Shown piece by piece: positions 1 through 64,000 of a stretch of DNA of 64,000 nt. Under the pieces are notes generated by a model that was given only the letters and a program-made list of their open reading frames with translations, searched no databases and was not told where the DNA came from. Within the stretch, counting starts at the first letter, position 1, and each line of letters begins with the position of its first letter. This DNA is from Candidatus Methanosuratincola sp. (GTDB taxonomy: Archaea > Thermoproteota > Methanomethylicia > Methanomethylicales > Methanomethylicaceae), in assembly GCA_037478935.1 (NCBI GenBank), contig JBBFLR010000005.1, positions 1 through 64,000 on the forward strand, in the 5' to 3' direction. The position numbers and the translations under genes were made by a program.

Positions 1-1053
1 CCCGGCAACGCAGGAGACGGGTGCGCAGGCGATGGCGAGGGCGGACCGATCCTAGGCTCCTTGCTCGAGGGGTGGCTCAAGCGGCGCCTCGCGCTGAAGC
101 GGCTCCGCAGGACTCTTGCCAAGGGCACCGACGAGAGGCGGTTCTGCGATGAGCGCATAAGCGCGATCAAGATGATTCTCGTCACGATATACGGCGTCTC
201 GGGGTGCTGCAGGAACCGCTTCGGAAACCCCGTCGTCTTCGAGGAGATAAACCGGAGGTCCAGGGAGGCGATGGTGGCTGCCAAGAGGGTCGCCGACGCA
301 ATGGGGTACCGGGTGGTATACGCTGACGTCGACTCGGTCTTCGTGACCCGGCGCGGCGCATCGCTTGCCGACTACTCTGATCTCGCGGACGCCATCGGGT
401 CCGAGACCGGGCTGTCCATATCGATCGACCGCCACTTCAGGTTCCTGGCATTCCCGATGCTCAGGCGCGACCGGTCATCGGCGGCGCTGAAGCGGTACTT
501 CGGCATAACCTATGACGGCGAGGTCGAGGCGCGCGGCATAGAGATGCGGAGGGGGGACTTGCCTGAGTCCGTCAGGCGGTTCCAGGAGGACCTGATAAGG
601 GAGGTCCTCTCCTGCAGGGACTCCGGGGAGGTCCTCTCCGTGGGCGTGCGCATGGGGGAGGCACTCCTCAGGCGAGCCATCAGGGAGACCGGCGCCGGGG
701 CGGTCAGCAAAGAAGACCTTGTGGTCAGGAGGCGCCTTGGAATGGATCCGTGGTCCTACAGGGTGAGCTCAGCCCAGCGGTCGGCAGCCCTCCAGCTGCT
801 CGCCCTGGGGAGGGGAACCTCTCCCGGCGAAGAGGTCGAGTTCATATGCTCGAGCGCCTCCCACCCGAACCCCCTGTGCAGGGTGAAGGTGCCCGATCTC
901 TTCTCTGGAAGCTTCGACAGGGCGTACTATGCGAGGCTCTTGGTCGAGGCTGCCAGGACGGTCTTCGAGGGCATCGGCGCTGCGGTGAATGTGCGGGAGG
1001 TTGCCGTAAGCAGCAGGCAGGCTGAGCTGGGGCGGTGGATGGGCGGGGTTTAG
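1..1053 (+). CDS. DNA polymerase family B, C-terminal palm/thumb part (5' end cut by window edge)
   Basis: The frame is open from base 1, so the gene begins outside the window; a TTG at 61 is only an internal codon. The visible part matches the fingers, palm and thumb of a family B replicative-type polymerase. A motif-B-like stretch KMILVTIYG lies around bases 169-195 and a motif C YADVDS at 319-336. Both are off-consensus: family B enzymes normally have Asn in the middle of motif B (here Val) and YxDTDS in motif C (here Val for Thr), although both Asp residues of motif C remain. After motif C comes a KGIE-like segment (ARGIEMRRGD), as usual before the thumb. The divergence suggests the archaeal PolB2-type group or another atypical paralogue rather than the main replicase. 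Family certain, subgroup inferred. Confidence 0.85.
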   Translation, partial: PGNAGDGCAGDGEGGPILGSLLEGWLKRRLALKRLRRTLAKGTDERRFCDERISAIKMILVTIYGVSGCCRNRFGNPVVFEEINRRSREAMVAAKRVADAMGYRVVYADVDSVFVTRRGASLADYSDLADAIGSETGLSISIDRHFRFLAFPMLRRDRSSAALKRYFGITYDGEVEARGIEMRRGDLPESVRRFQEDLIREVLSCRDSGEVLSVGVRMGEALLRRAIRETGAGAVSKEDLVVRRRLGMDPWSYRVSSAQRSAALQLLALGRGTSPGEEVEFICSSASHPNPLCRVKVPDLFSGSFDRAYYARLLVEAARTVFEGIGAAVNVREVAVSSRQAELGRWMGGV

Positions 1054-1175
1054 CCGCCGTCGGATTTATTTGCCTCCCTTGAGCGCGCGGTCCCAGAAAA
1101 CGTCTCCGACGCTGTTCCGCAGTCAGACCGGGTCCACTCCACACCCGCGGTGAGGTTTCGTGAATCTACTGGCAA

Positions 1176-1185
1176 CTTTTATTAG
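1176..1185 (+). promoter_or_regulatory. TATA-like element of the symporter gene
   Basis: The AT-rich element CTTTTATTAG is centred about 28 bases before the ATG at 1208, the spacing expected for an archaeal promoter giving a leaderless transcript. The surrounding sequence is GC-rich, which makes the element stand out. Confidence 0.5.
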
Positions 1186-1207
1186 CTCTGTGTACGCGTA
1201 TTAGATC

Positions 1208-2608
1208 ATGATCAGCACGGTTGATGGTGCGATCATAGTTGCCTACATGGCCGCCGTCTTCTCGATAGGGTTCCTCTACAGGAAATCCAGCTCGACATAT
1301 GAATACATGGTTGCAGGAGGGCGCATCGGCTTATTCTCATTGTATGCGACCTGGGCAGCGACCGCGGTAGGTGCGGGCTTCGCGATGGGGATCATCGGCA
1401 ACGTCTACCGGTTCGGCGTCTCCGGCGCATGGACGCTGCTTGCCTTCGGTTTCGGCTTCGCGGTGGTCTATCTGCTGATGCCGCGCGTCAGGCACCTCGG
1501 CGAGAAGTACCTGTTCACAACCCTTCCTGAGATGCTCGGGAAGAGGATGGGGAAGGGCGTCCGGATGCTTGCCGGAGCGGTGACCGTTGCGGGGATCTCC
1601 GGGTTCATCGCCGACAACTTCGTGGGGCTGGGGACGATCTTCAAAGCCTACTTCGGCATCGAGCTCTGGGTTGGGATAGTTCTGGCTGCAGCCATAACCG
1701 CCTTCTACACTATCCTCGGCGGGCAGAAAGCTGTTATCAAGACGGATCTCCTTCAGTGGGTGCTCGCCTCATTCGGGATAGCCTTCATCGTGCTCCCGCT
1801 GGTCATGGTCAGTGCTGGGGGGTGGGGGAACATATCCGCAAGCCTGCCCCCGGATCGACTGAGCCTCTCCTCTTTGTCCGCATATTCTATAGCCGGCGGG
1901 CTGACCTCCATGGTCTTCGGGGTGCAGTTTCAGAACCACCTGGTGCAGAGGCAGTGGGCCGCAAGGGATAGAAGGGTCCTCCTGAGATCGACCCTGCTGG
2001 CAAACGTTACGTTCTTCCTCTGGGCTGGCGTCTGCGTCCTGATAGGACTCGCGGGCGCTGTGGCCTTCCCAGACCTTCCATCGCCGCAATCGCTCCTGCC
2101 CTTCCTGATAACCGAGGTTGTGCCGGTTGGACTCAGCGGCTTCGTGATCGCCGCGCTCCTCTCTATAATAATGTCCAGCGTCGACTCCTTCCTGATCGGC
2201 GTCTCCTCGAGCCTCTCAAAGGACATAATCGGCGTGGCATTCCCGGGGATGGACGACAGGCGGATCCTCAGGGTGACGAAGGCGAGCGCCCTGCTTCTGA
2301 CGCTCCTTGCGCTCGGAATAGCGATACTCTACCCTGACATCCTCGGGCTCATAGTGGCTTTCTTCTCGACGATCGCGAGCGGGCTAGGCGTCCCTGTCCT
2401 CGCTACGTTGTTCTGGAGGAGGGCCACGCCCCGCGGGGTAGCCGCAGGGATAATTGCGGGTTCGCTGGTCGCGCTCTACCTGCGACTTACCGGACCGCCA
2501 TTCGATCCGTCGCTTGCAGGCGTCCCTGCAAGCCTCATGGCCACAGTGCTGGTAAGCCTGATCACAAAGCCCCAGCCGAAGGAGCTGATCGACGAGTACT
2601 TCGGTTGA
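1208..2608 (+). CDS. Sodium:solute symporter family (SSS) permease
   Basis: A 466-residue, strongly hydrophobic protein with about 12-13 membrane segments. The N-terminal segment, the Gly-rich 'ATWAATAVGAGF' region, 'FYTILGGQKAVIKTDLLQ' and the 'SSVDSFLIGVSSSLSKDI' stretch are typical of the SSS family (PutP/PanF-like). It should use the sodium gradient to import a small organic solute; the substrate cannot be read from the sequence. It is preceded by its own TATA-like element and followed 44 bases later by a hydrolase gene on the same strand. Confidence 0.88.
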   Translation: MISTVDGAIIVAYMAAVFSIGFLYRKSSSTYEYMVAGGRIGLFSLYATWAATAVGAGFAMGIIGNVYRFGVSGAWTLLAFGFGFAVVYLLMPRVRHLGEKYLFTTLPEMLGKRMGKGVRMLAGAVTVAGISGFIADNFVGLGTIFKAYFGIELWVGIVLAAAITAFYTILGGQKAVIKTDLLQWVLASFGIAFIVLPLVMVSAGGWGNISASLPPDRLSLSSLSAYSIAGGLTSMVFGVQFQNHLVQRQWAARDRRVLLRSTLLANVTFFLWAGVCVLIGLAGAVAFPDLPSPQSLLPFLITEVVPVGLSGFVIAALLSIIMSSVDSFLIGVSSSLSKDIIGVAFPGMDDRRILRVTKASALLLTLLALGIAILYPDILGLIVAFFSTIASGLGVPVLATLFWRRATPRGVAAGIIAGSLVALYLRLTGPPFDPSLAGVPASLMATVLVSLITKPQPKELIDEYFG

Positions 2609-2652
2609 AAGAATCGGCATATGGGATGGATATCGAATGAGGTGAAAAAAGG

Positions 2653-3639
2653 ATGGGGTTCAGCCGTAGAAAGAAGCTTTTGGTTTCAGCACTGACAGTC
2701 GCGCTTATCCTCTTCTTGGTCGTGCCGTTCCTGATACCCATACCGCCCCTGAAAGGCACATTCCCGCCGGAGATGCTGGGAAAGCCGGACAGCCGTTTCT
2801 CTTTGGTGAACGGTTTAAAGGTACATTACAAGGTGTACGGTGAGGGGGAGCCCGTCTTCATGCTCATGCACGGCTTTGGGGCCTACTCTTTCTCATTCGA
2901 CCCTGTGATCGAGCACCTCTCCCGATACGGGACGGTGATCGCCTTCGACAGGCCCGCATTCGGCTTCACCGAGCGCCCGGTCCTGGACGCCTGGGAAGGC
3001 CCGAACCCCTACACGAATGAGTTTGCTGCAGACCTGGCGGTCGGCCTCATGGACGAGCTGGGGGTGGACAGGGCGATCCTCGTCGGGCACTCCGCCGGGG
3101 GCGCTGTGGCGGTACTGACGTACTACCGGCACCCCGAGAGGGTCAGCGCACTGGTACTCGAGGACGCAGCAGTCTACGGCGGCGGCGCCCCCTGGTACAT
3201 CGGTCTCTTTCTCTGGCTCCCCCAGGTCCAGAGGCTAGGCCCGCTTCTGGTCAGGGGGATCGCCGGGGACAGCGGGATAAGCACACTCTACCTTGCCTGG
3301 CACGACCCCTCGAAGATAACCCCCGACCTGATCGAGGGCTACCGTAGGCCACTCATGGCTGAGAACTGGGACTATGCGCTCTGGCAGTTCACCCTCGCCT
3401 CCGGGAGGTCGGGTCTCGAATCGAACCTGAGCAAGATCTCAGTCCCTGTCCTCGTCATGACCGGATCCGACGACAGGATAGTCCCCCCTTCAAACGCGAT
3501 CAGACTCGCGGAGGAGATCCCTGGCTCCCGACTCGTCGTAATCCCCGACTGCGGCCACATCCCGCACGAAGAGACCCCGCAGGAGTTCTTGGACGCCGTG
3601 GTGGCATTCCTGCGGACGAGCGTCCTCGCAGGCGGATGA
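2653..3639 (+). CDS. Alpha/beta hydrolase with N-terminal membrane anchor
   Basis: 328 residues. Residues 8-30 form a hydrophobic segment after basic residues (signal anchor). The rest is an alpha/beta-hydrolase fold: oxyanion region HGFG near residue 73, nucleophile elbow GHSAGG with Ser147, an acidic residue in GSDDRIV, and the catalytic His in CGHIPHE near the C-terminus. The start is supported by a GAGGTGA Shine-Dalgarno sequence 7 bases before the ATG. The next gene overlaps its stop (ATGA), so the two are translationally coupled. Substrate unknown; esterase, lipase or C-C hydrolase are all possible. Confidence 0.85.
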   Translation: MGFSRRKKLLVSALTVALILFLVVPFLIPIPPLKGTFPPEMLGKPDSRFSLVNGLKVHYKVYGEGEPVFMLMHGFGAYSFSFDPVIEHLSRYGTVIAFDRPAFGFTERPVLDAWEGPNPYTNEFAADLAVGLMDELGVDRAILVGHSAGGAVAVLTYYRHPERVSALVLEDAAVYGGGAPWYIGLFLWLPQVQRLGPLLVRGIAGDSGISTLYLAWHDPSKITPDLIEGYRRPLMAENWDYALWQFTLASGRSGLESNLSKISVPVLVMTGSDDRIVPPSNAIRLAEEIPGSRLVVIPDCGHIPHEETPQEFLDAVVAFLRTSVLAGG

Positions 3640-4982
3640 CCCCTTTCCCAAACTTTTTCTATCAGGCTTGCGTAAGTGATCACGCGCTCAGCGCGCTTCC
3701 ATTCAATGGGGATATCACATTGTTAGTGCTAAAGGACAAGGAGGACTACGGAAGACTCGGACCTGAGTTGAGGGACAAGGTGAACTCCTACATCTGCTTT
3801 GCGCGCTGGTATGTCCCCTACTACAGGAGGTCCCTACAGGACTTTTGCCTCGACTTCAGCAGGTACTACGAGATGCCGCTGACGAGTGAGGAGCGCCTCT
3901 CCTCCGACCCGTTCTCGTTCGTGGCGTTCCAGGACAGGGTAGTCCGTGCGACCACATCGGGCGGGACGGCAGGGAAGCGGAAGATCATCTTCAGGACCGA
4001 GGAGGACCTCGAGCGGAGCGTCGGCACGGTCACGAAGGTCTTCAGGGGCGCAGGCGTAAAGAGGGGGGACAGGATAGCCATACTCCAGCCATTCGACATG
4101 TGGAACACCGGACACCATGCGATGGCGGCGTTCCAGCGGATCGGCGCCCTGAGCTTCCCACTGGGCCTCTCTGGCACGGACGAGTTCGCCCTCTCGATCC
4201 TCGAGGAGCTCTGCTGCAATGTCGTCTTCGCGACCCCGTCCCGCATCTCGCTGCTCGCCTCCCTGAGCAAGAGAGAGCCTTGCATGCAGAGGGTGCTCTG
4301 CACCGGGGAGCCGATACTTGAGGCCCACAGGGAGTCTGTAAGGAAGGCGTGGGGAGCAGAGATCTTCGGGACCTATGGCACCGAGGAGGTTGACGGAATC
4401 GCATACGAGTGCGAGGCTCATGACGGCTACCACATCGTAGACGAGGATCTGATAGTCGAGATAGTCGATCCGGAGACGCTGATGCCCGCTGGGAAGGGAT
4501 CGGGCCTCCTCGTGCTCAGCAAGATAAACCGGACAGGGACCGTCCTGCTCAGGTACCCTGTGGGCGACATCGTGGAGGTTGACGAGAAGCCCTGCAGGTG
4601 CGGCTCCACCGCCCCAAGGCTGAAGTTCGTCAGGAGGACTACCGAGAGCCTGTACCTCTACAACGGGCTGAAGGTCTCCCTGCAGTCGATTGAGGCTTCC
4701 CTGCGGTCGGTGCTCGGGCAAGTGCCGCTCTACCAGGTAATACTGCAGCGCGATGGTGGGAAGGAGACTCTTACCCTGGTAGTGCAGGCCAAGCGTTCCG
4801 AGGACCTCGGCGATCGGATCCTAAAATCCGTACTCTCCTCGATACCCGATCTTGAGGAGGCATATCTCGTAGACAAGAGCGTGGCTATCAAGTTGGTGAT
4901 AGACGATTCATTCTCCCCTTTCTATGTCACCCAAAGAGGCAAACTCCCCAAGGTCGTCGACAGGAGGCAACCCCAGCAGTAG
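3636..4982 (+). CDS. Phenylacetate-CoA ligase-like acyl-adenylate-forming enzyme
   Basis: 448 residues of the ANL superfamily, PaaK-like branch. The nucleotide-binding loop TTSGGTAGKRK and the core motif FGTYGTEEVDG are visible, and the C-terminal small domain follows 'RYPVGDIVEVDEKPCRCGS'. It should adenylate a carboxylic acid and probably transfer it to CoA; the acid is unknown. The ATG at 3636 overlaps the hydrolase stop, but the first 28 residues look unlike PaaK N-termini. TTG 3720 or GTG 3726 behind a TATA-like AAACTTTTTCTA near 3650-3662 are credible alternative starts. Coupling to the anchored hydrolase suggests a shared acyl/ester substrate (inference). Confidence 0.8.
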   Translation: MTPFPNFFYQACVSDHALSALPFNGDITLLVLKDKEDYGRLGPELRDKVNSYICFARWYVPYYRRSLQDFCLDFSRYYEMPLTSEERLSSDPFSFVAFQDRVVRATTSGGTAGKRKIIFRTEEDLERSVGTVTKVFRGAGVKRGDRIAILQPFDMWNTGHHAMAAFQRIGALSFPLGLSGTDEFALSILEELCCNVVFATPSRISLLASLSKREPCMQRVLCTGEPILEAHRESVRKAWGAEIFGTYGTEEVDGIAYECEAHDGYHIVDEDLIVEIVDPETLMPAGKGSGLLVLSKINRTGTVLLRYPVGDIVEVDEKPCRCGSTAPRLKFVRRTTESLYLYNGLKVSLQSIEASLRSVLGQVPLYQVILQRDGGKETLTLVVQAKRSEDLGDRILKSVLSSIPDLEEAYLVDKSVAIKLVIDDSFSPFYVTQRGKLPKVVDRRQPQQ

Positions 4983-5028
4983 TGAAGGATACCGCTGCTA
5001 AGGGCTGTAACTTGCCGCATACCCCGGA

Positions 5029-5571
5029 TCATTTAAGCCTTGCCGCCCAATCCCTGAGCGACTCCAGCATCTCGACAAGCTTTGCCCTGAGCTTATCGTC
5101 AACTATCCTTCCCGTGGGATCGAATTTCTTCTCGGCAGCCGGAACGAATATCTCTGGGTACACCAGCGCGTACATCCCCAGCCCGACGCATATCTGCCTC
5201 AGGTGGTACTGAGCCCTCGAGGTCCCCATCGATCCCGTCGAGGCACCTGCTATGGCTACCGGCTTCCCGTCGAATGGACTGTCCTCAAAGGGCCTGGAGG
5301 CCCAGTCGATGGCGTTCTTCAAGACCCCGGGGACCGAGTAGTTGTATTCCGGTGTGCATATCAGAAGGGCATCGGCAGATCTAATTTTGTCCTTGAGTGC
5401 TCTGACCGTCTCAGGAGGTTGCCTCTCCAGGTCTTGGTTGAAAGGGGGGATCCCCTCCAAACCGGCGACCTCCACCTCGACTCCTTCCGGAGCCAGCTCT
5501 TTTGCATTTAATGCGAGGGCCCGGTTATACGAGCCTGCCCTCAAGCTGCCTACTATCGCCAATACCTTCAA
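5029..5571 (-). CDS. NAD(P)H-dependent FMN reductase (flavodoxin-fold)
   Basis: 180 residues. The N-terminal strand and phosphate loop GSLRAGSYNR and the central motif CTPEYNYSVPGVLKNAIDW are diagnostic for the NADPH-dependent FMN reductase / ChrR / ArsH-like family. It reduces flavin or quinone substrates with NAD(P)H. The start is a TTG behind a GGTGGTG sequence. It is divergent to the arsenite exporter gene; ArsH-like enzymes often sit beside acr3, but this one is the short general form, so a link to arsenic is only suggested by position. Confidence 0.87.
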   Translation of the reverse strand: MKVLAIVGSLRAGSYNRALALNAKELAPEGVEVEVAGLEGIPPFNQDLERQPPETVRALKDKIRSADALLICTPEYNYSVPGVLKNAIDWASRPFEDSPFDGKPVAIAGASTGSMGTSRAQYHLRQICVGLGMYALVYPEIFVPAAEKKFDPTGRIVDDKLRAKLVEMLESLRDWAARLK

Positions 5572-5642
5572 TCCGCACCACCTGTTGTGTTAATAGACCT
5601 TCCTGAAAATAGATAAACTCTGCATCTGGGGTAAAAGTGGCA

Positions 5643-5680
5643 ATATATTTAAATATTCGAATACTACGATATTACGTCGT
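5643..5680 (+). promoter_or_regulatory. TATA element and palindromic putative operator upstream of acr3
   Basis: A long AT run (5643-5654) serves as TATA. It is directly followed by the perfect palindrome TATTCGAATA (5654-5663) and then an ACGA/TCGT inverted repeat (5666-5680) reaching almost to the start codon. Inverted repeats between TATA and start suit a repressor such as an ArsR-type protein; no such regulator is encoded nearby. Confidence 0.4.
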
Positions 5681-5683
5681 TAT

Positions 5684-6763
5684 GTGGTGGGAATCTTGGC
5701 AGAAGTGAGGTTTGGAATTTGGGAGAAGTACCTCAGTCTTTGGGTCTTTCTGTTCATTGTTGCTGGCATTGCCATAGGTAGGGTCTTCCCGGACATCTCC
5801 GCCTCGCTCGGGCAACTCTCGATCGCTTATGTCAACGTCCCAATAGCCGTCTGCCTCTTCGCAATGATCTACCCCATCATGGTTCAGATAGACTTCGGCC
5901 AGGTGATCAAGGCCGGGAAGACCCCGAAGCCCATCGCGGCAACACTCTTTGTAAACTGGGCAATAAAGCCCTTCACAATGGCGTTCTTCGGCTGGGCGTT
6001 TCTGGTGGTGATATTCTCACAGTCGATACCGGGAAGTTTGGCATCTCAGTACCAGTACGGGCTGATACTCCTCGGCGTGGCACCCTGCACGGCTATGGTG
6101 CTGGTCTGGAGCTACCTCGCAAGGGGGAATATGGGGCATACGCTGGTGATGGTCGCGATAAACTCGCTTACAATGGTCGCCCTCTATGCCCCGCTTGCAG
6201 TCTTCCTTCTTGGCATATCCGGTGTCACAATCCCCTGGGAGACGATAGGCTTCGCAATCACCATGTACATACTTCTGCCGCTCATTGCGGGATTCTATAC
6301 CAGGAGGTACGTGCTCCGCCGCTACGGACACGAGTGGCTGAATGCCTCCCTGAAGCCGAAGCTGGGGAGGGCATCGATCATCGCCCTGCTCGTGACCCTT
6401 GTCATATTGTTCTCGACACAGGGTTACATCATACTCGAGCAGCCTCTTGTCATAGCGATGATAGCAGTCCCGATATTTGTCAACATATTGACGATCTTTG
6501 CCGTTGCCTACGCGATATCGAAGCTGATAGGCCTTTCCTACGAGGATGCTGCACCCACAGCGCTGATCGGAGGTAGCAACCACTTCGAGGTGGCAATCGC
6601 AGTAGCCATCACGCTCTTTGGACTTGAGTCCGGCGCTGCACTCTCGGCAGTTGTCGGGGTTCTCACCGAGGTCCCGTTCATGCTGCTGCTGGTCCAAATG
6701 TGCAAGGCGACGAGGGGATGGTTCACTAAAGAAAAAGCGCCCGAGGTTGAACCAGTTTCTTGA
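5684..6763 (+). CDS. acr3: Arsenite efflux permease, ACR3 family
   Basis: 359 residues, about ten membrane helices. The sequence around 'YPIMVQIDFGQV', 'LGVAPCTAMVLVWSYLARGN' (with the conserved Cys) and 'GGSNHFEVAIAVAI' is characteristic of Acr3 (bile acid:sodium symporter superfamily). It should expel arsenite or antimonite across the cytoplasmic membrane. GTG at 5684 is taken as the start; TTG at 5696 is possible. Neither ArsR nor arsenate reductase genes are adjacent, but a flavin reductase is divergent. Confidence 0.9.
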   Translation: MVGILAEVRFGIWEKYLSLWVFLFIVAGIAIGRVFPDISASLGQLSIAYVNVPIAVCLFAMIYPIMVQIDFGQVIKAGKTPKPIAATLFVNWAIKPFTMAFFGWAFLVVIFSQSIPGSLASQYQYGLILLGVAPCTAMVLVWSYLARGNMGHTLVMVAINSLTMVALYAPLAVFLLGISGVTIPWETIGFAITMYILLPLIAGFYTRRYVLRRYGHEWLNASLKPKLGRASIIALLVTLVILFSTQGYIILEQPLVIAMIAVPIFVNILTIFAVAYAISKLIGLSYEDAAPTALIGGSNHFEVAIAVAITLFGLESGAALSAVVGVLTEVPFMLLLVQMCKATRGWFTKEKAPEVEPVS

Positions 6764-6788
6764 TTAACTGATTTAGAAACAAAATTCC

Positions 6789-7979
6789 TTAAAATCTTCT
6801 ATCGAGCAGAACCCTGAGCAGGTCTCTCCCGTCGAAGCGTCCAAGCCCTCCCTTTGCGGCCGCCGCCTCCGAATATTCTTTGACCCCGTCGGTTTTGATT
6901 TTGCACCCTGCCACGACAACTGGCACCGGGTCCCCCGTATGCCTGCGCATCTCAGTCGAGGTGACGTGGTCGGAGAGGACGGCTATCCGGTATCTATCCA
7001 GATCGATCCAGTCGATCAGGAAGCTGATCATCCCATCTATCTTCTTTATCATCTCTACCTTCCCCTCAAGATCCCCGTCGTGGCTCAGTTCGTCAGTGGC
7101 CTCGATATGTAGGAGCACGAGTCCAGAATCCTCTAGAGCCTCAACTGCAGCTTTCGCCTTGGAAATCAGGTCCGTATCAGGCTTGCCGGTGGCGCCTTGG
7201 ATTTCAGGCACATCCATTCCACACAACCGGCAGATCCCTTTGATTAGGGGCACAGCCGCGATCCCGGCTCCTTTGACTCCGTGTCTCTCTGAAAAATCGG
7301 GCAGTTTTGGGGGTCTGCCTCCGCCCCACGGTATGATTTCGTAGTGCTCATCTGGCTCCTTCGACTGAACCTCTTCAGAGATGAGTCCTGCACTCAAATC
7401 CCTAAACCCAAGCAGCAGCTCCGCGGTCATTGATTTGCCGGCTCCGTAAGGTCGTCTGGGGATTCTGATCGAGCGCTTTGGCTGGGGATAGGAGATCTCG
7501 GGCGCCAAACCTCTTCCTCTGAGCGCCAAGACGCCCCTGTACCCAAGCGTAAATTTGAAGCATGCTCGGATATCTCCAAACATCTCCTTCAGTTCAGAGT
7601 TTATCCTCCTTTCGATAACCGCGCGAACCTCCTCTTCGAGCTCTACCTTTTCGTCGGATACAAGCCCTGCTGCGTTCAGCTTGCAAATGTTGCACCTGTA
7701 GAAGGCGCCGTCTCCAGAGACGCCGATGCCTGCACCTGCCGCCTCCAGCGGTCCGCGCCCAGTATGGAAGAGCCGGGGTTCGTATCCTAAGAAGTTTAGG
7801 TGCGCCACGTCGCTGCCTGGAGGGGTACCTGGGACAGGCGGGTCCATTATGCCAGAACACCCGATGGCTGCGAGCATATTGAGATTCTGGGCGTCCGCCG
7901 TTTGGAGAGGGGTTCTCCCTCCGAGTTTCTCAATAGGCAAGTCCGCCATCCCATCCGCAACAATGAGGAGAGTCCTCAT
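6789..7979 (-). CDS. apgM: 2,3-bisphosphoglycerate-independent phosphoglycerate mutase, archaeal type (copy 1)
   Basis: 396 residues from ATG 7979. The open frame runs 56 codons further upstream, but only from this Met does the family N-terminus (metal-binding D in LLIVADGMADLP) begin. The nucleophile region PGSDVAHLNFLGYEP and the late metal site VLSDHVTSTE mark the alkaline-phosphatase superfamily. It interconverts 3- and 2-phosphoglycerate. A TATA-like element lies about 30 bases upstream, so the mRNA is probably leaderless. A second ApgM lies at 61652-62926; this copy has the shorter Gly-Ser-Asp motif and differs much in sequence, so one may act on another phosphorylated compound. Confidence 0.87.
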   Translation of the reverse strand: MRTLLIVADGMADLPIEKLGGRTPLQTADAQNLNMLAAIGCSGIMDPPVPGTPPGSDVAHLNFLGYEPRLFHTGRGPLEAAGAGIGVSGDGAFYRCNICKLNAAGLVSDEKVELEEEVRAVIERRINSELKEMFGDIRACFKFTLGYRGVLALRGRGLAPEISYPQPKRSIRIPRRPYGAGKSMTAELLLGFRDLSAGLISEEVQSKEPDEHYEIIPWGGGRPPKLPDFSERHGVKGAGIAAVPLIKGICRLCGMDVPEIQGATGKPDTDLISKAKAAVEALEDSGLVLLHIEATDELSHDGDLEGKVEMIKKIDGMISFLIDWIDLDRYRIAVLSDHVTSTEMRRHTGDPVPVVVAGCKIKTDGVKEYSEAAAAKGGLGRFDGRDLLRVLLDRRF

Positions 7980-8005
7980 ACGCTTTCTTGATCTGATACA
8001 ACAAG

Positions 8006-8020
8006 TTTTTATATTTATGG
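8006..8020. promoter_or_regulatory. Shared AT-rich promoter element between apgM and the corrinoid operon
   Basis: The stretch TTTTTATATTTATGG reads as a TATA element on both strands. On the minus strand it is about 27-30 bases before the apgM ATG (7979). On the plus strand it would start transcription near 8040, ahead of the btuF reading frame. Confidence 0.5.
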
Positions 8021-8061
8021 TTGGATAATCCATCCTAGAAAAAGAACGGGGGTGCCATAGA

Positions 8062-8154
8062 ATAAAAATCATCAGTGCCATTGCGGTCGCTGCGATAATC
8101 GTAAGCCTAGTCAGCGTTGGGTTAGTCCTTTCAAACAACAGCAACATCTCTGCG
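8062..8154 (+). other. In-frame signal-peptide-coding extension of btuF with no canonical start codon
   Basis: Reading upstream in the btuF frame gives, from ATA 8062, Ile-Lys-Ile-Ile-Ser-Ala-Ile-Ala-Val-Ala-Ala-Ile-Ile-Val and further hydrophobic residues up to the annotated Met. This is a good lipoprotein/secretion signal or anchor, which a periplasmic-type binding protein needs. GGGGGTG (8048-8054) is about 7 bases before ATA 8062, like a ribosome binding site. The frame closes at TAA 8026, and no ATG, GTG or TTG lies between. Either ATA initiates or the assembly has a base error. Confidence 0.55.
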
Positions 8155-9159
8155 ATGGAACTACAGTTGAACCATATGAATTCTACACTGAATGCTCTAA
8201 AGGGCGAGATAAGCTCGCTCCAGACAGAACTGAATGCGGTCAGGGCCTCCTACTACCCACTCGTGGTTAAGGATGCTCTAGGAAGGGTAGTTACTATAAA
8301 ATCTGAGCCGACAAGAATCGTCTCTGGAGCCCCATCAATCACAGAGACGCTCTTTGCGCTTGGACTCTCAAGCAGGGTCGTGGGTGCGGACTCCTATTCC
8401 AACTACCCGAAGGAGTTCCTCCAGCTCAAAGACCAGGGCAAGATTGCAATCGTGGGCGGGGTGACGACGCTAGATCCTGAGAAAGTCGCTGCTCAAAAGC
8501 CCGACCTCGTCATCATCGACGCAAGCCTTCAAGGCAAATTCATACCAGCACTGGAGGGCTTGGGTCTCACAGTGGTTGCGCTGGAGACAAAGACCGTTGA
8601 GAACGTGAAAAGCAACTTCCAGCTTCTCGCCAAGATCACATACAAGCTCAGCGAGGGCGTCCGCGTCGTCGACCAGCTCAACACCGCTATTCAGAACGTC
8701 TCCAGCAAGGTCTCTTCGTTTACACCTACAAAGATACTCTTCCTTGTCTGGCATGATCCGATGTACACCACGGGGAACGGCACGTACCTGAGCGAACTGA
8801 TCTCGATATCAGGAGGGGAAAATATAGCCGGGGACAGGACTGGGTGGGTCGTCGTCAACCCTGAGCAGGTGATTGCAGCAAACCCGAGCGTTTTGATACT
8901 GAGCTCGATGTCCTTGACAATGGATCCTGACCAGATGTTTGCATACTTCCGATCCCTGCCTGGTTTCGAGCATGTTGATGCCATCAGGAACAACAGGATC
9001 TACATACTCACTGAAGACGCATCAAATGCGCTAGAACGAGCTGGGCCTAGGCTCGTCGATGGTATCTACATCTTGGGATACATCCTGCACCCTGAGGTTT
9101 TCAACGTGCAGCTTCCGAATGTGCTTGGCGCGAACTACACCAGCTACCTAGGGAGATAG
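8155..9159 (+). CDS. btuF: Corrinoid ABC transporter substrate-binding protein (BtuF-like)
   Basis: 334 residues from the first ATG, but the true protein very likely begins upstream (signal sequence from 8062). A short coiled region (residues 5-30) precedes a class III binding-protein fold with 'VVTIKSEPTRIVSGAPSITETLFALGL', 'VGGVTTLDPEKVAAQKPDLVI' and 'WVVVNPEQVIAANPSVLIL', as in BtuF/FhuD proteins. Location next to permease, ATPase and cobinamide salvage genes makes cobalamin or cobinamide the likely ligand. It is outside the membrane, docking on BtuC. Confidence 0.88.
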   Translation: MELQLNHMNSTLNALKGEISSLQTELNAVRASYYPLVVKDALGRVVTIKSEPTRIVSGAPSITETLFALGLSSRVVGADSYSNYPKEFLQLKDQGKIAIVGGVTTLDPEKVAAQKPDLVIIDASLQGKFIPALEGLGLTVVALETKTVENVKSNFQLLAKITYKLSEGVRVVDQLNTAIQNVSSKVSSFTPTKILFLVWHDPMYTTGNGTYLSELISISGGENIAGDRTGWVVVNPEQVIAANPSVLILSSMSLTMDPDQMFAYFRSLPGFEHVDAIRNNRIYILTEDASNALERAGPRLVDGIYILGYILHPEVFNVQLPNVLGANYTSYLGR

Positions 9160-10181
9160 TGCCATTGAACCCGAGACCGATCAGCAAGCGGCTTAGGCTA
9201 ACCCTGTACATGGCCATCCTTTCCATTTTTTTTACCGGGGCTTTCATGGCTTCGATAATGATTGGTTCCATGCCTCTTTCCCCCTCGGGCGTTATCGATG
9301 CGATTGTCAACCCGCGAAACGACCCGGTCGCAAGCAGCATAGTGTTGGGATACAGGATACCCCGCGTACTGTTTGCGTCACTCACCGGCTTCGTCCTGGG
9401 CATTTCGGGGGGAGTAATACAGACCCTCACAAGGAACCCGCTGGCAGACCCGTACATAACCGGGATGTCATCGGGCGCAGCCCTTGGGGCAGCGATCGCT
9501 TTCGTAGTCCCTTTTTTCCCCTACTTCGCAGTGCCTGCCCTTGCGTTCATCGGCGGGCTCTCAATGCTGCTGCTCTCAATCTTCCTTGCGAAGAAAGCAG
9601 GAGCCGGGTCGCTGGGCTTCATTCTTGCTGGTATCGCTGTGGGGACCTTTGCCAGTGCGATATTGATGGTGGTACTTGCAATTTCTTCCGAAAAGGCACA
9701 CGGCATCATCTACTGGCTCTTTGGATCTTTCTCAACATCTACATGGGGGGACTTTCAGGTAGCTCTGGCAGTATCTGCACCAGTGCTTGTCTTCGTGCTC
9801 TACAAGGCAAGGGACCTTAACATCCTGCTGCTCGGTGAAGAGCACGCGTCCCAGCTCGGGATCGACTCGAGGCGTCTTTGGCTTTTGTTGCTCCTGTCAT
9901 CCAGCTTGGGCGTCTCGGTCTGCGTCTCGTTCTGCGGGATAATCGGTTTCATAGGGCTCGTCGCACCCCACATGGTGAGGCTGGTCATCGGATCAGACAA
10001 CAGGATAGTCCTCCCGCTGGCAGGCTTTACTGGATCCCTGCTTATAGTGGTTGCAGACGACATAGTGCGGAATCCGCTCAACCCTATCGCCGAGATGCCT
10101 GTCGGGAGCGTCACTTCGATGATAGGCGTCCCGTTCTTTGTATACCTACTAATAAAGAAGGGTAAGAGCTTTGGCATGTAA
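9159..10181 (+). CDS. btuC: Corrinoid ABC transporter permease (FecCD family)
   Basis: 340 residues, about ten membrane helices. 'GYRIPRVLFASLTGFVLGISGGVIQTLTRNPLADPYITGMSSGAALGA' and the ATPase-coupling loop 'GFIGLVAPHMVRLVIGSDNR' are hallmark FecCD/BtuC sequences. GTG start overlaps the btuF stop by one base. Forms the channel for corrinoid import together with BtuF and BtuD. Confidence 0.92.
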   Translation: MPLNPRPISKRLRLTLYMAILSIFFTGAFMASIMIGSMPLSPSGVIDAIVNPRNDPVASSIVLGYRIPRVLFASLTGFVLGISGGVIQTLTRNPLADPYITGMSSGAALGAAIAFVVPFFPYFAVPALAFIGGLSMLLLSIFLAKKAGAGSLGFILAGIAVGTFASAILMVVLAISSEKAHGIIYWLFGSFSTSTWGDFQVALAVSAPVLVFVLYKARDLNILLLGEEHASQLGIDSRRLWLLLLLSSSLGVSVCVSFCGIIGFIGLVAPHMVRLVIGSDNRIVLPLAGFTGSLLIVVADDIVRNPLNPIAEMPVGSVTSMIGVPFFVYLLIKKGKSFGM

Positions 10182-10983
10182 TCTGGTTGTTGACGGCATT
10201 AAGGTCGAAATTGGATCCTGCAAGATATTGGATAATGTCGAGATCAGCGTGGGGGGCGGGGAGATGCTTGCTATCATCGGCCCCAACGGCTCTGGAAAGA
10301 CCACCCTGCTGAAGTGTATCTCAAGAGCCATCAGCCCAATTAGCGGGGAGATACTTGTCTGCGGGAGGCCAGCCAAGGAATACAACAATCGCGAGTATTC
10401 AAAGAGGGTCAGCGCGATGCTTCCCCAGTGGCCCAGCGGCTTCAGCATGAAATCCTATGAGATAGTCCTCATGGGCTGCAGGAACCAGGCTAGGGGCATA
10501 TGGTGGGAGGGGGACGGAGAGCTGGAGGTAGCGCGCGCAGCGCTGGGCGTGCTGGGCGCCATGGATCTCTACGAGAGAGATTTTGACACGCTGAGCAGCG
10601 GCGAGCAGAGGAAGGTCCTCGTCGCAAAGTCATTGGCCCAGAAGACCGGGATAATATTGCTGGACGAGCCTGTTGCTTATCTGGATATGAAGTACAAGCT
10701 CGAGGTGATGAACGTCCTCAGGGCACTCGCGGACATGGGAAAGACTGTCCTGGTGACGCTTCACGAAATAGACCTTGCCTCGAAGTACTGCGAAAACGTA
10801 GTGGTCCTCAGCCACGGAAGAGTGGTGGCTGCTGGGAGGCCAAGGGAAGTGATCACGTCAGAGCTTCTAAGCAGCGTATATGGCGTCGACGCTGTTGTAA
10901 AGTGGGACGAAGAGATCGACTACCCTATCATTATGCCAAAGACTAGGCGGATACCCAAGGGGGAGGCATCTTGCCTGATTTGA
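10171..10983 (+). CDS. btuD: Corrinoid ABC transporter ATPase
   Basis: 270 residues. Walker A GPNGSGKTT (residues 37-45), signature LSSGEQRK, Walker B IILLDEP and the switch His in 'VLVTLHEIDLASKYC' are intact. Iron-siderophore/cobalamin-type ABC ATPase (FepC/BtuD). TTG start lies inside btuC (11-base overlap), so translation is coupled. Confidence 0.92.
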   Translation: MACNLVVDGIKVEIGSCKILDNVEISVGGGEMLAIIGPNGSGKTTLLKCISRAISPISGEILVCGRPAKEYNNREYSKRVSAMLPQWPSGFSMKSYEIVLMGCRNQARGIWWEGDGELEVARAALGVLGAMDLYERDFDTLSSGEQRKVLVAKSLAQKTGIILLDEPVAYLDMKYKLEVMNVLRALADMGKTVLVTLHEIDLASKYCENVVVLSHGRVVAAGRPREVITSELLSSVYGVDAVVKWDEEIDYPIIMPKTRRIPKGEASCLI

Positions 10984-11930
10984 ACCCGAAGGCGAGACTA
11001 ACGCAGCTGCTAAGGGAGGCGATCCTGAAAGGGGAGCCAAAAGCTTTGATCCTCTCGGGCGGGATAGACAGCAGCCTTCTCGCAGCTCTCGCCCCAAAGA
11101 ATATGCTGGATCTCTGTGTCACTGCACTGTTTGAAGGTTCGGGCGCGCGAGACAGGGTCTACTCTAGAGTGGTCGCGGATCGGCTTGGGATAAGGCACGC
11201 TGTCGTTGAGTATGGCATCGAGGAAGCTGAGAAGGCTGCGAGGGAGATTGTGAAGTTGCTTGGGACATTCGACCACGTTGAGATCAGAAACGACATCACG
11301 ATCTATGTGGCAATCAAATCGTGCATCGAAGAGGGAATCGCCTGCGCGATGACCGGGGACGGAGGTGATGAGCTGTTCGCTGGGTACGACTACATGACAA
11401 AGATGGACGAGCTCGAGCTCGACAGCTACATCAATTCGCTGACCGGCAAATGGTCTTTCTCTGCGATCCGGCTGGGGGCACACCTGGGCGTTACGACCAC
11501 CCAGCCATACCTAGATCCCGAGGTGGTCGAGTTCGCACGCGGGCTCCCCTACGAGTGGAGGGTGCGCAGGTCTGACAGGATCTTGGGAAAGTGGATTTTA
11601 AGGTCACTGCTCGAGGACCTCGGCCTCCCAGAGATAGCATACAGGGCGAAGGAGCCCATCGAGCTAGGTAGCGGCAGCGCATCCCTTACGAGCCTACTGA
11701 ACGAAGCCCTAGGTGAAGAGGTAGATGAGATCGTCGAAGAAGCCGCGCGCGATGGAGTCCTCTTCTGGAGCAGGGAACAGGCCTATTTCTACAAAATATT
11801 CAAGGACGTCTTCGGAAAGGTGCCGCGACCGTCATCGGATGGACCATCCTGTGCCTGCTGCGGTGCCCCCCTGGATGCAAACCGAATCAACTGCAGATAC
11901 TGCGGCTTCACCAACGGGTTTAGGGGATGA
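10971..11930 (+). CDS. Asparagine synthetase-like PP-loop ATPase with C-terminal zinc ribbon
   Basis: 319 residues. The PP-loop SGGIDS (residues 29-34) and the 'GDGGDELFAGYDY' motif are those of the synthetase domain of AsnB. The N-terminal glutaminase domain is absent, so it would use free ammonia or a partner. Cys pairs near C294/C297 and C308/C311 form a C-terminal zinc ribbon not found in AsnB. Its start overlaps btuD by 13 bases and the next gene follows after 4 bases, so it belongs to the corrinoid operon. A role in amidating a corrinoid carboxylate is inference; asparagine or another amide product cannot be excluded. Confidence 0.75.
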   Translation: MPDLNPKARLTQLLREAILKGEPKALILSGGIDSSLLAALAPKNMLDLCVTALFEGSGARDRVYSRVVADRLGIRHAVVEYGIEEAEKAAREIVKLLGTFDHVEIRNDITIYVAIKSCIEEGIACAMTGDGGDELFAGYDYMTKMDELELDSYINSLTGKWSFSAIRLGAHLGVTTTQPYLDPEVVEFARGLPYEWRVRRSDRILGKWILRSLLEDLGLPEIAYRAKEPIELGSGSASLTSLLNEALGEEVDEIVEEAARDGVLFWSREQAYFYKIFKDVFGKVPRPSSDGPSCACCGAPLDANRINCRYCGFTNGFRG

Positions 11931-11934
11931 GGGG

Positions 11935-12594
11935 ATGAGGGGCTTGGCTTTCTTCTCTGGGGGCAAAGACTCGGTCTTTGCAGTGATGAAGGCAAGGCAG
12001 AACGGCGTCCCTGTCGACTACCTCCTCTTCAACACCCATGACTTCCCAGAGCCCAATGTCCACCAAATAAACAGGCGGCTAGTGGAGGAGATTGCCCGCC
12101 TAATTGGGATCCCCCTGCAGGTGCTGCATCTCGAGGTGGGGAGGGAGTATGCGCTGCTGGCCGACCTATTTTCAGAGCTTGACGTCGGGGTTGTGACCGT
12201 AGGCAACATCAACGTCGAAGACCAAATGGAGTGGTACGAAAAGCTCTGCGAAGAAACTGGAGCGGCTCTCTACGCCCCCCTATGGGCCGGGCCTGGAGGT
12301 TCGAGTTTCTTGACGCTTATGGGCCAGTTAGAGGCGGGTTTGAAAGCCATGATCTGCAGTATAATGAAGTCTGCCCTCCCTGCGAGACTCCTCGGCCGTG
12401 TAATCGACTATGCACTTGCAAAGGACTTGTTAAGCCTCATCGATCCCTGTGGTGAAGGGGGCGAGTACCATACGCTGGTTTTGGACGCGCCCATCATGTC
12501 GGGCCGTTTGTTAATCGATGAGTTCTCGCCCAAGGAATCTAAAGATCGTCTCATGCTGACTGTGGAGAGGTACAGAGTGGAGGATAAAAAATGA
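11935..12594 (+). CDS. Dph6/MJ0570-type PP-loop ATP pyrophosphatase (diphthine-ammonia ligase family)
   Basis: 219 residues from ATG 11935; this start places the PP-loop SGGKDS at residues 8-13, as in the family. 'GNINVEDQMEWYEKLCEETGAALYAPLW' and 'DPCGEGGEYHTLVLDAP' are typical of the family that includes diphthine-ammonia ligase. The family reaction is ATP-dependent amidation of the diphthine carboxylate on EF-2. Here the gene is locked in a corrinoid operon (ATGA overlap with cobD), next to a second PP-loop ATPase, so a corrinoid-related amidation is an alternative. The family assignment is firm, the substrate is not. Confidence 0.8.
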   Translation: MRGLAFFSGGKDSVFAVMKARQNGVPVDYLLFNTHDFPEPNVHQINRRLVEEIARLIGIPLQVLHLEVGREYALLADLFSELDVGVVTVGNINVEDQMEWYEKLCEETGAALYAPLWAGPGGSSFLTLMGQLEAGLKAMICSIMKSALPARLLGRVIDYALAKDLLSLIDPCGEGGEYHTLVLDAPIMSGRLLIDEFSPKESKDRLMLTVERYRVEDKK

Positions 12595-13982
12595 TTTCCA
12601 CCCCTGTCGCAAGTCACGGTGGAGACGCCCTCGAAGTGAGCAAAAAGCTTGGGCTGCCTCTGGATTCAATCCTGGATTTCAGCCTAAACGTCAACCCCTA
12701 TGGCCCGCCTCCCGCTGTGTACGACGCGATCATGACGTATGCCCCTCAGATACGCTTCTATCCGGAGAGATCCTACAGCAGACTGAAATCCTCGGTCGCA
12801 CGCTTCCTGGGGATTGGTGAGGAATGCGTGATCTTGGGGTCAGGAGGCACCGAGCTGATACACTCCATACTCGCAAGGTTCGTCCGGGGTGGTCCGGTGG
12901 TCATACCCCTCCCGTCCTTCAGCGAATACGAGGCTGCGGCTTCGGCACTCGGTTTGGATATGCGGCTCGTCAACCCTGTCGGCTTGAATGTTGACCTCGG
13001 GTCTACGCTGGGGCTTGTCAAAGAGGGAATCGCCAAGTGCGTGATCCTCTGCAACCCCAACAACCCGACAGGGGAGATGTTGGATCTCCGAGTTCTCAAG
13101 GAACTGATCGATACTGCCGAGGAGGAAGGCACAGTAGTTTTGGTCGATGAAGCGTACCTCGACCTCTGCCAGGACTCAGAGCGCCTGACCCTTGCGCCAG
13201 CAGTGAATGAGTTTCGTAACCTGTTTGTTCTGAGGTCGCTGACGAAGCCTTTTGGGTTCCCAGGTCTGAGGGTCGGCTACGCTCTCTGCAGCCCTGCGGC
13301 AGCGAGGAAGTTCGAGTCAACCGCAATCAGTTGGCGGATAGGGGTGCTCGAAGAGGCAGCCGCTGTTTCGGCTCTGGAGGATGGGGGCTTCCTGCCGGAG
13401 TCCAAGAAGAAGATACTCCTCGAAAAGCAGAAGCTGATCGATGGGATATGTTCGATAAAAGGCCTCCGTCCCGTCGAGTCGAAAACGAACTTCATGATGG
13501 TCGACGTCTCAGGGGCGGGCCTCTCACCAAGGAACCTTAGGTGGCGGTTACTTTCCTACGGCGTCTTGGTAAGGGAACTGGGCTCTGTGAAGGGACTGCC
13601 TGGGAAATTCATCAGGATCTGTGTCAGGCGTCCTGACGAGAACCGGATACTCTTGGAGGCGCTGAGGAACGTGATCGGTTCGCTCGACAAGATATACCCG
13701 CACAACGTGAGCTGCAATGGGAAGAAATGTCATGGGAAGGTGGACGACTGCAGGCTTTGTTTCTGCCCCTTTTACCCGTGCCTCGACAATACTACCGGCG
13801 GGTCTTTCGTAAAAAGGGAGAACGGAGGGGTTGTCTGGGGGTGCAAGGATTGCGTCTGGGTTCACCGCCCAGAGGTCGCTGACGCTCTGTTGGACGGGCT
13901 TTCGCGTATAGATGCAAGGTCAGATGATCCTGAAACAATCCTGAATGTGAGGAGGAGGGTACTGGAAGCATGCCTTCCATGA
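12591..13982 (+). CDS. cobD: L-threonine-O-3-phosphate decarboxylase-like PLP enzyme with Cys-rich C-terminal domain
   Basis: 463 residues. Residues 1-360 are a fold-type I aminotransferase related to histidinol-phosphate aminotransferase; the PLP lysine lies in LRSLTKPFGFPGLRVGY, and 'CNPNNPTGEML' and 'VDEAYLDL' are also present. The decarboxylase makes (R)-1-aminopropan-2-ol phosphate for the nucleotide loop. The last 100 residues carry several Cys (CNGKKCHGKVDDCRLCFCPF, then a C-x2-C near 'WGCKDCVW'), matching the small Cys-rich domain fused to archaeal CobD. Overlaps the preceding gene by ATGA. Confidence 0.88.
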   Translation: MISTPVASHGGDALEVSKKLGLPLDSILDFSLNVNPYGPPPAVYDAIMTYAPQIRFYPERSYSRLKSSVARFLGIGEECVILGSGGTELIHSILARFVRGGPVVIPLPSFSEYEAAASALGLDMRLVNPVGLNVDLGSTLGLVKEGIAKCVILCNPNNPTGEMLDLRVLKELIDTAEEEGTVVLVDEAYLDLCQDSERLTLAPAVNEFRNLFVLRSLTKPFGFPGLRVGYALCSPAAARKFESTAISWRIGVLEEAAAVSALEDGGFLPESKKKILLEKQKLIDGICSIKGLRPVESKTNFMMVDVSGAGLSPRNLRWRLLSYGVLVRELGSVKGLPGKFIRICVRRPDENRILLEALRNVIGSLDKIYPHNVSCNGKKCHGKVDDCRLCFCPFYPCLDNTTGGSFVKRENGGVVWGCKDCVWVHRPEVADALLDGLSRIDARSDDPETILNVRRRVLEACLP

Positions 13983-14920
13983 CTGACGCGCTGATCGTGC
14001 TCTGGCTAGCCCTCCTGATCGATTTGCTGTTTGGCGAGCCGCCCCGGCAGCTCCACCTGACCGTGTGGGCGGGCAAATCAATCGAGATGATTGAACCTTC
14101 ATTCAGGAAGATCTTCAAGGACGAACGGGTCGGAGGGACAGCATTGGCCCTCTCTTTGATAGCTATATTCGTATTGTTCGTATCCTTCCTATCAGCAATA
14201 TCGGCATTCAGCTGGCCAGTTTACATCCTGGTCTCTGCTTTTTTTCTGAAGATGGCGTTTGCATTGAAATGCATGTTCAGACACGTCGAGCCGATAGCAA
14301 AGGGACTCGACTCCGACTTGGCGTCCTCGAGGAAAAGTCTCTCCATGGTGGTTCGGAGGGAGACTGCTGCTCTTGATAAGCGCCTTGTCGCCTCAGGTGC
14401 TATCGAGACCGTGGCTGAGGGATTTGTTGACGGGTTCTTGTCCCCAGTCTTCTACTACTGCATCTTGGGGTTGCCTGGCGCTGTGGCTTACAGGGTCATA
14501 AACACGCTGGACTCTATGGTCGGGTACAGGAACGCCCAGTACCTCAGATTCGGCTGGTTCTCCGCAAAGCTCGACACATTGGCAAACTACATACCGTCAA
14601 GACTGACGCCCCTGATCTTTGCGCTCTCAGCTTGGATCCTCAAGCTCGACTGGAGGTCAGCATTCCGTTTCTGCAGGAGTTACCATGCCTTAACCTCGAG
14701 CGTCAATGCAGGGTGGCCCATGTCGTCGATGGCAGGCGCGCTGAGGGTTAGGCTTGAGAAACCAGGGTGCTACGCCCTCGGAGAAGAGATCGAACCCTTG
14801 TCCTCGGAGAAGATCAGGGCGTCACTGGCAGTCTACGGGGTCTCCGCACTTGCCACCTCGCTGATATTCTCATCTTTGTTGCTCATAGGGGGAATCGTAT
14901 ATGAAACGTACTTTGTTTGA
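13970..14920 (+). CDS. cbiB: Adenosylcobinamide-phosphate synthase
   Basis: 316 residues, integral membrane protein. 'LLIDLLFGEPPRQLHLTVWAGK', 'DGFLSPVFYYCILGLPGAVAYRVINTLDSMVGY' and 'NYIPSRLTP' are signatures of CbiB (CobD in Pseudomonas naming). It attaches aminopropanol (phosphate) to adenosylcobyric acid. Its start overlaps the upstream decarboxylase, which makes its substrate, by 13 bases. Confidence 0.93.
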   Translation: MPSMTDALIVLWLALLIDLLFGEPPRQLHLTVWAGKSIEMIEPSFRKIFKDERVGGTALALSLIAIFVLFVSFLSAISAFSWPVYILVSAFFLKMAFALKCMFRHVEPIAKGLDSDLASSRKSLSMVVRRETAALDKRLVASGAIETVAEGFVDGFLSPVFYYCILGLPGAVAYRVINTLDSMVGYRNAQYLRFGWFSAKLDTLANYIPSRLTPLIFALSAWILKLDWRSAFRFCRSYHALTSSVNAGWPMSSMAGALRVRLEKPGCYALGEEIEPLSSEKIRASLAVYGVSALATSLIFSSLLLIGGIVYETYFV

Positions 14921-16019
14921 TGGCGTCGAGGCAAGATTGAGCCAAGAGGCTATAGTTGTCGAATCTAGAAACCCGCTAAAAATATTGAGCTCTGCGCCGG
15001 TAAAAGGCGGTCTCCGCCTCTGCTCAAGGATAGTGAACCTGAAAGTGGACAAGAATTTCTGCGAGGATCCGGAGGAGCACTTCAGGTCTTGGGCAAGCCC
15101 TCTTGGGTTTGAAGATGCCGTCTGCCTAATGACCGCAGCAGACTTGACAAAAGCAGAGGTCGTCGAGAGGCATGGTGAGGTTCATGTAGTCGTCATTGTG
15201 ACTGCAGGCGTATCCAACGCAACTTCCATAGGCGACAGATTCCCAGTGGAGCCCTCTGGAACAATAAACATCATAATACTCGTTGACCAGGCTCTCACGG
15301 AAGGGTGCATGGCAAACATAATCATGTCGGCAACCGAGGCCAAGTGCAAGGCACTATCTTATCTGGACGTCAGGAGCACTGCAAGCAAAGAATTGGCCAC
15401 TGGGACGTCATCAGACGCCATCCTTGTGGCATCCGCCTCCAATGGAGAACCCATGAAATACGCCGGTTCAGCCACTGAGCTCGGCAGGCTCGTTGGGGAG
15501 TGCGTCGAAGAGGCTGTGAGGAGGGCTGTGATAAAACACGACGGACTGATCCCGCATCGCCCCCTCCTCTCTAGACTCAGAGAACGCGGGATAACTGTTG
15601 AGAGCCTAGTCGAGACGGCGATGGAGATGTACGTCCCACATCCGAAGTTCAAGAAGGAGAGGGCGATGAAGATCTTTGAAAAGCATCTCCTTGAGGCACT
15701 GTCGGACGCAAACATCTCCGCCCTAGTGATGGCAGCACTCAGGATGAACGAGGATGGGGAGAGGGGCCTGCTGCCAGGTATTGATAAGATCTCCTTCGAG
15801 GGCGACCCCGTCTATCTGGTTGCAGACGAAATAATAGGCATATCGATCGCCCTCCAGCTGGCAGGCTATTACGGCCTATTTGAGTTCTACAGGTTCGACA
15901 GGAAGAAGCCAGGCATCCTGAAAAGGCTCCCGCCCTTCGTCGACGACGCCATTGGCGCGCTCATAGCTGGCGCCTCCAGCCGCATGTACTCAGATATGCT
16001 AAAGGGAAGGGGGCATTGA
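14901..16019 (+). CDS. cbiS: CbiS: adenosylcobinamide amidohydrolase (CbiZ) fused to alpha-ribazole-phosphate phosphatase (CobZ)
   Basis: 372 residues, two domains. Residues 1-215 are CbiZ-like ('VCLMTAADLTKAEVV', 'VTAGVSNATSIGD', 'ATEAKCKALSYLDVRSTASKELATGTSSDAILVA'), hydrolysing adenosylcobinamide to adenosylcobyric acid. Residues 225-372 are a PgpA-like phosphatase of the archaeal CobZ type ('MYVPHPKFKKERAMKIFEKHL', 'LVADEIIGISIALQLAGYYGLFEFYRFDRKKPG'). The fusion matches the Methanopyrus CbiS arrangement known from the literature. The gene overlaps cbiB by 20 bases. Its presence shows that the cell rebuilds incomplete corrinoids. Confidence 0.9.
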   Translation: MKRTLFDGVEARLSQEAIVVESRNPLKILSSAPVKGGLRLCSRIVNLKVDKNFCEDPEEHFRSWASPLGFEDAVCLMTAADLTKAEVVERHGEVHVVVIVTAGVSNATSIGDRFPVEPSGTINIIILVDQALTEGCMANIIMSATEAKCKALSYLDVRSTASKELATGTSSDAILVASASNGEPMKYAGSATELGRLVGECVEEAVRRAVIKHDGLIPHRPLLSRLRERGITVESLVETAMEMYVPHPKFKKERAMKIFEKHLLEALSDANISALVMAALRMNEDGERGLLPGIDKISFEGDPVYLVADEIIGISIALQLAGYYGLFEFYRFDRKKPGILKRLPPFVDDAIGALIAGASSRMYSDMLKGRGH

Positions 16020-16774
16020 AGACGGGGCTGCTCAGCGGTTTCAGGTCGGTACTTTCATTCCTTACAATCCTGCCCTTTGGATCAGGGACGATCGAGGAGA
16101 TGGCAAAATATGCCTTCTACTTCCCTATCGCCGGCGCCTTCATAGGCATTATCAGCGGTAGCGCTGGTCTAGCACTATTTAACTTCCTCGACCCCAGTCT
16201 CGCAGGATGGTTTACGCTCTTTGTACTGCTCCTACTGACCGGATTCAACCACATCGACGGGGTTCTGGACCTCGGCGATGCCCTCATGGTCAGGGGGTCT
16301 AGGGAGCGGCGCCTCGAAATACTCCACGACAGGCACCATGGCATCGGCGGCTATGCCGCCATGTTCTTTCTGCTCGTTTTGACTGGATCGGTGCTGTCGC
16401 TGCTCGGCCGCTCAATATTTCTTTCCCTCTTGGTTACAGAGACGCTCGGCAAGTTTTCAATGCTGGTCGCAGGTGGGTTGGGCAGACCGTATCCGAAAGG
16501 GATAGGTGGCATATTCATCTCGAAACTGAAGGGTGAGCTTTTTAAAAATATTACATTGGGTATAGCCGCCGTCCTCATCGTAATCTTCGTCTCATGCGAC
16601 CCGCTGAGCGCTGGGATCTTGCTAGTAGCCTCGATCATTTTCCCAGCCCTCTTGACCTTATACCTCCAGAGTGTCTTTGGGTATATCACGGGCGATATGC
16701 TCGGGTGCACGAGCGAGCTTACGCGACTTCTGGCACTGCTGATTCTCTACGCCCTCTCGGGTGTTTCTCCATGA
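16016..16774 (+). CDS. cobS: Adenosylcobinamide-GDP ribazoletransferase (cobalamin synthase)
   Basis: 252 residues, polytopic membrane protein. The conserved 'FNHIDGVLDLGDALMVRGSRERRLEILHDRHHGIGGYA' region, split here for reference only, is the CobS active-site signature. It joins adenosylcobinamide-GDP with alpha-ribazole (phosphate). TTG start overlaps the cbiS stop (TTGA); its stop overlaps cobY (ATGA). Confidence 0.92.
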   Translation: MKTGLLSGFRSVLSFLTILPFGSGTIEEMAKYAFYFPIAGAFIGIISGSAGLALFNFLDPSLAGWFTLFVLLLLTGFNHIDGVLDLGDALMVRGSRERRLEILHDRHHGIGGYAAMFFLLVLTGSVLSLLGRSIFLSLLVTETLGKFSMLVAGGLGRPYPKGIGGIFISKLKGELFKNITLGIAAVLIVIFVSCDPLSAGILLVASIIFPALLTLYLQSVFGYITGDMLGCTSELTRLLALLILYALSGVSP

Positions 16775-17400
16775 GGTTCATGGGTCTAGTGATGGCGGGA
16801 GGAAAGGGGAGCCGGCTCAATGCATCTGTCGAAAAACCTATGTTGTGCGTTGGGAAGACGCCAATGGTTGTGCGCGTTATCAATTCTCTGAGGAGATCTC
16901 CTTCCATCTGCAAGGTTTACGTGACCGTCTCCCAGCACACTCCAAAGACTAAAAGCCACGTCCTTTCTCTTAAGGGAACATCGGTAATTGACACGCCTGG
17001 TCTGGAATACCATGCCGACATGCGGTATGCAATAAAGGAGTTGGGTGGAGGGTGCTTCGTTGTGGTCTCTGCGGATCTCCCGCTCTTGGCTCCAAGAACC
17101 ATAGAGGCGGTTGTAAGGGCCTACAAAGCACGAGGAAAGCCTTCATTGGCTGTGGTAGCCCCCCTGCAACTGTTCGCAGAAATGGGTCTGAATCCGACGT
17201 GGGTCCTAGAGATCGGGGGAGAGAAGTTTGTGCCTTGCGGTATCAATGTAGTGGACGGCACGGCAATCGATGAGCCTTACATAGAGGAAAGTTTCTTTGT
17301 AGCGGACGATCCCTCTGTATGCGTCAATGTAAACACCTTGCACGACCTTTCTATAGCCGAAAAACTCATAAATACTAGGACGGATAAACCATCCTTATAG
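16771..17400 (+). CDS. cobY: Adenosylcobinamide-phosphate guanylyltransferase (archaeal CobY)
   Basis: 209 residues from ATG 16771. The frame is open further upstream, but the nucleotidyltransferase loop VMAGGKGSRLN starts right after this Met. 'EKPML', 'VVSADLPLLAP' and 'CGINVVDG' fit the non-orthologous archaeal replacement of CobU. It transfers GMP from GTP to adenosylcobinamide phosphate. ATGA overlap with cobS. Confidence 0.9.
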   Translation: MRFMGLVMAGGKGSRLNASVEKPMLCVGKTPMVVRVINSLRRSPSICKVYVTVSQHTPKTKSHVLSLKGTSVIDTPGLEYHADMRYAIKELGGGCFVVVSADLPLLAPRTIEAVVRAYKARGKPSLAVVAPLQLFAEMGLNPTWVLEIGGEKFVPCGINVVDGTAIDEPYIEESFFVADDPSVCVNVNTLHDLSIAEKLINTRTDKPSL

Positions 17401-17411
17401 CCGGTGACTGT

Positions 17412-18518
17412 GTGGTGAAGGCCGATAATATAATCTTCGGATACAATGAGGATAGGTGCCGGGATTTCATAGGCAGGATTGAGGGGACCAGGCCGCTTTT
17501 TGCTTGCGTCATTGCGTCTACAGAGACCGCAAAGATACCGGGCCTCTCAGCAGCCGGAGCAATGCCTGAGATCACAGATTACACGCCCCCCGCAGATGTC
17601 GAGCTCCTCTTTTACGGAAAGTGCCGGAGCATAGACGGTGTCCCTGTCACACCAGACGGAATCCCGACGCCCGCCCTGATCACAATGTCGGCCATCAAAC
17701 TTTCAGGAATGCCTTTTTTTGTAGTTAACGGGGGCCTCAGGGTCTTGCCTAAGGTGCCGTTTATAGATGTCGGGGGCAGCCCTGGAAAAGACATCAGATC
17801 CGGCAGGGCGGTCGAAAACCCAAGTGAGGTTTATGAGAGATCGATCCTGATTGGGAGACAGTTGTCGAAGCTTGCTGATTACCTGGTGGTTGGGGAGAGC
17901 ATACCAGGGGGGACGACCACCGCGCTTTCGACCCTCTTGGCAATGGGCGTCGATGCCAGAGGAAAAGTCAGCAGCAGCATGCCGAATAACCCGCACGACC
18001 TCAAGCTGAGGGTAGTTGAAGACGCACTGGGTGCGGCTGGCATTTCCTTTGGATCCTTGGAGAGAGACCCCTTCAGGGCAATCTCATCCGTCGGCGATCC
18101 GATGATGCCTGCTGCGGCGGGCTTGATCGTCGGTGCTGCGGAGAGGGTACCTGTCATCATGGCTGGCGGCACCCAAATGTGCGCCGTGCTCAAGGTGATA
18201 CAGTCCATCTCGCCGAGTGTTTTGGAGAACCTTGCAATAGGCACTACGAGGTGGATTCTGGAGGACAAGACCTCGGACATTAGGGAGATCTTATCGAAGA
18301 TTGCACCAGTTCCTGTACTCGCCGCAAACCTCGATTTCTCGCTCTCGAAATACCGCGGCCTCAGGGCTTACGAACTAGGCGTGGCAAAGGAGGGCGTAGG
18401 TGCAGGAGGGGCGAGCATAACCGCATTGTTGATGCCGAGGGGCTCAGTCACAAAAGACTCTTTATTGAGGGAGATCGAGGTTAACTATGGGATGCTGACA
18501 AATGCCTCCCCCAATTGA
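17412..18518 (+). CDS. cobT: Nicotinate mononucleotide-dependent phosphoribosyltransferase (archaeal CobT-like)
   Basis: 368 residues. 'GLSAAGAMPEITDYTPPADVE', 'VVGESIPGGTTTALSTLLAMGVDARGKVSSSMPNNP' and 'MAGGTQMCAVLKVI' are diagnostic of the archaeal CobT-type family (TIGR00303-like). It activates the lower ligand base to alpha-ribotide. It is 11 bases downstream of cobY and overlaps the next gene by 17 bases. The base used cannot be told from sequence. Confidence 0.9.
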   Translation: MVKADNIIFGYNEDRCRDFIGRIEGTRPLFACVIASTETAKIPGLSAAGAMPEITDYTPPADVELLFYGKCRSIDGVPVTPDGIPTPALITMSAIKLSGMPFFVVNGGLRVLPKVPFIDVGGSPGKDIRSGRAVENPSEVYERSILIGRQLSKLADYLVVGESIPGGTTTALSTLLAMGVDARGKVSSSMPNNPHDLKLRVVEDALGAAGISFGSLERDPFRAISSVGDPMMPAAAGLIVGAAERVPVIMAGGTQMCAVLKVIQSISPSVLENLAIGTTRWILEDKTSDIREILSKIAPVPVLAANLDFSLSKYRGLRAYELGVAKEGVGAGGASITALLMPRGSVTKDSLLREIEVNYGMLTNASPN

Positions 18519-19230
18519 GCGAGGAGAGATCTTCCGCACCGTATTGATCTTGGGCGGGGGCAAGTACGGGACCATTGCACTGAAGAGGCTGCAGAAAAAG
18601 TCTGAAAGGATAGTGGTCGTTGACGTTGACCCAGAGTGCCAGGCAGGTAGACACGCCGAAAGGATCCTTTCTGGCAGTGAAAGGCCTCAGAGGGGGTCCT
18701 CCCTAGTTTTGAGCGACGGGGCATCCTTCCTTTCGCGTCTGATCGACCAGGGGGACGTACCTGACTTTGTCGTTCTGACGATACCAAAGAATGTGATGGC
18801 TGCCCTCTTCATTTCATGGGCGGAGTCGCTCGGCATGGGGGTCTTGTTCGACCCCGACTGGATGCTAAAAGCAGCCGCGAGCTTTCCCGAGAAATACATC
18901 GTGGCAAAGGATCGGACATTTGGGGTCTTGGTCGCGAGCTATGCGCGTGACCACACCTGCTTGGATGGGTGCATGCAGCCCGAGGTGTGCCCTGTGACAG
19001 GGGAGAGGCGCGAAAAACCGATGCTCGAACTCGCCACCAGCTCGGTGGAGGGCGACTTTGTGAGGGTATTCGAGAGTAGGCTCCTCGAAAGCGATGTAGG
19101 GGGGGTCGAGGGAAAAGCGATACTCGAGGCGTACAAAGAATTCGTATCCCGGGCTGACAGGGGGATGCGGCTGGCAATAGGCACCGCATGCAGGTGCCAT
19201 GCCATAGTGAACTTTATGAGGATTGCGTGA
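18502..19230 (+). CDS. Uncharacterised Rossmann-type protein with conserved-looking Cys cluster, end of corrinoid operon
   Basis: 242 residues. An N-terminal nucleotide-binding turn (LILGGGKYGTIALKRL, residues 15-30, with an acidic residue after the second strand, VVVDVDPE) suggests NAD(P) binding as in TrkA-N or siroheme synthase N-domains. Residues 154-166 carry HTCLDGCMQPEVCPVTG, three Cys and a His that could bind a metal or Fe-S cluster; two more Cys (TACRC) lie near the end. It overlaps cobT by 17 bases and is the last gene of the operon. Function unknown; a corrinoid redox or metal-handling role is inferred only from context. Confidence 0.7.
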   Translation: MPPPIERGEIFRTVLILGGGKYGTIALKRLQKKSERIVVVDVDPECQAGRHAERILSGSERPQRGSSLVLSDGASFLSRLIDQGDVPDFVVLTIPKNVMAALFISWAESLGMGVLFDPDWMLKAAASFPEKYIVAKDRTFGVLVASYARDHTCLDGCMQPEVCPVTGERREKPMLELATSSVEGDFVRVFESRLLESDVGGVEGKAILEAYKEFVSRADRGMRLAIGTACRCHAIVNFMRIA

Positions 19231-19250
19231 CAGATCAATGTGGTGGGAAA

Positions 19251-19640
19251 TTGAAGGTAAAAAAGAGCGAAGCCGAGTGGAAAAAATCCTTGACCCCCGA
19301 GCAGTACCGGATCCTCAGGAGGGGAGAGACCGAACTGCCTTTCACAGGCGAGCTCCTCCATAACAAGGAGGAGGGCGTGTACAGGTGCGCCGGCTGTGGC
19401 AACCCTTTGTTCCTCTCCTCAGAGAAGTTCGACTCAGGGTCAGGCTGGCCGAGCTTTCGGGACGCGATAGAGGGATCACTCGAGTATTTGCGGGACACAA
19501 GCCATGGGATGGATAGGGTGGAGGTCAGGTGCAGTATGTGCGGGGGCCACCTCGGTCACGTCTTTGACGACGGTCCGCCGCCGAAGGGGAAGCGTTACTG
19601 CATAAACTCTGCCGCTATGAGGTTCGAGAAAAAGCATTAG
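19251..19640 (+). CDS. msrB: Peptide-methionine (R)-S-oxide reductase
   Basis: 129 residues from TTG 19251, which follows a GGTGGG sequence; the frame is open to 19188 but the extra residues do not resemble the family. Two zinc CxxC pairs (CAGC and CSMC), 'SGSGWPSF' and the catalytic Cys in RYCINSAAMRF are present. Repairs oxidised methionine in proteins. On the same strand right after the corrinoid operon. Confidence 0.9.
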   Translation: MKVKKSEAEWKKSLTPEQYRILRRGETELPFTGELLHNKEEGVYRCAGCGNPLFLSSEKFDSGSGWPSFRDAIEGSLEYLRDTSHGMDRVEVRCSMCGGHLGHVFDDGPPPKGKRYCINSAAMRFEKKH

Positions 19641-19652
19641 AATTTTACTCCG

Positions 19653-19835
19653 TCAGTCGACCCTCCATGCCGCTATGGCTATTATTAGGCCTATCGCTAT
19701 CCCTGAGGCCCCCACTAGAGTCCCTGCGTTTCCGAGGAAGCTCTGGTCCATGAGGGTGTAGCCTGTAACGATGACTGAGGTTATTGTGACGATTAGCCCC
19801 AATATCAGTCCGTACTTCCTGAATGCGCTTACCAA
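19653..19835 (-). CDS. Small membrane protein, two predicted membrane helices
   Basis: About 60 residues from TTG 19835, which is preceded by the strong ribosome-binding sequence GGAGGTGAG (19841-19849); the longer frame up to 19943 runs into the next gene and lacks such a signal. Two hydrophobic segments (GLILGLIVTITSVIVTGY and the Gly/Ile-rich C-terminal one). It lies 22 bases behind the ferritin-like gene on the same strand. Function unknown. Confidence 0.6.
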   Translation of the reverse strand: MVSAFRKYGLILGLIVTITSVIVTGYTLMDQSFLGNAGTLVGASGIAIGLIIAIAAWRVD

Positions 19836-19857
19836 AAACTCACCTCCTTCGATATCC

Positions 19858-20340
19858 TCACAGAGAGCCCTCCCCCTTCTCGAGCCTAACGGCATCCTCC
19901 AGGAAGCAACGGTGCCTCTCCTCATCCTCTGCGATGCTATCAAGCACCTTCTTTACTGCGCGGTCCTTATTTGCGAGGTCTAACGCCTTGGAATAGATCT
20001 CGACCAGGTACTCCTCGTTCATTAACTTCTCATAGCGAAAAAGGTCCTTCAGGATCTCTAGAGGTGGTTTCTTTCCTATGCTGCCCTCCGCCTCAATCAA
20101 GATCCTCCCAGCCTCAGCCGCCACAGGACCGATGTCTGCCTGAGGTGCACTCTCCGGGATTGCGGATCCCGAGAGCTGCCTAAATACCTCGCTGTGCTTT
20201 CTCGAGTCCATCGCAAGTATCGAGATCAGGAGCTTAGCCGTGCCGTTTTTTATCGAAGGCAGAATCCTCTCATAGACTTCCGCTGTCTTAAGTTCATAGA
20301 ATGCCAGAAAAGAGTATAGATTATCCAAAAGGCTCACCAA
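19858..20340 (-). CDS. Ferritin-like / rubrerythrin-type four-helix protein
   Basis: 160 residues, nearly all helical. Carboxylate/His motifs at the expected spacing for a di-iron site: 'ELKTAEVYERI', 'MDSRKHSEVF', 'NEEYLVEIYSKAL' and 'AEDEERHRCFLEDA'. It lacks the rubredoxin domain. Possible peroxide reduction or iron handling. TTG/GTG start at 20340 with a TATA-like CTATATTAG at 20361-20369, consistent with a leaderless transcript. Confidence 0.7.
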   Translation of the reverse strand: MVSLLDNLYSFLAFYELKTAEVYERILPSIKNGTAKLLISILAMDSRKHSEVFRQLSGSAIPESAPQADIGPVAAEAGRILIEAEGSIGKKPPLEILKDLFRYEKLMNEEYLVEIYSKALDLANKDRAVKKVLDSIAEDEERHRCFLEDAVRLEKGEGSL

Positions 20341-20821
20341 CTATACTTATACTAAATGCTCTAATATAGACAGCGAAAGTGGTGCCTGACTATCGGTAAT
20401 GGCATTCAGATCGATCTTTGAAAGACATGTAACTTTGCAAGACGTCTTAGGACCAGTTCTCGCCATGTAGGAGACTTTTTCCCATTAATATTCTCCTTTC
20501 TTAGTTCTTCAAGTCTCTGACCTTATTCTTCTGCCTTTAACTAGTTGACATGATAAACGTCAATTATAATTGTAAATATTGTTAAGGGGCGAACCCGAGA
20601 GTGGACTCAAATCCTCGAACACGCTCTTTTAGATCTCTCATCACTCCTGTTTTTACTCCGGTCCGCAACCCCCGTGTCTTAATTAAGTTGGATCATAAGG
20701 GATTTTAAGGTATTGCACGGCTAGGCGAAGCCCTTAGAACGTCATGGGTATTGATCGGATGTTGAGGAGAACTGCCTCTTTGTGGCAGAATGATTTGTCG
20801 GATATCGATCGATCAGAATCC
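20341..20821. other. Non-coding, AT-richer intergenic stretch
   Basis: No convincing gene on either strand over about 480 bases. Visible elements: the promoter of the ferritin-like gene (20361-20369), a TTGAC/GTCAA inverted repeat (20545-20562) running into the perfect 12-base palindrome CAATTATAATTG (20561-20572), and a CTGCC/GGCAG hairpin (20772-20788) just beyond the HAD gene's stop. I could not fold a tRNA or recognise an sRNA here. Confidence 0.5.
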
Positions 20822-21574
20822 TCAAGAGCGTCCTTGAGCTTGGAAATCGAATGCACGCGACTGGGTAGCCAGGCTTTCTTTCAGGCCCGAATGAAGATCA
20901 GCCTCGCTTGCATTCAACTCTAACAAGTTCAATACCTCCATCGGGCTACACAGGAAGAAATCGGGTGTTTCATCCCTTGCCTCAAAGAAGTTACAGTCCC
21001 CATACCTTGCGTAGGCGGCCTTCATGCCTATCCGCTTCGCTGCCTTCACATCCCGCTGTATGCTGTCGCCTACAAAAAGCGCCTCTTCAGCTCTGACGCC
21101 CAGGAGGTTCAATGCCACTTCTAGGTGCCGGGGGTCTGGCTTCACAGATTCGGTGTCGTCCGCGGTCACCAGCACATCAAAGTACTCCCTGAGTCCTGCC
21201 CTTTCCAGCCTGATGACTGCATTCGCTCTCCTGGCATTCGTGACCAGGGCGGTTTTTACTCCCATTATCTTCAGTGTTGCGAGCATCGTCTCAACCCCAT
21301 CATAAGGTCGAATCAGCTCAAGCTTGGTAAGGTCGTAGATCTCGCAGCACTCGAAGTAGAGGTCGAAATCATATACGCCGATGCTTGCCATGTAATCCGC
21401 GATCACCGAGTGGCTCTCATACTGTCCGTGGCTCCTGATGAATAGGTTCAGGAGATCCACCCCGTTTCCATTCCCTAGCCTCGATGCTACCGCCCTGCAG
21501 GCACCGACCTGGGCGTAGACGAAATCCATAAGTGTGTTGTCCATGTCAAAGAGGACTGCCTTTACCGCGCTCAA
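20822..21574 (-). CDS. HAD-superfamily hydrolase, third gene of CARF-PIN operon
   Basis: 250 residues. HAD motif I FDMDNTL (Asp10, Asp12), motif II in VTNARR, motif III Lys in VKPDPRHLEVAL and motif IV GDSIQRDVKAAKR are all present; the cap is of the helical C1 type. General phosphatase of the haloacid dehalogenase family, substrate unknown. TTG start overlaps the upstream PIN gene's stop by 4 bases, so it is co-translated with it. In context it could act on a nucleotide or RNA end (inference). Confidence 0.85.
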   Translation of the reverse strand: MSAVKAVLFDMDNTLMDFVYAQVGACRAVASRLGNGNGVDLLNLFIRSHGQYESHSVIADYMASIGVYDFDLYFECCEIYDLTKLELIRPYDGVETMLATLKIMGVKTALVTNARRANAVIRLERAGLREYFDVLVTADDTESVKPDPRHLEVALNLLGVRAEEALFVGDSIQRDVKAAKRIGMKAAYARYGDCNFFEARDETPDFFLCSPMEVLNLLELNASEADLHSGLKESLATQSRAFDFQAQGRS

Positions 21575-22581
21575 CTTTTGAATCCCAGCCCTTTCAGCTC
21601 TCTGCAGACTTCCAGGTCTGTTTTAAACCCGTCGGCCGCCCTCATGTCCAGGAAGAGGGCCTTTACGTCATCTGCATCTTTCTTCCCCTTGAACTCTCCG
21701 TAAATAATCACCGAGTTCATCTTTACCAATGCCAATACACTTGCAAGGTCGGTTATAAGCCTGCACAGTCGTTCTCCCGTGCAAAATGACTCGCGGGGGA
21801 TCTCTTTGGGCATCTCGAAGAGGAAGCACTCGACGTCTTCGGCATCACAGATGTCGATCATCGATCCGTCGGCTGTGAGCAGTACAATCTGCATGTTCCT
21901 TTCGCGGGCGCATTTGGAGATCGTCCTGGCTATTATCCGGTCCCCCTCGCCCTCTTGACCGGAAAACCTCTCCGACGCCTCCAGGCATATTGCAGCAGAA
22001 AGCGCCTTAAGCTCCTTGTTAGCGAACCTCAAAGCCTTCCTAGACCTCTTTTTCCTCCTATTGATGAGCTCATCTAGCATAGCCCTCTCAAAGGGAGCTG
22101 CCATCTTCATCTGGAGTATCTCTTCATGAGTGTACTTGAAGTTGTGTACACTCGTTATCTCGTCCCTCACTGTGCTGACTATGACACACTCCTTAGGGTC
22201 CAACAGCCCGGTGTTGGAAACGAACCTCCTGTAGACCAGGTTTGTGTCAAGCGCGAAGAAGGTGTTTCTGTAAGACCTGTAGCCCTCCAACTTTTCCTTG
22301 AACTCCTCCATGTTGTCGAAGCCAAGGATCCCGCTGCTCATCATGCACTCCAGGACATCGGCGTATGATGGACCCTCGAGATACGGATCCTCCTCCTTGA
22401 TTCCGAACGATTCTGGTGTGAGGGGTGTGAACAGCCTGTATTCCCCGCCACTGGCGTTGCATTCGAAGAGCGGAAGGTGCGTTATGGGGTAGGTCAGCTC
22501 GAGCCCTCCAGAGAAGAGATTGGCGAGTATCTGCAACTCCTCCTCGTTCAGGTGGAATGAGGGCCTGCCTTTCGAGCTCAT
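21571..22581 (-). CDS. PIN-domain nuclease-like protein with novel N-terminal and C-terminal domains
   Basis: 336 residues. Residues 108-262 show the four acidic positions of PIN RNases: Asp112 in FALDTNLVYRRF, Glu141 in VRDEI, Asp214 in GEGDRIIARTI, and Asp238 (with Asp243) in LLTADGSMID. About 105 residues precede it and 75 follow; I do not recognise either flanking part. A basic helix (RRKKRSRKALRF, 175-186) could contact RNA. The ATG overlaps the upstream CARF-like gene (ATGA), and the downstream HAD gene overlaps in turn. Probably a ribonuclease controlled by the CARF-like partner; that role is inference. Confidence 0.75.
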   Translation of the reverse strand: MSSKGRPSFHLNEEELQILANLFSGGLELTYPITHLPLFECNASGGEYRLFTPLTPESFGIKEEDPYLEGPSYADVLECMMSSGILGFDNMEEFKEKLEGYRSYRNTFFALDTNLVYRRFVSNTGLLDPKECVIVSTVRDEITSVHNFKYTHEEILQMKMAAPFERAMLDELINRRKKRSRKALRFANKELKALSAAICLEASERFSGQEGEGDRIIARTISKCARERNMQIVLLTADGSMIDICDAEDVECFLFEMPKEIPRESFCTGERLCRLITDLASVLALVKMNSVIIYGEFKGKKDADDVKALFLDMRAADGFKTDLEVCRELKGLGFKS

Positions 22582-23063
22582 TGTCTTGGAGCACCCGCCT
22601 CTTCTATAAAGTCTCTAAGGGACTGCCTCCCCAGAGGGATCATCATGTAAGGCTTCGCCGAGTCCCTGGTGTCATCGATCTGCAGATAGAATATATGATC
22701 GACCCAGACCTTGTTCAGTGGCATCAGGGCCCCGACCACAAGGGCCTTCCTTCCAGGGGTTATGTCCACAGCAATCTTCTCTCCTGAACTCTTCCACGCC
22801 CTGATGAGTTCGGTCATCTTCCTGCCAGCCGCGATGAAGTCTCCGTCCTTTACAACCTCGCTCCTTATCACAGGCTGGAAGCCGTATTTGAGAGATACTG
22901 CCCTGATGCCCGCAGAAGCGGCTTCAAGTCCGCCAGCGGTTCCCTCCTCTGCGAATATGACGACCTCATCTGGATGATAGCCCCTTTCTCTTACAGCAGC
23001 ATAGTATGCATTCACCATCGCCCATCCGCTTCTGCCCAGCATCGTGATGTACTTGCTGCCCAA
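22578..23063 (-). CDS. Stand-alone CARF-like sensor protein
   Basis: 161 residues. The pattern is that of a CARF Rossmann-like domain: first strand and turn YITMLGRSG (residues 5-13), second strand VVIFAEE, then strand four followed by VDITPGRKALVVGAL (99-113). This last part corresponds to the ligand-loop motif (D/N-x-[ST]-x-G-x-K) of Csm6, Can and Card1-type CARF domains. The final strand is HIFYLQID. No effector domain is fused. The 4-base overlap with the PIN gene suggests the two subunits form a split CARF effector. Ligand (cyclic oligoadenylate or other nucleotide) unknown. Confidence 0.7.
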   Translation of the reverse strand: MGSKYITMLGRSGWAMVNAYYAAVRERGYHPDEVVIFAEEGTAGGLEAASAGIRAVSLKYGFQPVIRSEVVKDGDFIAAGRKMTELIRAWKSSGEKIAVDITPGRKALVVGALMPLNKVWVDHIFYLQIDDTRDSAKPYMMIPLGRQSLRDFIEEAGAPRQ

Positions 23064-23206
23064 TCAGTATATCCCTCCGTTTGAATGACTTTTTATGCTG
23101 ATAATCCACTCAACTTCTGGGTGCCAGGCGGCTTTTATGCGCCTGTGTCCCACCCCGACCGTTCCGTGAAATACCGCGGCTCTATACCGCCCCCGAAACA
23201 TCCCGC

Positions 23207-23482
23207 TCACCCTCTCCCTCTGTTCTTTGTTCCCTTAGCGATTTGCCCTACTAAGACCTTCTTTCTGCCTGGGAGGATCCATGCTTTCTTCAGGTTGCCC
23301 CCGCAGATCGGGCAGCCGTGCCTCTTGCAAGTAGGGCAGACCCTGGCCTTTGCGCCGCAGTTTGCACACTCCGCCTCGACAACTGGAAGGCAATCGCGGC
23401 CTTCTATCATCTTCCCACACACTTCGCAGGAGGCGAATGTAATGAACAATTGAACCACCGCAAAAACCTTTTCTCCTTTCAA
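23207..23482 (-). CDS. Small zinc-ribbon protein
   Basis: Up to 91 residues with four CxxC knuckles (C19/C22, C39/C42, C49/C52, C57/C60) and a basic C-terminal tail. Likely a double zinc ribbon binding nucleic acid or protein. Listed from TTG 23482; an internal GTG after GGAGAAAAGG may be the true start, giving about 82 residues. It lies between the CARF-like regulator and the CARF-PIN operon, all on the minus strand. Confidence 0.6.
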   Translation of the reverse strand: MKGEKVFAVVQLFITFASCEVCGKMIEGRDCLPVVEAECANCGAKARVCPTCKRHGCPICGGNLKKAWILPGRKKVLVGQIAKGTKNRGRG

Positions 23483-23518
23483 TATTTAAAGATGTTTTAT
23501 TTAATTTATTTAAATCAT

Positions 23519-24286
23519 TTAATTAATTGTTTGGACGTCGGAGCCATTGATCAGTAAGGTGTTCTTCCCCTTCTCGGTCAACCGCACCTTGCTGTTTCTT
23601 CCCCTCCCATCTACGACCAACAGCTCCTTTTCCACAAGTGGTCTTATGTACCTGCTCTCGAGTATTACGTGCCCGTATGGCTTGGACTTGCCCTCGACCG
23701 AAAAGAGGCCATTCTCAAGGCACATCCTCAGCAACATGCTCTTCTTCGGATCCCTTAACTGGCCCACAAGGGACAGGAAAGAAATCTCCTCCTGTGTGGG
23801 GAGGTCTATCGAGTAGTGGGGGACAATTTCGATCTTGGAGAGGCCTGCTGAGTTCTGCGCCCTGTTTGGGTCAACAATTTCGATGTATTTTTCTGGGTAC
23901 GCGTAGTAGGCGCTAACCCCTTTCTTGAATGTTAGTGTAGCGAAGTGGCAGGCAACGCCCTGGATGGATCCGCCCGATGATATGTTTACAAACACATGGT
24001 TTCCTGAATCCAGCTCTCCCTCTATTATCTTCCTGCAGGTGTAGATAAGCTTGAGGAGGTCTAGCTCTGCCTTGTGGATCCGGTAGGGCTTCTGGGCCCT
24101 CTCAAGGTCTTCCACTATCCTCTCTAGGCAGTTTGTCCCCCTCGCATTACTATCCTGCCTCACGATCAGGTGTATCCTCTCGCCCTTCATCCTTATGAAC
24201 GGTAGAACGACCCTGTCGATCTCGAATCCAACGGGCGCTATGTGGACCCTCTCTGGAAAACCTCCGGGGGAGATGTTTTGAGACAT
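23519..24286 (-). CDS. CARF-like sensor fused to winged helix, DUF6293/HFX_2341-like, Csa3-related transcription regulator
   Basis: 255 residues. The N-terminal 150 residues form a CARF-like Rossmann domain with the ligand motif VNISSGGSIQGVA (100-112). The C-terminal part (about 165-247) is a winged helix ending in 'LVEKELLVVDGRGRNSKVRLTEKGK'. The layout equals that of Csa3-type regulators and of the HFX_2341 family of archaeal regulators. ATG 24286 with a TATA-like element overlapping the divergent gene's promoter suggests a leaderless mRNA. Position suggests control of its own gene, the divergent HhH gene and perhaps the CARF-PIN operon. Confidence 0.75.
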   Translation of the reverse strand: MSQNISPGGFPERVHIAPVGFEIDRVVLPFIRMKGERIHLIVRQDSNARGTNCLERIVEDLERAQKPYRIHKAELDLLKLIYTCRKIIEGELDSGNHVFVNISSGGSIQGVACHFATLTFKKGVSAYYAYPEKYIEIVDPNRAQNSAGLSKIEIVPHYSIDLPTQEEISFLSLVGQLRDPKKSMLLRMCLENGLFSVEGKSKPYGHVILESRYIRPLVEKELLVVDGRGRNSKVRLTEKGKNTLLINGSDVQTIN

Positions 24287-24313
24287 AAGTTAAATATACT
24301 TAATAATTAATTT
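24287..24313. promoter_or_regulatory. Overlapping divergent promoters, 27-base intergenic region
   Basis: Only 27 AT-rich bases separate two opposed ATG codons. The plus-strand TATA (around 24287-24299, TTAAATATACTT) and the minus-strand TATA (around 24300-24315, ATAAATTAATTA) are each about 25-27 bases from their ATG. Both transcripts would be leaderless and transcription initiation mutually exclusive, a natural target for the CARF-winged-helix protein. Confidence 0.5.
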
Positions 24314-25039
24314 ATGTTTATCGTATTAGTCTCAAGGGTGGATCCATTGGCGACCCTAAAGGCAATCGTCGATGAGTACATGGGCAGGGCGCAGGGAATA
24401 TCTGAGATGTGTACAAGGTGCCTCAAGACCGAACGGTGGGGCGGGAGCGTCCCCCTGATGGTTGTGGACGCTGCCTTCACGTCGATTGGGCTGAACTATT
24501 TCACAGCGGTCGTACCGAAAGTGGACCATTTCAGGAGAACGTTTGTGGACGCAGGGCGCATAAGAACGCTGAAGGATCTAGCAGGGTTCAAGCTCGACGA
24601 ACTGGTGGGCGTCTGGAGAAACCGCAGGTCCTGGGCAGCCGCGCAGGCGATCGCCTCGCACCTGTCTAGCATGCGGCTAGGGACCGACCGTGATGCGCTG
24701 AGGTCTTGGGCGGGGTCATCTTCCCTCGAAAAATGGTACCTAGACCCAATCGGGAGGATCAGCGGAGTCGGCCTCGTCACGTACCAGTACCTGAGGATGA
24801 TGGGTGGAATCGACACGGTGATGCCAGACAAGATCGTCAAGCGGGTCATAAACGGGATACTGGTCGGTGCAGGCGAGGAGCCAGTTGAGGACAATATGGC
24901 ATTCATAAAGAAGGTCGAGGAGATCGCGGAGCAGACGGGATACCGGCCGATCGACCTCTGCTGGATGACTTGGATGGTCCAGCCCGAGGGGAAGATCATG
25001 AGGATGGAGAAGTACTCGGGAATCCTTGCCATGATCTGA
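24314..25039 (+). CDS. Helix-hairpin-helix DNA glycosylase-like protein
   Basis: 241 residues. The segment ISGVGLVTYQYLRMMGG followed by VMPDKIVKRV matches the HhH hairpin and the catalytic-Asp region of the HhH-GPD superfamily. It lacks the C-terminal Fe-S Cys cluster of endonuclease III. Base-excision activity is likely but the lesion is unknown. It is transcribed divergently from the CARF-winged-helix gene out of a 27-base shared promoter. Confidence 0.65.
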   Translation: MFIVLVSRVDPLATLKAIVDEYMGRAQGISEMCTRCLKTERWGGSVPLMVVDAAFTSIGLNYFTAVVPKVDHFRRTFVDAGRIRTLKDLAGFKLDELVGVWRNRRSWAAAQAIASHLSSMRLGTDRDALRSWAGSSSLEKWYLDPIGRISGVGLVTYQYLRMMGGIDTVMPDKIVKRVINGILVGAGEEPVEDNMAFIKKVEEIAEQTGYRPIDLCWMTWMVQPEGKIMRMEKYSGILAMI

Positions 25040-25099
25040 ACATGCGGAGCTCTCCCTCGGGACGAATCCGGACGCCCGGCGGAGTGAGCCGTTGCTACC

Positions 25100-25654
25100 C
25101 TACTCGACCAGAAGGAGTCCGTAGAACGAGGGCTTGGCACTCCTGTCCCTGAAGACGCCGATCGTGTAGCCTGCCCTCGATACCGTGGTAAATACGTCGA
25201 TGCCGCACCCCTCCATCGAGGGTCTCATTTTCTCCGGGTGGATGCACGACTCTAGATTGCACTCCTCGCAATAAGGGCAGCCGTCTGTGGCAAAACCTAT
25301 TGCCTTGAAGTACCCCATAAGGAACGCCTCGCGCTCCAGCCTATACATCAGGTCGTGGCAGAATAAGGAGAACCCCTTCAGGTCAGGCGGCGTCATCCTG
25401 ACAATGATCCCGCGCCTGTACTCGGCGAGGATCCTCCTGAACTCATCTGGTGTCGGCGTGAAAGGCGGGCATGCCAGCGTCCTGCCATACTCGTCACAGC
25501 CGTACTGACATTTGAGCCTTACCCAGTTCCTGACGACTACGTCTTCGGACTTGATGATTCTTGCATCGTCCGCACCCAGCTTCACAGCGACTTTGCACAA
25601 TTCGGCTAGCTTCTCTCCATTTTCATCTTCGGACAACATTTGCCCCCTATCCAA
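25100..25654 (-). CDS. DUF2284 Cys-rich metal-binding protein
   Basis: 184 residues. 'VRLKCQYGCDEYGRTLACPPFTPTPDEF' and 'DGCPYCEECNLESCIHPEKMRPSMEGCGID' are typical of the DUF2284 family, predicted to bind metal or an Fe-S cluster through the many Cys. Common in anaerobic archaea; biochemical role unknown. Convergent with the HhH gene. Confidence 0.85.
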   Translation of the reverse strand: MDRGQMLSEDENGEKLAELCKVAVKLGADDARIIKSEDVVVRNWVRLKCQYGCDEYGRTLACPPFTPTPDEFRRILAEYRRGIIVRMTPPDLKGFSLFCHDLMYRLEREAFLMGYFKAIGFATDGCPYCEECNLESCIHPEKMRPSMEGCGIDVFTTVSRAGYTIGVFRDRSAKPSFYGLLLVE

Positions 25655-25827
25655 TTTAGCCTAAAACCAAATAAAATGTTGGCTTTGAGAGGCAGCACCT
25701 CGAGCCAATGGTGGAAGACCCGGACCGCCGCCCCTCTGCCACTCTGTAAATTGGATCTCCCGTTTGACCTATATTGACCAGGTCTGCTGGGACTCGGTCG
25801 GTTCGTGGTTTGTGCGGCGCGACTTAC

Positions 25828-26829
25828 TTAGGCCGGCTTTCCGACCAGGATATTGTCCTTGACCCTGAGGAGCCTCACGTCTATTTTTTCCCCTATCCCC
25901 TCGTCTCCTCCGACCACGGTGATCAGCCTCGTGCCGCCTGCGTCCACTGCAAGCCTCTCGCCCTTCAGCCAGCCGGGCCCGACTATCCTTGCCTTTACCC
26001 TGTCCCCACGCCGATATGGGTTCCTCACCGCCCGCGTTTTCCTTATCCCGAAGTCGGAGGGCTTCAGGACCAGCTTCACCCCGTGCCTCCCCTCCAGTTT
26101 CCTGAGGTGTTCGTAGAACGCGTACCAGCTGATGTACCTTATTCTCCGGTCCTTCCTGCCAAACTTGTGCCTCTCACACTTCTGTATCCCGAGGGGCGGC
26201 CACCTCTTGCCCGCACCCAGGCCCTTTGCCCACGCGATCAGGCGATCGAGCTCGTGCGTGTTTATCGGATTGACCCAGACCGGGGCAACCAGTACGTCGA
26301 TCTCCGTGTTCTTTACGGCATACTCCGCCATTCCCATTACCCTGTCAGGCGAGTATGACCCTGTCCCGGAGAGGTCCCTAGCCAGGTCCGGGTCCAATGC
26401 GTCCAGGGAGAGGTTGATCCTGGAGAGTCCTGCAGCCCCGAGGTCTTCGAGGAGCCTCTCGCTCAGGAGGTGGCCGTGGGTCTGGATCGATACCACTTCG
26501 ACCCCCTTAATAGACGACAGCCCGTGGACCAAATCTGAAATTCTTGGGTAAGTGAGGGGATCCCCGACAGTGTCGATATGGGCCTCGACACCCTTCCCCT
26601 TCATGCTGGCTACGGACTTGAACCATTCAAGCAGGTGGTCGAGATCCACGATGTACTCTGCGCCCCTCATCGTTGACCTCGGCCCTGCGTCGGTGGAACA
26701 GAATATGCAGTTCAGCGGGCAAGCTGTTGAAGGCCTGACCTGTATGACATTCGTGCCCCTGTCTATCACACCGAACGGGATCGCCCCTATAAGCGGCACG
26801 TCATGGGGTACTAGGTACGTCGTTGCCAA
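25828..26829 (-). CDS. Radical SAM protein with C-terminal TRAM-like domain
   Basis: 333 residues. The Fe-S binding CxxxCxxC is in STACPLNCIFCST (residues 34-46); the rest of the SAM barrel follows ('DTVGDPLTYPRI', 'SIQTHGHLL', 'INLSLDAL'). The last 60 residues, with GDRVKARIVGPGWLKGERLA, look like a TRAM/OB RNA-binding domain, as in several archaeal radical SAM proteins of unknown substrate. RNA modification is plausible. The 173 bases downstream of its stop hold no gene I can support. Confidence 0.8.
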   Translation of the reverse strand: MATTYLVPHDVPLIGAIPFGVIDRGTNVIQVRPSTACPLNCIFCSTDAGPRSTMRGAEYIVDLDHLLEWFKSVASMKGKGVEAHIDTVGDPLTYPRISDLVHGLSSIKGVEVVSIQTHGHLLSERLLEDLGAAGLSRINLSLDALDPDLARDLSGTGSYSPDRVMGMAEYAVKNTEIDVLVAPVWVNPINTHELDRLIAWAKGLGAGKRWPPLGIQKCERHKFGRKDRRIRYISWYAFYEHLRKLEGRHGVKLVLKPSDFGIRKTRAVRNPYRRGDRVKARIVGPGWLKGERLAVDAGGTRLITVVGGDEGIGEKIDVRLLRVKDNILVGKPA

Positions 26830-26958
26830 TTCCGTCCCACCCCATTACAACCACGATCGCCCGATATAAAGGAGTTCTGGGGGGGAGGGAGCCAGGCGTA
26901 CACTTTATTAGGCGTATGCCCTGCTCTTATCCTAAACATCTCGGGTTTGGTGTTTTCG

Positions 26959-28377
26959 ATGAGCGGGCTGGATGTCATGTTCTCCCCAAGGAGCATTGCA
27001 GTCATAGGTGCGTCCAGGAACCCAAGGAAGATCGGTTACGAGCTCGTCAGCAACATCCTGACAGGGGGATATGAGGGAAAGCTCTACCCCGTCAACCCGG
27101 AGGGCGCAGACGTCATGGGGCTCAAGTCTTACACTTCCGTGAAGGAGATCCCCGGCGAGGTCGACCTGGCTGTGATAGCCGTCCCCGCTGCTTACGTGCC
27201 GGACGTCCTCGATGAGTGCGGCGTTAAGGGAATCAAGGCTGCCCTGATAATCAGCTCTGGTTTCAGGGAGGTCGGGAACCTTGAGCTCGAGGGGCGGCTC
27301 GTAGAGACCGCCAGGAAGTACGGGATGCGCATACTTGGGCCTAACATCTTCGGGCTCTACTACGCCCCGTCCAAGATGAACGCCACCTTTGGCCTCTCCA
27401 GGGTCTTCCCCGGGAAGATAGCTTTCGTGACCCAGAGCGGCGCCCTTGGAATCGCCATGATGGGGTGGACCAACCTCTACAGGATAGGCGTATCTGCCGT
27501 GGTCAGCATGGGTAACAAGGCGGACATCGAGGAGGCAGACGTCCTGGACTTCTTCTCGGAGGACAGGAATACCGGGGCCGTCCTGATGTACATAGAGGGA
27601 GCCAAGGACGGGAGGAGGCTCCTTGACTCGATGCGGAGGTCAAGCCTCAGGAAGCCCGTTATAGTGCTGAAGTCGGGGAGAACCGACGCAGGCGCCTCGG
27701 CCGCCTCTTCCCACACCGGATCCCTGGCGGGGTCTGACAAAGTCTACGATGCCGCCTTCAGGCAATGCGGCGCCCTGAGGGCGTCCGATCTTGCCCAGGC
27801 CTTCGACTGGGCGAAGCTGATGACCCTGCAGCCTCCCCCGCTGAACGACAACTGCCTGATCATCACCAACGGCGGCGGCGTAGGCGTGATGGCTGCAGAC
27901 GCGTGCGAGGAGTCTGGCGTGCCGATCCGGCATTTACCGGAGGACCTCCAGCTGGAGTTCAAGCGGCTTATGCCTGTCTTCGGGAACTCGAAAAACCCTG
28001 TGGATCTGACGGGCCAGGCGTATGAGGAGAGCTACAGCAAGTCCGTCGAGCTTGCGCTGAAAGACGCACGGATTGGGTCTGTCATAGTGCTCTACTGCCA
28101 GACCGCGATCACTGATCCGGTATCGATAGCCAAAGCAATCGCAGACGGCTGCGAGTCGCACGGCTGTGAGAAAACCATCGTGACCAGCTTCATCGGTGGC
28201 GCCCAGTGCGAAGAGGCGATGCAGAAGCTAGACGAGCGAGGAGTCCCTTCGTACCCGATCCCTGAGAGGGCCGTTTCGGCATTGGCAGCCTACTACCGGT
28301 GGCAGAGGTACAGACTAAAAAAAAGGCAGCCTAGTCCCACCACTTCTTCTCAAGCGGCATTGCAAGTATCTCCTTGA
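26959..28377 (+). CDS. ADP-forming acyl-CoA synthetase, alpha (CoA-binding and ligase) subunit
   Basis: 472 residues from ATG 26959 (TTG/GTG 26947-26950 possible); TATA-like CTTTATTA at 26903-26910. Domain order: CoA-binding ('SIAVIGASRNPRKIGYELV'), succinyl-CoA ligase-like ('FVTQSGALGIAMMGW'), and the phospho-His segment AASSHTGSLAGSD. The ATP-grasp beta subunit is not fused and not nearby, so it is presumably encoded elsewhere. It makes ATP from acyl-CoA, releasing acetate or another acid, a usual archaeal energy step. The 3' end overlaps the convergent gene by 47 bases. Confidence 0.88.
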   Translation: MSGLDVMFSPRSIAVIGASRNPRKIGYELVSNILTGGYEGKLYPVNPEGADVMGLKSYTSVKEIPGEVDLAVIAVPAAYVPDVLDECGVKGIKAALIISSGFREVGNLELEGRLVETARKYGMRILGPNIFGLYYAPSKMNATFGLSRVFPGKIAFVTQSGALGIAMMGWTNLYRIGVSAVVSMGNKADIEEADVLDFFSEDRNTGAVLMYIEGAKDGRRLLDSMRRSSLRKPVIVLKSGRTDAGASAASSHTGSLAGSDKVYDAAFRQCGALRASDLAQAFDWAKLMTLQPPPLNDNCLIITNGGGVGVMAADACEESGVPIRHLPEDLQLEFKRLMPVFGNSKNPVDLTGQAYEESYSKSVELALKDARIGSVIVLYCQTAITDPVSIAKAIADGCESHGCEKTIVTSFIGGAQCEEAMQKLDERGVPSYPIPERAVSALAAYYRWQRYRLKKRQPSPTTSSQAALQVSP

Positions 28378-28945
28378 TCTCTAGCCGCTTTGTCTTATCT
28401 TTGGAGAAGACGGTTCCGGGGAAGGTCGACCTCAAAACAATGGCGGTGTCCGCACCGTCACCACTCCCTCCCACGCCTATCACGTCCTTGTACGGCTCCA
28501 GGACCCCGCATTCGACCGCGCAGAGGACTACCTCGACTGCGACCTTCATCCCTTGGCCGAAGGCGTATAGGGTGTCCCTGAAGGTCTTTGTCGGTGTCGG
28601 GACGTCTGCATCAGTCCCCTCGTACAGGGAGCCGTGGAGTATGAATGGAGCAGAATCGAGCACAATGGCACCGAGATTCTCCAGTTCCTCCTTGGCATTC
28701 GGGTCCATGCATGGCCACTCGAAGCCCATCTCCCTCCTGTAAGGACCGTCGGAGACACAGACTATCCTGGTCTCGTCCCTGAGCGCTCTCGCGAACTCCA
28801 GTGCAGTCTTACCGGTGGAGCTCGCGACCACGAGGTCCCTTATGCCGCTCCTTTCGATGTGCTTTGTGACCGCTTCCACCACAAGATCCGTGTTCTGTGG
28901 CCCGGGCCTCTCGAAATAATATACCTCGCGCATCTTGAAAGTCAT
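28331..28945 (-). CDS. Pyruvate-kinase C-terminal-domain-like protein
   Basis: 204 residues from ATG 28945. This start lies about 30 bases from the TATA-like CTTTTAAAAAGG; the frame is open for 23 more codons that include the promoter. 'REVYYFERPGPQNTDLVVEAV', 'DLVVASSTGKTALEFARAL' and the C-terminal 'GVGGSGDGADTAIVL' match the stand-alone alpha/beta (allosteric) domain family of pyruvate kinase found in archaea. No catalytic barrel is present. Possibly a small-molecule sensor; function unknown. Confidence 0.75.
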   Translation of the reverse strand: MTFKMREVYYFERPGPQNTDLVVEAVTKHIERSGIRDLVVASSTGKTALEFARALRDETRIVCVSDGPYRREMGFEWPCMDPNAKEELENLGAIVLDSAPFILHGSLYEGTDADVPTPTKTFRDTLYAFGQGMKVAVEVVLCAVECGVLEPYKDVIGVGGSGDGADTAIVLRSTFPGTVFSKDKTKRLEIKEILAMPLEKKWWD

Positions 28946-29003
28946 ACAAGTTCCCAATACAATAAGCTGTGTTGCCTTTTTAAAAGGATCTTCTTCTAAA
29001 AGG

Positions 29004-29038
29004 TTATATAACACCTTGAAACACCGTTAGGCAGTGTT
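29004..29038 (+). promoter_or_regulatory. TATA element and AACAC/GTGTT inverted repeat at the Lrp gene start
   Basis: TTATATAA (29004-29011) is centred about 27 bases before GTG 29034. AACAC (29020-29024) and GTGTT (29034-29038) form an inverted repeat spanning the predicted transcription start, which suits autoregulation by the encoded Lrp-type protein. Confidence 0.45.
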
Positions 29039-29471
29039 GGAAATGCCTCTCGATGAACTTGACATGAAAATCATCAGCATACTACAGAATGACGCAAGCC
29101 TCTCTTACTCAGATCTCGCCCGGCAGCTCGGTCAGAACGAGTCCACCATAAGGAAAAGGGTGCTGACCCTGCGGGAACGCGGCGTAATCAAGAAGTTTAC
29201 CATAATTGTGGACAACCTCAAGGTTGGATACCATACCATTGCAGTCGTAGGCTTCGATGTAGATCCTGGGATGCTTCTGGAGCTTGCGCAGAAGCTGGCG
29301 GAGCTCGAGGAGGTTAGGTATGTAGCCACCTCGACCGGAGACCACATGATCATGGCCGAGATATGGGGTAAGGACGGACGTGAGCTCGCGCAGACCCTTT
29401 CAAAAATAGGGGCGATACCTGGGATAAAGAGGATCTGCCCCTCGATCCTGCTTGAAAAAATAAAGGAATGA
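29034..29471 (+). CDS. Lrp/AsnC family transcription regulator
   Basis: 145 residues. N-terminal winged helix-turn-helix ('DELDMKIISILQNDASLSYSDLARQLGQNESTIRKRVLTLRERGVI') and C-terminal RAM ligand-binding domain ('YVATSTGDHMIMAEIWGKDGREL'). GTG 29034 would give a leaderless mRNA; ATG 29043 is the alternative. Its 3' end faces copA. Confidence 0.9.
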   Translation: MLEMPLDELDMKIISILQNDASLSYSDLARQLGQNESTIRKRVLTLRERGVIKKFTIIVDNLKVGYHTIAVVGFDVDPGMLLELAQKLAELEEVRYVATSTGDHMIMAEIWGKDGRELAQTLSKIGAIPGIKRICPSILLEKIKE

Positions 29472-29512
29472 CTGCCTAATTTTTCAGATAACCCCTGACA
29501 CTCCGTTTTCTT

Positions 29513-31861
29513 TCATCCCTTGTATCTCTTAAGTAGAAGCGAATTCGAGACGACCGATACTGAGCTCAGTGACATTGCCAGTGCTGCTATCTCAGGCTTG
29601 AGCGTCAGGAAGGGGTAGAGGATGCCTGCTGCAATCGGTATGCCCGCGGAGTTGTACGCAAGTGCCCAGAACATGTTCTGCCTGATCTTACTCATGGTCT
29701 TCCTTCCTAGGCGGATCGCATAAACCACGCCCACCAAATCCTCCTTGGTGAGTATTATCCCGCCCGCCTCCTTTGCTATCTCTGTCCCACTTCCAATCGC
29801 TATGCCCACATCGGCCTGCGTCAGTGCCGGAGCATCATTTATGCCGTCACCAACGAACGCGACTACCCTGCCCTCTGACTGGATTCTGGATATCACCTTG
29901 GCCTTCTCTCCTGGGGAGACCTCTGCGAAGTACTTCTCGATTCCGATCTCCTTGCAGATCGCCTTAGCAACCCTCTCGTTGTCCCCGGTCAGCATGTAGA
30001 CCTCTAGCCCGTCCTTCTTGAGCTCCCCAACAGCCTCCTTAGCATCTGGCTTTGGCATGTCGATCATCGCTATCATCCCTGCGACCCTTCCACCGACTGC
30101 AAGTATTGAGACCGTCTTGCCCTCGGACTCGAGCCTGGTCGCCTCCTCCTCTGCTTCATTCATCCTTATCCCGAGCCGGCTCATCATCTTCCTGTTCCCA
30201 ATGGCTGCATCTTTGCCGTCAACCTTGCCCCTGACCCCCTCGCCGGGGATGGCCTCGAACTCCTTGAGATCATAACGCGGAAGCTTGGCCGCTCTCTCCA
30301 CAACCGCGACGGCGAGGGGGTGCTCCGAACCACCCTCGAGCGTGGCGGAGAACCTGAGGATCTCTTCCTCACCGATTCCTGCGATGTCAACGATCTCAAC
30401 AACTGAGGGCTTCCCAGCGGTCAGCGTGCCGGTCTTGTCGAAGACGACAGTATCAAGCTTCCGTACTGCCTCAAGGACCTCGCCACCCTTTATCAGGATG
30501 CCCATCTCCGCCCCCTTCCCGAGCCCTACCATTATTGCCGTGGGGGTGGCTAGGCCTAGGGCACAGGGGCATGCTATCACGAGGACTGAAACAGCCATGA
30601 GCAGGGAGAAGCCAATCCCCATCCCTGTGAAAAGCCACAAAATGAAGGTCAGTGATGCGATGACTACCACGGCAGGCACGAAGCGGGAAGCGACGTAGTC
30701 TGCGAACCTCTGTATGGGCGCTTTACTGGACTGCGCCTCCTCCACGAAGCTGATTATCTGAGCCAGGAAAGAGTCTCTGCCGACCTTTTCGACCCTGACC
30801 CTTATCATGCCCGTTTTGTTTATCGTCCCCCCGATCACGCTGTCCCCTTCTCCCTTGTCAACGGGGACGCTCTCGCCGGTCACCATCGACTCGTCCACAG
30901 CGGCGCTCCCAGAAATTATGGTACCGTCTGCAGGGATCGCCTCGCCCGGCCTCACGACAACCTCGTCGCCTACCGCGAGCTCCTCGACTGGGACCTTTCT
31001 CTCTTCGCCGTCTTTGAGCACAGACGCGTACTTCGGCTGGAGCTCGATGAGCTTCCTTATCGAGAGGGAGGCTCTCGACTTTGCGGCGTCCTCGAGGTAC
31101 CTTCCGAGCAGCACAAAAGTTATCAGCATTGCGGCCGCATCGTAGTAGAGGTCTCCAGCCGCGAAGAATGTGTTGTATACGCTGTAGAGGTAGGCCGCAG
31201 AAGCGCCCAGCGCGACAAGCACATTCATGTCAGGCACCCCCCTCCTTAGGGACTTGTAAGCCCCGGTGTAGAACGTGCTCCCCCCGACGACTTGGACGGC
31301 AGTCCCTAGTAAGAACAGTATGATTGTGCGGTACTGCAGGTCCATCAAGAACATGCTTATCACAAAGACAGGTATTGTCGCGACAAGGCTGAAGACAAAC
31401 CTCGGTCTGAAGCTGCTCCTTCTAGCGGTGGTACCGCCCACCTCCCTTATCATGGGACTATAGCCAAGTTCTTTGATTGTGTCCCTGAGTTCCGATGGGG
31501 ACACCACAGAGGGGATGTATTCTACTATTACCAACTTTGTCGCAAGATTGGCGTTGACGGCTACAACGCCATCCTTTTCCAGCAGCCCCTCTTCCATCGC
31601 CCTTATGCATGAGGCGCACCTCATGTCCTCAACATAGAATGCAGTCCTTTCAGTAACGGGCTTGTAGCCAGCAGTCTCGATCGCTCCCTTTATTGAGCTG
31701 GCATTTGTCAACGAAGGGTCATACTCGACGATAGCCGTCCCAGACCCGAAGCTGACCTCCGCCTTCTCTACCCCCTTCAATGCAGCGAGCGATTTTTCTA
31801 TATTCAGCGCACATGTTGCGCAGTGCATCCCTTCGATCCTGATCGAAGTTTTCTTCCTCAT
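29513..31861 (-). CDS. copA: Copper-transporting P1B-type ATPase
   Basis: 782 residues. Two N-terminal heavy-metal domains with C14-A-T-C17 and C82-A-S-C85. Then come eight membrane helices with the CPC motif ([13 protein letters not shown]), the actuator motif TGES, phosphorylation loop DKTGTLT, the HP motif (SEHPLAV), [10 protein letters not shown], and the final-helix YNSAG / [11 protein letters not shown] residues typical of Cu(I) exporters. It pumps copper out of the cytosol. It is divergent to an Fe-S protein gene and near a YHS-domain protein, an arrangement suggesting metal homeostasis. Confidence 0.95.
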
Positions 31862-31947
31862 GAGTGATCAATCGTAGGGTTTTTCTATTAAGCATTGCAT
31901 ATGCCTTTCAACGGACCCAGATGCTCAATTCCAACCGGAGATGAGGT

Positions 31948-32760
31948 ATGGCCGTGCCCCTCCCCCACTGGCTGATTAGGCTCATCATACGCCTCTTCCC
32001 GAATAGGTTTTCCATAGCTAGGCTTAGCAAGGTCCCTGTCCTCGGGAATCTGATCGATCTAGCATTCTTCGACAAGGACCAGCTCATGTTCGTCCCGAAG
32101 GTAATCGATCTGGACGCCAGCTTCGGGGATCCTGAGAGCATGCCCCTCCCATACGCATTGGCAGAGTACTTCGTGAATGTCGCAGAGCACCACTGGGTCA
32201 TGAACTTCTGCATCTGCAGGGTCTCCAGCGGATGCAGCGAGTACCCCCGGGAGCTTGGTTGCCTCTTCCTGGGAGAGGCTTCCCAGAGGATCGACCCGAG
32301 CCTCGGGCGCAAGGTGACGAGGGAGGAGGCGTTGGAGCACCTTAGGAGATGCAGGGAGGCCGGGCTCGTACACCTCGTCGGTAGGAACAAGCTCGACTCC
32401 CTCTGGCTCGGTGTGAGGCCCGCAGAGCGGCTCCTGACGATCTGCAACTGCTGCCCGTGCTGCTGCCTGTGGAAGATCATCCCGGATCTCTCAGTGAAGA
32501 TCAGGAGGAAGATAGTGAAGATGCCCGGGGTAGAGGTGAGGGTAGACGGCGCGAGGTGCTCTGGCTGCGGAACCTGCACAGGCGTCTGCTTCGTCAATGC
32601 TATATCGATCGAAGGGGGTAGGGCAGTGATCGGCAGCGAGTGCAGGGGGTGCGGGAGATGCGCAGAGTCTTGCCCCCATGACGCGATATCTGTGACGATT
32701 AACGACAGCGAGTACTTGAGGGAAGCAACTTCGCGAATATCATCTGCTGTTGATCTCTGA
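31948..32760 (+). CDS. Cys-rich Fe-S protein with C-terminal 2[4Fe-4S] ferredoxin domain
   Basis: 270 residues. The C-terminal ferredoxin has two complete clusters (C204-x2-C-x2-C-x3-C214 and C232-x2-C-x2-C-x3-C242). The N-terminal 180 residues hold more Cys: CIC at 88-90, C96, C105, and the dense CNCCPCCC at 166-173, which may bind further clusters or another metal. The extreme N-terminus is amphipathic rather than a true membrane helix. Divergent to copA; its stop directly abuts the convergent YHS gene. Electron carrier of unknown partner. Confidence 0.78.
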   Translation: MAVPLPHWLIRLIIRLFPNRFSIARLSKVPVLGNLIDLAFFDKDQLMFVPKVIDLDASFGDPESMPLPYALAEYFVNVAEHHWVMNFCICRVSSGCSEYPRELGCLFLGEASQRIDPSLGRKVTREEALEHLRRCREAGLVHLVGRNKLDSLWLGVRPAERLLTICNCCPCCCLWKIIPDLSVKIRRKIVKMPGVEVRVDGARCSGCGTCTGVCFVNAISIEGGRAVIGSECRGCGRCAESCPHDAISVTINDSEYLREATSRISSAVDL

Positions 32761-32904
32761 TTACTTCAGGTACTTGTCAGGATCCTTGTCAAACATCCTC
32801 TTGCAACCTGGCGCGCAGAAGTAATATGTCTTCCCTTTGTATTCGCTCTTGAATTTCGCAGTCTTCTCGTCCACATCCATGCCGCAGACAGGATCTATAG
32901 CCAT
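32761..32904 (-). CDS. Small YHS-domain metal-binding protein
   Basis: 47 residues, complete. It begins MAIDPVCGMDVDEKTAKF, and later YYFCAPGCKRMFDKDPDKY supplies the remaining YHS-domain Cys pair, so it is just a single YHS domain. Such domains are often fused to or encoded beside CopA-type ATPases and are thought to bind copper or another soft metal. The stop codon touches that of the convergent Fe-S protein gene. Start ATG 32904 is the only one compatible with the domain. Confidence 0.85.
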   Translation of the reverse strand: MAIDPVCGMDVDEKTAKFKSEYKGKTYYFCAPGCKRMFDKDPDKYLK

Positions 32905-32913
32905 AAAGACCCC

Positions 32914-32936
32914 GTTGGATGTTATTCCAATCCAAC
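32914..32936 (-). promoter_or_regulatory. 7-base perfect inverted repeat upstream of the YHS gene
   Basis: GTTGGAT (32914-32920) and ATCCAAC (32930-32936) are perfect inverted arms with a 9-base spacer, 10 bases before the start codon. It could be a repressor operator or an mRNA hairpin covering the ribosome-binding region; a TATA-like run lies further upstream around 32970-32983. Confidence 0.4.
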
Positions 32937-33105
32937 TAGAAAAGGCTATCTGATTGATTCCAGGCCGATTGTCTTAAAAAGAATCCCGGGGGTTTTCGGA
33001 GGATAGTCCGTGAGTAGTAGACAACTAAACCCCGAGGAGTCCTATGGCTGTGAGATCTCACTCCTGCCTTTTTTATAAACTCTATGTTTCAGATGAAACA
33101 ATAAA

Positions 33106-33966
33106 CTATTTTCTGTAGAGCTCTCTCCTCCTTGCCTCGAGTAGGTCGTTGGGCTGTCCCATGTATTCAGCAGCGGTCATAACCCTGCAGCCCTCCAGCC
33201 CTTCGGTGATCATCTGCATGTAGTCCCTGAACTTGAGGTCCCTGAGGAAGTGGTGGTCCAGCACGACCTCTTTGGCTCCGCTTAAGATGATCTGCCTCAA
33301 ATTCTTAGTTGCAGAGTCCAACTGTTCCTTCGAAGTCCTGTACCCCAGCATGTATGTCATCGGACCGTCAATTATTGCCAGGTCGGGCTTCTCCTTCAGG
33401 ACGAAGGATGCTTGGTCTTCATGGATCGGTCCCTCGACGTCTGAAGTATGGATTACTTTCATCCCCTCGGACTCGACCATTGTCTGGACCACATAACCAA
33501 GGGCGCTGTTCGAACCGTGGAAGACCGCTCCAGAAAAGGAGACCTTCGTATTCCCGAAAACGAAGGATCTGCCGTCCGCGACCTCGACCTTTATTGCCCT
33601 TGCCTTCACCATCCCGAGGAATAGCGGCGCCCTGAAGTCCCTCTGGCTCCTGTTTATGTCGTTGTTTGGATCCTTGACAAGTACGGTTTTGCCCTTGTAT
33701 ATGTCGAGGGGTATCGCGTCACCGGGATCGTGGTGGTCGTAGTGGTAGTGTGAGATTACCAGTACGTCCGCTTCCATCCCTTTCTCAGCGATCTTTTGTG
33801 CCGCCCTCCCCATCCTCTCAAATTCGATCTGGTGCGGGGGGAGCCCAAAGCGGTTGGGCGCCAAGGCCACTCCTGGGTCTATCATTACCTTCAAGTCTGG
33901 GGTTTCTATGAATGTGCACATCGACCTTACGCCCATGCTATCGAACGCCAGCAACTCAACCTTCAT
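33106..33966 (-). CDS. Metallo-beta-lactamase-fold hydrolase, UPF0282 family
   Basis: 286 residues. Metal motif SHYHYDHHDPGD (about residues 71-82) and later His/Asp ('HTSDVEGP', 'VLDHHFLRD') belong to the MBL superfamily; the whole sequence, including 'VRSMCTFIETPDLKVMIDPGVALAPNRFGLPPH', fits the archaeal UPF0282 family. Function not established. The 213 bases upstream, up to the surface protein's stop, hold no supported gene. Confidence 0.87.
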   Translation of the reverse strand: MKVELLAFDSMGVRSMCTFIETPDLKVMIDPGVALAPNRFGLPPHQIEFERMGRAAQKIAEKGMEADVLVISHYHYDHHDPGDAIPLDIYKGKTVLVKDPNNDINRSQRDFRAPLFLGMVKARAIKVEVADGRSFVFGNTKVSFSGAVFHGSNSALGYVVQTMVESEGMKVIHTSDVEGPIHEDQASFVLKEKPDLAIIDGPMTYMLGYRTSKEQLDSATKNLRQIILSGAKEVVLDHHFLRDLKFRDYMQMITEGLEGCRVMTAAEYMGQPNDLLEARRRELYRK

Positions 33967-34169
33967 ACGCCCATTTTCCCCTTCATTATCTTCCTAAAAC
34001 AGATAGATAAGCTGGATTTAAATTCTGATGGTGCGATGGGCTGGCAATGTCAAGATGAACTGCGGAGCGGGTAAAAAGTTTGTTCTACCAGGTCTGATAT
34101 GAATCAACCATTCGAGTCAGTTTGAAATATGTGAATTTCAGGTAGAACATTTAATTTTAATTAACATTT

Positions 34170-34176
34170 AAAAAAA
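34170..34176 (-). terminator. Oligo-T tract downstream of the surface protein gene
   Basis: Seven consecutive A on the plus strand, so T7 on the minus strand, 3 bases after the stop codon of the surface protein. T runs without a strong hairpin are the usual archaeal termination signal. Confidence 0.4.
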
Positions 34177-34179
34177 GGA

Positions 34180-35589
34180 TTATTTTTGTTTTTTATTTAT
34201 AACTAAAGTTAAAGCTATGGCGCCCGCTGCCACGATTATTAGCATCAGGGCGTTACTGGCCGCAACCTCCCCGACCGTAAGAGGCACGTCCACTTGCAGG
34301 ATCACCCCTCCGACGGGCACACGGGTCTCATTGTTACTCGCAATTGGGGCATTCCCGAAATGGTTGTTCCGGCTCTCCCTGGGACCTTCAATGCTCGCTA
34401 CGAGCGTTATTGGTCCGATCATCGTCGGAGTGGTATTTACGTATTGTGTGGGCTCCTCGATCCTTACGTAGAATATGTATGTCCCGCTGTTGTTTATGCC
34501 GCCCGTCGAAGATACATTCTCGAGGTTGAAGCAGTAACTGCCAGGAAGCAGGTTCTCGCCTGTCTGCATCGGGTTGGCCTCATTTACAGGGTACGAAAAA
34601 TCACCTGAGTAGTAATCCTCTGCGGGCGTGATCATGTCCGCTCCGAGCAGGGTTACATTAATTCCGTCGATGCCAGGCTCCAAGTCCGGGTCATAGATAC
34701 CGTCCCTGTTTAAGTCCCCGAACTTTATGCCGCAGATGTGGAACGAATATCTCTCTTCAACAGGGTCCTCTAGCGGCTTCTGGTGTACAAGCTTGTTTGA
34801 CTTCGCATAGGCGTTTGTCGTCGGGTTTCTGCTCCAAGACAGTTGTCCGAAGGAATGCCCGGTACCGATGTCCGCGTCGTAAGGGTCATAGCTGTTGTGA
34901 AGCGGCCACCAGTAGGAAGTCTGATCTGGACCGGGTGCCTTCGAGTAGTATATGTTCATCCTTTGTCCTTCTGGAATCGATGACAGATCCGTTGGAGGTG
35001 CACTGGGATTGGGATCAAACTCCGTCGCCAGGAAGAAGAACCATATCCTGCAGTCCCCCACGATGCCTTGGCACTCCTCCGTGACCGTCAGGTTCAGGAC
35101 CTCAGAAGGCCTGAGCACTAGCAGTTCATCATTGAACTGGCTGCTGTCTGTATAGGCTTCTAGAGTACTGTTTGGTGCGCCAAAAGCCCAGGTATAGAGG
35201 TAAACTGTGCTGATGTTAGAATGCGGCGAAAAGATCGCTGCTGTGTCGAGCGTCCCGTTAATTGTTCCATATGCCCTTGGCACATTGGAATCTGGTGCGT
35301 AGATCTCCCAGGTGGCATTTAGTCTCAGCTGAGTCCTGGTGGGGTTTACAACTGCTGCTGCTAGGGTAATGTACTGGATGGTTGAGGCAACGTCTGACAC
35401 ATTGGCCCCTGCAGTGTTTTTGAAAGATACTGTGACGTTGGCACTGCCCCCCAGGGTCAGGACATTGTCTGTGCTGCTGACGCCTCCTTCTGGGAAGTAT
35501 ATGTTTCCACTCGGAGCTGCAGCCACCGATGTTATGTTTGCTAACAACAAGAATGCCAAAAACGCAGAGACTGTTCTCTTTTTAATCAT
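34180..35589 (-). CDS. Secreted, C-terminally membrane-anchored surface protein with SdrD-B-like segment
   Basis: 469 residues from ATG 35589, chosen because GGAGGGA precedes it closely and a signal peptide (basic KKR then a hydrophobic run ending VAAA) begins there; a TATA-like AAATATAAAAATG is 50-60 bases upstream. The extracellular part has many N-x-[ST] sites. Around residues 290-330, GIKFGDLNRDGIYDPDLEPGIDGINVTL resembles the Ca-binding SdrD-B/dockerin-like repeat. A single membrane helix (ALMLIIVAAGAIALTLVI) and KKQK end the protein. Probably a cell-surface structural or adhesive protein; function unknown. Confidence 0.75.
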   Translation of the reverse strand: MIKKRTVSAFLAFLLLANITSVAAAPSGNIYFPEGGVSSTDNVLTLGGSANVTVSFKNTAGANVSDVASTIQYITLAAAVVNPTRTQLRLNATWEIYAPDSNVPRAYGTINGTLDTAAIFSPHSNISTVYLYTWAFGAPNSTLEAYTDSSQFNDELLVLRPSEVLNLTVTEECQGIVGDCRIWFFFLATEFDPNPSAPPTDLSSIPEGQRMNIYYSKAPGPDQTSYWWPLHNSYDPYDADIGTGHSFGQLSWSRNPTTNAYAKSNKLVHQKPLEDPVEERYSFHICGIKFGDLNRDGIYDPDLEPGIDGINVTLLGADMITPAEDYYSGDFSYPVNEANPMQTGENLLPGSYCFNLENVSSTGGINNSGTYIFYVRIEEPTQYVNTTPTMIGPITLVASIEGPRESRNNHFGNAPIASNNETRVPVGGVILQVDVPLTVGEVAASNALMLIIVAAGAIALTLVINKKQK

Positions 35590-35939
35590 TCCATTTCCCT
35601 CCAGAAAAAGCAACATGAATTTTCATAATCATGACCTCATTTTTATATTTCAAATAATAAAAACTTTGGTTTTTAGCTTCAATGCTGATGCATTGGTTAC
35701 GGTCCGTTGATAGACCATGGAATCAAAGCCAGAGTGAGTCCCTGACCTTAGCTTTAGGCTGAATTGGCTCTTAATCGACAAAGTGAGTTTGGCTGTGCCG
35801 GTGGAACCCCCAGGGGATCCCGCAATATTTGATAGCATGAGGGTGATGCCGCCTGCCAGCCGATCTCATCAATTAGCGGCGTTGTCCTTGTTCCATTGCC
35901 CACACAGTGCTTTTTAATCAGCTTACATCTACCTGATCT
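35590..35939. other. Intergenic region between divergent surface protein and nre genes
   Basis: About 350 bases. Contains the surface-protein promoter (35640-35652, minus) and a TATA-like CTTTTTAAT (35909-35917) about 27 bases before the nre GTG start. A 62-codon minus-strand frame (35650-35838) is rich in Ser/Gly/Thr, but has no ribosome-binding site or recognisable similarity and spans the promoter area, so I do not call it a gene. Confidence 0.4.
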
Positions 35940-37265
35940 GTGCAGGAAATGTACGGCTGGGTAGAGGGGATCTTGCCCGGGGTGGCTGTAAACAAACCGG
36001 CTCATCATGAGCTGACCGTGCGGTCCAGACATGCTTCGCTTTGCATAATGTGCAGGGGCGGGAGGCGCCTCTGCGGAAAGGCGGTGTGCCCCATTGAGAT
36101 TAAGGCAAGGGCGCTGATAAGCAACTCGGGGGCGGTCATGAGGACAGAGCTGTCGGGTTCTTCTCCTCCAGCCGTATTCGTGGGGCGCTATGGTTACCCG
36201 GCTGTGTCAGTAGGGCCTATGGTCCCCCCTGTTTACGGGGACACCTCTGTGATGGACGTCCCCGAGTCTTGGCTCTTCGAGAGCATACCCTCGATTGTCA
36301 ACTACAGGTATTCGCTTGTGAGGGGGACGGTGAAGGTAAAGGTCGACGCCGCCAGGAGAGGCGGGCGCATAGTCGACTCGCTCCAGGAGCTGTCGATGGG
36401 TACCGTTCCGGCGGACACCGAGGTCACCTTCACCAAAGCCCCTGCCGGCAGGATCCTGATTGACGACAACTCCCAGCCGTTCGGTCCTTCTGCGCCCCTC
36501 AAGCAGTTCTCTGTTTCATCAGTCAAGGTTGACCACAGGATAGAGAAGGCCTTCTATGACGGAGATTACCTGGCAGTTGACGCTTTATATGAACTCTACA
36601 ATTCAGGGGTTGAGGTCTCGAAGCTCCAGCGGGCATTCAGCATGGGTGTCTTTGGGATCCAGAAGAACAGGCGACTCGTCCCAACCCGGTGGAGCATAAC
36701 GGCGGTTGACAGCATCCTATCGCAGAGGCTTATTGACGAGGTGAAGGGATACGAGACGATCGACAAGTACCGGGTCTACTTCTGGAAGCACCAGCACAAC
36801 ACTTTTGCGGCGATCCTGATTCCTAGAACCTGGTCTTTCGAGTGGATGGAAGCATGGTTCCCGGGTACCTTCTGGAACCAGGAAGGGACCGCCGCCGCTG
36901 TCGAGGGGGACTATGAGGGATACGGCGGGCGGAAGGAGTACCCGGGGATAGGGGGCTGTTACTTCTCCTGCAGGCTCGGGGTCGCGGAGCACCTCAGGTC
37001 TATCCGAAGGCAGGCTACGGCACTCGTGGTGAGGGAGATTATGCCCGAGTTCCCGCTCCCGTTAGGCGTGTGGTTCGTAAGGGAGAATGTGCGTGCCATG
37101 TTCAGGATGCCGCACTCTGAATTCGAGGATCTCCGTTCTGCACTGACGCACCTCGGGGGGCTGGTTCGAGTCCCGGTCGCAAAATGGGTTTCGAAAAGCG
37201 TCATCCTAAAGGACGCAATGCTCCAGCGGAGGATCGACGAATACTTTAGGGGAGGTGGGTCCTGA
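35940..37265 (+). CDS. nreA: Archaeal Nre family DNA repair protein
   Basis: 441 residues. An N-terminal Cys cluster (CIMCRGGRRLCGKAVCP) and 'VFVGRYGYPAVSVGPMVPP' open the Nre (DUF650/651) family sequence; 'RIEKAFYDGDYLAVDALYELYN' and 'RRLVPTRWSITAVDS' continue it. The C-terminus reads QRRIDEYFRGG, a good PCNA-interacting (Q-x2-I-x2-Y-F) peptide, as known for Nre proteins that act with PCNA in DNA damage response. The GTG start matches a TATA-like element for leaderless expression. Coupled (TGATG) to an SplB-like radical SAM gene. Gene symbol by family only. Confidence 0.88.
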   Translation: MQEMYGWVEGILPGVAVNKPAHHELTVRSRHASLCIMCRGGRRLCGKAVCPIEIKARALISNSGAVMRTELSGSSPPAVFVGRYGYPAVSVGPMVPPVYGDTSVMDVPESWLFESIPSIVNYRYSLVRGTVKVKVDAARRGGRIVDSLQELSMGTVPADTEVTFTKAPAGRILIDDNSQPFGPSAPLKQFSVSSVKVDHRIEKAFYDGDYLAVDALYELYNSGVEVSKLQRAFSMGVFGIQKNRRLVPTRWSITAVDSILSQRLIDEVKGYETIDKYRVYFWKHQHNTFAAILIPRTWSFEWMEAWFPGTFWNQEGTAAAVEGDYEGYGGRKEYPGIGGCYFSCRLGVAEHLRSIRRQATALVVREIMPEFPLPLGVWFVRENVRAMFRMPHSEFEDLRSALTHLGGLVRVPVAKWVSKSVILKDAMLQRRIDEYFRGGGS

Positions 37266-38041
37266 TGGCTGCTCATGCCTACGCAAAGTGCAAAAGCGTG
37301 CTCTCAAGGAGCAAGCTCCCAGGACTAGAATACACCTTTAACCCGTACGTCGGCTGCGGGCACGGCTGTCTCTACTGCTACGTGCCTGACCTGATGAGAG
37401 GCAGGTTTCCCGAGTGGCCGGCCAGGGTCGAGGTAAAGGAGGGCGTCCTTGAAAAACTCAGGTCTGAATGCAGGAGGCTCAGGCCAGGGGTAGTCGGCAT
37501 CAGCACTTCGACCGACCCATACCAGCCGGTGGAGGCAGAGCTCAGGATCGTCAGGGGCGCACTGGGAATCTTCAGAGACGCTGGGTTCCCGGTGTCGATC
37601 CAGACAAAATCCCCATTGGTGCTGCGCGATCTGGACCTGCTGACGGGCATGGATGCAGAGGTGGGCTTTACGATTACCTCGCACAGAAGTGACTTCAGGA
37701 AAAGATTTGAGCCAGGAGCTCCTGAACCTTCATCCCGTTTGCATGCCCTCGAAGTTCTGAGCAAAGCTGGCATAAGGACATGGATCTTTTATGGTCCGAT
37801 AATCCATGGCTTCAACGACTCTGAGGAAGATATAAGAGACATAGTCCGAGCCGCGGCAAGGACTGGCAGCAAGGTGCTCTACGACAGGATAAACCTGAAA
37901 CCACTCGTCAGGTTCAGGCTTAAGGGGGCGATATCAGAAGAAGATCTTAGAGGGGTTTCCCTTTTTGACTATTCTTTTGTATGCCGCAAGATAGAGAGGT
38001 ACTGCAGAGAGCAGGGCGTTTCCTGTTCCCCTGCATTCTGA
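37265..38041 (+). CDS. Radical SAM protein, SplB-like (spore photoproduct lyase-related)
   Basis: 258 residues. 'FNPYVGCGHGCLYCYVPDLM' holds the CxxxCxxC cluster; 'STSTDPYQPVE' and 'VSIQTKSPLVLRDLDLL' match the SplB/COG1533 family sometimes named DNA repair photolyase. ATG overlaps the Nre stop by one base, so translation is coupled. A shared DNA-repair role is suggested by this pairing; the substrate is not known. Confidence 0.85.
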   Translation: MAAHAYAKCKSVLSRSKLPGLEYTFNPYVGCGHGCLYCYVPDLMRGRFPEWPARVEVKEGVLEKLRSECRRLRPGVVGISTSTDPYQPVEAELRIVRGALGIFRDAGFPVSIQTKSPLVLRDLDLLTGMDAEVGFTITSHRSDFRKRFEPGAPEPSSRLHALEVLSKAGIRTWIFYGPIIHGFNDSEEDIRDIVRAAARTGSKVLYDRINLKPLVRFRLKGAISEEDLRGVSLFDYSFVCRKIERYCREQGVSCSPAF

Positions 38042-38104
38042 CCGTGCAACTGATGTATTATGTGTTTTCTCGTGCTACTGTTTTTCTGTTCAATAGACAA
38101 AAAA

Positions 38105-38142
38105 GAATATAAGTTTTAGTTGCAAATTATATAACGGTATAT
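38105..38142 (+). promoter_or_regulatory. AT-rich promoter region of the pilus operon
   Basis: Two TATA-like elements lie upstream of the first prepilin: AATATAAGTTTT (about 38106-38117), spaced for a leaderless start at ATG 38143, and TTATATAAC (about 38127-38135), which would place the transcript start near 38158 and favour a later TTG start at 38194. Confidence 0.4.
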
Positions 38143-38637
38143 ATGGGGTATAATCCTAGCAAGACCTGTAGCGGATTCTGTCAGAGGTCTTTATTGCCCA
38201 GGCTAGGTAAATCGAAATCAAGATCAAGGAAGGGAGTCTCTCCGATAATAGCCACGATCTTCCTGTGCACCATCACGATTGTGGCAGTCGCGGCGATGTC
38301 TCCGCTCATTTCTTCTCGTCTCTCTTCACCTATCTCCTCATTGGCAGTCACTAAGGCGGTTCTGGTAAAGCAAAACGACTACGTACTGCTAATCGTGAAT
38401 GTAAAGAACACTGGGAGCAGCACGTTGAACCTCCAGTGCGTCTTGTACGATTCCGACATGAATGCTTTTCCTGTAGGAGACGCTCAGCTGGTCCAGCCGC
38501 ACGGTACCGCATCATTTGTTCTTGAGAGCGCTACAATAGGGCGCAATTTTCTTGTCGGATCAGAATACCGGATTGATCTAAATGATCTGACTAATGGAAG
38601 GATGGCTGAGGTGAGGGTATTTTGCATAGGAAGGTAA
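38143..38637 (+). CDS. Type IV prepilin-like protein (class III signal peptide)
   Basis: 164 residues. The leader SRSRKG ends at Gly31, followed by VSPIIATIFLCTITIVAVAA: the archaeal prepilin peptidase site and the hydrophobic pilin helix. The leader is long if ATG is used; TTG 38194 would give a 13-residue leader. The C-terminal ~100 residues form a beta-rich head with one VLVKQNDYVLLIVNVKN segment typical of archaeal pilin/archaellin heads. First of four prepilins in one operon. Confidence 0.8.
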   Translation: MGYNPSKTCSGFCQRSLLPRLGKSKSRSRKGVSPIIATIFLCTITIVAVAAMSPLISSRLSSPISSLAVTKAVLVKQNDYVLLIVNVKNTGSSTLNLQCVLYDSDMNAFPVGDAQLVQPHGTASFVLESATIGRNFLVGSEYRIDLNDLTNGRMAEVRVFCIGR

Positions 38638-39812
38638 ATAAAGGAAAGAAAGGGCTGGTCCCGATCATTGCTGTGGCCGTAATGGTTGCCGTTGCCTTCC
38701 TCACTGTTGGTATATTCTCGGCCGAGATCAACAGGGTCTTCTCCAGCCCAACTCCCGAAGACATAAGCGTGCAGGAATTGGCATTGATGAAGCACTACGG
38801 GTACGCCTACTTCAAGGTAGTTCTGCAGAGCAACAGCGATAAAGTACTAAAATTGGATGTTAGAGTAATCGGAGAGGACGGCGCAACTGCAGCACAGATG
38901 CTGGGGATAAGCCTTTCGCCCATGAGCTCTGTTGAAGTCGGCGCGTCAGGAATGTTTGGCAACAAGTTCTTTGTTGGCAACAGCTATGCCGTAAAAGTCA
39001 CGGGAGATCTTGGACTCTCTTATATGGTTGAGTGCAAAGGAGTTGAATTCTCAAGGAACAAACTCATCCTCTTGGCAATAGATGATTTTTATGTTGATCC
39101 TGGCCAGACAAAAATCCAAAACAGCTCAGCCATAATTGCGGGAGCGGAGGAAACTGCAATAAGGCTAGGGATCCCCTATGAAAAGGTGACCACGATATCA
39201 AGGTGGGACTCGATACTGTCTAGCCCTCAAAAGGGCCTGATCATAATTAACCCCTTTGGTTCGGTCACTCCTGCTCCTTCTACGGCGGTACAAAACGGAA
39301 GTGCCGCAAAATCGTTCATAAGCAACTTGGGGACGCTCGTGGGCGACTATGGATGGACTTGGGTCCACGTGGGGGGCGAAGCCTTCGCCCAGCTGTCTAA
39401 TGGAACTGTAATGATCAAACCAGAAGGCGGGGAGGGCACTGGCATCCAGAGTTTTCTGAACTCTACAAAGGTGACTATTCCTTCAAGCAATGCGCCGATG
39501 GAGCTCGATGAGCAGGTATTGTCCGATACGGATGGAAATAGCTTGATGTACTTCCTGACCGTTACTAATTCCACGGGATTGCTTCCAGACAAAATGAGGT
39601 TCGGATATCCGATTAACCTCGCGTCATCCGATCTACCACCAACAAAATTCGTCTTCTACGAGAAAAAGAACGGTGACAGCCAGACTGCCGCCAGAAGCGT
39701 CTATGTCGGTTCCGGATACTACGTCCACTGGGGAGGACCTGCTGATCTGCTTAACGAGTATGACACTGGCTCTCTCTCCCTCATGCTCGCACTCTACACT
39801 AATCTCAGGTGA
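38622..39812 (+). CDS. Large prepilin-like protein with extended extracellular domain
   Basis: 396 residues. Leader KGKKG (cut after Gly11), then LVPIIAVAVMVAVAFLTVGIFSA as the pilin helix, and a pilin-like head to about residue 140. The following ~255 residues (from LILLAIDDFYVDPGQ) read like an alternating alpha/beta domain with 'GLIIINPFGSVTPAP' and 'GWTWVHVGGEAFAQLSNG', reminiscent of glutamine-amidotransferase-like/ThuA-type folds on surface proteins. I cannot name it. Overlaps the first prepilin by 16 bases. Probably a tip or minor pilin with a binding role (inference). Confidence 0.72.
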   Translation: MHRKVNKGKKGLVPIIAVAVMVAVAFLTVGIFSAEINRVFSSPTPEDISVQELALMKHYGYAYFKVVLQSNSDKVLKLDVRVIGEDGATAAQMLGISLSPMSSVEVGASGMFGNKFFVGNSYAVKVTGDLGLSYMVECKGVEFSRNKLILLAIDDFYVDPGQTKIQNSSAIIAGAEETAIRLGIPYEKVTTISRWDSILSSPQKGLIIINPFGSVTPAPSTAVQNGSAAKSFISNLGTLVGDYGWTWVHVGGEAFAQLSNGTVMIKPEGGEGTGIQSFLNSTKVTIPSSNAPMELDEQVLSDTDGNSLMYFLTVTNSTGLLPDKMRFGYPINLASSDLPPTKFVFYEKKNGDSQTAARSVYVGSGYYVHWGGPADLLNEYDTGSLSLMLALYTNLR

Positions 39813-40237
39813 TGCTGTTGCCAAAGAAGCAGAAAGGAGTCTCTGAGGTAGTCGCAACACTAGCCCTGCTAGCCATAACACTCGTGGCGATGGCAATATA
39901 CCTCCAAGGCTTCAACCTGTACTATTCCGGTGAGACGGGACTGCTGTCAGGGATCTTCAGATCTGGCAGCGAGCAGAACTACGAACGCCTCTCCATCCTG
40001 TACGCTTTTCAGAACAGCAGCGGTCTTTACCTACTCGTTTCCAACTACGGGGCAAGGAACGCGACAATTGAAAAGGTAGTGATCGACACAAACGTCGTCT
40101 CTTACTCTCCGCAGATCGTCCAGGCAGGGGAGGTTTCGTTAATAAAGATAGACGTCTCTCTTGCGAGCGCCTCTGTCCACGTGGTCTCTCTCATAACTGG
40201 GAGGAAAAATTTCGTGTCCGCCGAGTTCAGGGTGTGA
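39809..40237 (+). CDS. Type IV prepilin-like protein
   Basis: 142 residues. Leader KKQKG (cut after Gly10), then VSEVVATLALLAITLVAMAIYL with the Glu that normally sits near position 3-5 of mature pilins, and a small beta-rich head. ATG overlaps the stop of the large prepilin by 4 bases. Confidence 0.8.
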   Translation: MMLLPKKQKGVSEVVATLALLAITLVAMAIYLQGFNLYYSGETGLLSGIFRSGSEQNYERLSILYAFQNSSGLYLLVSNYGARNATIEKVVIDTNVVSYSPQIVQAGEVSLIKIDVSLASASVHVVSLITGRKNFVSAEFRV

Positions 40238-40241
40238 TTAG

Positions 40242-40709
40242 ATGATCGCCCGCGAGAAGGGTAGGAAGGGGATAACAAATGTACTGGGGGCGATACTCTT
40301 TATACTGGCGATAGTGGCCCTCACTTCTATTATCGCTATCGTCGCCGCCGAGTACAACAACTATGTGAGGAGTGCTGATTATTTAAGCAACCTAGAGAGG
40401 GAGCGTTCAGCGGAGTCGCTCTATTTTCAGTACGCTGCTGGCAACCCTCTGAAGCTGAACATCACCAACACCTGCAGCTCCTCCATAAAGATCACACAGG
40501 TCGTTGTCCACAACAAGACAAGCAACTCGCTCGTGGTCAACCCCATTGCATCCATCCCGATAGTGCTGAACCCGGGGATGACCGAGTACAACTACTCGAT
40601 CGGTGGGGTTGATACAGCGTCGTCAAACGCAACAATAATGATAATCACGTCAAGGGGGAACGCATTCATAATCGTTGTAGAGGGAGGTAAGGTATTATTC
40701 AGAAACTGA
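40242..40709 (+). CDS. Type IV prepilin-like protein
   Basis: 155 residues. Leader KGRKG (cut after Gly10), then ITNVLGAILFILAIVALTSIIAIVAAEY as the pilin helix; head domain with several potential N-glycosylation sites. Starts 4 bases after the preceding prepilin. Final prepilin of the operon. Confidence 0.8.
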   Translation: MIAREKGRKGITNVLGAILFILAIVALTSIIAIVAAEYNNYVRSADYLSNLERERSAESLYFQYAAGNPLKLNITNTCSSSIKITQVVVHNKTSNSLVVNPIASIPIVLNPGMTEYNYSIGGVDTASSNATIMIITSRGNAFIIVVEGGKVLFRN

Positions 40710-40732
40710 ATTCGAAGGTCGAGAAGAAATAC

Positions 40733-42235
40733 GTGACAAGGGAGTTCTCGCTGCACAAGGCAGGGGATTATGTCCAGCCACTGCCGGAGGGTGCCAAGCT
40801 GCTTGAAGAGTATTCAGTCGGCGGCGCAAAGGTAGGGATCTACCAGCTCTCAGGCGACGGATTCTACTGGGTCACCGAGCCGCTCATGAGTGAGGACGAT
40901 ATGTATGTCTACAATCTTCTCATGAACGCGATCTACTACACGCTGCCGCCAACCGAAGAAAAGGAGCCGATCCGGATACTCGAGGAGAGGCTTAAACATG
41001 CAGTTGAGGAGATGAAGCTCGAGCTCCCGCCCGAGCAGCTCGAGAAGATAAAGTACTACATCGTTCGGGATGTCCTCGGATATGGGGTCTTCGACGTACT
41101 GATCAAGGACGGCAAGATCGAGGACATCTCCCTGGCAGGCTCAAACAAGCCGGTCTGGGTCTTCCACAGGGACTACTCCCACCTCGACTGGCTGACAACC
41201 AACATAGCATTCGAAGAGGAGCAGTCGCTCGAATCGAGCATCATGCTCTTCGCCCACAAGGCAAAGCGGCACATCTCGACGGCGTACCCGATCTCAGAGG
41301 GCTCGCTCCCTGAGCGACACAGGTGCGCGCTGACCTTCGCTAACGAGGTGACGCCCTTCGGGTCGAGCCTCACCATCAGGAAGTTCAGGACGGATCCCCT
41401 GACGCTCTGCCATTTAGTCAAGTACGGGAGCATATCCCCGCTCATGGCCGCCTACTGGTGGATGCTCCTGGAGAACAGGGGATCAACATTCATCGTCGGA
41501 GAGATGGCAAGCGGCAAGACGACTTTGCTGAACGCGCTGGCCTCCCTCCTCCCTCCCCACTGGAAGATTGTTACGATAGAGGACACGCCCGAGCTCAGGC
41601 TTCCGCACATGGGGTGGAAGCCGCTCGTGGCTAGGCACACATACTCGATCGCAGAGTCAAAGACCGAGATCAGGCTCTACGATCTAGTGAAGCTCTCCCT
41701 GAGGGAGAGGGCCCAGTTCATAATAGTGGGCGAGATCAGGGGAGAGGAAGCCTACGTCTTCATACAGGCCCTGGCCACCGGGCACGGCGGCGGGTGCACC
41801 TTCCACGGCGACTCGATCGAATCGATGGTGATGAGGCTCACCACCCCCCCGATCAACGCCTCCCCCTCCTTCCTACCGCTCATCAGCTGCGTAGCAATAT
41901 CGAGGATGCTCAGGCTGCCCGGGAAGAAGCCGATCAGGCGCGTCATCGAACTCGATGAGATTACGGGCGTAAAGGGGCCGAACGAGGTCGTCAGCAGCAA
42001 GATCTTCGAGTGGCACGTCGAGGACGACAAGCACTACCCACTCGAGCCGTCCGCAGTGGTAAAGTCCAGCCAGAAGCTCGAGAAGGTGGCGACGATGATA
42101 GGCCTCACAAAGAGGCAGATGGTCAACGAGCTCACGAGGAGGACCAAGTTCATCGAGGACCTCGTATCGAGAAACATCCTCGAGTACGGGCAGGTGGCAG
42201 AGGAGATAAAGAGGTACTACGTGTCAAGGATGTGA
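40733..42235 (+). CDS. Type IV pilus / secretion assembly ATPase (GspE/FlaI/VirB11-like)
   Basis: 500 residues. N-terminal domain ('EDISLAGSNKPVWVFHRDY'), Walker A GEMASGKTT (residues 256-264), Asp box (IVTIEDTPEL), Walker B FIIVGEIRGEEA and His box LATGHGGGCTFHGDS are complete. It powers pilin extrusion through the adjacent platform protein. GTG 40733 is listed; the frame continues upstream 13 codons to ATT 40694, which has GGGAGGTAA just before it, so a longer form with a non-standard start cannot be excluded. Confidence 0.92.
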   Translation: MTREFSLHKAGDYVQPLPEGAKLLEEYSVGGAKVGIYQLSGDGFYWVTEPLMSEDDMYVYNLLMNAIYYTLPPTEEKEPIRILEERLKHAVEEMKLELPPEQLEKIKYYIVRDVLGYGVFDVLIKDGKIEDISLAGSNKPVWVFHRDYSHLDWLTTNIAFEEEQSLESSIMLFAHKAKRHISTAYPISEGSLPERHRCALTFANEVTPFGSSLTIRKFRTDPLTLCHLVKYGSISPLMAAYWWMLLENRGSTFIVGEMASGKTTLLNALASLLPPHWKIVTIEDTPELRLPHMGWKPLVARHTYSIAESKTEIRLYDLVKLSLRERAQFIIVGEIRGEEAYVFIQALATGHGGGCTFHGDSIESMVMRLTTPPINASPSFLPLISCVAISRMLRLPGKKPIRRVIELDEITGVKGPNEVVSSKIFEWHVEDDKHYPLEPSAVVKSSQKLEKVATMIGLTKRQMVNELTRRTKFIEDLVSRNILEYGQVAEEIKRYYVSRM

Positions 42236-44155
42236 TTGGGGAGGATGCTGCGCAACCTGGGCAAGAACACGCCCCTCTTACTTGCGTTGATATCTGTAGT
42301 AGTGGCTTTTGGCACCCTTGCAGCCGAGCTGCTGCTTGACGTGGACGTCCTCTTCATATTCCCCACGATAGGTGTGCTGGTGATTACAGTATCCTTGACG
42401 ATGGTAGTGGCACTCCGGGGGCGCCTCTACTTGGGGACAAGGGAGCCTTTCGCGCTCAAACATTTCGATGAGACAAAGGAAAAAGAGAAACAGAAGAAGG
42501 AGGGCGACAGGAGATACTTGCGGATCCTCTCCTCAACGATGGGAGAGCAGCCACTAATTAATTTCATAGCAAAAACACTAGAGGGTTCTGTGAAGGAAGA
42601 GATACCCAAAGCGCTGATGTTCCTGAACCCTGCCGTGTATTCCAAGTTCTACAGCGCCCTCTTCTTCATAACGCTCGCTGCATTGATGCCTTCAGGGGTA
42701 GTGCTCTTCCTGGTTCTCAGGAACCCCCTTGCACTCCTCCTCGTCCTATCACCGTTCCTGATCGTGCTGCTGCCAATAATGGAAGTGAAGGTAAAGATCT
42801 CGAACAGGAAGAGTGATACCGGAAACGAGTTCCCGTTCTTCATGGTCTACGCTGCCACAATACAGGCGGCGGGCCTCTCCCTGTTCAGCGCCCTCGATAG
42901 GCTAGCCGAGTGGAGGATACTCCCGAAAATAAAGCGGGAGGCGCTCGTTGTGAAAAGGGACTATATGTTCTTCTCCCACAACCCGCTAGCGGCGATCGAG
43001 AACGTCGCGAAGCAGCACCCGGACGAAAACGTCAAGACGATCTTCCTAGGCTACACCTCCGTCCTCAGGAGCGGGGGCGACCTGGTCGTCTACCTCAACT
43101 CTAAGGTGAAAGACGGGCTCGCGTCGGTGATCGAGAAGTGGAGGCGCTACGCCGAGTCGGCAAGTACGCTGGGCGAGATCTCTCTCTCGGTCTTCCTTAT
43201 GTTCCCGTCACTGCTCATCGCCATGTCTGTGGCATTTGCGAGCGACTACAGCGTTGTGATGATGCAGCTGTACGGATACCTGGTCCTTCCGCTTCTGGGC
43301 GGCTTCATGATCTTCGGGATACACTTCTCCCAGCCCAGGTTCTACGACTCTTATGACATGAGCAGGGCCCTCACAATCGCCATCATTGTCGCGGCCGGTT
43401 TCGGTGCCGCAACCTTCCTCCTGATCCAGCCGGTGTCGTACTGGCTTGCATCAACGCTTCTGATCTTTTCAGTTATCACCGGGGCCGAGTATCTTAGGGA
43501 GCAGAGCGAGATATCCAAGGTCGAGAGGGCCCTGCCGAACTTCCTCAGGGATATAACCGAGATGATGAAGATTGGGTACGACATAAGCCAGGCGCTGATC
43601 AACCTCTCAAAACAGCGCCAGTACAACAAGGTCTTCGACCGCCTTCTGAAGAGGGTCTCGGAGCACCTTGAGATGAACATGCCCCTCAGGCGTATCGCGG
43701 AGACTATGGCTGTGAGGAGCTGGCTCTGCAGGTACACCTTCTTCATCCTAAGCGAAGTAGTCGACACCGGTGGTGGCACGCCCGAGGTGCTCGAGAACTT
43801 GACCGGCTTTGTCAACAGCGTAGTGCTGGAGAAATCCAAGGCAAAGAGCACCACCCGGACCTACTCTTTCCTCGGGTATGCGACACCCGCTTTCCTCTCC
43901 GCAGTCATGGTCTTTATGGCAAACATGCTCTTCCCCTCGCTGGGCAGCATGTCATTCGGCTCAACACCCATCGCCGTGATGCCCAACGCGGCAACCCTTA
44001 CCCTTATAGCGGATACTGGCATGATGGTGGTAGTGCTCACCGCATTCGTGGTTGGCCTCCTGATAGCAAAGATTGTTGACATGAGCGTCTACGCGACATA
44101 CCACTCTGCAATAGCGCTCGTGATATGCTTCGTCTCGTTCACGTTCATCAGATGA
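42236..44155 (+). CDS. Pilus assembly platform protein (TadC/FlaJ-like, two GspF-type domains)
   Basis: 639 residues with about nine or ten membrane helices in N-terminal, middle and C-terminal blocks, separated by two cytoplasmic helical domains: 'FFMVYAATIQAAGLSLFSALDRLAEW' and 'LPNFLRDITEMMKIGYDISQALINLSKQ'. These are the paired GspF/T2SSF domains of archaeal FlaJ/TadC. ATG 42245 is preceded immediately by GGGGAGG; TTG 42236, adjoining the ATPase stop, is the listed start. No class III peptidase gene follows, so processing must be supplied elsewhere. Confidence 0.9.
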   Translation: MGRMLRNLGKNTPLLLALISVVVAFGTLAAELLLDVDVLFIFPTIGVLVITVSLTMVVALRGRLYLGTREPFALKHFDETKEKEKQKKEGDRRYLRILSSTMGEQPLINFIAKTLEGSVKEEIPKALMFLNPAVYSKFYSALFFITLAALMPSGVVLFLVLRNPLALLLVLSPFLIVLLPIMEVKVKISNRKSDTGNEFPFFMVYAATIQAAGLSLFSALDRLAEWRILPKIKREALVVKRDYMFFSHNPLAAIENVAKQHPDENVKTIFLGYTSVLRSGGDLVVYLNSKVKDGLASVIEKWRRYAESASTLGEISLSVFLMFPSLLIAMSVAFASDYSVVMMQLYGYLVLPLLGGFMIFGIHFSQPRFYDSYDMSRALTIAIIVAAGFGAATFLLIQPVSYWLASTLLIFSVITGAEYLREQSEISKVERALPNFLRDITEMMKIGYDISQALINLSKQRQYNKVFDRLLKRVSEHLEMNMPLRRIAETMAVRSWLCRYTFFILSEVVDTGGGTPEVLENLTGFVNSVVLEKSKAKSTTRTYSFLGYATPAFLSAVMVFMANMLFPSLGSMSFGSTPIAVMPNAATLTLIADTGMMVVVLTAFVVGLLIAKIVDMSVYATYHSAIALVICFVSFTFIR

Positions 44156-44210
44156 GCGCACCGATAAAAAGTTTTTAAAAGCAGACGTGCCTACTCGCTC
44201 CTAGGCCTAC

Positions 44211-45353
44211 GTGCCAGGGAGCCCTCTCATGCCCGCCCCTTTGGAGAAACCGCAGCTGCTCCGATTTTACATTGCTATAGCTGTGTTTTCGACAGCATTT
44301 GGGATAATGTCCCCTGCGGTTCCGCTGTACGCAAGGTTATCGCTCAATGCCAACGACTGGGAGCTCGGGATATTGGGCGCGGTGATGGCGGTTCCATATG
44401 TCATCGGCTCGGTCTTTTTTGGGCGGGCGTCTGACAGAGTGGGGAGAAAACCCCTGCTTGCAGGCGGACTGATCCTGTACTTTTCCGTGGTCTGCGCTTA
44501 CACCTTCACAGCGGACATCCTGATTTTCGGGGCGCTCCGCTGCCTCGAGGGGATTGCGTTCTCCTCGATTTGGCCGTCCGCAGAGGCATTCGTCGCAGAC
44601 AGGAGCAGATCAGGGGGTCTGGATCGCCAGGTCGGATACTACAGCGTCGCCTGGAGTGCAGGCTACACCGCAGGGCCATTTCTCATGGGCGCAGTCGTCT
44701 CCGTGGGGGGGCTGATCTCTGCTTTTCTTCTAGCTTCAGTACTGATCCTCTCAGGACTTGTTACCGTCCTGACGATCAGGATGCCGCGAGCCGCGCGCGG
44801 ACAGGAATCTGACTCCAGGGAAAACTGGAGCCCACGCCCCATTCTGGGGGTAGTCTATGTAATGGTCATCTGGGGGTTTGCCATGCTGACCTTCTACTTC
44901 CTCTTCCCGCCCTACGCCCTGAGCGTGGGCATTACTGCCTCGATGGCGGGATACGTTGTTGGCAGCGCAAGTGGGATGAGGACTCTGTCTTTCCTGCTGT
45001 ACGAGCGTTACCTGAAAAGGAATTCAGCCTCTATGGGGATGGGGCTCCTCCTTCTCTCTACACTCGTAGGTTGGGCCTTCCCGAACATCTTTGGCTTCTT
45101 AACGATGGCGGTTCTATTCGGTTCTGCCCTGGGATTGCTCTATGCTTTTGCGCTGACCCGCCTCCTCGAACTGCCCTCAAAGGGCGCGGGGGCGGGCATC
45201 TTCGAAGCCGCAATAGGATTCGGTCAGTTCTTCGGCCCTGTGACTATGGGTTACGTTGGCTTCCTTTTCGGGTCTGGATCGATATTCCTTGCGCTGTCCA
45301 TTGTCGCGGCAGCCTCGCTTCCTGTAGCGCTGAGGATCAGCCTTAAGCGATGA
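44211..45353 (+). CDS. Major facilitator superfamily transporter
   Basis: 380 residues, 12 membrane helices. The MFS loop 2-3 motif appears as GRASDRVGRKPLL; 'LRCLEGIAFSSIWPSAEAFVAD' marks the drug-efflux-like branch. TATA-like AAGTTTTTAAAA about 30-40 bases upstream. Alternative ATG at 44229. Substrate unknown. Confidence 0.85.
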   Translation: MPGSPLMPAPLEKPQLLRFYIAIAVFSTAFGIMSPAVPLYARLSLNANDWELGILGAVMAVPYVIGSVFFGRASDRVGRKPLLAGGLILYFSVVCAYTFTADILIFGALRCLEGIAFSSIWPSAEAFVADRSRSGGLDRQVGYYSVAWSAGYTAGPFLMGAVVSVGGLISAFLLASVLILSGLVTVLTIRMPRAARGQESDSRENWSPRPILGVVYVMVIWGFAMLTFYFLFPPYALSVGITASMAGYVVGSASGMRTLSFLLYERYLKRNSASMGMGLLLLSTLVGWAFPNIFGFLTMAVLFGSALGLLYAFALTRLLELPSKGAGAGIFEAAIGFGQFFGPVTMGYVGFLFGSGSIFLALSIVAAASLPVALRISLKR

Positions 45354-45356
45354 GCA

Positions 45357-45671
45357 CTAAGCCTGCTCAAGCAGCTCCCTGATGTCGGTAAAGCTCAGAC
45401 CATCCCGTCTCGGGCTTTTCCTCGCGACCTCGCGCCCTCCGTTGAAGAGCAAAGCCGTCGGGACCATGTTTATATTGTATTTCTCCCATGCAGGGTCTGA
45501 ATCATCGGAGATGTCGACTACAGCAACCTCGCACCCGCCCGCCTTCCTCTCAATTTCTTTGACAAGGCTCCTGCAGAATCCGCACCAGCTTGTGCTGAAG
45601 ATGGCAACGAACCTCCTCCCTAAAGAGATAAGTTCTTCAAGCTCACTACTGGTTATCTTTGTCAGCGCCAT
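45357..45671 (-). CDS. Thioredoxin-like protein
   Basis: 104 residues from ATG 45671 (longer frame to 45716 rejected: family N-terminus begins here). Active site STSWCGFCRSL with CxxC and the cis-Pro region NINMVPTALLFNGG. Intracellular disulfide reductase or electron donor. Lies downstream of the hydrogenase operon on the same strand. Confidence 0.88.
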   Translation of the reverse strand: MALTKITSSELEELISLGRRFVAIFSTSWCGFCRSLVKEIERKAGGCEVAVVDISDDSDPAWEKYNINMVPTALLFNGGREVARKSPRRDGLSFTDIRELLEQA

Positions 45672-45757
45672 GGCAAGAACTTTTCGGGCGGGGATATCTA
45701 AACATTTCTGGGCCATCAGATCCTATGTACCTTTGCTCCGGAAGGAGGTGTGTCCCC

Positions 45758-47095
45758 CTACCGGTCGGAAAGGAAGTCCAGGCTGACCGCACACGAAAGG
45801 CAAGGGTCGTAACACCTGACGAGGTCCTCAAGGACATACTTCAGCTTTTCACTGCCTAGGGGCCTGAACTTCTTCACCATCTCAACAGAGTCCACCTCAA
45901 TGCTCTTTGAGTTAACAGCCGTCGGCGTGTAGACTCTGTAGTCCTTGATCAGCCCGCCCTCTATCTCGCAGACGTGGCAGAGCGTCCCCCTGGGGGCTTC
46001 GGCGATCGCAATACCCTTTCCGTCCCTATCACTGAAGCACGGGTTCACCTGCGCCTTCTTGCCGATCCCCGGACTGGGGAAACCATTTGGGACGATCGTG
46101 GTTTCGGATAGCCTCTCACCCGTCTCAATGATCTCTTCCAAGTAGTGCATCAACTCGACCGCCTGTGCTTTGACCATGAGGAATGGGTTTATCCTCCACT
46201 CGATCCTTTCGGCATACTCCCTCGCCTCCGGTTTGAGCTTCCTCCTGTTGAGCATTATCCTCGGCAGGGCGCCGACCGTCGCCTCCGAGCCCCTGAAATA
46301 TGCATGCTTCGAAGTCGAGTATTCCCTCACCACCTCTTCGAGCTCACTGACATACTCCTCGTCAGTTATTGTTGATCCGTCGTTGACCGCCAGGGGGGCT
46401 TCTCTGGCATATGTCGGGTAGGTTTCCGCCTTCAGAGACAGCATCGTCCTGAACCTCTCGAGTTCGGGGAGCTCCATTTCCAGAACATGCTCCACGAAGA
46501 GCTTGGCGTCCCCCTTCAGGGACTCGAGTTTCTTTATGGACTCCATCAGCTCCCTCCCCCTTACGAGGGCACCGAATCCGCCGACCACCACATTCGGGAC
46601 GTGCACCGACCTGCCGCCCCAATACTCGATCAGCTGGGTCGAGGTCGACAGCAGCCTTGTGCCTGCAGCCACCAGATCCTTTTCTCTCAGCCGCAGCACG
46701 CTTATGAGCCCCTTGATCGGTGGCAGGGAAAGGAAGAGCAGGTGCATCATGTGGCTCCTCAGGTTGTTCGCAAGGTAAAGGAGCCGCCTCAGTTCGACGA
46801 CCTCCTCGTTCGGTGTGATGCCGAGCGCCTCCTCGACCGCCTCAGCCGCATTTATCGAGTGGGCGGTGTAGCACAAGCCGCATATCCTGGATGCCACCAG
46901 AGGCGCCATCTCAGCGGGCTTCCCCCTCAGGTACGATGTTAGGAACCTTGGCCCTTCGAGGTTGCGGAACTCTGCCTCTATCCTGCTCCCTGAGAGCCTC
47001 ACCGTGAGCCTGCCGTGCCCTTCGATGAGCCTGAGCTCATTCGTGTCCAAGATCACTTCGTTTTCATTTACATGCATACGTTCATCTCTGTCCAT
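45758..47095 (-). CDS. hydA: NiFe hydrogenase large (alpha) subunit, group 3b/sulfhydrogenase-like
   Basis: 445 residues. The L1 motif RICGLCYTAH and C-terminal L2 DPCLSC supply the four Cys of the Ni-Fe site. Last gene of the hydB-hydG-hydD-hydA operon, overlapping hydD by 14 bases. Oddity: after DPCLSC the sequence is AVSLDFLSDR then stop. The usual His (or Arg) of DPCxxCxxH that marks the maturation-protease cut is Ser here, with a short 9-10 residue tail. The cytosolic enzyme type couples H2 to NAD(P)H. Confidence 0.92.
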   Translation of the reverse strand: MDRDERMHVNENEVILDTNELRLIEGHGRLTVRLSGSRIEAEFRNLEGPRFLTSYLRGKPAEMAPLVASRICGLCYTAHSINAAEAVEEALGITPNEEVVELRRLLYLANNLRSHMMHLLFLSLPPIKGLISVLRLREKDLVAAGTRLLSTSTQLIEYWGGRSVHVPNVVVGGFGALVRGRELMESIKKLESLKGDAKLFVEHVLEMELPELERFRTMLSLKAETYPTYAREAPLAVNDGSTITDEEYVSELEEVVREYSTSKHAYFRGSEATVGALPRIMLNRRKLKPEAREYAERIEWRINPFLMVKAQAVELMHYLEEIIETGERLSETTIVPNGFPSPGIGKKAQVNPCFSDRDGKGIAIAEAPRGTLCHVCEIEGGLIKDYRVYTPTAVNSKSIEVDSVEMVKKFRPLGSEKLKYVLEDLVRCYDPCLSCAVSLDFLSDR

Positions 47096-47837
47096 CCTTC
47101 AACAGCTCCGTGATCTTTTTGCCTGTGAATGCCCTTATTGCACTCATCGCTTTACCCTCTTCAATGCCGTGCCTCTTTATCGTCTTGAGATATGCATCTA
47201 AGTCTGCCTCGATGGCTGGCCCGCGGCAGCTGTAGCATGGGGCGCCGACCGAAGTGCACGCCGCCCCGCATCCGCCCATAGCAAGCGGACCGAGGCACAC
47301 CCTCCCGACCTCGAGCAGGCACCTGTTGCCCTTCAACTTGCACTCGTAGCATACGCTGAAGTCCGGCTGCTTCGGCTCTATCCCGTTAAGTAGCCTTAGT
47401 AGGGCCTCCGTGAACTCCTCCGCGCTGACCGGGCAACCGCTCAGTTCAAAGTCCACGTTCACATACGACGAAAGAGGCTCCGCCTCGAAGACCTCCAAAT
47501 CTTTCAACCTCCTTCTAGTTAGGTCTACGCTCCTTGATGCGCTATAGGCTATGTTGCCGCATGAGGCGCACGTCCCGAGTGCGACTATAAAACTCGAGTT
47601 CTCCCTTATCCTCGAGATCCTCCTCCTGTCAAGGCTTGTCACCACTGCCCCCTCGACGAAGGCTATGTCGACCCTCGGAACCTTGTCTCCCCCGACCGGC
47701 TCGCGGACGAGCTTGAAGTAGTCGATGTCGAAGATCCTCCACAGCGCTTCGAGGTTGGGGCCGAGGTTGGTGATCAGCGTCGTGAGGCACCCCTCGCAGG
47801 AGGTCAGGGAATAGAATGCTGCCTTCATTTTATTCAC
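47082..47837 (-). CDS. hydD: NiFe hydrogenase small (delta) subunit
   Basis: 251 residues. 'FYSLTSCEGCLTTLI', 'ALGTCASCGNIAY' and 'LSGCPVSAEEF' give the proximal cluster ligands; 'CYECKLKGNRC', 'CLGPLAMGGCGAAC' and 'CYSCRGP' give further clusters. Complete group 3-type small subunit with no signal peptide, so cytosolic. Overlaps hydG by 8 bases. Confidence 0.93.
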   Translation of the reverse strand: MNKMKAAFYSLTSCEGCLTTLITNLGPNLEALWRIFDIDYFKLVREPVGGDKVPRVDIAFVEGAVVTSLDRRRISRIRENSSFIVALGTCASCGNIAYSASRSVDLTRRRLKDLEVFEAEPLSSYVNVDFELSGCPVSAEEFTEALLRLLNGIEPKQPDFSVCYECKLKGNRCLLEVGRVCLGPLAMGGCGAACTSVGAPCYSCRGPAIEADLDAYLKTIKRHGIEEGKAMSAIRAFTGKKITELLKDGQR

Positions 47838-48657
47838 CTATCGAATCAAGTGATATCTCGTCGAGCGAGAAGACCGGCCCGTCCCTGCACACGTGCCATC
47901 CGCCTGGTATAATGCACCTCGCACACTTTCCTATACCGCACTTCATGTGCCTCTCCAGCGAGACAAAGATCTGGTCTGTCTTGATCCCCCTCCCGAGCAG
48001 TTCGCCTGCGACGCTCCTCATCACAAGAGGGGACCCGCAAAGGATGGCAACCTGCCCTTCCCCCTTCACAACTCCGTTCAGGTGATCCGTCACCCTGCCC
48101 CTAAGCCCGCCCCATTCTGGCGAAGCCTTGCTCAGCGTGACCATCAAGTTCATCTTATCGGTCCAGGACTTCATCTCGTCCCTGTACACCAGATCCTCTG
48201 GGAAGCGTGCCCCGTAGAGGAGGTTGACCTCGTTGAATTCCTCCCTGTGCTCGACTATGAAGAGTATAAGCGACCTCAGTGCCGCGATGCCTATGCCAGT
48301 CCCGACTATGAGGAGGTCCTTGCCCAACATCCGGCTGACAGGGAAAGGTCTTCCGAACGGGCCCCTTATCCCGACGACGTCCCCGGGCCTCATGTAATGC
48401 GAGGCGATCGTCACAAGCCCGCGCCTGATTATAGTTAGGTCAAGGTGCTTCTGTTCGCTTGGAGAAGATGCTATGCAGAACGGAGCCTCGCCCACACCTG
48501 GGAGGAGGAGCTGGACGAACTGGCCAGGCAGGAACTCTGCCTTCCAGTTGTAGAGCCTAAGCCTGAGTGTCTTGGTTTCAAGGCTCTCGTTCTTGACCGC
48601 CACGACCGTGGCTGACTTCGGGACGTAGGGGTTCACGTCAGCCTTCATTTTGCTCAC
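47830..48657 (-). CDS. hydG: Hydrogenase gamma subunit, FAD/NAD(P)-binding oxidoreductase
   Basis: 275 residues of the ferredoxin-NADP reductase family: FAD motif 'AEFLPGQFVQLLLPG', NAD(P) loop 'LLIVGTGIGIAALRSLI', and C-terminal Cys cluster ('HMKCGIGKCARCIIPGGWHVCRDGPVF') for a 2Fe-2S centre. It passes electrons between NAD(P)H and the Fe-S subunits. Overlaps hydB by 20 bases. Confidence 0.93.
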   Translation of the reverse strand: MSKMKADVNPYVPKSATVVAVKNESLETKTLRLRLYNWKAEFLPGQFVQLLLPGVGEAPFCIASSPSEQKHLDLTIIRRGLVTIASHYMRPGDVVGIRGPFGRPFPVSRMLGKDLLIVGTGIGIAALRSLILFIVEHREEFNEVNLLYGARFPEDLVYRDEMKSWTDKMNLMVTLSKASPEWGGLRGRVTDHLNGVVKGEGQVAILCGSPLVMRSVAGELLGRGIKTDQIFVSLERHMKCGIGKCARCIIPGGWHVCRDGPVFSLDEISLDSIGE

Positions 48658-49678
48658 TCCCTACAGTCCTACGCATGTCTATGCCAGCCGGGCAGAAGGC
48701 GATGCAGTTGCCGCAGCCGACACATCCAGGGATCCCAAATGCCTTTACAGAGAACGGGAACTTGTGCTTTAGCCTCCACCTGTACCTCTCCTCCTTCGTC
48801 TTCAGGAAGATGCTCCCGCCGGCTATCATGCTGTAGCACCTTCGCTGGCACGACATCCTCCTCCTCACCCTCTCCACATTCGAGGGATCCACCAAGTGGA
48901 ACCTGTCCTCAATATCCGAACAGTAGCACGTGGGGCATGTTACCGTGCAGGCTGCACATAGGGTGCAGGAATCCAATCCCTCAACCCCGCCGCGGTCTAT
49001 CTCAACCTCGGACGCACGGATGCTGAACGAGCCCCTCATTTTGGGGGGCCTCTCTTCGAAAGGAATGTCCTCTGCTGGCATGTCGAGCCTGGATGCTACT
49101 CTCTCTCCCGCCTCAGACCTGGGCTGCAGCAGGAACCCGTCCTCTGATCTCCTTATGAGGATGTCGCAATGGTCCCCCTCCAGTTTCCAGGAGCCTGCGG
49201 GGACACAGAAGCAGTAGTCGTCGCCCTCCTCGCACTCTAGCACTGCCGCGAACATTTTCTCCCTCCGGGCCATGTAATAAGGGTCTGCAGGGTCGCTCAG
49301 CATTACCCTGTCCAGGTACCTGATCGAGTTGGCATGGCAGGGGTGGATCGCGAAGAATGCGAGACGCTCGGTCGGGGCGGTGTACTCTGCGTTTATGGTG
49401 ACCGGACACGGTCCCTCCACAGTTGGGAACCTGATCTTCAGCCCGTAGGAGGTGACCGTTGCCGTACTCCTGTACCTGTAGAGCACCTCGCCATCTGGAA
49501 GCAAAAAATCCCTAGGTGAATTGATCGTTCGGACATAGTCGAGTTTCATCCGTGCGCCGGAGGTGAAGTCCGCAAATTTCGTGACGCCGTTCCCCTCCGT
49601 CGGGACTATTACGCGGTATCCCATCTCGCCCAGTATTGAAGGAAGACGGAGAAGATCCCCCTCTTTCACCCTGATCAA
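48638..49678 (-). CDS. hydB: Hydrogenase beta subunit, 4Fe-4S protein
   Basis: 346 residues. C-terminal ferredoxin-like clusters: 'CTLCAACTVTCPTCYC' and 'GIPGCVGCGNCIAFCPAGID'. N-terminal part follows the HydB/AsrA-type family. First gene of the hydBGDA operon, the same order as the soluble sulfhydrogenases of Pyrococcus. Electron wire between HydG and HydD. Confidence 0.92.
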   Translation of the reverse strand: MIRVKEGDLLRLPSILGEMGYRVIVPTEGNGVTKFADFTSGARMKLDYVRTINSPRDFLLPDGEVLYRYRSTATVTSYGLKIRFPTVEGPCPVTINAEYTAPTERLAFFAIHPCHANSIRYLDRVMLSDPADPYYMARREKMFAAVLECEEGDDYCFCVPAGSWKLEGDHCDILIRRSEDGFLLQPRSEAGERVASRLDMPAEDIPFEERPPKMRGSFSIRASEVEIDRGGVEGLDSCTLCAACTVTCPTCYCSDIEDRFHLVDPSNVERVRRRMSCQRRCYSMIAGGSIFLKTKEERYRWRLKHKFPFSVKAFGIPGCVGCGNCIAFCPAGIDMRRTVGSEQNEG

Positions 49679-49852
49679 GCTACCACTTTCCTGTGCTCTG
49701 TTTTATAAATGCTCGATATAACGGTTATTAAGCACGTTTTAGTTCTTCTATATCAGCCTTTTCTTAGAGACAATTGCCTTTCGTACTGGGTAAAGCAGGT
49801 CGCATTTGGCGAAAAAATAAAGAAAAGTAAGTGAGGGAGATCTGTGACTGTG

Positions 49853-50203
49853 CTATTGCTGCCTTCCGCATACCCTCCCCGCGATCACCATCCCGGGGTA
49901 CGTGAGCCTTAAAGGTAGCCCCTTTTCAGCAGCGCTGCCCGCCTCTATCAGGCACGCATCCCTCAGGTTCTTCAGGCTCCACTTCACTGTAGACTCGGGA
50001 AGACTTAGCTCCTTCGAGAGCGTTCTTACATACCAGGAATATGTTTTGGGGTCTCCATTTGCCTCTCTGCAGAGTATGTACCTAAGGATCTGTTGCTGCG
50101 CTTCGGTCATTACTTTCTCTGCAAGCCTTACAAGGGACTCTTCAAGAATTTCAGAGGGGCGTATGGTGGATCTGACGCGGGTTTCAACAGAAAAGGCGTA
50201 CAC
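49853..50203 (-). CDS. Winged-helix transcription regulator
   Basis: 116 residues. 'TEAQQQILRYILCREANGDPKTYSWYVRTLSKELSLPESTVKWSLKNLRDACLIEAG' forms a winged helix with a clear recognition helix. C-terminal VCGRQQ has a lone Cys. Sits upstream of the hydrogenase operon on the same strand, 174 bases before hydB, so it may regulate it; not shown. Confidence 0.75.
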   Translation of the reverse strand: MYAFSVETRVRSTIRPSEILEESLVRLAEKVMTEAQQQILRYILCREANGDPKTYSWYVRTLSKELSLPESTVKWSLKNLRDACLIEAGSAAEKGLPLRLTYPGMVIAGRVCGRQQ

Positions 50204-50361
50204 CTTTACTCATTTTTTGCCCTCCAGTATGGACTTGTTAACCATTCCATTCGAATGTATTTAAAGATGACGCATGCCTTTTGAACGTTCTTTAAAAGCC
50301 GCTTAGGTTTATAAAGGGATCTTGCATCTAAACTGACTTCATATCGAGCAGGGACGCGTCT

Positions 50362-51543
50362 ATGGTCAACGGGCTTTCTGTGGCATCCAACAGGGACTTC
50401 CGGCTGATGATGATGTCGGTAGCAGTCTTCGCTATGACGGACGGGCTGACATACACCATACTTCAGCTGTACCTCAAGTCTGTTGGATTCACCGGGACCA
50501 ACGTCGGGAGGTTCGTGCTGATCCAAGGGATCTCGGCAGCCCTGCTCTTGTTGCCCTTCGGAATGATGTCAGATAGGATGGACAGAAGGAAACTGGTCGC
50601 GCTCGGCGTTGCCTCAAGCTCTACCGCAGTACTGATCGTGGTTACTGCTCGAGAGGAGCCCCTGATCATGCTGGCCGCCTCGCTGTTTGGCCTGGGGAGC
50701 GCGTTGTACTCTCCTTCCTTAAGCGCGCTCATATCGGAGAAGGTGGAGGACAGCGACCTTGAGGCAGCATACACGTTCCAGTCGGTCCTTGTCCAGGCGG
50801 TCTACGGCTTGAGCGCAATGATCGGGTGGATACCCGAGCTCCTTGCGGGTTCGGGATACGCTCTTCCCGATGCGTACAGGATCAGCATAATCTGGCTGGT
50901 GCCGATGGGCTTTGCCGCGGTCTTCCCGGTGCTCAGGGTAAACAAGCCGAAGGGTAGGACTGGAAAGGGCCTTAGGATAAGCAGGAACCCCGTGATCATC
51001 AGGGTAACATTCACGCAGATCCTGATCGGATTCGGAGCCGGCCTCTCAATCCCGATGCTCTCATACTACCTGAGCACCAAGTTCGGGGTCGAATCGGGGC
51101 CAATAGGTACGGTCAATTCGATTGTGAGCTTCCTTGCAATACCCTTCTTCTTCCTTGCCCCCTCGCTGGCGCACAGGATCGGCTCGCTCAAGGCGATCGT
51201 TGTGCCCCAGGTTCTTTCAATACCTCTCATGGCGCTCATCCCACTCAGCCCGAACTTTGGGGCTGCTGCCATATTGTTCGTCTCCCGCCAGATACTGATG
51301 AACATGTCCTCTCCCCTGCTCACGGCGTTCATAATGAGGTACGCCAGCCCCAGCGAGAGAGCCACGACGTCCGCACTTACGGCAATCGCCTGGAGGATCC
51401 CGAACTCGATAGCCGCACAGATCGGCGGATCCCTCTTTGATTACAGTTTGGACCTCCCGCTATATGCAACATCAGCGATCTACTCCGTCTACATTACGGT
51501 CTTCTTCATCCTATTCAGGAGAATGGAGAAGAGATCGCCATGA
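50362..51543 (+). CDS. Major facilitator superfamily transporter
   Basis: 393 residues, 12 membrane helices. 'PFGMMSDRMDRRKLVALG' is the loop 2-3 signature; 'RQILMNMSSPLLTAFIMRYASPSERATTSAL' is typical of efflux-type MFS members. Divergent to the winged-helix gene. Distinct from the MFS genes at 44211 and 63399. Substrate unknown. Confidence 0.85.
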   Translation: MVNGLSVASNRDFRLMMMSVAVFAMTDGLTYTILQLYLKSVGFTGTNVGRFVLIQGISAALLLLPFGMMSDRMDRRKLVALGVASSSTAVLIVVTAREEPLIMLAASLFGLGSALYSPSLSALISEKVEDSDLEAAYTFQSVLVQAVYGLSAMIGWIPELLAGSGYALPDAYRISIIWLVPMGFAAVFPVLRVNKPKGRTGKGLRISRNPVIIRVTFTQILIGFGAGLSIPMLSYYLSTKFGVESGPIGTVNSIVSFLAIPFFFLAPSLAHRIGSLKAIVVPQVLSIPLMALIPLSPNFGAAAILFVSRQILMNMSSPLLTAFIMRYASPSERATTSALTAIAWRIPNSIAAQIGGSLFDYSLDLPLYATSAIYSVYITVFFILFRRMEKRSP

Positions 51544-51673
51544 TCTTCCTTCTGCTAAAGCAGCATGGCAGACCCCGTTCCACAATGTTGGATTATCGCT
51601 ATCCATTGTAATTGACATCAAGAATGGAAACGACCGGGAGCATATCGGGAAAGAAAAAATGAATCGAAAAAGA

Positions 51674-52963
51674 TCAGTCTGCTTTCTTGGCCTTGAAACT
51701 TATCCTTGCAGTCATTATCCTCTCCGAGCTGAAGATCTTCGCTGCTATGTAAAGCATAGCCAGCGTAAAGAACGCCATGTAGACCAGCCCTATTAGGCTC
51801 ATCCCGTAGTTCCCGGTTATGAGCGCTTGAGATGCAAGTGCAGGGTAGGTGAATGGGATCAGGTAGAGCAATATCTGCATTGCCTGGGGGAGGGCGCTGA
51901 GGTCGCCCATCATCATGAATATGGCCGGAAGGAAGACCGGGACGATCACAATGCCGATTATGGACTGGGCACCCCTGACGTCCTGCGCCAACGTCCCTAG
52001 TGTAAGTGCAATTGCCAGAGCCGAAATTAGGGCTCCGAATATGGAAAGGCCGAGGATCAGGTATCCCTCTGGACTTGGTATCAGCTTCAGGCCCGCCTCT
52101 CCAAGATCCCCTGTCGCCGCCCCCGTGCTACCAAGAACAGCGCCTATGTAATAGGTGAAGGCAAACACGTTGGCCACCGTTGCCATCAGAGCCACGGTGA
52201 CGGATCCTGCGAGCTTTCCGAAGAGTATGCTCATCCTGCTCACGGGCACGGTCAGCAGCGTCTCGAGCGTCTTTGCCTCCTTCTCGATCGCTATCGATGT
52301 CGCTGCGATCTGCATCGCGAGTATGAGCACAAGCATAATTACGATCGGTCCCATGAGCGTCTGCATCTGGACGGTAGTCTGGAGGACGGCAGGGCTGAGC
52401 CGGAACGCCTCGCCTTTTACTATCGACCTGTAGTCCTGCCTGATCGGGTTCAGCAGGGAATTCGGGTCCTTCCCTGGGACTTCCTCCGAGACGATCTGCC
52501 TGACCAGCTCGGTGTCGAAGCTGTTTAAAATCTGATCAACACGGCCTGACTTTATGAACTCTACCATCGAGAAGTCCTTAAAATTGATGTACATGACCAC
52601 TCCTGACCAGTTGCCGCCGGTGATATTGCTGGAGAAGCCTTCCGGGATGTGGAGCAAGACGTCGCCGCCTGAAAGGAGCCCTAGGCTCGATTCAGGGGGT
52701 CCGGCAAGCTGCCTGATCTCCACGTAGTTTGCGTTGAAGTACTCAAGTAGCCTTTGGGAGAGGGGGCCGCCGTCGTCGTCGACCACATAGATCGAGAGGT
52801 TCCCGTACGCCTTTTCGATCGTGGAGCCTGTGGAAACGCTTATCGCGGCACCCATCAGCGGCAGCAGCAGTGCGGGGAATATGATGATGCCTACCAAGAT
52901 CTTGGGATCCCTTAGGAGATCTTTGATCTCCTTTATTACAAGGAGCCTGAGCCCGCTAGGCAA
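51674..52963 (-). CDS. ABC-2 type transporter permease (NatB-like)
   Basis: 429 residues. One N-terminal helix (IIIFPALLLPLMGAAISV), a long extracytoplasmic domain (about residues 45-190), then five or six helices near the C-terminus. This is the ABC-2 topology; 'EKEAKTLETLLTVPVSRMSILFGKL' is the family signature. The ATPase gene upstream overlaps by 8 bases. Likely exporter, cargo unknown. Confidence 0.88.
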   Translation of the reverse strand: MPSGLRLLVIKEIKDLLRDPKILVGIIIFPALLLPLMGAAISVSTGSTIEKAYGNLSIYVVDDDGGPLSQRLLEYFNANYVEIRQLAGPPESSLGLLSGGDVLLHIPEGFSSNITGGNWSGVVMYINFKDFSMVEFIKSGRVDQILNSFDTELVRQIVSEEVPGKDPNSLLNPIRQDYRSIVKGEAFRLSPAVLQTTVQMQTLMGPIVIMLVLILAMQIAATSIAIEKEAKTLETLLTVPVSRMSILFGKLAGSVTVALMATVANVFAFTYYIGAVLGSTGAATGDLGEAGLKLIPSPEGYLILGLSIFGALISALAIALTLGTLAQDVRGAQSIIGIVIVPVFLPAIFMMMGDLSALPQAMQILLYLIPFTYPALASQALITGNYGMSLIGLVYMAFFTLAMLYIAAKIFSSERIMTARISFKAKKAD

Positions 52964-53687
52964 ACCCGACCACCCTCATGAAAGCCTCCTCAAGCGTTTC
53001 TGCTCCGTACTTTGAGATCAGCTGATCGGGGTGGCCGATTTCGACCACCTTCCCCTCGTTTATGAACGCGACCCTGTCGCACATCTTCTCGACCTCCAGC
53101 ATGTTGTGGCTGGAGAGCAGCACCGTGATCCTGTTCTTGTCCGCGTATTCCTTGATCAGCCGCCTCAGCTGGAACGCATGCGTCACATCCAGCCCGGAGG
53201 TCGGCTCGTCCAGTATTGCGAGCTTGGGCTTCACCATGAGCGCTCGCGCCAGCTGGAGCCTCCTCTTCATCCCCTTACTGTAAGCTGAGGATTTCTCCTT
53301 CAGCCTCTCGCCGAGTCCTGAAATTCTCATTCCTTCCTCCAGTGCTGACTTCACTTCGTCCTCGCTTCCGTAGTAGAAAGAAGCCATGAACTTGAGGTAC
53401 TCGAGACCGGTGAGGTTCTGGTACGCCCCTGCCTCCTCTGGGAGATAGCTGATCAGACGCCTGACCTCGGAAGCCTCCCTCACGACGTCCTTGCCGCATA
53501 CCATCACCTGCCCCGAGGTCGGCTTTATGATCGTGGCGATTATCCTGAGTGTTGTGGTCTTCCCAGCACCGTTGGGGCCGATAAGGCCGAAGATCTCACC
53601 CTCCTCGACCTCCAAGGATATGCCGTTCACGGCCCTCCTCTTAGAGAAATCCTTCACGAGATCCTTGACGAGGATTATTTTCGGCAT
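52956..53687 (-). CDS. ABC-2 type transporter ATPase (NatA-like)
   Basis: 243 residues. Walker A GPNGAGKTT, signature YSKGMKRRLQLA, Walker B LAILDEPTSGLD and switch His in LLSSHNMLEVEK are all intact. Partner of the downstream permease, with which it overlaps. Confidence 0.92.
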   Translation of the reverse strand: MPKIILVKDLVKDFSKRRAVNGISLEVEEGEIFGLIGPNGAGKTTTLRIIATIIKPTSGQVMVCGKDVVREASEVRRLISYLPEEAGAYQNLTGLEYLKFMASFYYGSEDEVKSALEEGMRISGLGERLKEKSSAYSKGMKRRLQLARALMVKPKLAILDEPTSGLDVTHAFQLRRLIKEYADKNRITVLLSSHNMLEVEKMCDRVAFINEGKVVEIGHPDQLISKYGAETLEEAFMRVVGFA

Positions 53688-53742
53688 ATGCGGGATTATT
53701 GCTCGAGGATGCTATATCGTTATCGGGTTCGGATCCGGAAAG

Positions 53743-55065
53743 TCATATTTCGTGATCGCTGTCTGCACCGCCCCTCATGCAAGCTCGCTTCAGCTCTTTT
53801 TTAATTACAATTGAGAGCAGGTAGATCAGGAAGGTAAAGGCGAAGGCAGGCATCGTTGCGCCGACCTCCGTGAAATTGGACTGGACCCAGAAATAGAAAG
53901 CTATTCCTACTACACAGGAGGCTATTGCCGGGACACTCAACCCATGCCAGTACCAATACCGTCCTTTTGGCTCATAAAGTTCATGCGTGTCGTACTTTCT
54001 CCTGGATACCACGAAGTAATCCGCGATTACCACCGCGAACATTGGGATGAAGACCGCGCCAATGATGTATAGGAACGAGACAAAAGCGTCCATCCAAGGT
54101 ATAAAGGCGATCGCCGTTCCCGCAATGCCGGTGATTAGGCTCCCCTGCCACTCCTTGACCTTCGGGAAGATGTTGACCAGGGACATGTTCGCGGAATAGA
54201 TGTCCAGAAAAGTGGTCGTTATGGTGCCTAGCCAGATTGCCAAGAGAGCGAGTACTCCGAAGGTGACCCCACCGATCTGCGTCACATAAACGGTAGGATC
54301 TGTCAACCCAAATGCCAATGCACATGCGAGCCCGGTCACGAAGAACCACGCGTTGACCGACCCTTGCCCTAAAAATGCACCGGCAAATGACCCCTTGACC
54401 GTCTTCCCGAATCGCATGTAGTCTGCAGCAAGCGGAGCCCAGGAGAGTGGTATTATGAGTGCCAGGTCAAAGGCTATGCTCGGCGGCATTCCCCCCGCCG
54501 GGATCGAAGCAAGCGCGCCAAACCCCTTTTCGCCGAAGACAGCCACGTTCATAATCATCGCTATGACGACGAGTAGTGTAACGGACACCCTGGTGAACCA
54601 CTTCCAGCCTTCTGCCCTTAAGAGCGCCAGTAACGTACATGCTGCACCGCCTATCATTATCCAGTACGAGAATCCAGTCGCCCCGAAGAGCATCTGACCA
54701 ATCAGGTCAGCCGCTGACGCATTTATGTAGATCATCCAGGCAGTCCAGCCTATCAGGGTGAGGTAATTGAGGGCGCTCATTATATACGAGCCCCGGATCC
54801 CGAAGCTTCCCCTGACAGAGACCATTGAAGGGATCCCTTTCTCCGCACCGATGACTCCTGCTGCCGCGAAGATCGCGCTGCCCACTGCAGATCCTGCAAT
54901 GATCATCAGGAGCCCTGGCGCCCAACCCACCGGGGCAAGATAGCTCCCGCTGTACCAGACATTGACCACTATAGCAGACCCTGCCCAAATAAGGGTCATG
55001 TCTATGAACGAGAGAACTCTGTGCTTTGGCTCAACGGGGTAGATGGCGGATTCGTCGTAGCTCAT
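53743..55065 (-). CDS. NCS1 family purine/cytosine permease
   Basis: 440 residues, 12 membrane helices. 'LIWAGSAIVVNVWYSGSYLAP', 'GVIGAEKGIPSMVSVRGSFGIRGSY' and 'APLAADYMRFGKTVKGSF' are signatures of the NCS1 (cytosine permease/hydantoin) family. Imports a nucleobase or related compound with a cation. Followed by the ABC-2 genes on the same strand after 55 bases. Confidence 0.88.
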   Translation of the reverse strand: MSYDESAIYPVEPKHRVLSFIDMTLIWAGSAIVVNVWYSGSYLAPVGWAPGLLMIIAGSAVGSAIFAAAGVIGAEKGIPSMVSVRGSFGIRGSYIMSALNYLTLIGWTAWMIYINASAADLIGQMLFGATGFSYWIMIGGAACTLLALLRAEGWKWFTRVSVTLLVVIAMIMNVAVFGEKGFGALASIPAGGMPPSIAFDLALIIPLSWAPLAADYMRFGKTVKGSFAGAFLGQGSVNAWFFVTGLACALAFGLTDPTVYVTQIGGVTFGVLALLAIWLGTITTTFLDIYSANMSLVNIFPKVKEWQGSLITGIAGTAIAFIPWMDAFVSFLYIIGAVFIPMFAVVIADYFVVSRRKYDTHELYEPKGRYWYWHGLSVPAIASCVVGIAFYFWVQSNFTEVGATMPAFAFTFLIYLLSIVIKKELKRACMRGGADSDHEI

Positions 55066-55351
55066 TCGGTCTCGACCGAGACCTTGATAGGAAGGGATAT
55101 AAATCTTGCTAAAATTGAGTTATAATTTTTATTACCTGTGCCATGGCAATGAAGAAATGCCATGATGAGCTAATGGTGTGTATCAGAATGACGGTGCATC
55201 TCATAAGGATGAAAAACTGCAGACTTATATAATTTAATTTAAAATAGATTAATAGATAAAAATATAAGTCTCTACTTCCAATATTTAACTGGAATAAGTA
55301 TTTATAGGTGGAATAATTATTAAAAAAATAATTTATATTTATTTTGTTCTT
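55066..55351. other. AT-rich intergenic stretch at the left edge of a foreign-looking island
   Basis: Composition drops sharply from GC-rich to strongly AT-rich near 55100. Holds promoter-like runs (TATTTAAC near 55281, GTATTTATAGG near 55298) and a GGTGGA ribosome-binding-like site (55307-55312). After that site the reading frame of the Cys-rich precursor continues back from 55352 through Lys-Lys and hydrophobic codons to ATA/ATT codons at 55313-55319. Confidence 0.5.
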
Positions 55352-55972
55352 ATGATTATTTTAACAGGGATTTTTGTAAATTTAGTGATCACTTCGCCTG
55401 TTTCAAGTGAGTTGATGGATCCCGAAAACCAAAGAAGTGCCGTGAGAGTGAATGATTTTGTTAGTCAGTCGAGCAATAGATTGAGTGGTGAAGCTCTAAG
55501 CCAGGCAGTGGATAAAGTGCTGTCCGATCCAGAAGTCCTTATTTTGATAGATTATTTAATTCAACAAAACTTCACACTTCAATCTGATAACCCCTCTGGT
55601 TTGAGAACTAATGAAGGTTTTAAAATCAGAATGCGATTCAAAACCAATGATGGCACCAATACATGCCGTGATGGAGCCTTCATAATTTATTCTGAAACAT
55701 CAGGTGAGAAACAAGCTATTGCTATATGGTCAAAAGATGGTCAAGGGTACATGCGTGGATCAAACAATTTAACCATCTCAAGCGGTTGTTATGCGTGTTT
55801 GTGCAATTATGAAATTTGGTGTTGTGAATCATGCGGCTCATTCTGGTTACCTCCTTGTGGTGCATTTCCATGTAATTGTTATGTAATGGATTGTGCGAAT
55901 CCATTCTTCTTAATTTGTTGGTATGGATGTATGGATGGGCAATGTGCTGCCTGTCAGGGGTGTCCATGTTGA
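55352..55972 (+). CDS. Putative secreted precursor with 16-Cys C-terminal tail (bacteriocin-like layout)
   Basis: 206 residues from the first ATG. The N-terminus is hydrophobic (signal peptide); extending the frame upstream adds IIKKIIYIYFVL, which would make a fuller signal sequence but needs an ATT/ATA start. A polar middle part (residues 20-140) with one Cys follows. Residues 146-206 contain 16 Cys (GCYACLC, WCCESC, FPCNC, CQGCPC and others). Halocin C8 precursors share this order of signal, immunity-like middle part and Cys-rich peptide tail, but similarity of sequence is limited to a GCxAC start, so the match is only structural. AT-rich, unlike flanking genes. Translationally coupled (ATGTTGA) to a membrane protein. 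Confidence 0.7.
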   Translation: MIILTGIFVNLVITSPVSSELMDPENQRSAVRVNDFVSQSSNRLSGEALSQAVDKVLSDPEVLILIDYLIQQNFTLQSDNPSGLRTNEGFKIRMRFKTNDGTNTCRDGAFIIYSETSGEKQAIAIWSKDGQGYMRGSNNLTISSGCYACLCNYEIWCCESCGSFWLPPCGAFPCNCYVMDCANPFFLICWYGCMDGQCAACQGCPC

Positions 55973-56748
55973 AAAACATCGAGAGAAATTATTGGGGAAG
56001 ATTGGGCGGCTTCTTTAACATTAAAAAATACTTACTAATTACGATAGTTATTGGTTTAACATTTATCGCTTTAAACCAATATTCTATTTTATTTGTTTTG
56101 CTAGATATAGAACTAAGTTATTTGTCGCTTTGGATGTTTTTCTATGCATTCATTGTTGGCATTGCCTTGGTGATCGTGGGCTTAACTTTGTACAGTATGA
56201 AATACATGGTTAATATTCAATATTTCAAGTCTTTATTATTAATTAGCCTTATTATGTTGACAATTAGCGTTTTCGGGAATGTTTTGATAAACCTATCAAG
56301 AGTGCTTAAAATTGCCTATTTGCACTTGCCAGATTCACTTCTTATATCAATTTTAGCAAGAAGTTGGTGGCTTCCAGAAATTATTTGGTTGGTGGGGTTT
56401 GCTGGATGGCTCATTCTGTTTTCCGCCAACAGAATTAGGCCAATGGGCTTCAGCGATTCAAATTTGCTACGCGTGGCATTTAATGCCTTGGGCATTGGAG
56501 CAGCCATCGTCTTGATATTCTCGATGTTCAGGATTGTATTGCCTTATCTTTCGCCTGAAATGATAGTCTTCCTTTATTCTCCCCTACAATACCTATATGC
56601 GCTGATTTACCCTCTCGGCGAGGTTTTGCTCTTCTTTGGATGGGCTGTATTGAGTACAGCATTCTTTCAAAAACCAAAATTCATCATACTGATGATTTAC
56701 TTGATTTTTATAACCGTCAGTGCGATTGTACTACTGATGCCCATTTAA
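55966..56748 (+). CDS. Multi-pass membrane protein coupled to the Cys-rich precursor
   Basis: 260 residues from ATG 55966, which overlaps the precursor's stop by 7 bases (the frame is open further upstream inside the precursor gene). About seven membrane helices with few charged residues: 'YLLITIVIGLTFIAL', 'WMFFYAFIVGIALVIVGLTL', 'LLLISLIMLTISVFGNVL' and others. No motif I recognise. AT-rich codon use like the precursor, unlike the rest of the window. Could be an immunity, export or processing partner (inference from coupling). Confidence 0.75.
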   Translation: MLKNIERNYWGRLGGFFNIKKYLLITIVIGLTFIALNQYSILFVLLDIELSYLSLWMFFYAFIVGIALVIVGLTLYSMKYMVNIQYFKSLLLISLIMLTISVFGNVLINLSRVLKIAYLHLPDSLLISILARSWWLPEIIWLVGFAGWLILFSANRIRPMGFSDSNLLRVAFNALGIGAAIVLIFSMFRIVLPYLSPEMIVFLYSPLQYLYALIYPLGEVLLFFGWAVLSTAFFQKPKFIILMIYLIFITVSAIVLLMPI

Positions 56749-56826
56749 GAGCACAATTAAGGAAAAAAGACAGGCGACCTATCGTTTCGCCTTCAATAAA
56801 TCACTAAATAAAGAACAGGATGGTTC

Positions 56827-57684
56827 TTACTGCAGCATGATCCTCTTCCCAGCACACCCCAGCTCCACTGATTCGCCGAGCTTCACACGCATGTGGCAGA
56901 CTGCCTCGAGACCTGTGCAGTGGCACGGCACCACCTTCTTCACCCCAATCTCCTTGAGTGCCGCTGCTGTCATCCCGATCTTCTCCTCTCCTGCGTCGTT
57001 GAGGTGGAAGCCGCCTATTACTGCGAAGACCTCCTTGATCCCCGTGATCTCTTTCGCGTGGTTCACAGTGTTGATCACCCCGGAGTGGGCGCAGCCCGTC
57101 ACGACCACCAGCCCCTTTCCTTCTACCGCGGCAACAATACCAATGTCGTCCCTGAAGCTGTCCTTCTCGATCCCGTCCCCCCTGCCTATGAAGAACTCGG
57201 TCTCTGGGCGCTCGAACGACTCCCTGCCTATCTCCCCGGTCGTGATGAGCCAGTCCTTGACCTGCTGCGGGGATCCCGAGGCTATTACCGAAACCCCTGC
57301 CGCCTCCAAGATCTTTGGGTCGAAGGGCATCCCTATCCTGACCAGGTTCCCCCTAACCCTCTTGAACCTTGGGAGGAATGCGTCGCTGTGCGTGATGACT
57401 CTCGAGGGCGCACAGCCAGACTCGATCAGCCTTGGCAGCCCCCCGGAGTGGTCGTAGTGTCCGTGGCTCAGAACCACATCCTCAACCCTCCCAAGCTTCA
57501 AAGCCTTCATGTTGTTGATCAGCGGCACCCCTGTTTGCCCTGTGTCGAAGAGTACCCCTTCGCCACCGTGCCGGATCAGCGCGGAGAACCCGTGCTCCCC
57601 CAGCATTCCCCTTGCGGCGGGCGAGACCGCGTTGTCGCAGAGTATCGTGATCTCCAGCCCGTCGATCACCCTCAAGCTAGCCAA
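56827..57684 (-). CDS. MBL-fold hydrolase, dihydropterin-ribofuranosyl-aminobenzene-phosphate synthase-like
   Basis: 285 residues. Metal motif LSHGHYDHSGG, 'VVTGCAHSGVINTV' and the C-terminal 'VVPCHCTGLEAV' are typical of the COG1237 family that includes the archaeal MJ0301 enzyme of methanopterin-type cofactor synthesis. Many members act otherwise, so exact function is open. Confidence 0.8.
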   Translation of the reverse strand: MASLRVIDGLEITILCDNAVSPAARGMLGEHGFSALIRHGGEGVLFDTGQTGVPLINNMKALKLGRVEDVVLSHGHYDHSGGLPRLIESGCAPSRVITHSDAFLPRFKRVRGNLVRIGMPFDPKILEAAGVSVIASGSPQQVKDWLITTGEIGRESFERPETEFFIGRGDGIEKDSFRDDIGIVAAVEGKGLVVVTGCAHSGVINTVNHAKEITGIKEVFAVIGGFHLNDAGEEKIGMTAAALKEIGVKKVVPCHCTGLEAVCHMRVKLGESVELGCAGKRIMLQ

Positions 57685-57810
57685 CTATTCATTCCACTCC
57701 TGCAAATAACTCCCCGCAGCCCTTCAAAAAGGTGGTGCAGATCTGGGTAAAAAGACCTAAAAGCCTAATATTAAACAATTTAACCGTATCTGCTAAAAAA
57801 GTGGTTAGTC

Positions 57811-58422
57811 ATGGATTTAGGTGTCTTTGTTGCGGGAATCGCGCTAGGGCTGTCGTTGGCGGCTCCGCCTGGGCCGATCAACGCGCTGATGGCAGCGCAG
57901 GCTATTTCGTCGTCCCGCCTGAACGGCTTCCTTATCGGGCTAGGGGCGATGACCTCAGACGCGACGTTCCTGATGATCACCTACACGCTGAGCGGGCTGC
58001 TGATCCTAAATGAAACCACCCGCGGCGCCCTCTCGATGGTAAGCTTCTGCCTTATGCTCTTCCTCGCGTACCTCACTTGGAGGGCTTCCAGGCGGATAGA
58101 CCTCACTCCTAAGAAGAGCGTGCACATACCTTATCTGACCGGGCTGACCGTGGGGCTGACCAACCCATTCCAGCTCTCCTGGTGGATGAGTGCAGGGCTC
58201 TCGCTCATTTCTAGCATCGGGCTGATAATAATAATCGGCTTCTTCACCGGCATACTGATATGGATCACGAGTTTCCCATCCGTACTGAACTGGGCAGGGA
58301 AAGGACGCCCGTGGGTCTACAGAGCCGTCATATACTTCTCGATTGGGCTGCTCCTCGCTTTCGCAGCCTGGTTCCTCTACAACGGGGCGGTGCTGTTCGG
58401 AATTGTTCCCATTAGACTCTGA
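57811..58422 (+). CDS. LysE family exporter
   Basis: 203 residues, five or six membrane helices. 'LGLSLAAPPGPINALMAAQAIS' contains the GPxN loop of LysE/RhtB-type translocators and 'GLTNPFQLSWWMSAGL' the second conserved loop. Exports amino acids or related small molecules. Confidence 0.88.
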   Translation: MDLGVFVAGIALGLSLAAPPGPINALMAAQAISSSRLNGFLIGLGAMTSDATFLMITYTLSGLLILNETTRGALSMVSFCLMLFLAYLTWRASRRIDLTPKKSVHIPYLTGLTVGLTNPFQLSWWMSAGLSLISSIGLIIIIGFFTGILIWITSFPSVLNWAGKGRPWVYRAVIYFSIGLLLAFAAWFLYNGAVLFGIVPIRL

Positions 58423-58450
58423 TCCATCCTATCTTCGGTGTAAGTGGGGA

Positions 58451-59866
58451 TTATCTGCCCCTGAGATGGATCCCGCGCAGGCGCATCGACGGCCCTCCAG
58501 TCCAGACGGGAACCCCCTGCTCGGGCTGTCCCTTGCCGCACGTGGCTGCCCTGAATATCAAGTCCCTTCCGACCGCGTCGATGCTCGAGAATATCACCTC
58601 AGTCGTCGCCTCTATCACGGGCGCCCTGACCGGATCTCTGACCTCGCCTCCTTCGATCATGTATGCCTCCAAGCCCACGTACCTGTTGTTCCACCTGATG
58701 TCGTCGATGTTCCACTCCTGAAAGCTCTTGATGTACACGCCCCTTTCCACTCCCTCGATCATCTCCTCCAGCGTGTGGTCGCCCGGCTCCATGAACGTGT
58801 TCGACATCCTCACGATCGGCTCCCTTGCGTAGGACGATGCCCGCATTGCGGCGTTGCTCGACATCCCGAAGTCGTGGGCTGTCTCCCTGCTGTGCAGGAA
58901 CTCATTCACTCTTCCTTCCCTGATCAGCGCTTTTCTCCTGGCGGGGACCCCCTCGTCGTCGTAGAGGTAGAAGCCGTATGACGTAGGGAGTGTCGGGTCG
59001 TCCGAGATGTTCACCACATCGCTCCCGATCTTCCTGCCGAGCATTCTTGGCTTCAAATATGACTCGCCCGCCTGGGCGGCTTCCCTGCCCATGATCCTGT
59101 CAGCCTCCTGGGGGTGTCCGCAAGCTTCGTGGGATATTATGCCCGTGACCTCCCCTCCGACCACGATGTCGTACTTCCCTGGGGCAAGCGCTTTCCCCTC
59201 CTTCAGCATCCTCGCCATGGCTTCTGCCTCCTCCCTCGCGACCCTCTCAGGGGCTATGGCGCCTGCCCTCTCCCAACCTCCGGATTCGCCGAGCTGGACT
59301 ATCCTTTGGAGTGACCCCTTGCCGCCCTCGTAGGCAGTGATTATGAAGTAACCTGCGACCCTCGGCACCAGCGACCTCAGCTCGGTGCCCTCGGAGTTGA
59401 CGTACTCCTTCTCCTCAACGCTCCCCCCGAAGACAAGGAGCCTGTTGGGGAATTCCACCCCTTTGACCCCCACAATCGAGGCGTCGACCGCCTTGAGGAG
59501 ATCGATGACCTCGCCCGGATCCACGGACGTCGGGAGAACCCTGTGATCTGCCTTCCATCCAGCCCTCGCCGGCTTCTCGCTCGAAAGGACTACCTTCTTG
59601 CAGGATCCGGCCATCGCCTTCGCGGATCTCACCGCCCTCGATCCCGCCTCGATCATCCCCTCGCGGGTGAGTATGTTCGTCGAGGCAAAGCCTAGAGCCC
59701 CGTCGACGATCGCCCTCACGGCGATCCCATGGGCCTCAACGTACTCGGGGGGCTCAGCCGCCCCGTTCTTGAGCACGACTTCCATCCCGGAGTTCCTCTG
59801 GGACCTGACCTCGGCGTACCCTGCCCCTTCCCTGATCAGGTAATCAAGCAGCCACTGGAGATCCAT
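58451..59866 (-). CDS. tldD: TldD-type metalloprotease
   Basis: 471 residues from ATG 59866 (GTG 59878 possible). The zinc motif HEACGH (in SHEACGHPQEADRI) marks it as TldD rather than TldE/PmbA, which lacks it. 'AHGIAVRAIVDGALGFAST' in the N-terminal domain is family-typical. Acts with TldE as a peptide-degrading or modified-peptide-processing protease; no tldE gene is in the window. Confidence 0.9.
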   Translation of the reverse strand: MDLQWLLDYLIREGAGYAEVRSQRNSGMEVVLKNGAAEPPEYVEAHGIAVRAIVDGALGFASTNILTREGMIEAGSRAVRSAKAMAGSCKKVVLSSEKPARAGWKADHRVLPTSVDPGEVIDLLKAVDASIVGVKGVEFPNRLLVFGGSVEEKEYVNSEGTELRSLVPRVAGYFIITAYEGGKGSLQRIVQLGESGGWERAGAIAPERVAREEAEAMARMLKEGKALAPGKYDIVVGGEVTGIISHEACGHPQEADRIMGREAAQAGESYLKPRMLGRKIGSDVVNISDDPTLPTSYGFYLYDDEGVPARRKALIREGRVNEFLHSRETAHDFGMSSNAAMRASSYAREPIVRMSNTFMEPGDHTLEEMIEGVERGVYIKSFQEWNIDDIRWNNRYVGLEAYMIEGGEVRDPVRAPVIEATTEVIFSSIDAVGRDLIFRAATCGKGQPEQGVPVWTGGPSMRLRGIHLRGR

Positions 59867-59926
59867 GGCAAACACCACTTCAGCGCGTAAGACAGCGACG
59901 CATCCGATCTCTTTCGGAACGCAATA

Positions 59927-60493
59927 TTAAGGGTTTGCACCGGTCTGCGGCTCCAGGGAGGCTATCATCTCCTCCGCGGCAGGGGATTCGGCGCCGTAGA
60001 TCTCCGACATGTACCTGATCCCCGTCTCGTTCGCCTCAGCCCCGTCCCACGACGCGACCGCGTCCCTGACGACCGCGACCCTGTACCCCCTGAAGAAGGC
60101 GTCCGCGGCGGTGTGCCTCACGCAGATGTTGGTGTCGATCCCCGTGATCGCCACCCGGTCCACCCCCAGCTCCCTCAGGAGCAGGTCCAGGTCGGTCTGG
60201 AAGAAGCCGCTGTACCTCCTCTTCCTCACCACAAAATCGCCATATTGTGGCTTAAGCTCCTCAACGACTTCGGCACCCCAGGTCCCGGCTATCGCATGAT
60301 CCCCCCAAAGCTCGAGCTCCCTGTCGACGCCCGGGAAGTGCGTGTCGCAGATGTACACCACCGGGAGCCCCTTCCTCCTGAAATGGTCTGCAAGCGCCCT
60401 TATCTTCGGGATTATGGCCGCAGCAGCTTCGCACCTCATCTTGCCCGAGACGAAGTCGTTCAGCATGTCTATAACAAGGAGGGCTGTTGCCAA
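59927..60493 (-). CDS. Isochorismatase-like cysteine hydrolase
   Basis: 188 residues. The catalytic triad is visible: Asp8 in LLVIDMLNDF, Lys in the FVVRKRRYSGF region, and Cys in ITGIDTNICVRHTA with a preceding cis-peptide. Family includes nicotinamidase, ureidoacrylate and carbamoyl hydrolases; substrate not determined. Confidence 0.85.
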   Translation of the reverse strand: MATALLVIDMLNDFVSGKMRCEAAAAIIPKIRALADHFRRKGLPVVYICDTHFPGVDRELELWGDHAIAGTWGAEVVEELKPQYGDFVVRKRRYSGFFQTDLDLLLRELGVDRVAITGIDTNICVRHTAADAFFRGYRVAVVRDAVASWDGAEANETGIRYMSEIYGAESPAAEEMIASLEPQTGANP

Positions 60494-60646
60494 CCCAGCC
60501 TCACCACCAGATCCACACTCCTCAGATCGGGATATAGGCTTTCCCCCGAGGGCTGCATGATCGAGCTTTGTGCGCGCTGGTCGATCTTGGTCGCGGAGGA
60601 GTTACGGTTATAGCCCCACGCTGCGATCTAGGGTTGGTGGACGCGG

Positions 60647-61585
60647 TTGCCTTATGAAATAGAGTATATCGACGTGGAGGCGAAGCACAGGCTCTGGTCA
60701 GACCTCACGAAGCGCCCCCTCTATACGCGGAAGGCCGACATATACGGGTGCTGCATCAAGCTCCTCACCGACAGCAGGCTCACCTCCGACCTGTGGTCAG
60801 ACAACTTCTACTCCTCGGACGAGAACAGGCGGTCCCACGGCAGGCTCCTCGCGGTCGAGGATCCGGTCCAGCCTCCCCACGTCAAGTACGACCCGTACAC
60901 AAAGACTGCAATTATCTTCAACATAGATTATTACGGCTGGATCAAGAGCGTCGCCCTCGCTGTGGCTGGCGAGATCCTTGAAGATTCGCACGAGATCTTC
61001 TCTGTCCACGGTGCAGCCCTTGACGTCAACGGATCCGGGGTCGCGATCATTGCAGGGAGCGGGGTCGGGAAGACGACCCACAGCTGGGGGATGCTCCGGA
61101 ACCCTGGCGTCAGGCTCCTTGCTGACGACTGGTTCTTCGTCAGGGTCTACGAGAGGAGCCTCCTCGCGTTCGGGTCCGAGAAGAACTGCTACGTGGACGC
61201 GGACCTGGGGCACATCTGGGGGGAGTACAAGAACATGCTCGACCGGGCGGTATTTGACAAGAGGGGGAGGGCCGTCGTCAACGCCAGGTGGGTTGTAGGG
61301 AACGACGGCGTGATCCCGATGACGACGCTCCGGAAGGTGGTACTCCTCAAGAGGGACCCGTCGGACGGGGCGGTGATCAGGGAGCTGGATCCGGGGGAGG
61401 CTTTCGAGATCCTCTCCAGGAACGGTTTCTACAACCCCCACCAGCTCGTCAACGACGGGAGGAAGTTCCAGCTCAGGAGCGGCTTCTTCAAGACCCTCCT
61501 CAGCAGGACGCGGATCTTCCTCGCGAACACAGCGCACCCTGCATCAGAAGTCCAGGACAGGATATTCCAGGCGGTCTCGGGATGA
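60647..61585 (+). CDS. HPr kinase/phosphorylase-like P-loop protein
   Basis: 312 residues. FSVHGAALDVNGSGVAIIAGSGVGKTT (about residues 121-147) corresponds to the His-x-strand-P-loop segment of HprK, and 'RLLADDWFFV' to its DD motif. The N-terminal 110 residues are not the HprK N-domain. A sugar phosphotransferase system is not expected in such archaea, so the target is probably another protein or metabolite. Starts with TTG; located 66 bases upstream of the second ApgM on the same strand. Confidence 0.75.
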   Translation: MPYEIEYIDVEAKHRLWSDLTKRPLYTRKADIYGCCIKLLTDSRLTSDLWSDNFYSSDENRRSHGRLLAVEDPVQPPHVKYDPYTKTAIIFNIDYYGWIKSVALAVAGEILEDSHEIFSVHGAALDVNGSGVAIIAGSGVGKTTHSWGMLRNPGVRLLADDWFFVRVYERSLLAFGSEKNCYVDADLGHIWGEYKNMLDRAVFDKRGRAVVNARWVVGNDGVIPMTTLRKVVLLKRDPSDGAVIRELDPGEAFEILSRNGFYNPHQLVNDGRKFQLRSGFFKTLLSRTRIFLANTAHPASEVQDRIFQAVSG

Positions 61586-61651
61586 ACCATCCCGATTCGA
61601 GAACAGTTAAATACCCCGCCAGCTCGACTTACTCCCACTGAGGGCTAGAAA

Positions 61652-62926
61652 ATGCAGAAGAAGCACGTGCTCTACATCCTGCTTGACGGGCTCGGCGACC
61701 GCCCGGTGGCAGAATTCGGCAACAGGACCCCGCTCGAGGCGGCGAACCGCCCGAAGATGGATGCGCTTGCCAGGGGAGGGAGATCTGGCGTCGTCTACAC
61801 TGTCGGAAGGGGGATCGCGCCAGAGTCAGACGTGGCTGTAATCAGCATGCTCGGCTATGACCCGCACACGACCTACACCGGCAGGGGGCCGATCGAGGTC
61901 TTTGGCTCAGGGATGGCGATGGAGAATGGCGACCTTGCCGTACGGTGCAACTTTGCCACCTTCAGCAGCGACTTCACGATAATAGACAGGCGGTGCGGAA
62001 GGTCGCTCACGACTGAAGAGGCCCGGCTGCTGGCCGATGCGATCAACAGGGAGGTGAAGCTCGAGTCCTTCCCTGCAGAGTTCGAGTTCAGGAGTACGGT
62101 CGGCCACAGGGGCGTCCTCCTGATCAGGTGCAAGGAGGGAAAGCTCTCAGGAAACATCTCGAACACAGACCCTGCCTACCTAAAGAAGGGGGGGATGGGG
62201 ATAGCGCTCGAGACCTTCGAGAACAAGGTCCAGGCCGCAGCCCCCTTGGACGGGAGCGAAGAAGCCATGAGAGCGGCAGAACTACTGAACGAGTTCACCC
62301 GGAAGAGCTACAAGGTGCTCGAGGCCCACCAGATTAACAAGGAGCGCATTGCCCAGGGGAAGCCGCCGGCGAACGGTATACTCGGCAGGGACGCGGGATC
62401 CTCGCTGCCGAACTTCACACCCGTCACCGAGCTGTACGGTATGGAATTTGCGGCGATGGTCGAGATGCCTGTTGAGCGGGGGATATCCCTACTCTGCGGC
62501 ATGGACTCGGTCGAGCTCCCGAAATCAACAGGCGACCTCTCATTGGACTATGAGAGGCGTGCGGAGCTCGCGAACGAGTTGATCCAGTGTTACGGAGGCG
62601 TGTACATCCACATAAAGGGACCGGACGAGCCTGCACACGACGGAGACTGCGCCGGGAAGAGGAAGTCGATTGAGCTGATCGACGAGCACTTCTTCGGGCA
62701 CCTCCAAGTCGACCTTGAAAAAACAGTTGTCGTCGTCACCGCGGACCATTCGACCCCGTGTTCATTGAGGGCGCACTCGGACGATCCGGTGCCTCTAATT
62801 GTCACCGGAGCAGGGATACGGCCTGACGGGACAGGCGAGTTTGGCGAATCTGCGTGCAGGAGCGGCTCCCTCGGAGAGATCGACGGGGTCAATCTGCTAA
62901 AAAGAGTGATAGGGCTGGTTTCCTAA
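61652..62926 (+). CDS. apgM: 2,3-bisphosphoglycerate-independent phosphoglycerate mutase, archaeal type (copy 2)
   Basis: 424 residues. Metal-binding LYILLDGLGDRP, nucleophile region APESDVAVISMLGYDPHTTYTGRGPIE, and the later 'VVVTADHSTPCSLRAHSDDPVPL' metal site. Typical length and sequence for archaeal ApgM, closer to consensus than the copy at 6789-7979. Glycolysis/gluconeogenesis. ATG 61652. Confidence 0.9.
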   Translation: MQKKHVLYILLDGLGDRPVAEFGNRTPLEAANRPKMDALARGGRSGVVYTVGRGIAPESDVAVISMLGYDPHTTYTGRGPIEVFGSGMAMENGDLAVRCNFATFSSDFTIIDRRCGRSLTTEEARLLADAINREVKLESFPAEFEFRSTVGHRGVLLIRCKEGKLSGNISNTDPAYLKKGGMGIALETFENKVQAAAPLDGSEEAMRAAELLNEFTRKSYKVLEAHQINKERIAQGKPPANGILGRDAGSSLPNFTPVTELYGMEFAAMVEMPVERGISLLCGMDSVELPKSTGDLSLDYERRAELANELIQCYGGVYIHIKGPDEPAHDGDCAGKRKSIELIDEHFFGHLQVDLEKTVVVVTADHSTPCSLRAHSDDPVPLIVTGAGIRPDGTGEFGESACRSGSLGEIDGVNLLKRVIGLVS

Positions 62927-62966
62927 AATGAAATTTGGCTGCAAATACCGTTAAGAGGTGATTCAA

Positions 62967-63392
62967 ATGTCGAATGTACCAAAACGCCTTTACAGGTCTA
63001 ATTCAAACAGGATACTCGGAGGGGTATGCGGCGGAATAGCCGAGTACTTTAACGTCGATCCGGTTATTGTGCGACTCATCTGGATAGTGTTCACGGTAAT
63101 CTACGGTTTTGGTATCCTCCTGTATTTGATTGCATGGGTGATCATACCCCGTTCACCGGAAGGCTACTCGCCGCCTCAGCAGGGGGGCGGCACTACTGCA
63201 TTTTCCCTTAATAGGGGAGCCCGGAGGGCACTTGTAGTCTTCGGTCTGATCCTGGTTCTGTTCGGGGCACTTGAGATTACCGGGCTCTCGAAGCCGATCA
63301 AGGCATTCATAGCGAGCACTTTCTCCTTCCCTTTTATTTTTATATGGCTAGGAATAACCATAATAGTGATCGCAGTATTGAGCCGGAGATAA
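62967..63392 (+). CDS. PspC domain membrane protein
   Basis: 141 residues from ATG 62967, preceded by GAGGTGA. PspC domain 'KRLYRSNSNRILGGVCGGIAEYFNVDPVIVRLIWIVF' followed by a membrane helix, a Pro/Gly-rich linker, and two further helices at the C-terminus. PspC-type proteins sense or answer membrane stress in bacteria; archaeal role not established. Confidence 0.88.
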   Translation: MSNVPKRLYRSNSNRILGGVCGGIAEYFNVDPVIVRLIWIVFTVIYGFGILLYLIAWVIIPRSPEGYSPPQQGGGTTAFSLNRGARRALVVFGLILVLFGALEITGLSKPIKAFIASTFSFPFIFIWLGITIIVIAVLSRR

Positions 63393-63398
63393 ACCGCT

Positions 63399-64000
63399 GT
63401 GTCGCTGGGTCCTGTACTTGCACTCTCAGTATCGGCCGCCGTCGTTATGTTAGGATTCGGGCTGATAATGCCATTTCTCCCCGTGTATGCCCAACTGCTC
63501 GGTGCCGCAAGCGGCGTTGACATCGGCATCCTATCCTCCGCCTTTCTCGTCACAAGGACCCTACTAGCCACTCCCGCTGGGTCGTTCTCAGACAGGCTGG
63601 GCAGGAAGCGGATCATAGTTGTCGGGCTTGCCCTGTATTCCATCCTCTCGGTCATGTTTGCCTTCGCCTCCACCTGGGTCGAGCTGATAATGTTCCGGGC
63701 CCTCCAGGGGGTCGCGTCTGCAATGGTCTGGCCCGCGTCTACCGCACTGGTCGCAGAGATGTCCATCCCTGAGAGGAGGGGTACTGCCATGGGCGTGTTC
63801 AACTCAGTTTCAATGAGCGGCTGGATGGTCGGGCCGGCGCTCGGTGGCGCAATCCAATGGTACTCGAGGAATGCCCTAGGGATGGGGCTGCTCGACAGCT
63901 TCAGGACCCCTTTCTACGCGTCTGCCCTGCTCTCCTTGGCATCGATGGTTTTGGTGGTGCTGCTTGTGAGGGGCACAAAGATCTCTGAACCGAGGAGCAG
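63399..64000 (+). CDS. MFS transporter, 3' end cut by window edge
   Basis: The frame opens at GTG 63399, 7 bases after the PspC gene, and stays open to the last base (200 codons). Translated start MSLGPVLALSVSAAVVMLG; loop motif GSFSDRLGRKRII and 'FRALQGVASAMVWPASTALVAEM' identify a drug-efflux-type MFS protein. Related in style to the MFS genes at 44211 and 50362. Confidence 0.85.
   Translation, partial: MSLGPVLALSVSAAVVMLGFGLIMPFLPVYAQLLGAASGVDIGILSSAFLVTRTLLATPAGSFSDRLGRKRIIVVGLALYSILSVMFAFASTWVELIMFRALQGVASAMVWPASTALVAEMSIPERRGTAMGVFNSVSMSGWMVGPALGGAIQWYSRNALGMGLLDSFRTPFYASALLSLASMVLVVLLVRGTKISEPRS

Follow-up and report, generated by a model that had tools for sequence, protein, structure and literature searches.

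The window, by which we mean the whole 64,000-nucleotide stretch of DNA analysed, carries a minus-strand operon which probably (at a rough probability of 55%) encodes a two-subunit nucleotide-gated RNase of the CARF_m1-PIN type resembling SiRe_0806 of Sulfolobus islandicus, together with a HAD phosphatase that would act on nucleotides and a CARF-wHTH protein that would control transcription, the ligand coming from a source other than type III CRISPR. Together the CARF and PIN proteins correspond to the halves of an already catalogued family, one member of which has been solved with cA4 bound, and the sensor-nuclease pair is thus not a new kind. What extends the known picture is the two-chain form, the conserved operon, and its presence in a CRISPR-bearing genome without a detectable messenger synthase. 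The association of CARF families with PIN domains has been on record since 2014 (PMC4012209), and the cyclic oligoadenylate effectors listed in PMC12669027 include PIN; a search of the available literature for SiRe_0806 or 'CARF-PIN' found nothing. The source genome, that of a methanogenic archaeon (G000; 1.52 Mb, 96.5% complete, with the window on contig C5) has Candidatus Methanosuratincola/Methanomethylicota as its closest named relatives. The features of the operon are as follows.

23519-24286, minus strand: CARF-wHTH regulator, HFX_2341/Csa3-like, CARF3 clade (255 residues)
23207-23482, minus strand: small Zn-ribbon protein of 91 aa, conserved within the genus, its gene lying between those of the regulator and CARF
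22578-23063, minus strand: CARF sensor of the CARF_m1 clade as a stand-alone protein (161 aa, TTG start)
22578-22581, minus strand: overlap of the CARF stop and PIN start, 4-base ATGA
21571-22581, minus strand: PIN nuclease protein (336 aa, ATG start), its PIN core flanked by an N-terminal linker domain and a C-terminal domain
21571-21574, minus strand: overlap of the PIN stop and HAD start, 4-base TTGA
20822-21574, minus strand: HAD-IA family phosphatase (250 aa, TTG start)

The original prediction described three minus-strand genes with 4-base overlaps, with which the open reading frame coordinates and both junctions agree, and similar NTGA overlaps join CARF and PIN in most relatives. The operon itself is real, although the prediction missed the two upstream genes (the Zn ribbon and the second CARF protein), the existing catalogue entry of the family, and the presence of a CRISPR system in the genome. 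dN/dS is approximately 0.1–0.2 across the genus for each of the regulator, CARF, PIN and HAD genes; the last three are therefore real genes under strong purifying selection. The Zn-ribbon protein displays 54–67% identity in four relatives and a dN/dS of 0.30 (one pair), with no family match over the cut-off in profile searches. The neighbouring genes that were scanned have ordinary or housekeeping functions (cobalamin synthesis, hydrogenase and others), placing the operon outside any CRISPR-cas locus. No tRNA gene was found in the window, and alignment of the gap between the Zn-ribbon and CARF genes revealed no conserved TATA-like box. Beyond the regulator, positions 24314-25039 of the plus strand encode, divergently from the regulator, a 241-residue protein that the genus conserves and that has no Pfam or NCBIfam match.

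The CARF protein matches the PADLOC profiles CARF_m1--CARF at 9.7e-54 and CARF_m1--CARF_PIN at 1.1e-21, while its Pfam and NCBIfam matches are sub-threshold only (Csa3_N 0.0031, Csx14 0.046). Its AlphaFold model, built from the 24-row alignment A3 (pLDDT 88.6, pTM 0.85), has as its best Foldseek match in the PDB the CARF domain of Cam1 with cA6 (9.6e-8), followed by Csm6, ring nucleases, SiRe_0806 and Csa3, with Card1 also matched. AlphaFold, Foldseek and PADLOC thus agree on a CARF-type Rossmann fold for 22578-23063; a fold search placing it elsewhere had been named as the result that would overturn the CARF assignment, and since the best matches are all CARF domains the assignment survives. 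The predicted ligand motif VDITPGRKALVVG is present, and the loop residues D100, T102, G104, R105 and K106 are invariant among the 24 aligned sequences. G104, R105 and K106 form the conserved motif II (Gly-Arg-Lys), which matches that of the ring nuclease Sso2081, in which Arg105 and Lys106 respectively make the largest contribution to substrate binding and stabilise a transient intermediate (PMC10018336). By homology to cA4-bound SiRe_0806 the protein would bind a cyclic oligoadenylate. In the motif-I loop the split proteins have GRSxW, or GRTxW in the case of G008, compared to GS[DN]K in the fused proteins of Sulfolobales, and because of this the ligand of the split CARF may differ from cA4. 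A further genome, G207, gave a weak CARF match (E 6.8e-4).

The PIN protein has a core at approximately residues 107–255 with predicted catalytic residues D112, E141, D214 and D238. These four acidic residues, recognised in the original prediction, are invariant in the 24 aligned sequences. Sequence profiles give a weak match to PIN_4 (3.8e-4) and a match of residues 73–304 to the PADLOC CARF_m1--CARF_PIN profile (8e-14), so that both window proteins match the CARF_m1 clade (PDLC01971, PDLC01973), which already holds stand-alone CARF as well as CARF_PIN architectures. In the AlphaFold model (pLDDT 85.6, pTM 0.87) the PIN fold is evident, the top five Foldseek matches in the PDB being all SiRe_0806 chains, apo (9JXW) and cA4-bound (9JXX), with 3i8o, Rrp44 and FitB among the others. 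The profile of alignment A4 matches the SiRe_0806 chain over the linker, PIN and C-terminal regions, and the flanks of the PIN domain, previously described as unfamiliar, are therefore the normal flanks of the CARF-PIN family. RNase activity is the activity to be expected of this protein by homology.

SiRe_0806 and the fused Sulfolobales proteins share with the window pair the order CARF, linker, PIN, C-terminal domain, and the PIN acidic residues and GRK loop are invariant in them also. They differ in being a single chain, where the window has two overlapping genes in different frames, in motif I, and in their limited identity to the window proteins (16–28%); no HAD or CARF-wHTH neighbour was recognised beside the fused Sulfolobales genes examined, whereas the window operon has both. 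Alignments A3 and A4 include Sulfolobales relatives of SiRe_0806, and the independent test is that of split proteins against Sulfolobales-only profiles. In this profile-profile comparison (hhalign) both the split CARF (98.2%, E 4e-14) and the split PIN (96.5%, E 9e-10) are homologous to fused CARF-PIN. Fused proteins of approximately 385–470 residues occur in many genomes of family f27, labelled Sulfolobales-type because one f27 fused protein matches SiRe_0806 at 1.9e-77, and one of at least 515 residues occurs in G026, a genome of the same class as that of the window. Split pairs are also found in G378 and G249, near Cas4 in both (in G378 the Cas4 was assigned by reading the sequence) and near Cas6 too in G249. 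PADLOC, Foldseek and profile-profile matches and the fused homologues thus all bear out the proposal of a split sensor and nuclease. In an unrooted tree of CARF plus PIN, the fused G026 protein groups with the split G378 and G249 pairs with support of 99–100, apart from the split clade of Methanosuratincola. Because of this grouping, the chain has probably been joined or broken more than once. A 496-residue CARF+PIN frame in G004 (locus L008, 1587-3077, plus strand) was rejected as a natural fusion: its ATGA junction is preserved, and what joins the two frames is a frameshift near the end of CARF in a metagenome-assembled genome (MAG) of approximately 3.4x coverage; the frameshift is either an assembly error or real.

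The module was found in seven genomes of two genera (G000, G001, G004, G005, G007, G008, G014), and each of them has the CARF, PIN and HAD genes side by side in one order, contrary to the refuting case, named in the original prediction, of homologues whose three genes are never neighbours. The five genomes belonging to the genus of the window carry the module at one common chromosomal site, while the two of the sister genus keep the gene order in other contexts, from which it appears that the module behaves as a unit. It is present in 7 of 22 genomes of the family and missing from relatives that are > 95% complete. Six of the seven operon-bearing genomes have the CARF-wHTH regulator at the head of the operon (the G014 contig ends too soon), and the regulator occurs also in G003, where the contig ends at the regulator, and in G009. 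Its N-terminal CARF and C-terminal wHTH are identified by the HFX_2341_N and DUF6293_C domains (PF19810 2.7e-24, PF22665 1.4e-11, both above cut-off) and by PADLOC CARF3 (2.2e-42); it falls below the NCBIfam equivalog cut-off for HFX_2341 itself. The Csa3-like HFX_2341, a cas-gene repressor from Haloferax mediterranei, has the same architecture and works without a type III cyclase (PMC11434293), a setting like that of G000 by marker searches, but HFX_2341 controls cas genes whereas 23519-24286 heads a CARF-PIN operon. In three genomes (G001, G008, G014) a beta-lactamase/RMMBL nuclease gene directly precedes CARF; in the lineage of the window the operon lacks this gene, and the candidates elsewhere in G000, G004 and G005 proved to be only diverged paralogues (34–37% identity). 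The nuclease beside CARF, a 515-residue metallo-beta-lactamase/RMMBL protein, was located at 2452-3996 (minus) of L011, 7943-9496 (plus) of L013 and 12699-13535 (minus) of L012. Carriage of the module by viruses or plasmids was not found, none of 196 pattern matches being confirmed.

Profile matches assign the third gene to the HAD phosphatases (HAD_2 1.9e-31; TIGR02253 4.3e-36, below the cut-off of that family), with motifs I–IV (DMDNT, VT(N/D)A, KP, GDS..D) conserved in six orthologues, as expected of HAD-IA. Cleavage by PIN enzymes normally yields 3'-OH and 5'-phosphate ends, which makes the earlier suggestion that the HAD protein repairs RNA ends less likely and leaves it without support. 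Close orthologues (> 50% identity) occur only in six operon-bearing genomes and always beside PIN, while in G014 the gene is a degraded remnant, so retention of HAD is not universal. The nearest functional precedent is Chp, a type III-A effector which likewise brings a CARF sensor and a HAD phosphatase into one system and dephosphorylates ATP, dATP and IMP (PMC12715507). Chp is however one membrane protein with HAD fused to CARF, acting downstream of Cas10, whereas the window HAD is a separate 250-residue protein without a CARF match, in a genome without a Cas10 match. Given this precedent, a nucleotide is our best guess for the substrate of the window HAD, which retains all its catalytic motifs.

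The original prediction placed this operon outside CRISPR, which is correct for the operon and for type III systems in G000 but not for the genome, which carries Cas1, apparent type I-A genes and a Csa3-like protein (the last two named by eye from the sequence), nor for the distant split pairs beside Cas4 and Cas6. Cas1 is widespread in the family. Profile searches for Cmr2-type Cas10 and RAMP gave no match in G000, G001, G004, G005, G008 or G014, so that Cas10 as a source of cyclic oligoadenylate was lacking in six of the operon-bearing genomes; the same searches detected both markers in G003, G007 and G016. G007 is the exception among the seven, with the operon and a type III locus (Cas10/RAMP) on different contigs. 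All of these genomes are MAGs, and four of those bearing the operon are 95–96.5% complete. Profiles of mCpol, DAC and SMODS detected nothing in G000, the mCpol control being weak and matching one control genome only. We do not claim an anti-correlation between the operon and type III systems, as Cas10 matches in one of seven operon genomes and six of 15 others are too few to differ.

We propose that the CARF subunit would dimerise and bind a cyclic (or short linear) oligoadenylate-type ligand in a pocket formed by its GRS and DITPGRK loops, and would dock on the PIN subunit via the N-terminal linker domain of the latter. Ligand binding would then trigger metal-dependent cleavage of RNA by D112, E141, D214 and D238, as suggested by homology to the one-chain, cA4-bound SiRe_0806, leading to growth arrest or defence. 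The HAD protein may act on nucleotides, most likely released mononucleotides or messenger fragments, as either a second effector or a reset enzyme, while the upstream CARF-wHTH protein may sense the same class of ligand and control transcription. We infer each of these functions, including formation of the complex and its biological role, from the comparisons above, and in G000 the ligand would come from elsewhere than type III CRISPR. It is tentatively possible that an undescribed synthase, distinct from Cas10, mCpol, DisA-DAC and CD-NTase, makes a cyclic-oligonucleotide (or related) alarm to which the CARF-wHTH protein and the CARF/PIN RNase with its dedicated HAD respond.

It is rather doubtful that the operon serves RNA decay rather than defence. 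The MBL/RMMBL nuclease gene in the operon of three genomes, the housekeeping genes that surround the operon in the window and the missing match to a known messenger synthase in G000 are all consistent with such a role, for which there is a precedent in RtcR, whose CARF-like domain belongs to a system under the control of damaged tRNA (PMC7790460); however the patchy presence of the module in the family, its different contexts in the sister genus, and the occurrence of related pairs in CRISPR loci or beside Argonaute fit defence better. We consider it unlikely that the CARF protein acts chiefly as a ring nuclease or an antitoxin-like negative regulator, degrading the signal or keeping the PIN RNase inactive. 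Stand-alone CARF proteins do include ring nucleases, the CARF alignment profile matches Sso2081 and Sis0455 (5e-8 to 6.5e-9), motif II is intact and motif I (GRS/GRT) is close to the GTS that Sso2081 requires for cleavage (PMC10018336), and a sensor and a toxin-like RNase in one operon are typical of toxin-antitoxin pairs. However the site-closing helical insert of Sso2081 with Tyr133 was not identified in the window CARF, and the fused relatives hold the same CARF within the nuclease chain, an arrangement consistent with activation in cis; one protein can in any case combine ring-nuclease activity with activation.

More improbable still, in our view, is that the pair works as proposed but serves an existing CRISPR pathway, with signals from a type III system that was overlooked in incomplete genomes or only transiently acquired, and the HAD a bystander. 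The co-occurrence of operon and Cas10/RAMP locus in G007, the spread of Cas1 through the family, the decay of HAD in G014 and the distant split pairs beside Cas4 and Cas6 point this way, but two independent type III markers are absent from the four operon genomes of 95–96.5% completeness while being found in relatives, and the HAD orthologues track the operon exactly, adjacent each time.

The two-subunit, nucleotide-gated RNase that we favour bears on CARF effectors in general, our knowledge of which comes almost entirely from type III CRISPR. The occurrence of a conserved, strongly selected CARF/PIN pair in genomes where no messenger synthase was detected points to CARF signalling beyond type III systems, and since in the two-chain form the sensor and nuclease can be purified apart and recombined with candidate ligands, it makes such ligands testable in small proteins.

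The loci of the distant relatives display further associations. In G026 (contig C63, locus L032, 2-3772, plus strand) three overlapping genes encode an N-terminal half of Argonaute (2-1045), a PIWI half (1042-2238; Pfam Piwi 3.9e-11, PADLOC pAgo 2.3e-62) and the fused CARF-PIN protein (2226-3772, running off the contig), an arrangement which suggests an operon of split Argonaute whose effector is the CARF-PIN protein; we know of no description of such an operon. Locus L075 (G378, contig C82, 212-5092, plus strand) contains two successive CARF/PIN pairs, one at 212-667/664-1710 and the other at 1757-2284/2260-3390; after them come a CRISPR ring-nuclease homologue (3430-4269) and the apparent Cas4 gene. 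Locus L076 (G249, contig C46, 4206-7356, minus strand) is CRISPR-linked, with Cas6, a stand-alone CARF, PIN and Cas4 in a row.

Follow-up and report, generated by a model that had tools for sequence, protein, structure and literature searches.

Almost all of the antimicrobial peptides known to us from archaea come from haloarchaea. The halocin C8 system consists of a secreted precursor from which a C-terminal 76-amino-acid peptide, HalC8, is released (PMC12893001, PMC11509114); the precursor is Tat-exported, and immunity comes from its own HalI part (PMC11509114). Here, we examined a 64-kb stretch of DNA (the window) from Candidatus Methanosuratincola that carries a gene of comparable layout, predicted to encode a signal, a middle part, and a Cys-rich C-terminal peptide, together with an overlapping gene for a membrane protein. 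The contig bearing this AT-rich island is 107.7 kb long and belongs to an archaeal genome of 1.52 Mb that is 96.5% complete. The genus Methanosuratincola (Methanomethylicales/Methanosuratincolales, Thermoproteota) comprises methyl-reducing methanogens. Its type species, M. petrocarbonis, is in culture; it grows at 35 to 65°C, with an optimum of 55°C, and its genome has a GC content of 54.4% (PMC12244365).

Maximum-likelihood change points delimited the longest and deepest low-GC stretch of the window at positions 55085 to 56830 (GC = 35.8%, compared to 56.9% outside). The GC3 of the two island genes is 0.32 and 0.43 versus 0.65 to 0.82 in adjoining genes. An earlier reading made without database searches (the sequence-only reading) had pointed to a sharp GC drop against both flanks and to unusual codon use, and these measurements bear out both. 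The second-lowest GC stretch of the window (positions 20101 to 20951; minimum 41%) is partly intergenic and lies between a ferritin-like and a HAD-hydrolase-like open reading frame (ORF), both named by eye. The island is flanked on the left by a gene for an NCS1-family permease (Pfam PF02133) and on the right by one for an MBL-fold hydrolase (PF00753), whose closest named relatives are Candidatus Methanosuratincola and Methanomethylicales metagenome-assembled genomes (81 to 88% protein identity). These two genes adjoin in four congeners. The gap between the matched flank stretches is 1,761 bp in the island genome and 208, 127, 314, and 74 bp in congeners G015, G014, G011, and G013, respectively. 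By BLASTN, congener DNA homology ends at positions 55124 to 55132, just behind the permease promoter, and restarts at 56827 to 56839, where the MBL-fold gene ends; island-like DNA was absent from all seven congener genomes searched. Because the flanking genes adjoin in four congeners and no congener has the island, we conclude that about 1.70 kb of DNA was inserted here (Table 1). A mis-binned contig is an unlikely origin, since both flanks match congeners at 80 to 85%.

In the congeners, the same intergenic slot holds unrelated, partly AT-rich sequence of 74 to 314 bp (38 to 50% GC in three of them; 38% in G011), a pattern suggestive of recurrent gain and loss at this site. Remnants of the two island genes were not found in these variable slots, and no paralogue of either gene was found. 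The empty site in four congeners, the absence of a paralogue, and the foreign composition support acquisition of the island by lateral transfer, as the sequence-only reading had thought probable. Genes in the neighborhood encode an ABC transporter, the NCS1 permease, the MBL-fold protein, LysE, TldD, and isochorismatase; a radical-SAM maturase, as in Cys-based RiPPs (sactipeptides and SCIFF), was not found among them. TldD/E relatives mature some bacteriocins. The TldD-type metallopeptidase gene (PF19289; positions 58454 to 59878) is 1.6 kb away from the island, with two genes in between and a native GC content; we claim no link to the island.

Table 1. Features of the island, in window coordinates
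Feature	Position	Strand	Basis
Inserted AT-rich island, between NCS1 permease promoter and 3′ end of MBL-fold gene	55125..56838	.	BLASTN and GC change points
Perfect 10-bp inverted repeat, AGACTTATAT...ATATAAGTCT	55221..55271	.	Sequence only
Putative ribosome binding site AGGTGG and, 7 nt on, noncanonical ATT start (55319)	55306..55321	+	Read from sequence, inferred
Secreted precursor: hydrophobic signal, middle region, Cys-rich tail	55319..55972	+	Predicted from sequence
Cys-rich tail C157-C217 (ATT numbering): 61 residues, 16 Cys, 3 Trp, net negative	55787..55969	+	
Seven-transmembrane (TM) protein, 260 amino acids, start overlapping 3′ end of precursor gene	55966..56748	+	ORF and hydropathy

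The island contains two genes on the + strand, that of the precursor followed by that of the membrane protein. Their stop-to-stop frames span 224 and 290 codons and are not attributable to chance, because only 1 of 1,000 dinucleotide shuffles of the island had any frame of 206 codons or more. A 29-codon ORF (MAMKKCHDELMVCIRMTVHLIRMKNCRLI; positions 55143 to 55232) sits at the island's left edge, 5′ of the promoter, with no evidence for gene status. The precursor has 206 amino acids when read from the ATG at position 55352 to the TGA ending at 55972, and its frame is open upstream to an ATT that would give 217 amino acids. The stretch that encodes the extension, IKKIIYIYFVL, contains no ATG, GTG, or TTG, so that the ATT is a presumed start. 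The true precursor is probably the 217-residue product with a classical Sec-type signal: its N terminus combines KK, a single hydrophobic stretch, and SPVSS in the manner of a textbook signal sequence, whereas the ATG-started ORF lacks a positively charged N terminus. The signal peptide proposed in the sequence-only reading is therefore convincing only with the noncanonical start. The count of 16 Cys in the 61-residue tail given in that reading proved exact, and this density is extreme: across the window's 207 open frames of 100 codons or more, the next densest stretch has 10 Cys in 61 residues. The tail contains three CxC, four CxxC, and CC motifs, and Trp, Phe, and Tyr are abundant in it.

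The gene for the membrane protein begins within the end of the precursor gene (overlap ATGTTGA, 7 nt; ATG at 55966). Hydropathy analysis gave exactly seven TM segments, preceded by a positively charged N terminus, so that both the overlapping gene pair and the seven-helix protein described from sequence stand. AlphaFold2 models were obtained for both proteins without an alignment; they are poor (pLDDT of 36 for the precursor, which is useless, and 60 for the membrane protein, with helices only) and therefore could not separate the explanations considered below. Upstream of the precursor gene, the right arm of the inverted repeat overlaps an archaeal TATA-like box (AAAAATATAAG; positions 55257 to 55267). 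The repeat pattern, which was taken from the site itself, is unique within the window and did not arise in any of 100 shuffles. The repeat flanks and overlaps the presumed TATA box and may be an operator.

To search for relatives, we compared both proteins with family, structure, and genome collections. Neither matched Pfam or NCBIfam at E ≤ 1, including the full 260-residue membrane protein against Pfam; PHROGs and PADLOC gave no match of note for either, and the PDB gave no significant match. About 400 genomes of the phylum (398 for the precursor) contained no homologue of either protein, and in IMG/VR and plasmids there was no homologue of the precursor and nothing convincing for the membrane protein. 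Homologues of the precursor were likewise not found in its own order, in contigs of 84,980 species, in phages, or in 215 genomes of a Clostridia-related phylum. Searches for the membrane protein covered the phylum genomes, IMG/VR, and plasmids, and those for the precursor also the species contigs and phages. The contig scans depend on exact seeds of 8 residues, so that distant relatives would escape them; the phylum search is more sensitive. The best of the weak precursor matches were rejected as noise: one was an unrelated cytoplasmic protein beside an FAD-dependent oxidoreductase, and ten others were stop-interrupted frames or common housekeeping genes. Both island proteins are thus without detectable relatives in the searched collections, and the pair is present in a single species. 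The sequence-only reading had named as contrary findings an intracellular metal-binding homologue, or homologues lacking the membrane gene and the signal peptide; neither was encountered, because no homologues were found at all. We conclude that the insertion is genuine and confined to one species, and that one of its two orphan genes encodes a striking, Cys-rich product that is probably secreted.

The explanation that we prefer, at somewhat less than an even chance, is a laterally acquired archaeocin-like locus encoding a secreted Cys-rich effector and a seven-TM immunity (or export/processing) partner. The first gene would yield a Sec-exported precursor, whose tail, after export, would be released by proteolysis or stay attached. 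Folding through about 8 disulfides would make the tail a compact, heat-stable, hydrophobic peptide active against the membranes of competitors. Protection of the producer would fall to the translationally coupled seven-TM protein, for which a role in export or processing of the peptide is less likely. The empty site in congeners argues for a dispensable cassette inserted as a unit, and the gene overlap argues for coproduction of the precursor and the membrane protein. Consistent with the archaeocin-like reading are the foreign composition, the signal-like N terminus, the concentration of Cys at the very C terminus, the halocin-C8-domain loci with the same gene order, the origin of HalC8 likewise as a C-terminal fragment, and a borderline resemblance of the first Cys block to Haloferax precursors. 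Against it, neither protein has a homologue by sequence among known antimicrobial or immunity proteins, the partner has seven TM segments versus one or two beside halocin C8 genes, the island contains no dedicated ABC exporter or protease, and a strict anaerobe is not an obvious setting for 8 disulfides. In addition, the search for the same pair elsewhere returned none, leaving the pairing without evolutionary comparison. The bolder proposal that the pair represents a new, single-member family of ribosomal archaeal antimicrobial peptides, with about 8 disulfides and a 7-TM immunity protein in a minimal two-gene cassette of a Thermoproteota methanogen, is doubtful. If true, the archaeocin-like reading would make competition among methyl-reducing methanogens testable, in a genus with a cultured member, and would add a heat-stable, disulfide-rich scaffold.

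An unlikely alternative, which nevertheless survives better than the others, is that the precursor is a structural or metal-binding protein, either secreted or on the cell surface, whose anchor, transporter, or assembly factor would be the seven-TM protein; it would have been acquired to cope with metal or sulfide stress in oil fields or hot springs. The CxC, CxxC, and CC motifs of the tail and the persistence of free thiols in an anaerobic setting fit this role, and the sole phmmer match of the membrane protein is the mercury transporter MerF, a nonsignificant match (E = 0.059) that covers generic TM sequence. Metallothioneins, however, are not rich in Trp, Phe, and Tyr as the tail is, the precursor has a secretion signal, and neither Pfam nor NCBIfam nor, at a significant level, the PDB linked it to metallothioneins or intracellular metal-binding proteins. 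Less probable still is a scheme in which the effector is the same but the seven-TM protein serves as its exporter, protease, or maturation factor, and immunity lies in the middle part of the precursor, as in halocin C8, where immunity sits in the precursor itself as HalI (PMC11509114). By eye, the middle part does open with a stretch resembling a helix-loop-helix, a feature also described for HalI, but it shows no significant similarity to the few and divergent haloarchaeal halocin precursors compared (pairwise P = 0.14 to 0.65; hidden Markov model [HMM] not significant). Its best value, P = 0.02, was against one phylum member among four comparisons. The membrane protein, moreover, matched no known peptidase or transporter family.

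We give slightly less credence to cargo or a remnant of a virus or mobile element, such as virion, lysis, or superinfection-exclusion genes. The clean, small insertion of foreign composition with orphan proteins fits such an element, but no transposase or integrase accounts for the insertion, the window has no tRNA, no RNA family was found to explain it, and the borders lack convincing terminal repeats or transposon ends; PHROGs gave no match of note, and IMG/VR held no relative. Least probable is a signaling pair, with the secreted Cys-rich peptide as cell-cell signal and the seven-TM protein as receptor or modulator. The gene overlap, the 7 TM segments with their positively charged N terminus, and the possible operator favor it. 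Against it, the membrane protein bears no kinase or other output domain and none lies nearby, the pair is restricted to a single species, and the fold search was nonsignificant (best E = 1.7, on a low-confidence model).

Two other known systems share features with the locus. Five tail Cys have the spacing of the knottin-type albumin PA1b (PDB 1p8b; x3, x7, x4, x1) in a short, ungapped match, which is a lead only: the E value is 8, the sixth Cys is out of register, and PA1b-like spacing arises in 2.6% of shuffled tails. SdpC/SdpB/SdpI sporulation-delaying-protein systems combine a secreted precursor with polytopic membrane partners, the SdpC peptide having two Cys. The island pair likewise joins a secreted precursor to a polytopic membrane partner, but it has no third gene and no match to these families.

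In a profile search, the precursor tail did not match the halocin C8 family TIGR04449 (membership threshold, C-terminal domain >24 bits) at E ≤ 1. The island genome itself yielded no member, nor did 301 genomes from the phylum to which an Anaerolineales relative belongs. Members above the cutoff were present in 4 of 398 phylum genomes, all of one family. At the five Thermoproteota loci fetched, a precursor with a Cys-rich tail is followed directly by a 2-TM membrane gene, and on plasmids of Haloferax larsenii and Halobacterium salinarum a small 1-TM gene begins about 20 to 25 nt after the precursor; the order of Cys-tail precursor and then membrane gene is therefore common to the island and the fetched loci. 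The Thermoproteota precursors, two of them from one genome, have no obvious signal sequence, and four of the five 2-TM partners share a similar C-terminal part; these loci apparently constitute a diversified archaeal halocin-C8-domain family outside the haloarchaea. In composition-keeping shuffles, pairwise similarity of the island tail was borderline for the Haloferax lucentense precursor (P = 0.04) and two other members (P = 0.06 and 0.05), in contrast to HalC8 itself (P = 0.38; HalC8 sequence entered by hand) and two phylum TIGR04449 members (P = 0.76 to 0.85). The score of the tail against an HMM of three haloarchaeal tails was reached by 23 of 1,000 shuffles. The borderline likeness to Haloferax precursors is confined to the first Cys block, SGCYAC......C...CGSF (GCYAC...C...CGxF). 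HalC8 carries a Tat signal, whereas the N terminus here (IKKIIYIYFVLMIILTGIFVNLVI) is Sec-like and without twin arginine, and 16 Cys in 61 residues compare with about 10 in 76 in halocin C8, at different spacing. Membership fails on present evidence because of the missing TIGR04449 match and Tat signal and the different Cys number and spacing, in agreement with the sequence-only judgment that the locus was not a clear member; the middle part showed no significant similarity to the few and divergent members compared. The halocin C8-type layout recognized in the same reading holds, the phylum's TIGR04449 precursors also having a membrane gene directly downstream, and in its construction, and perhaps in its mode of action, the island pair resembles a halocin C8 locus.
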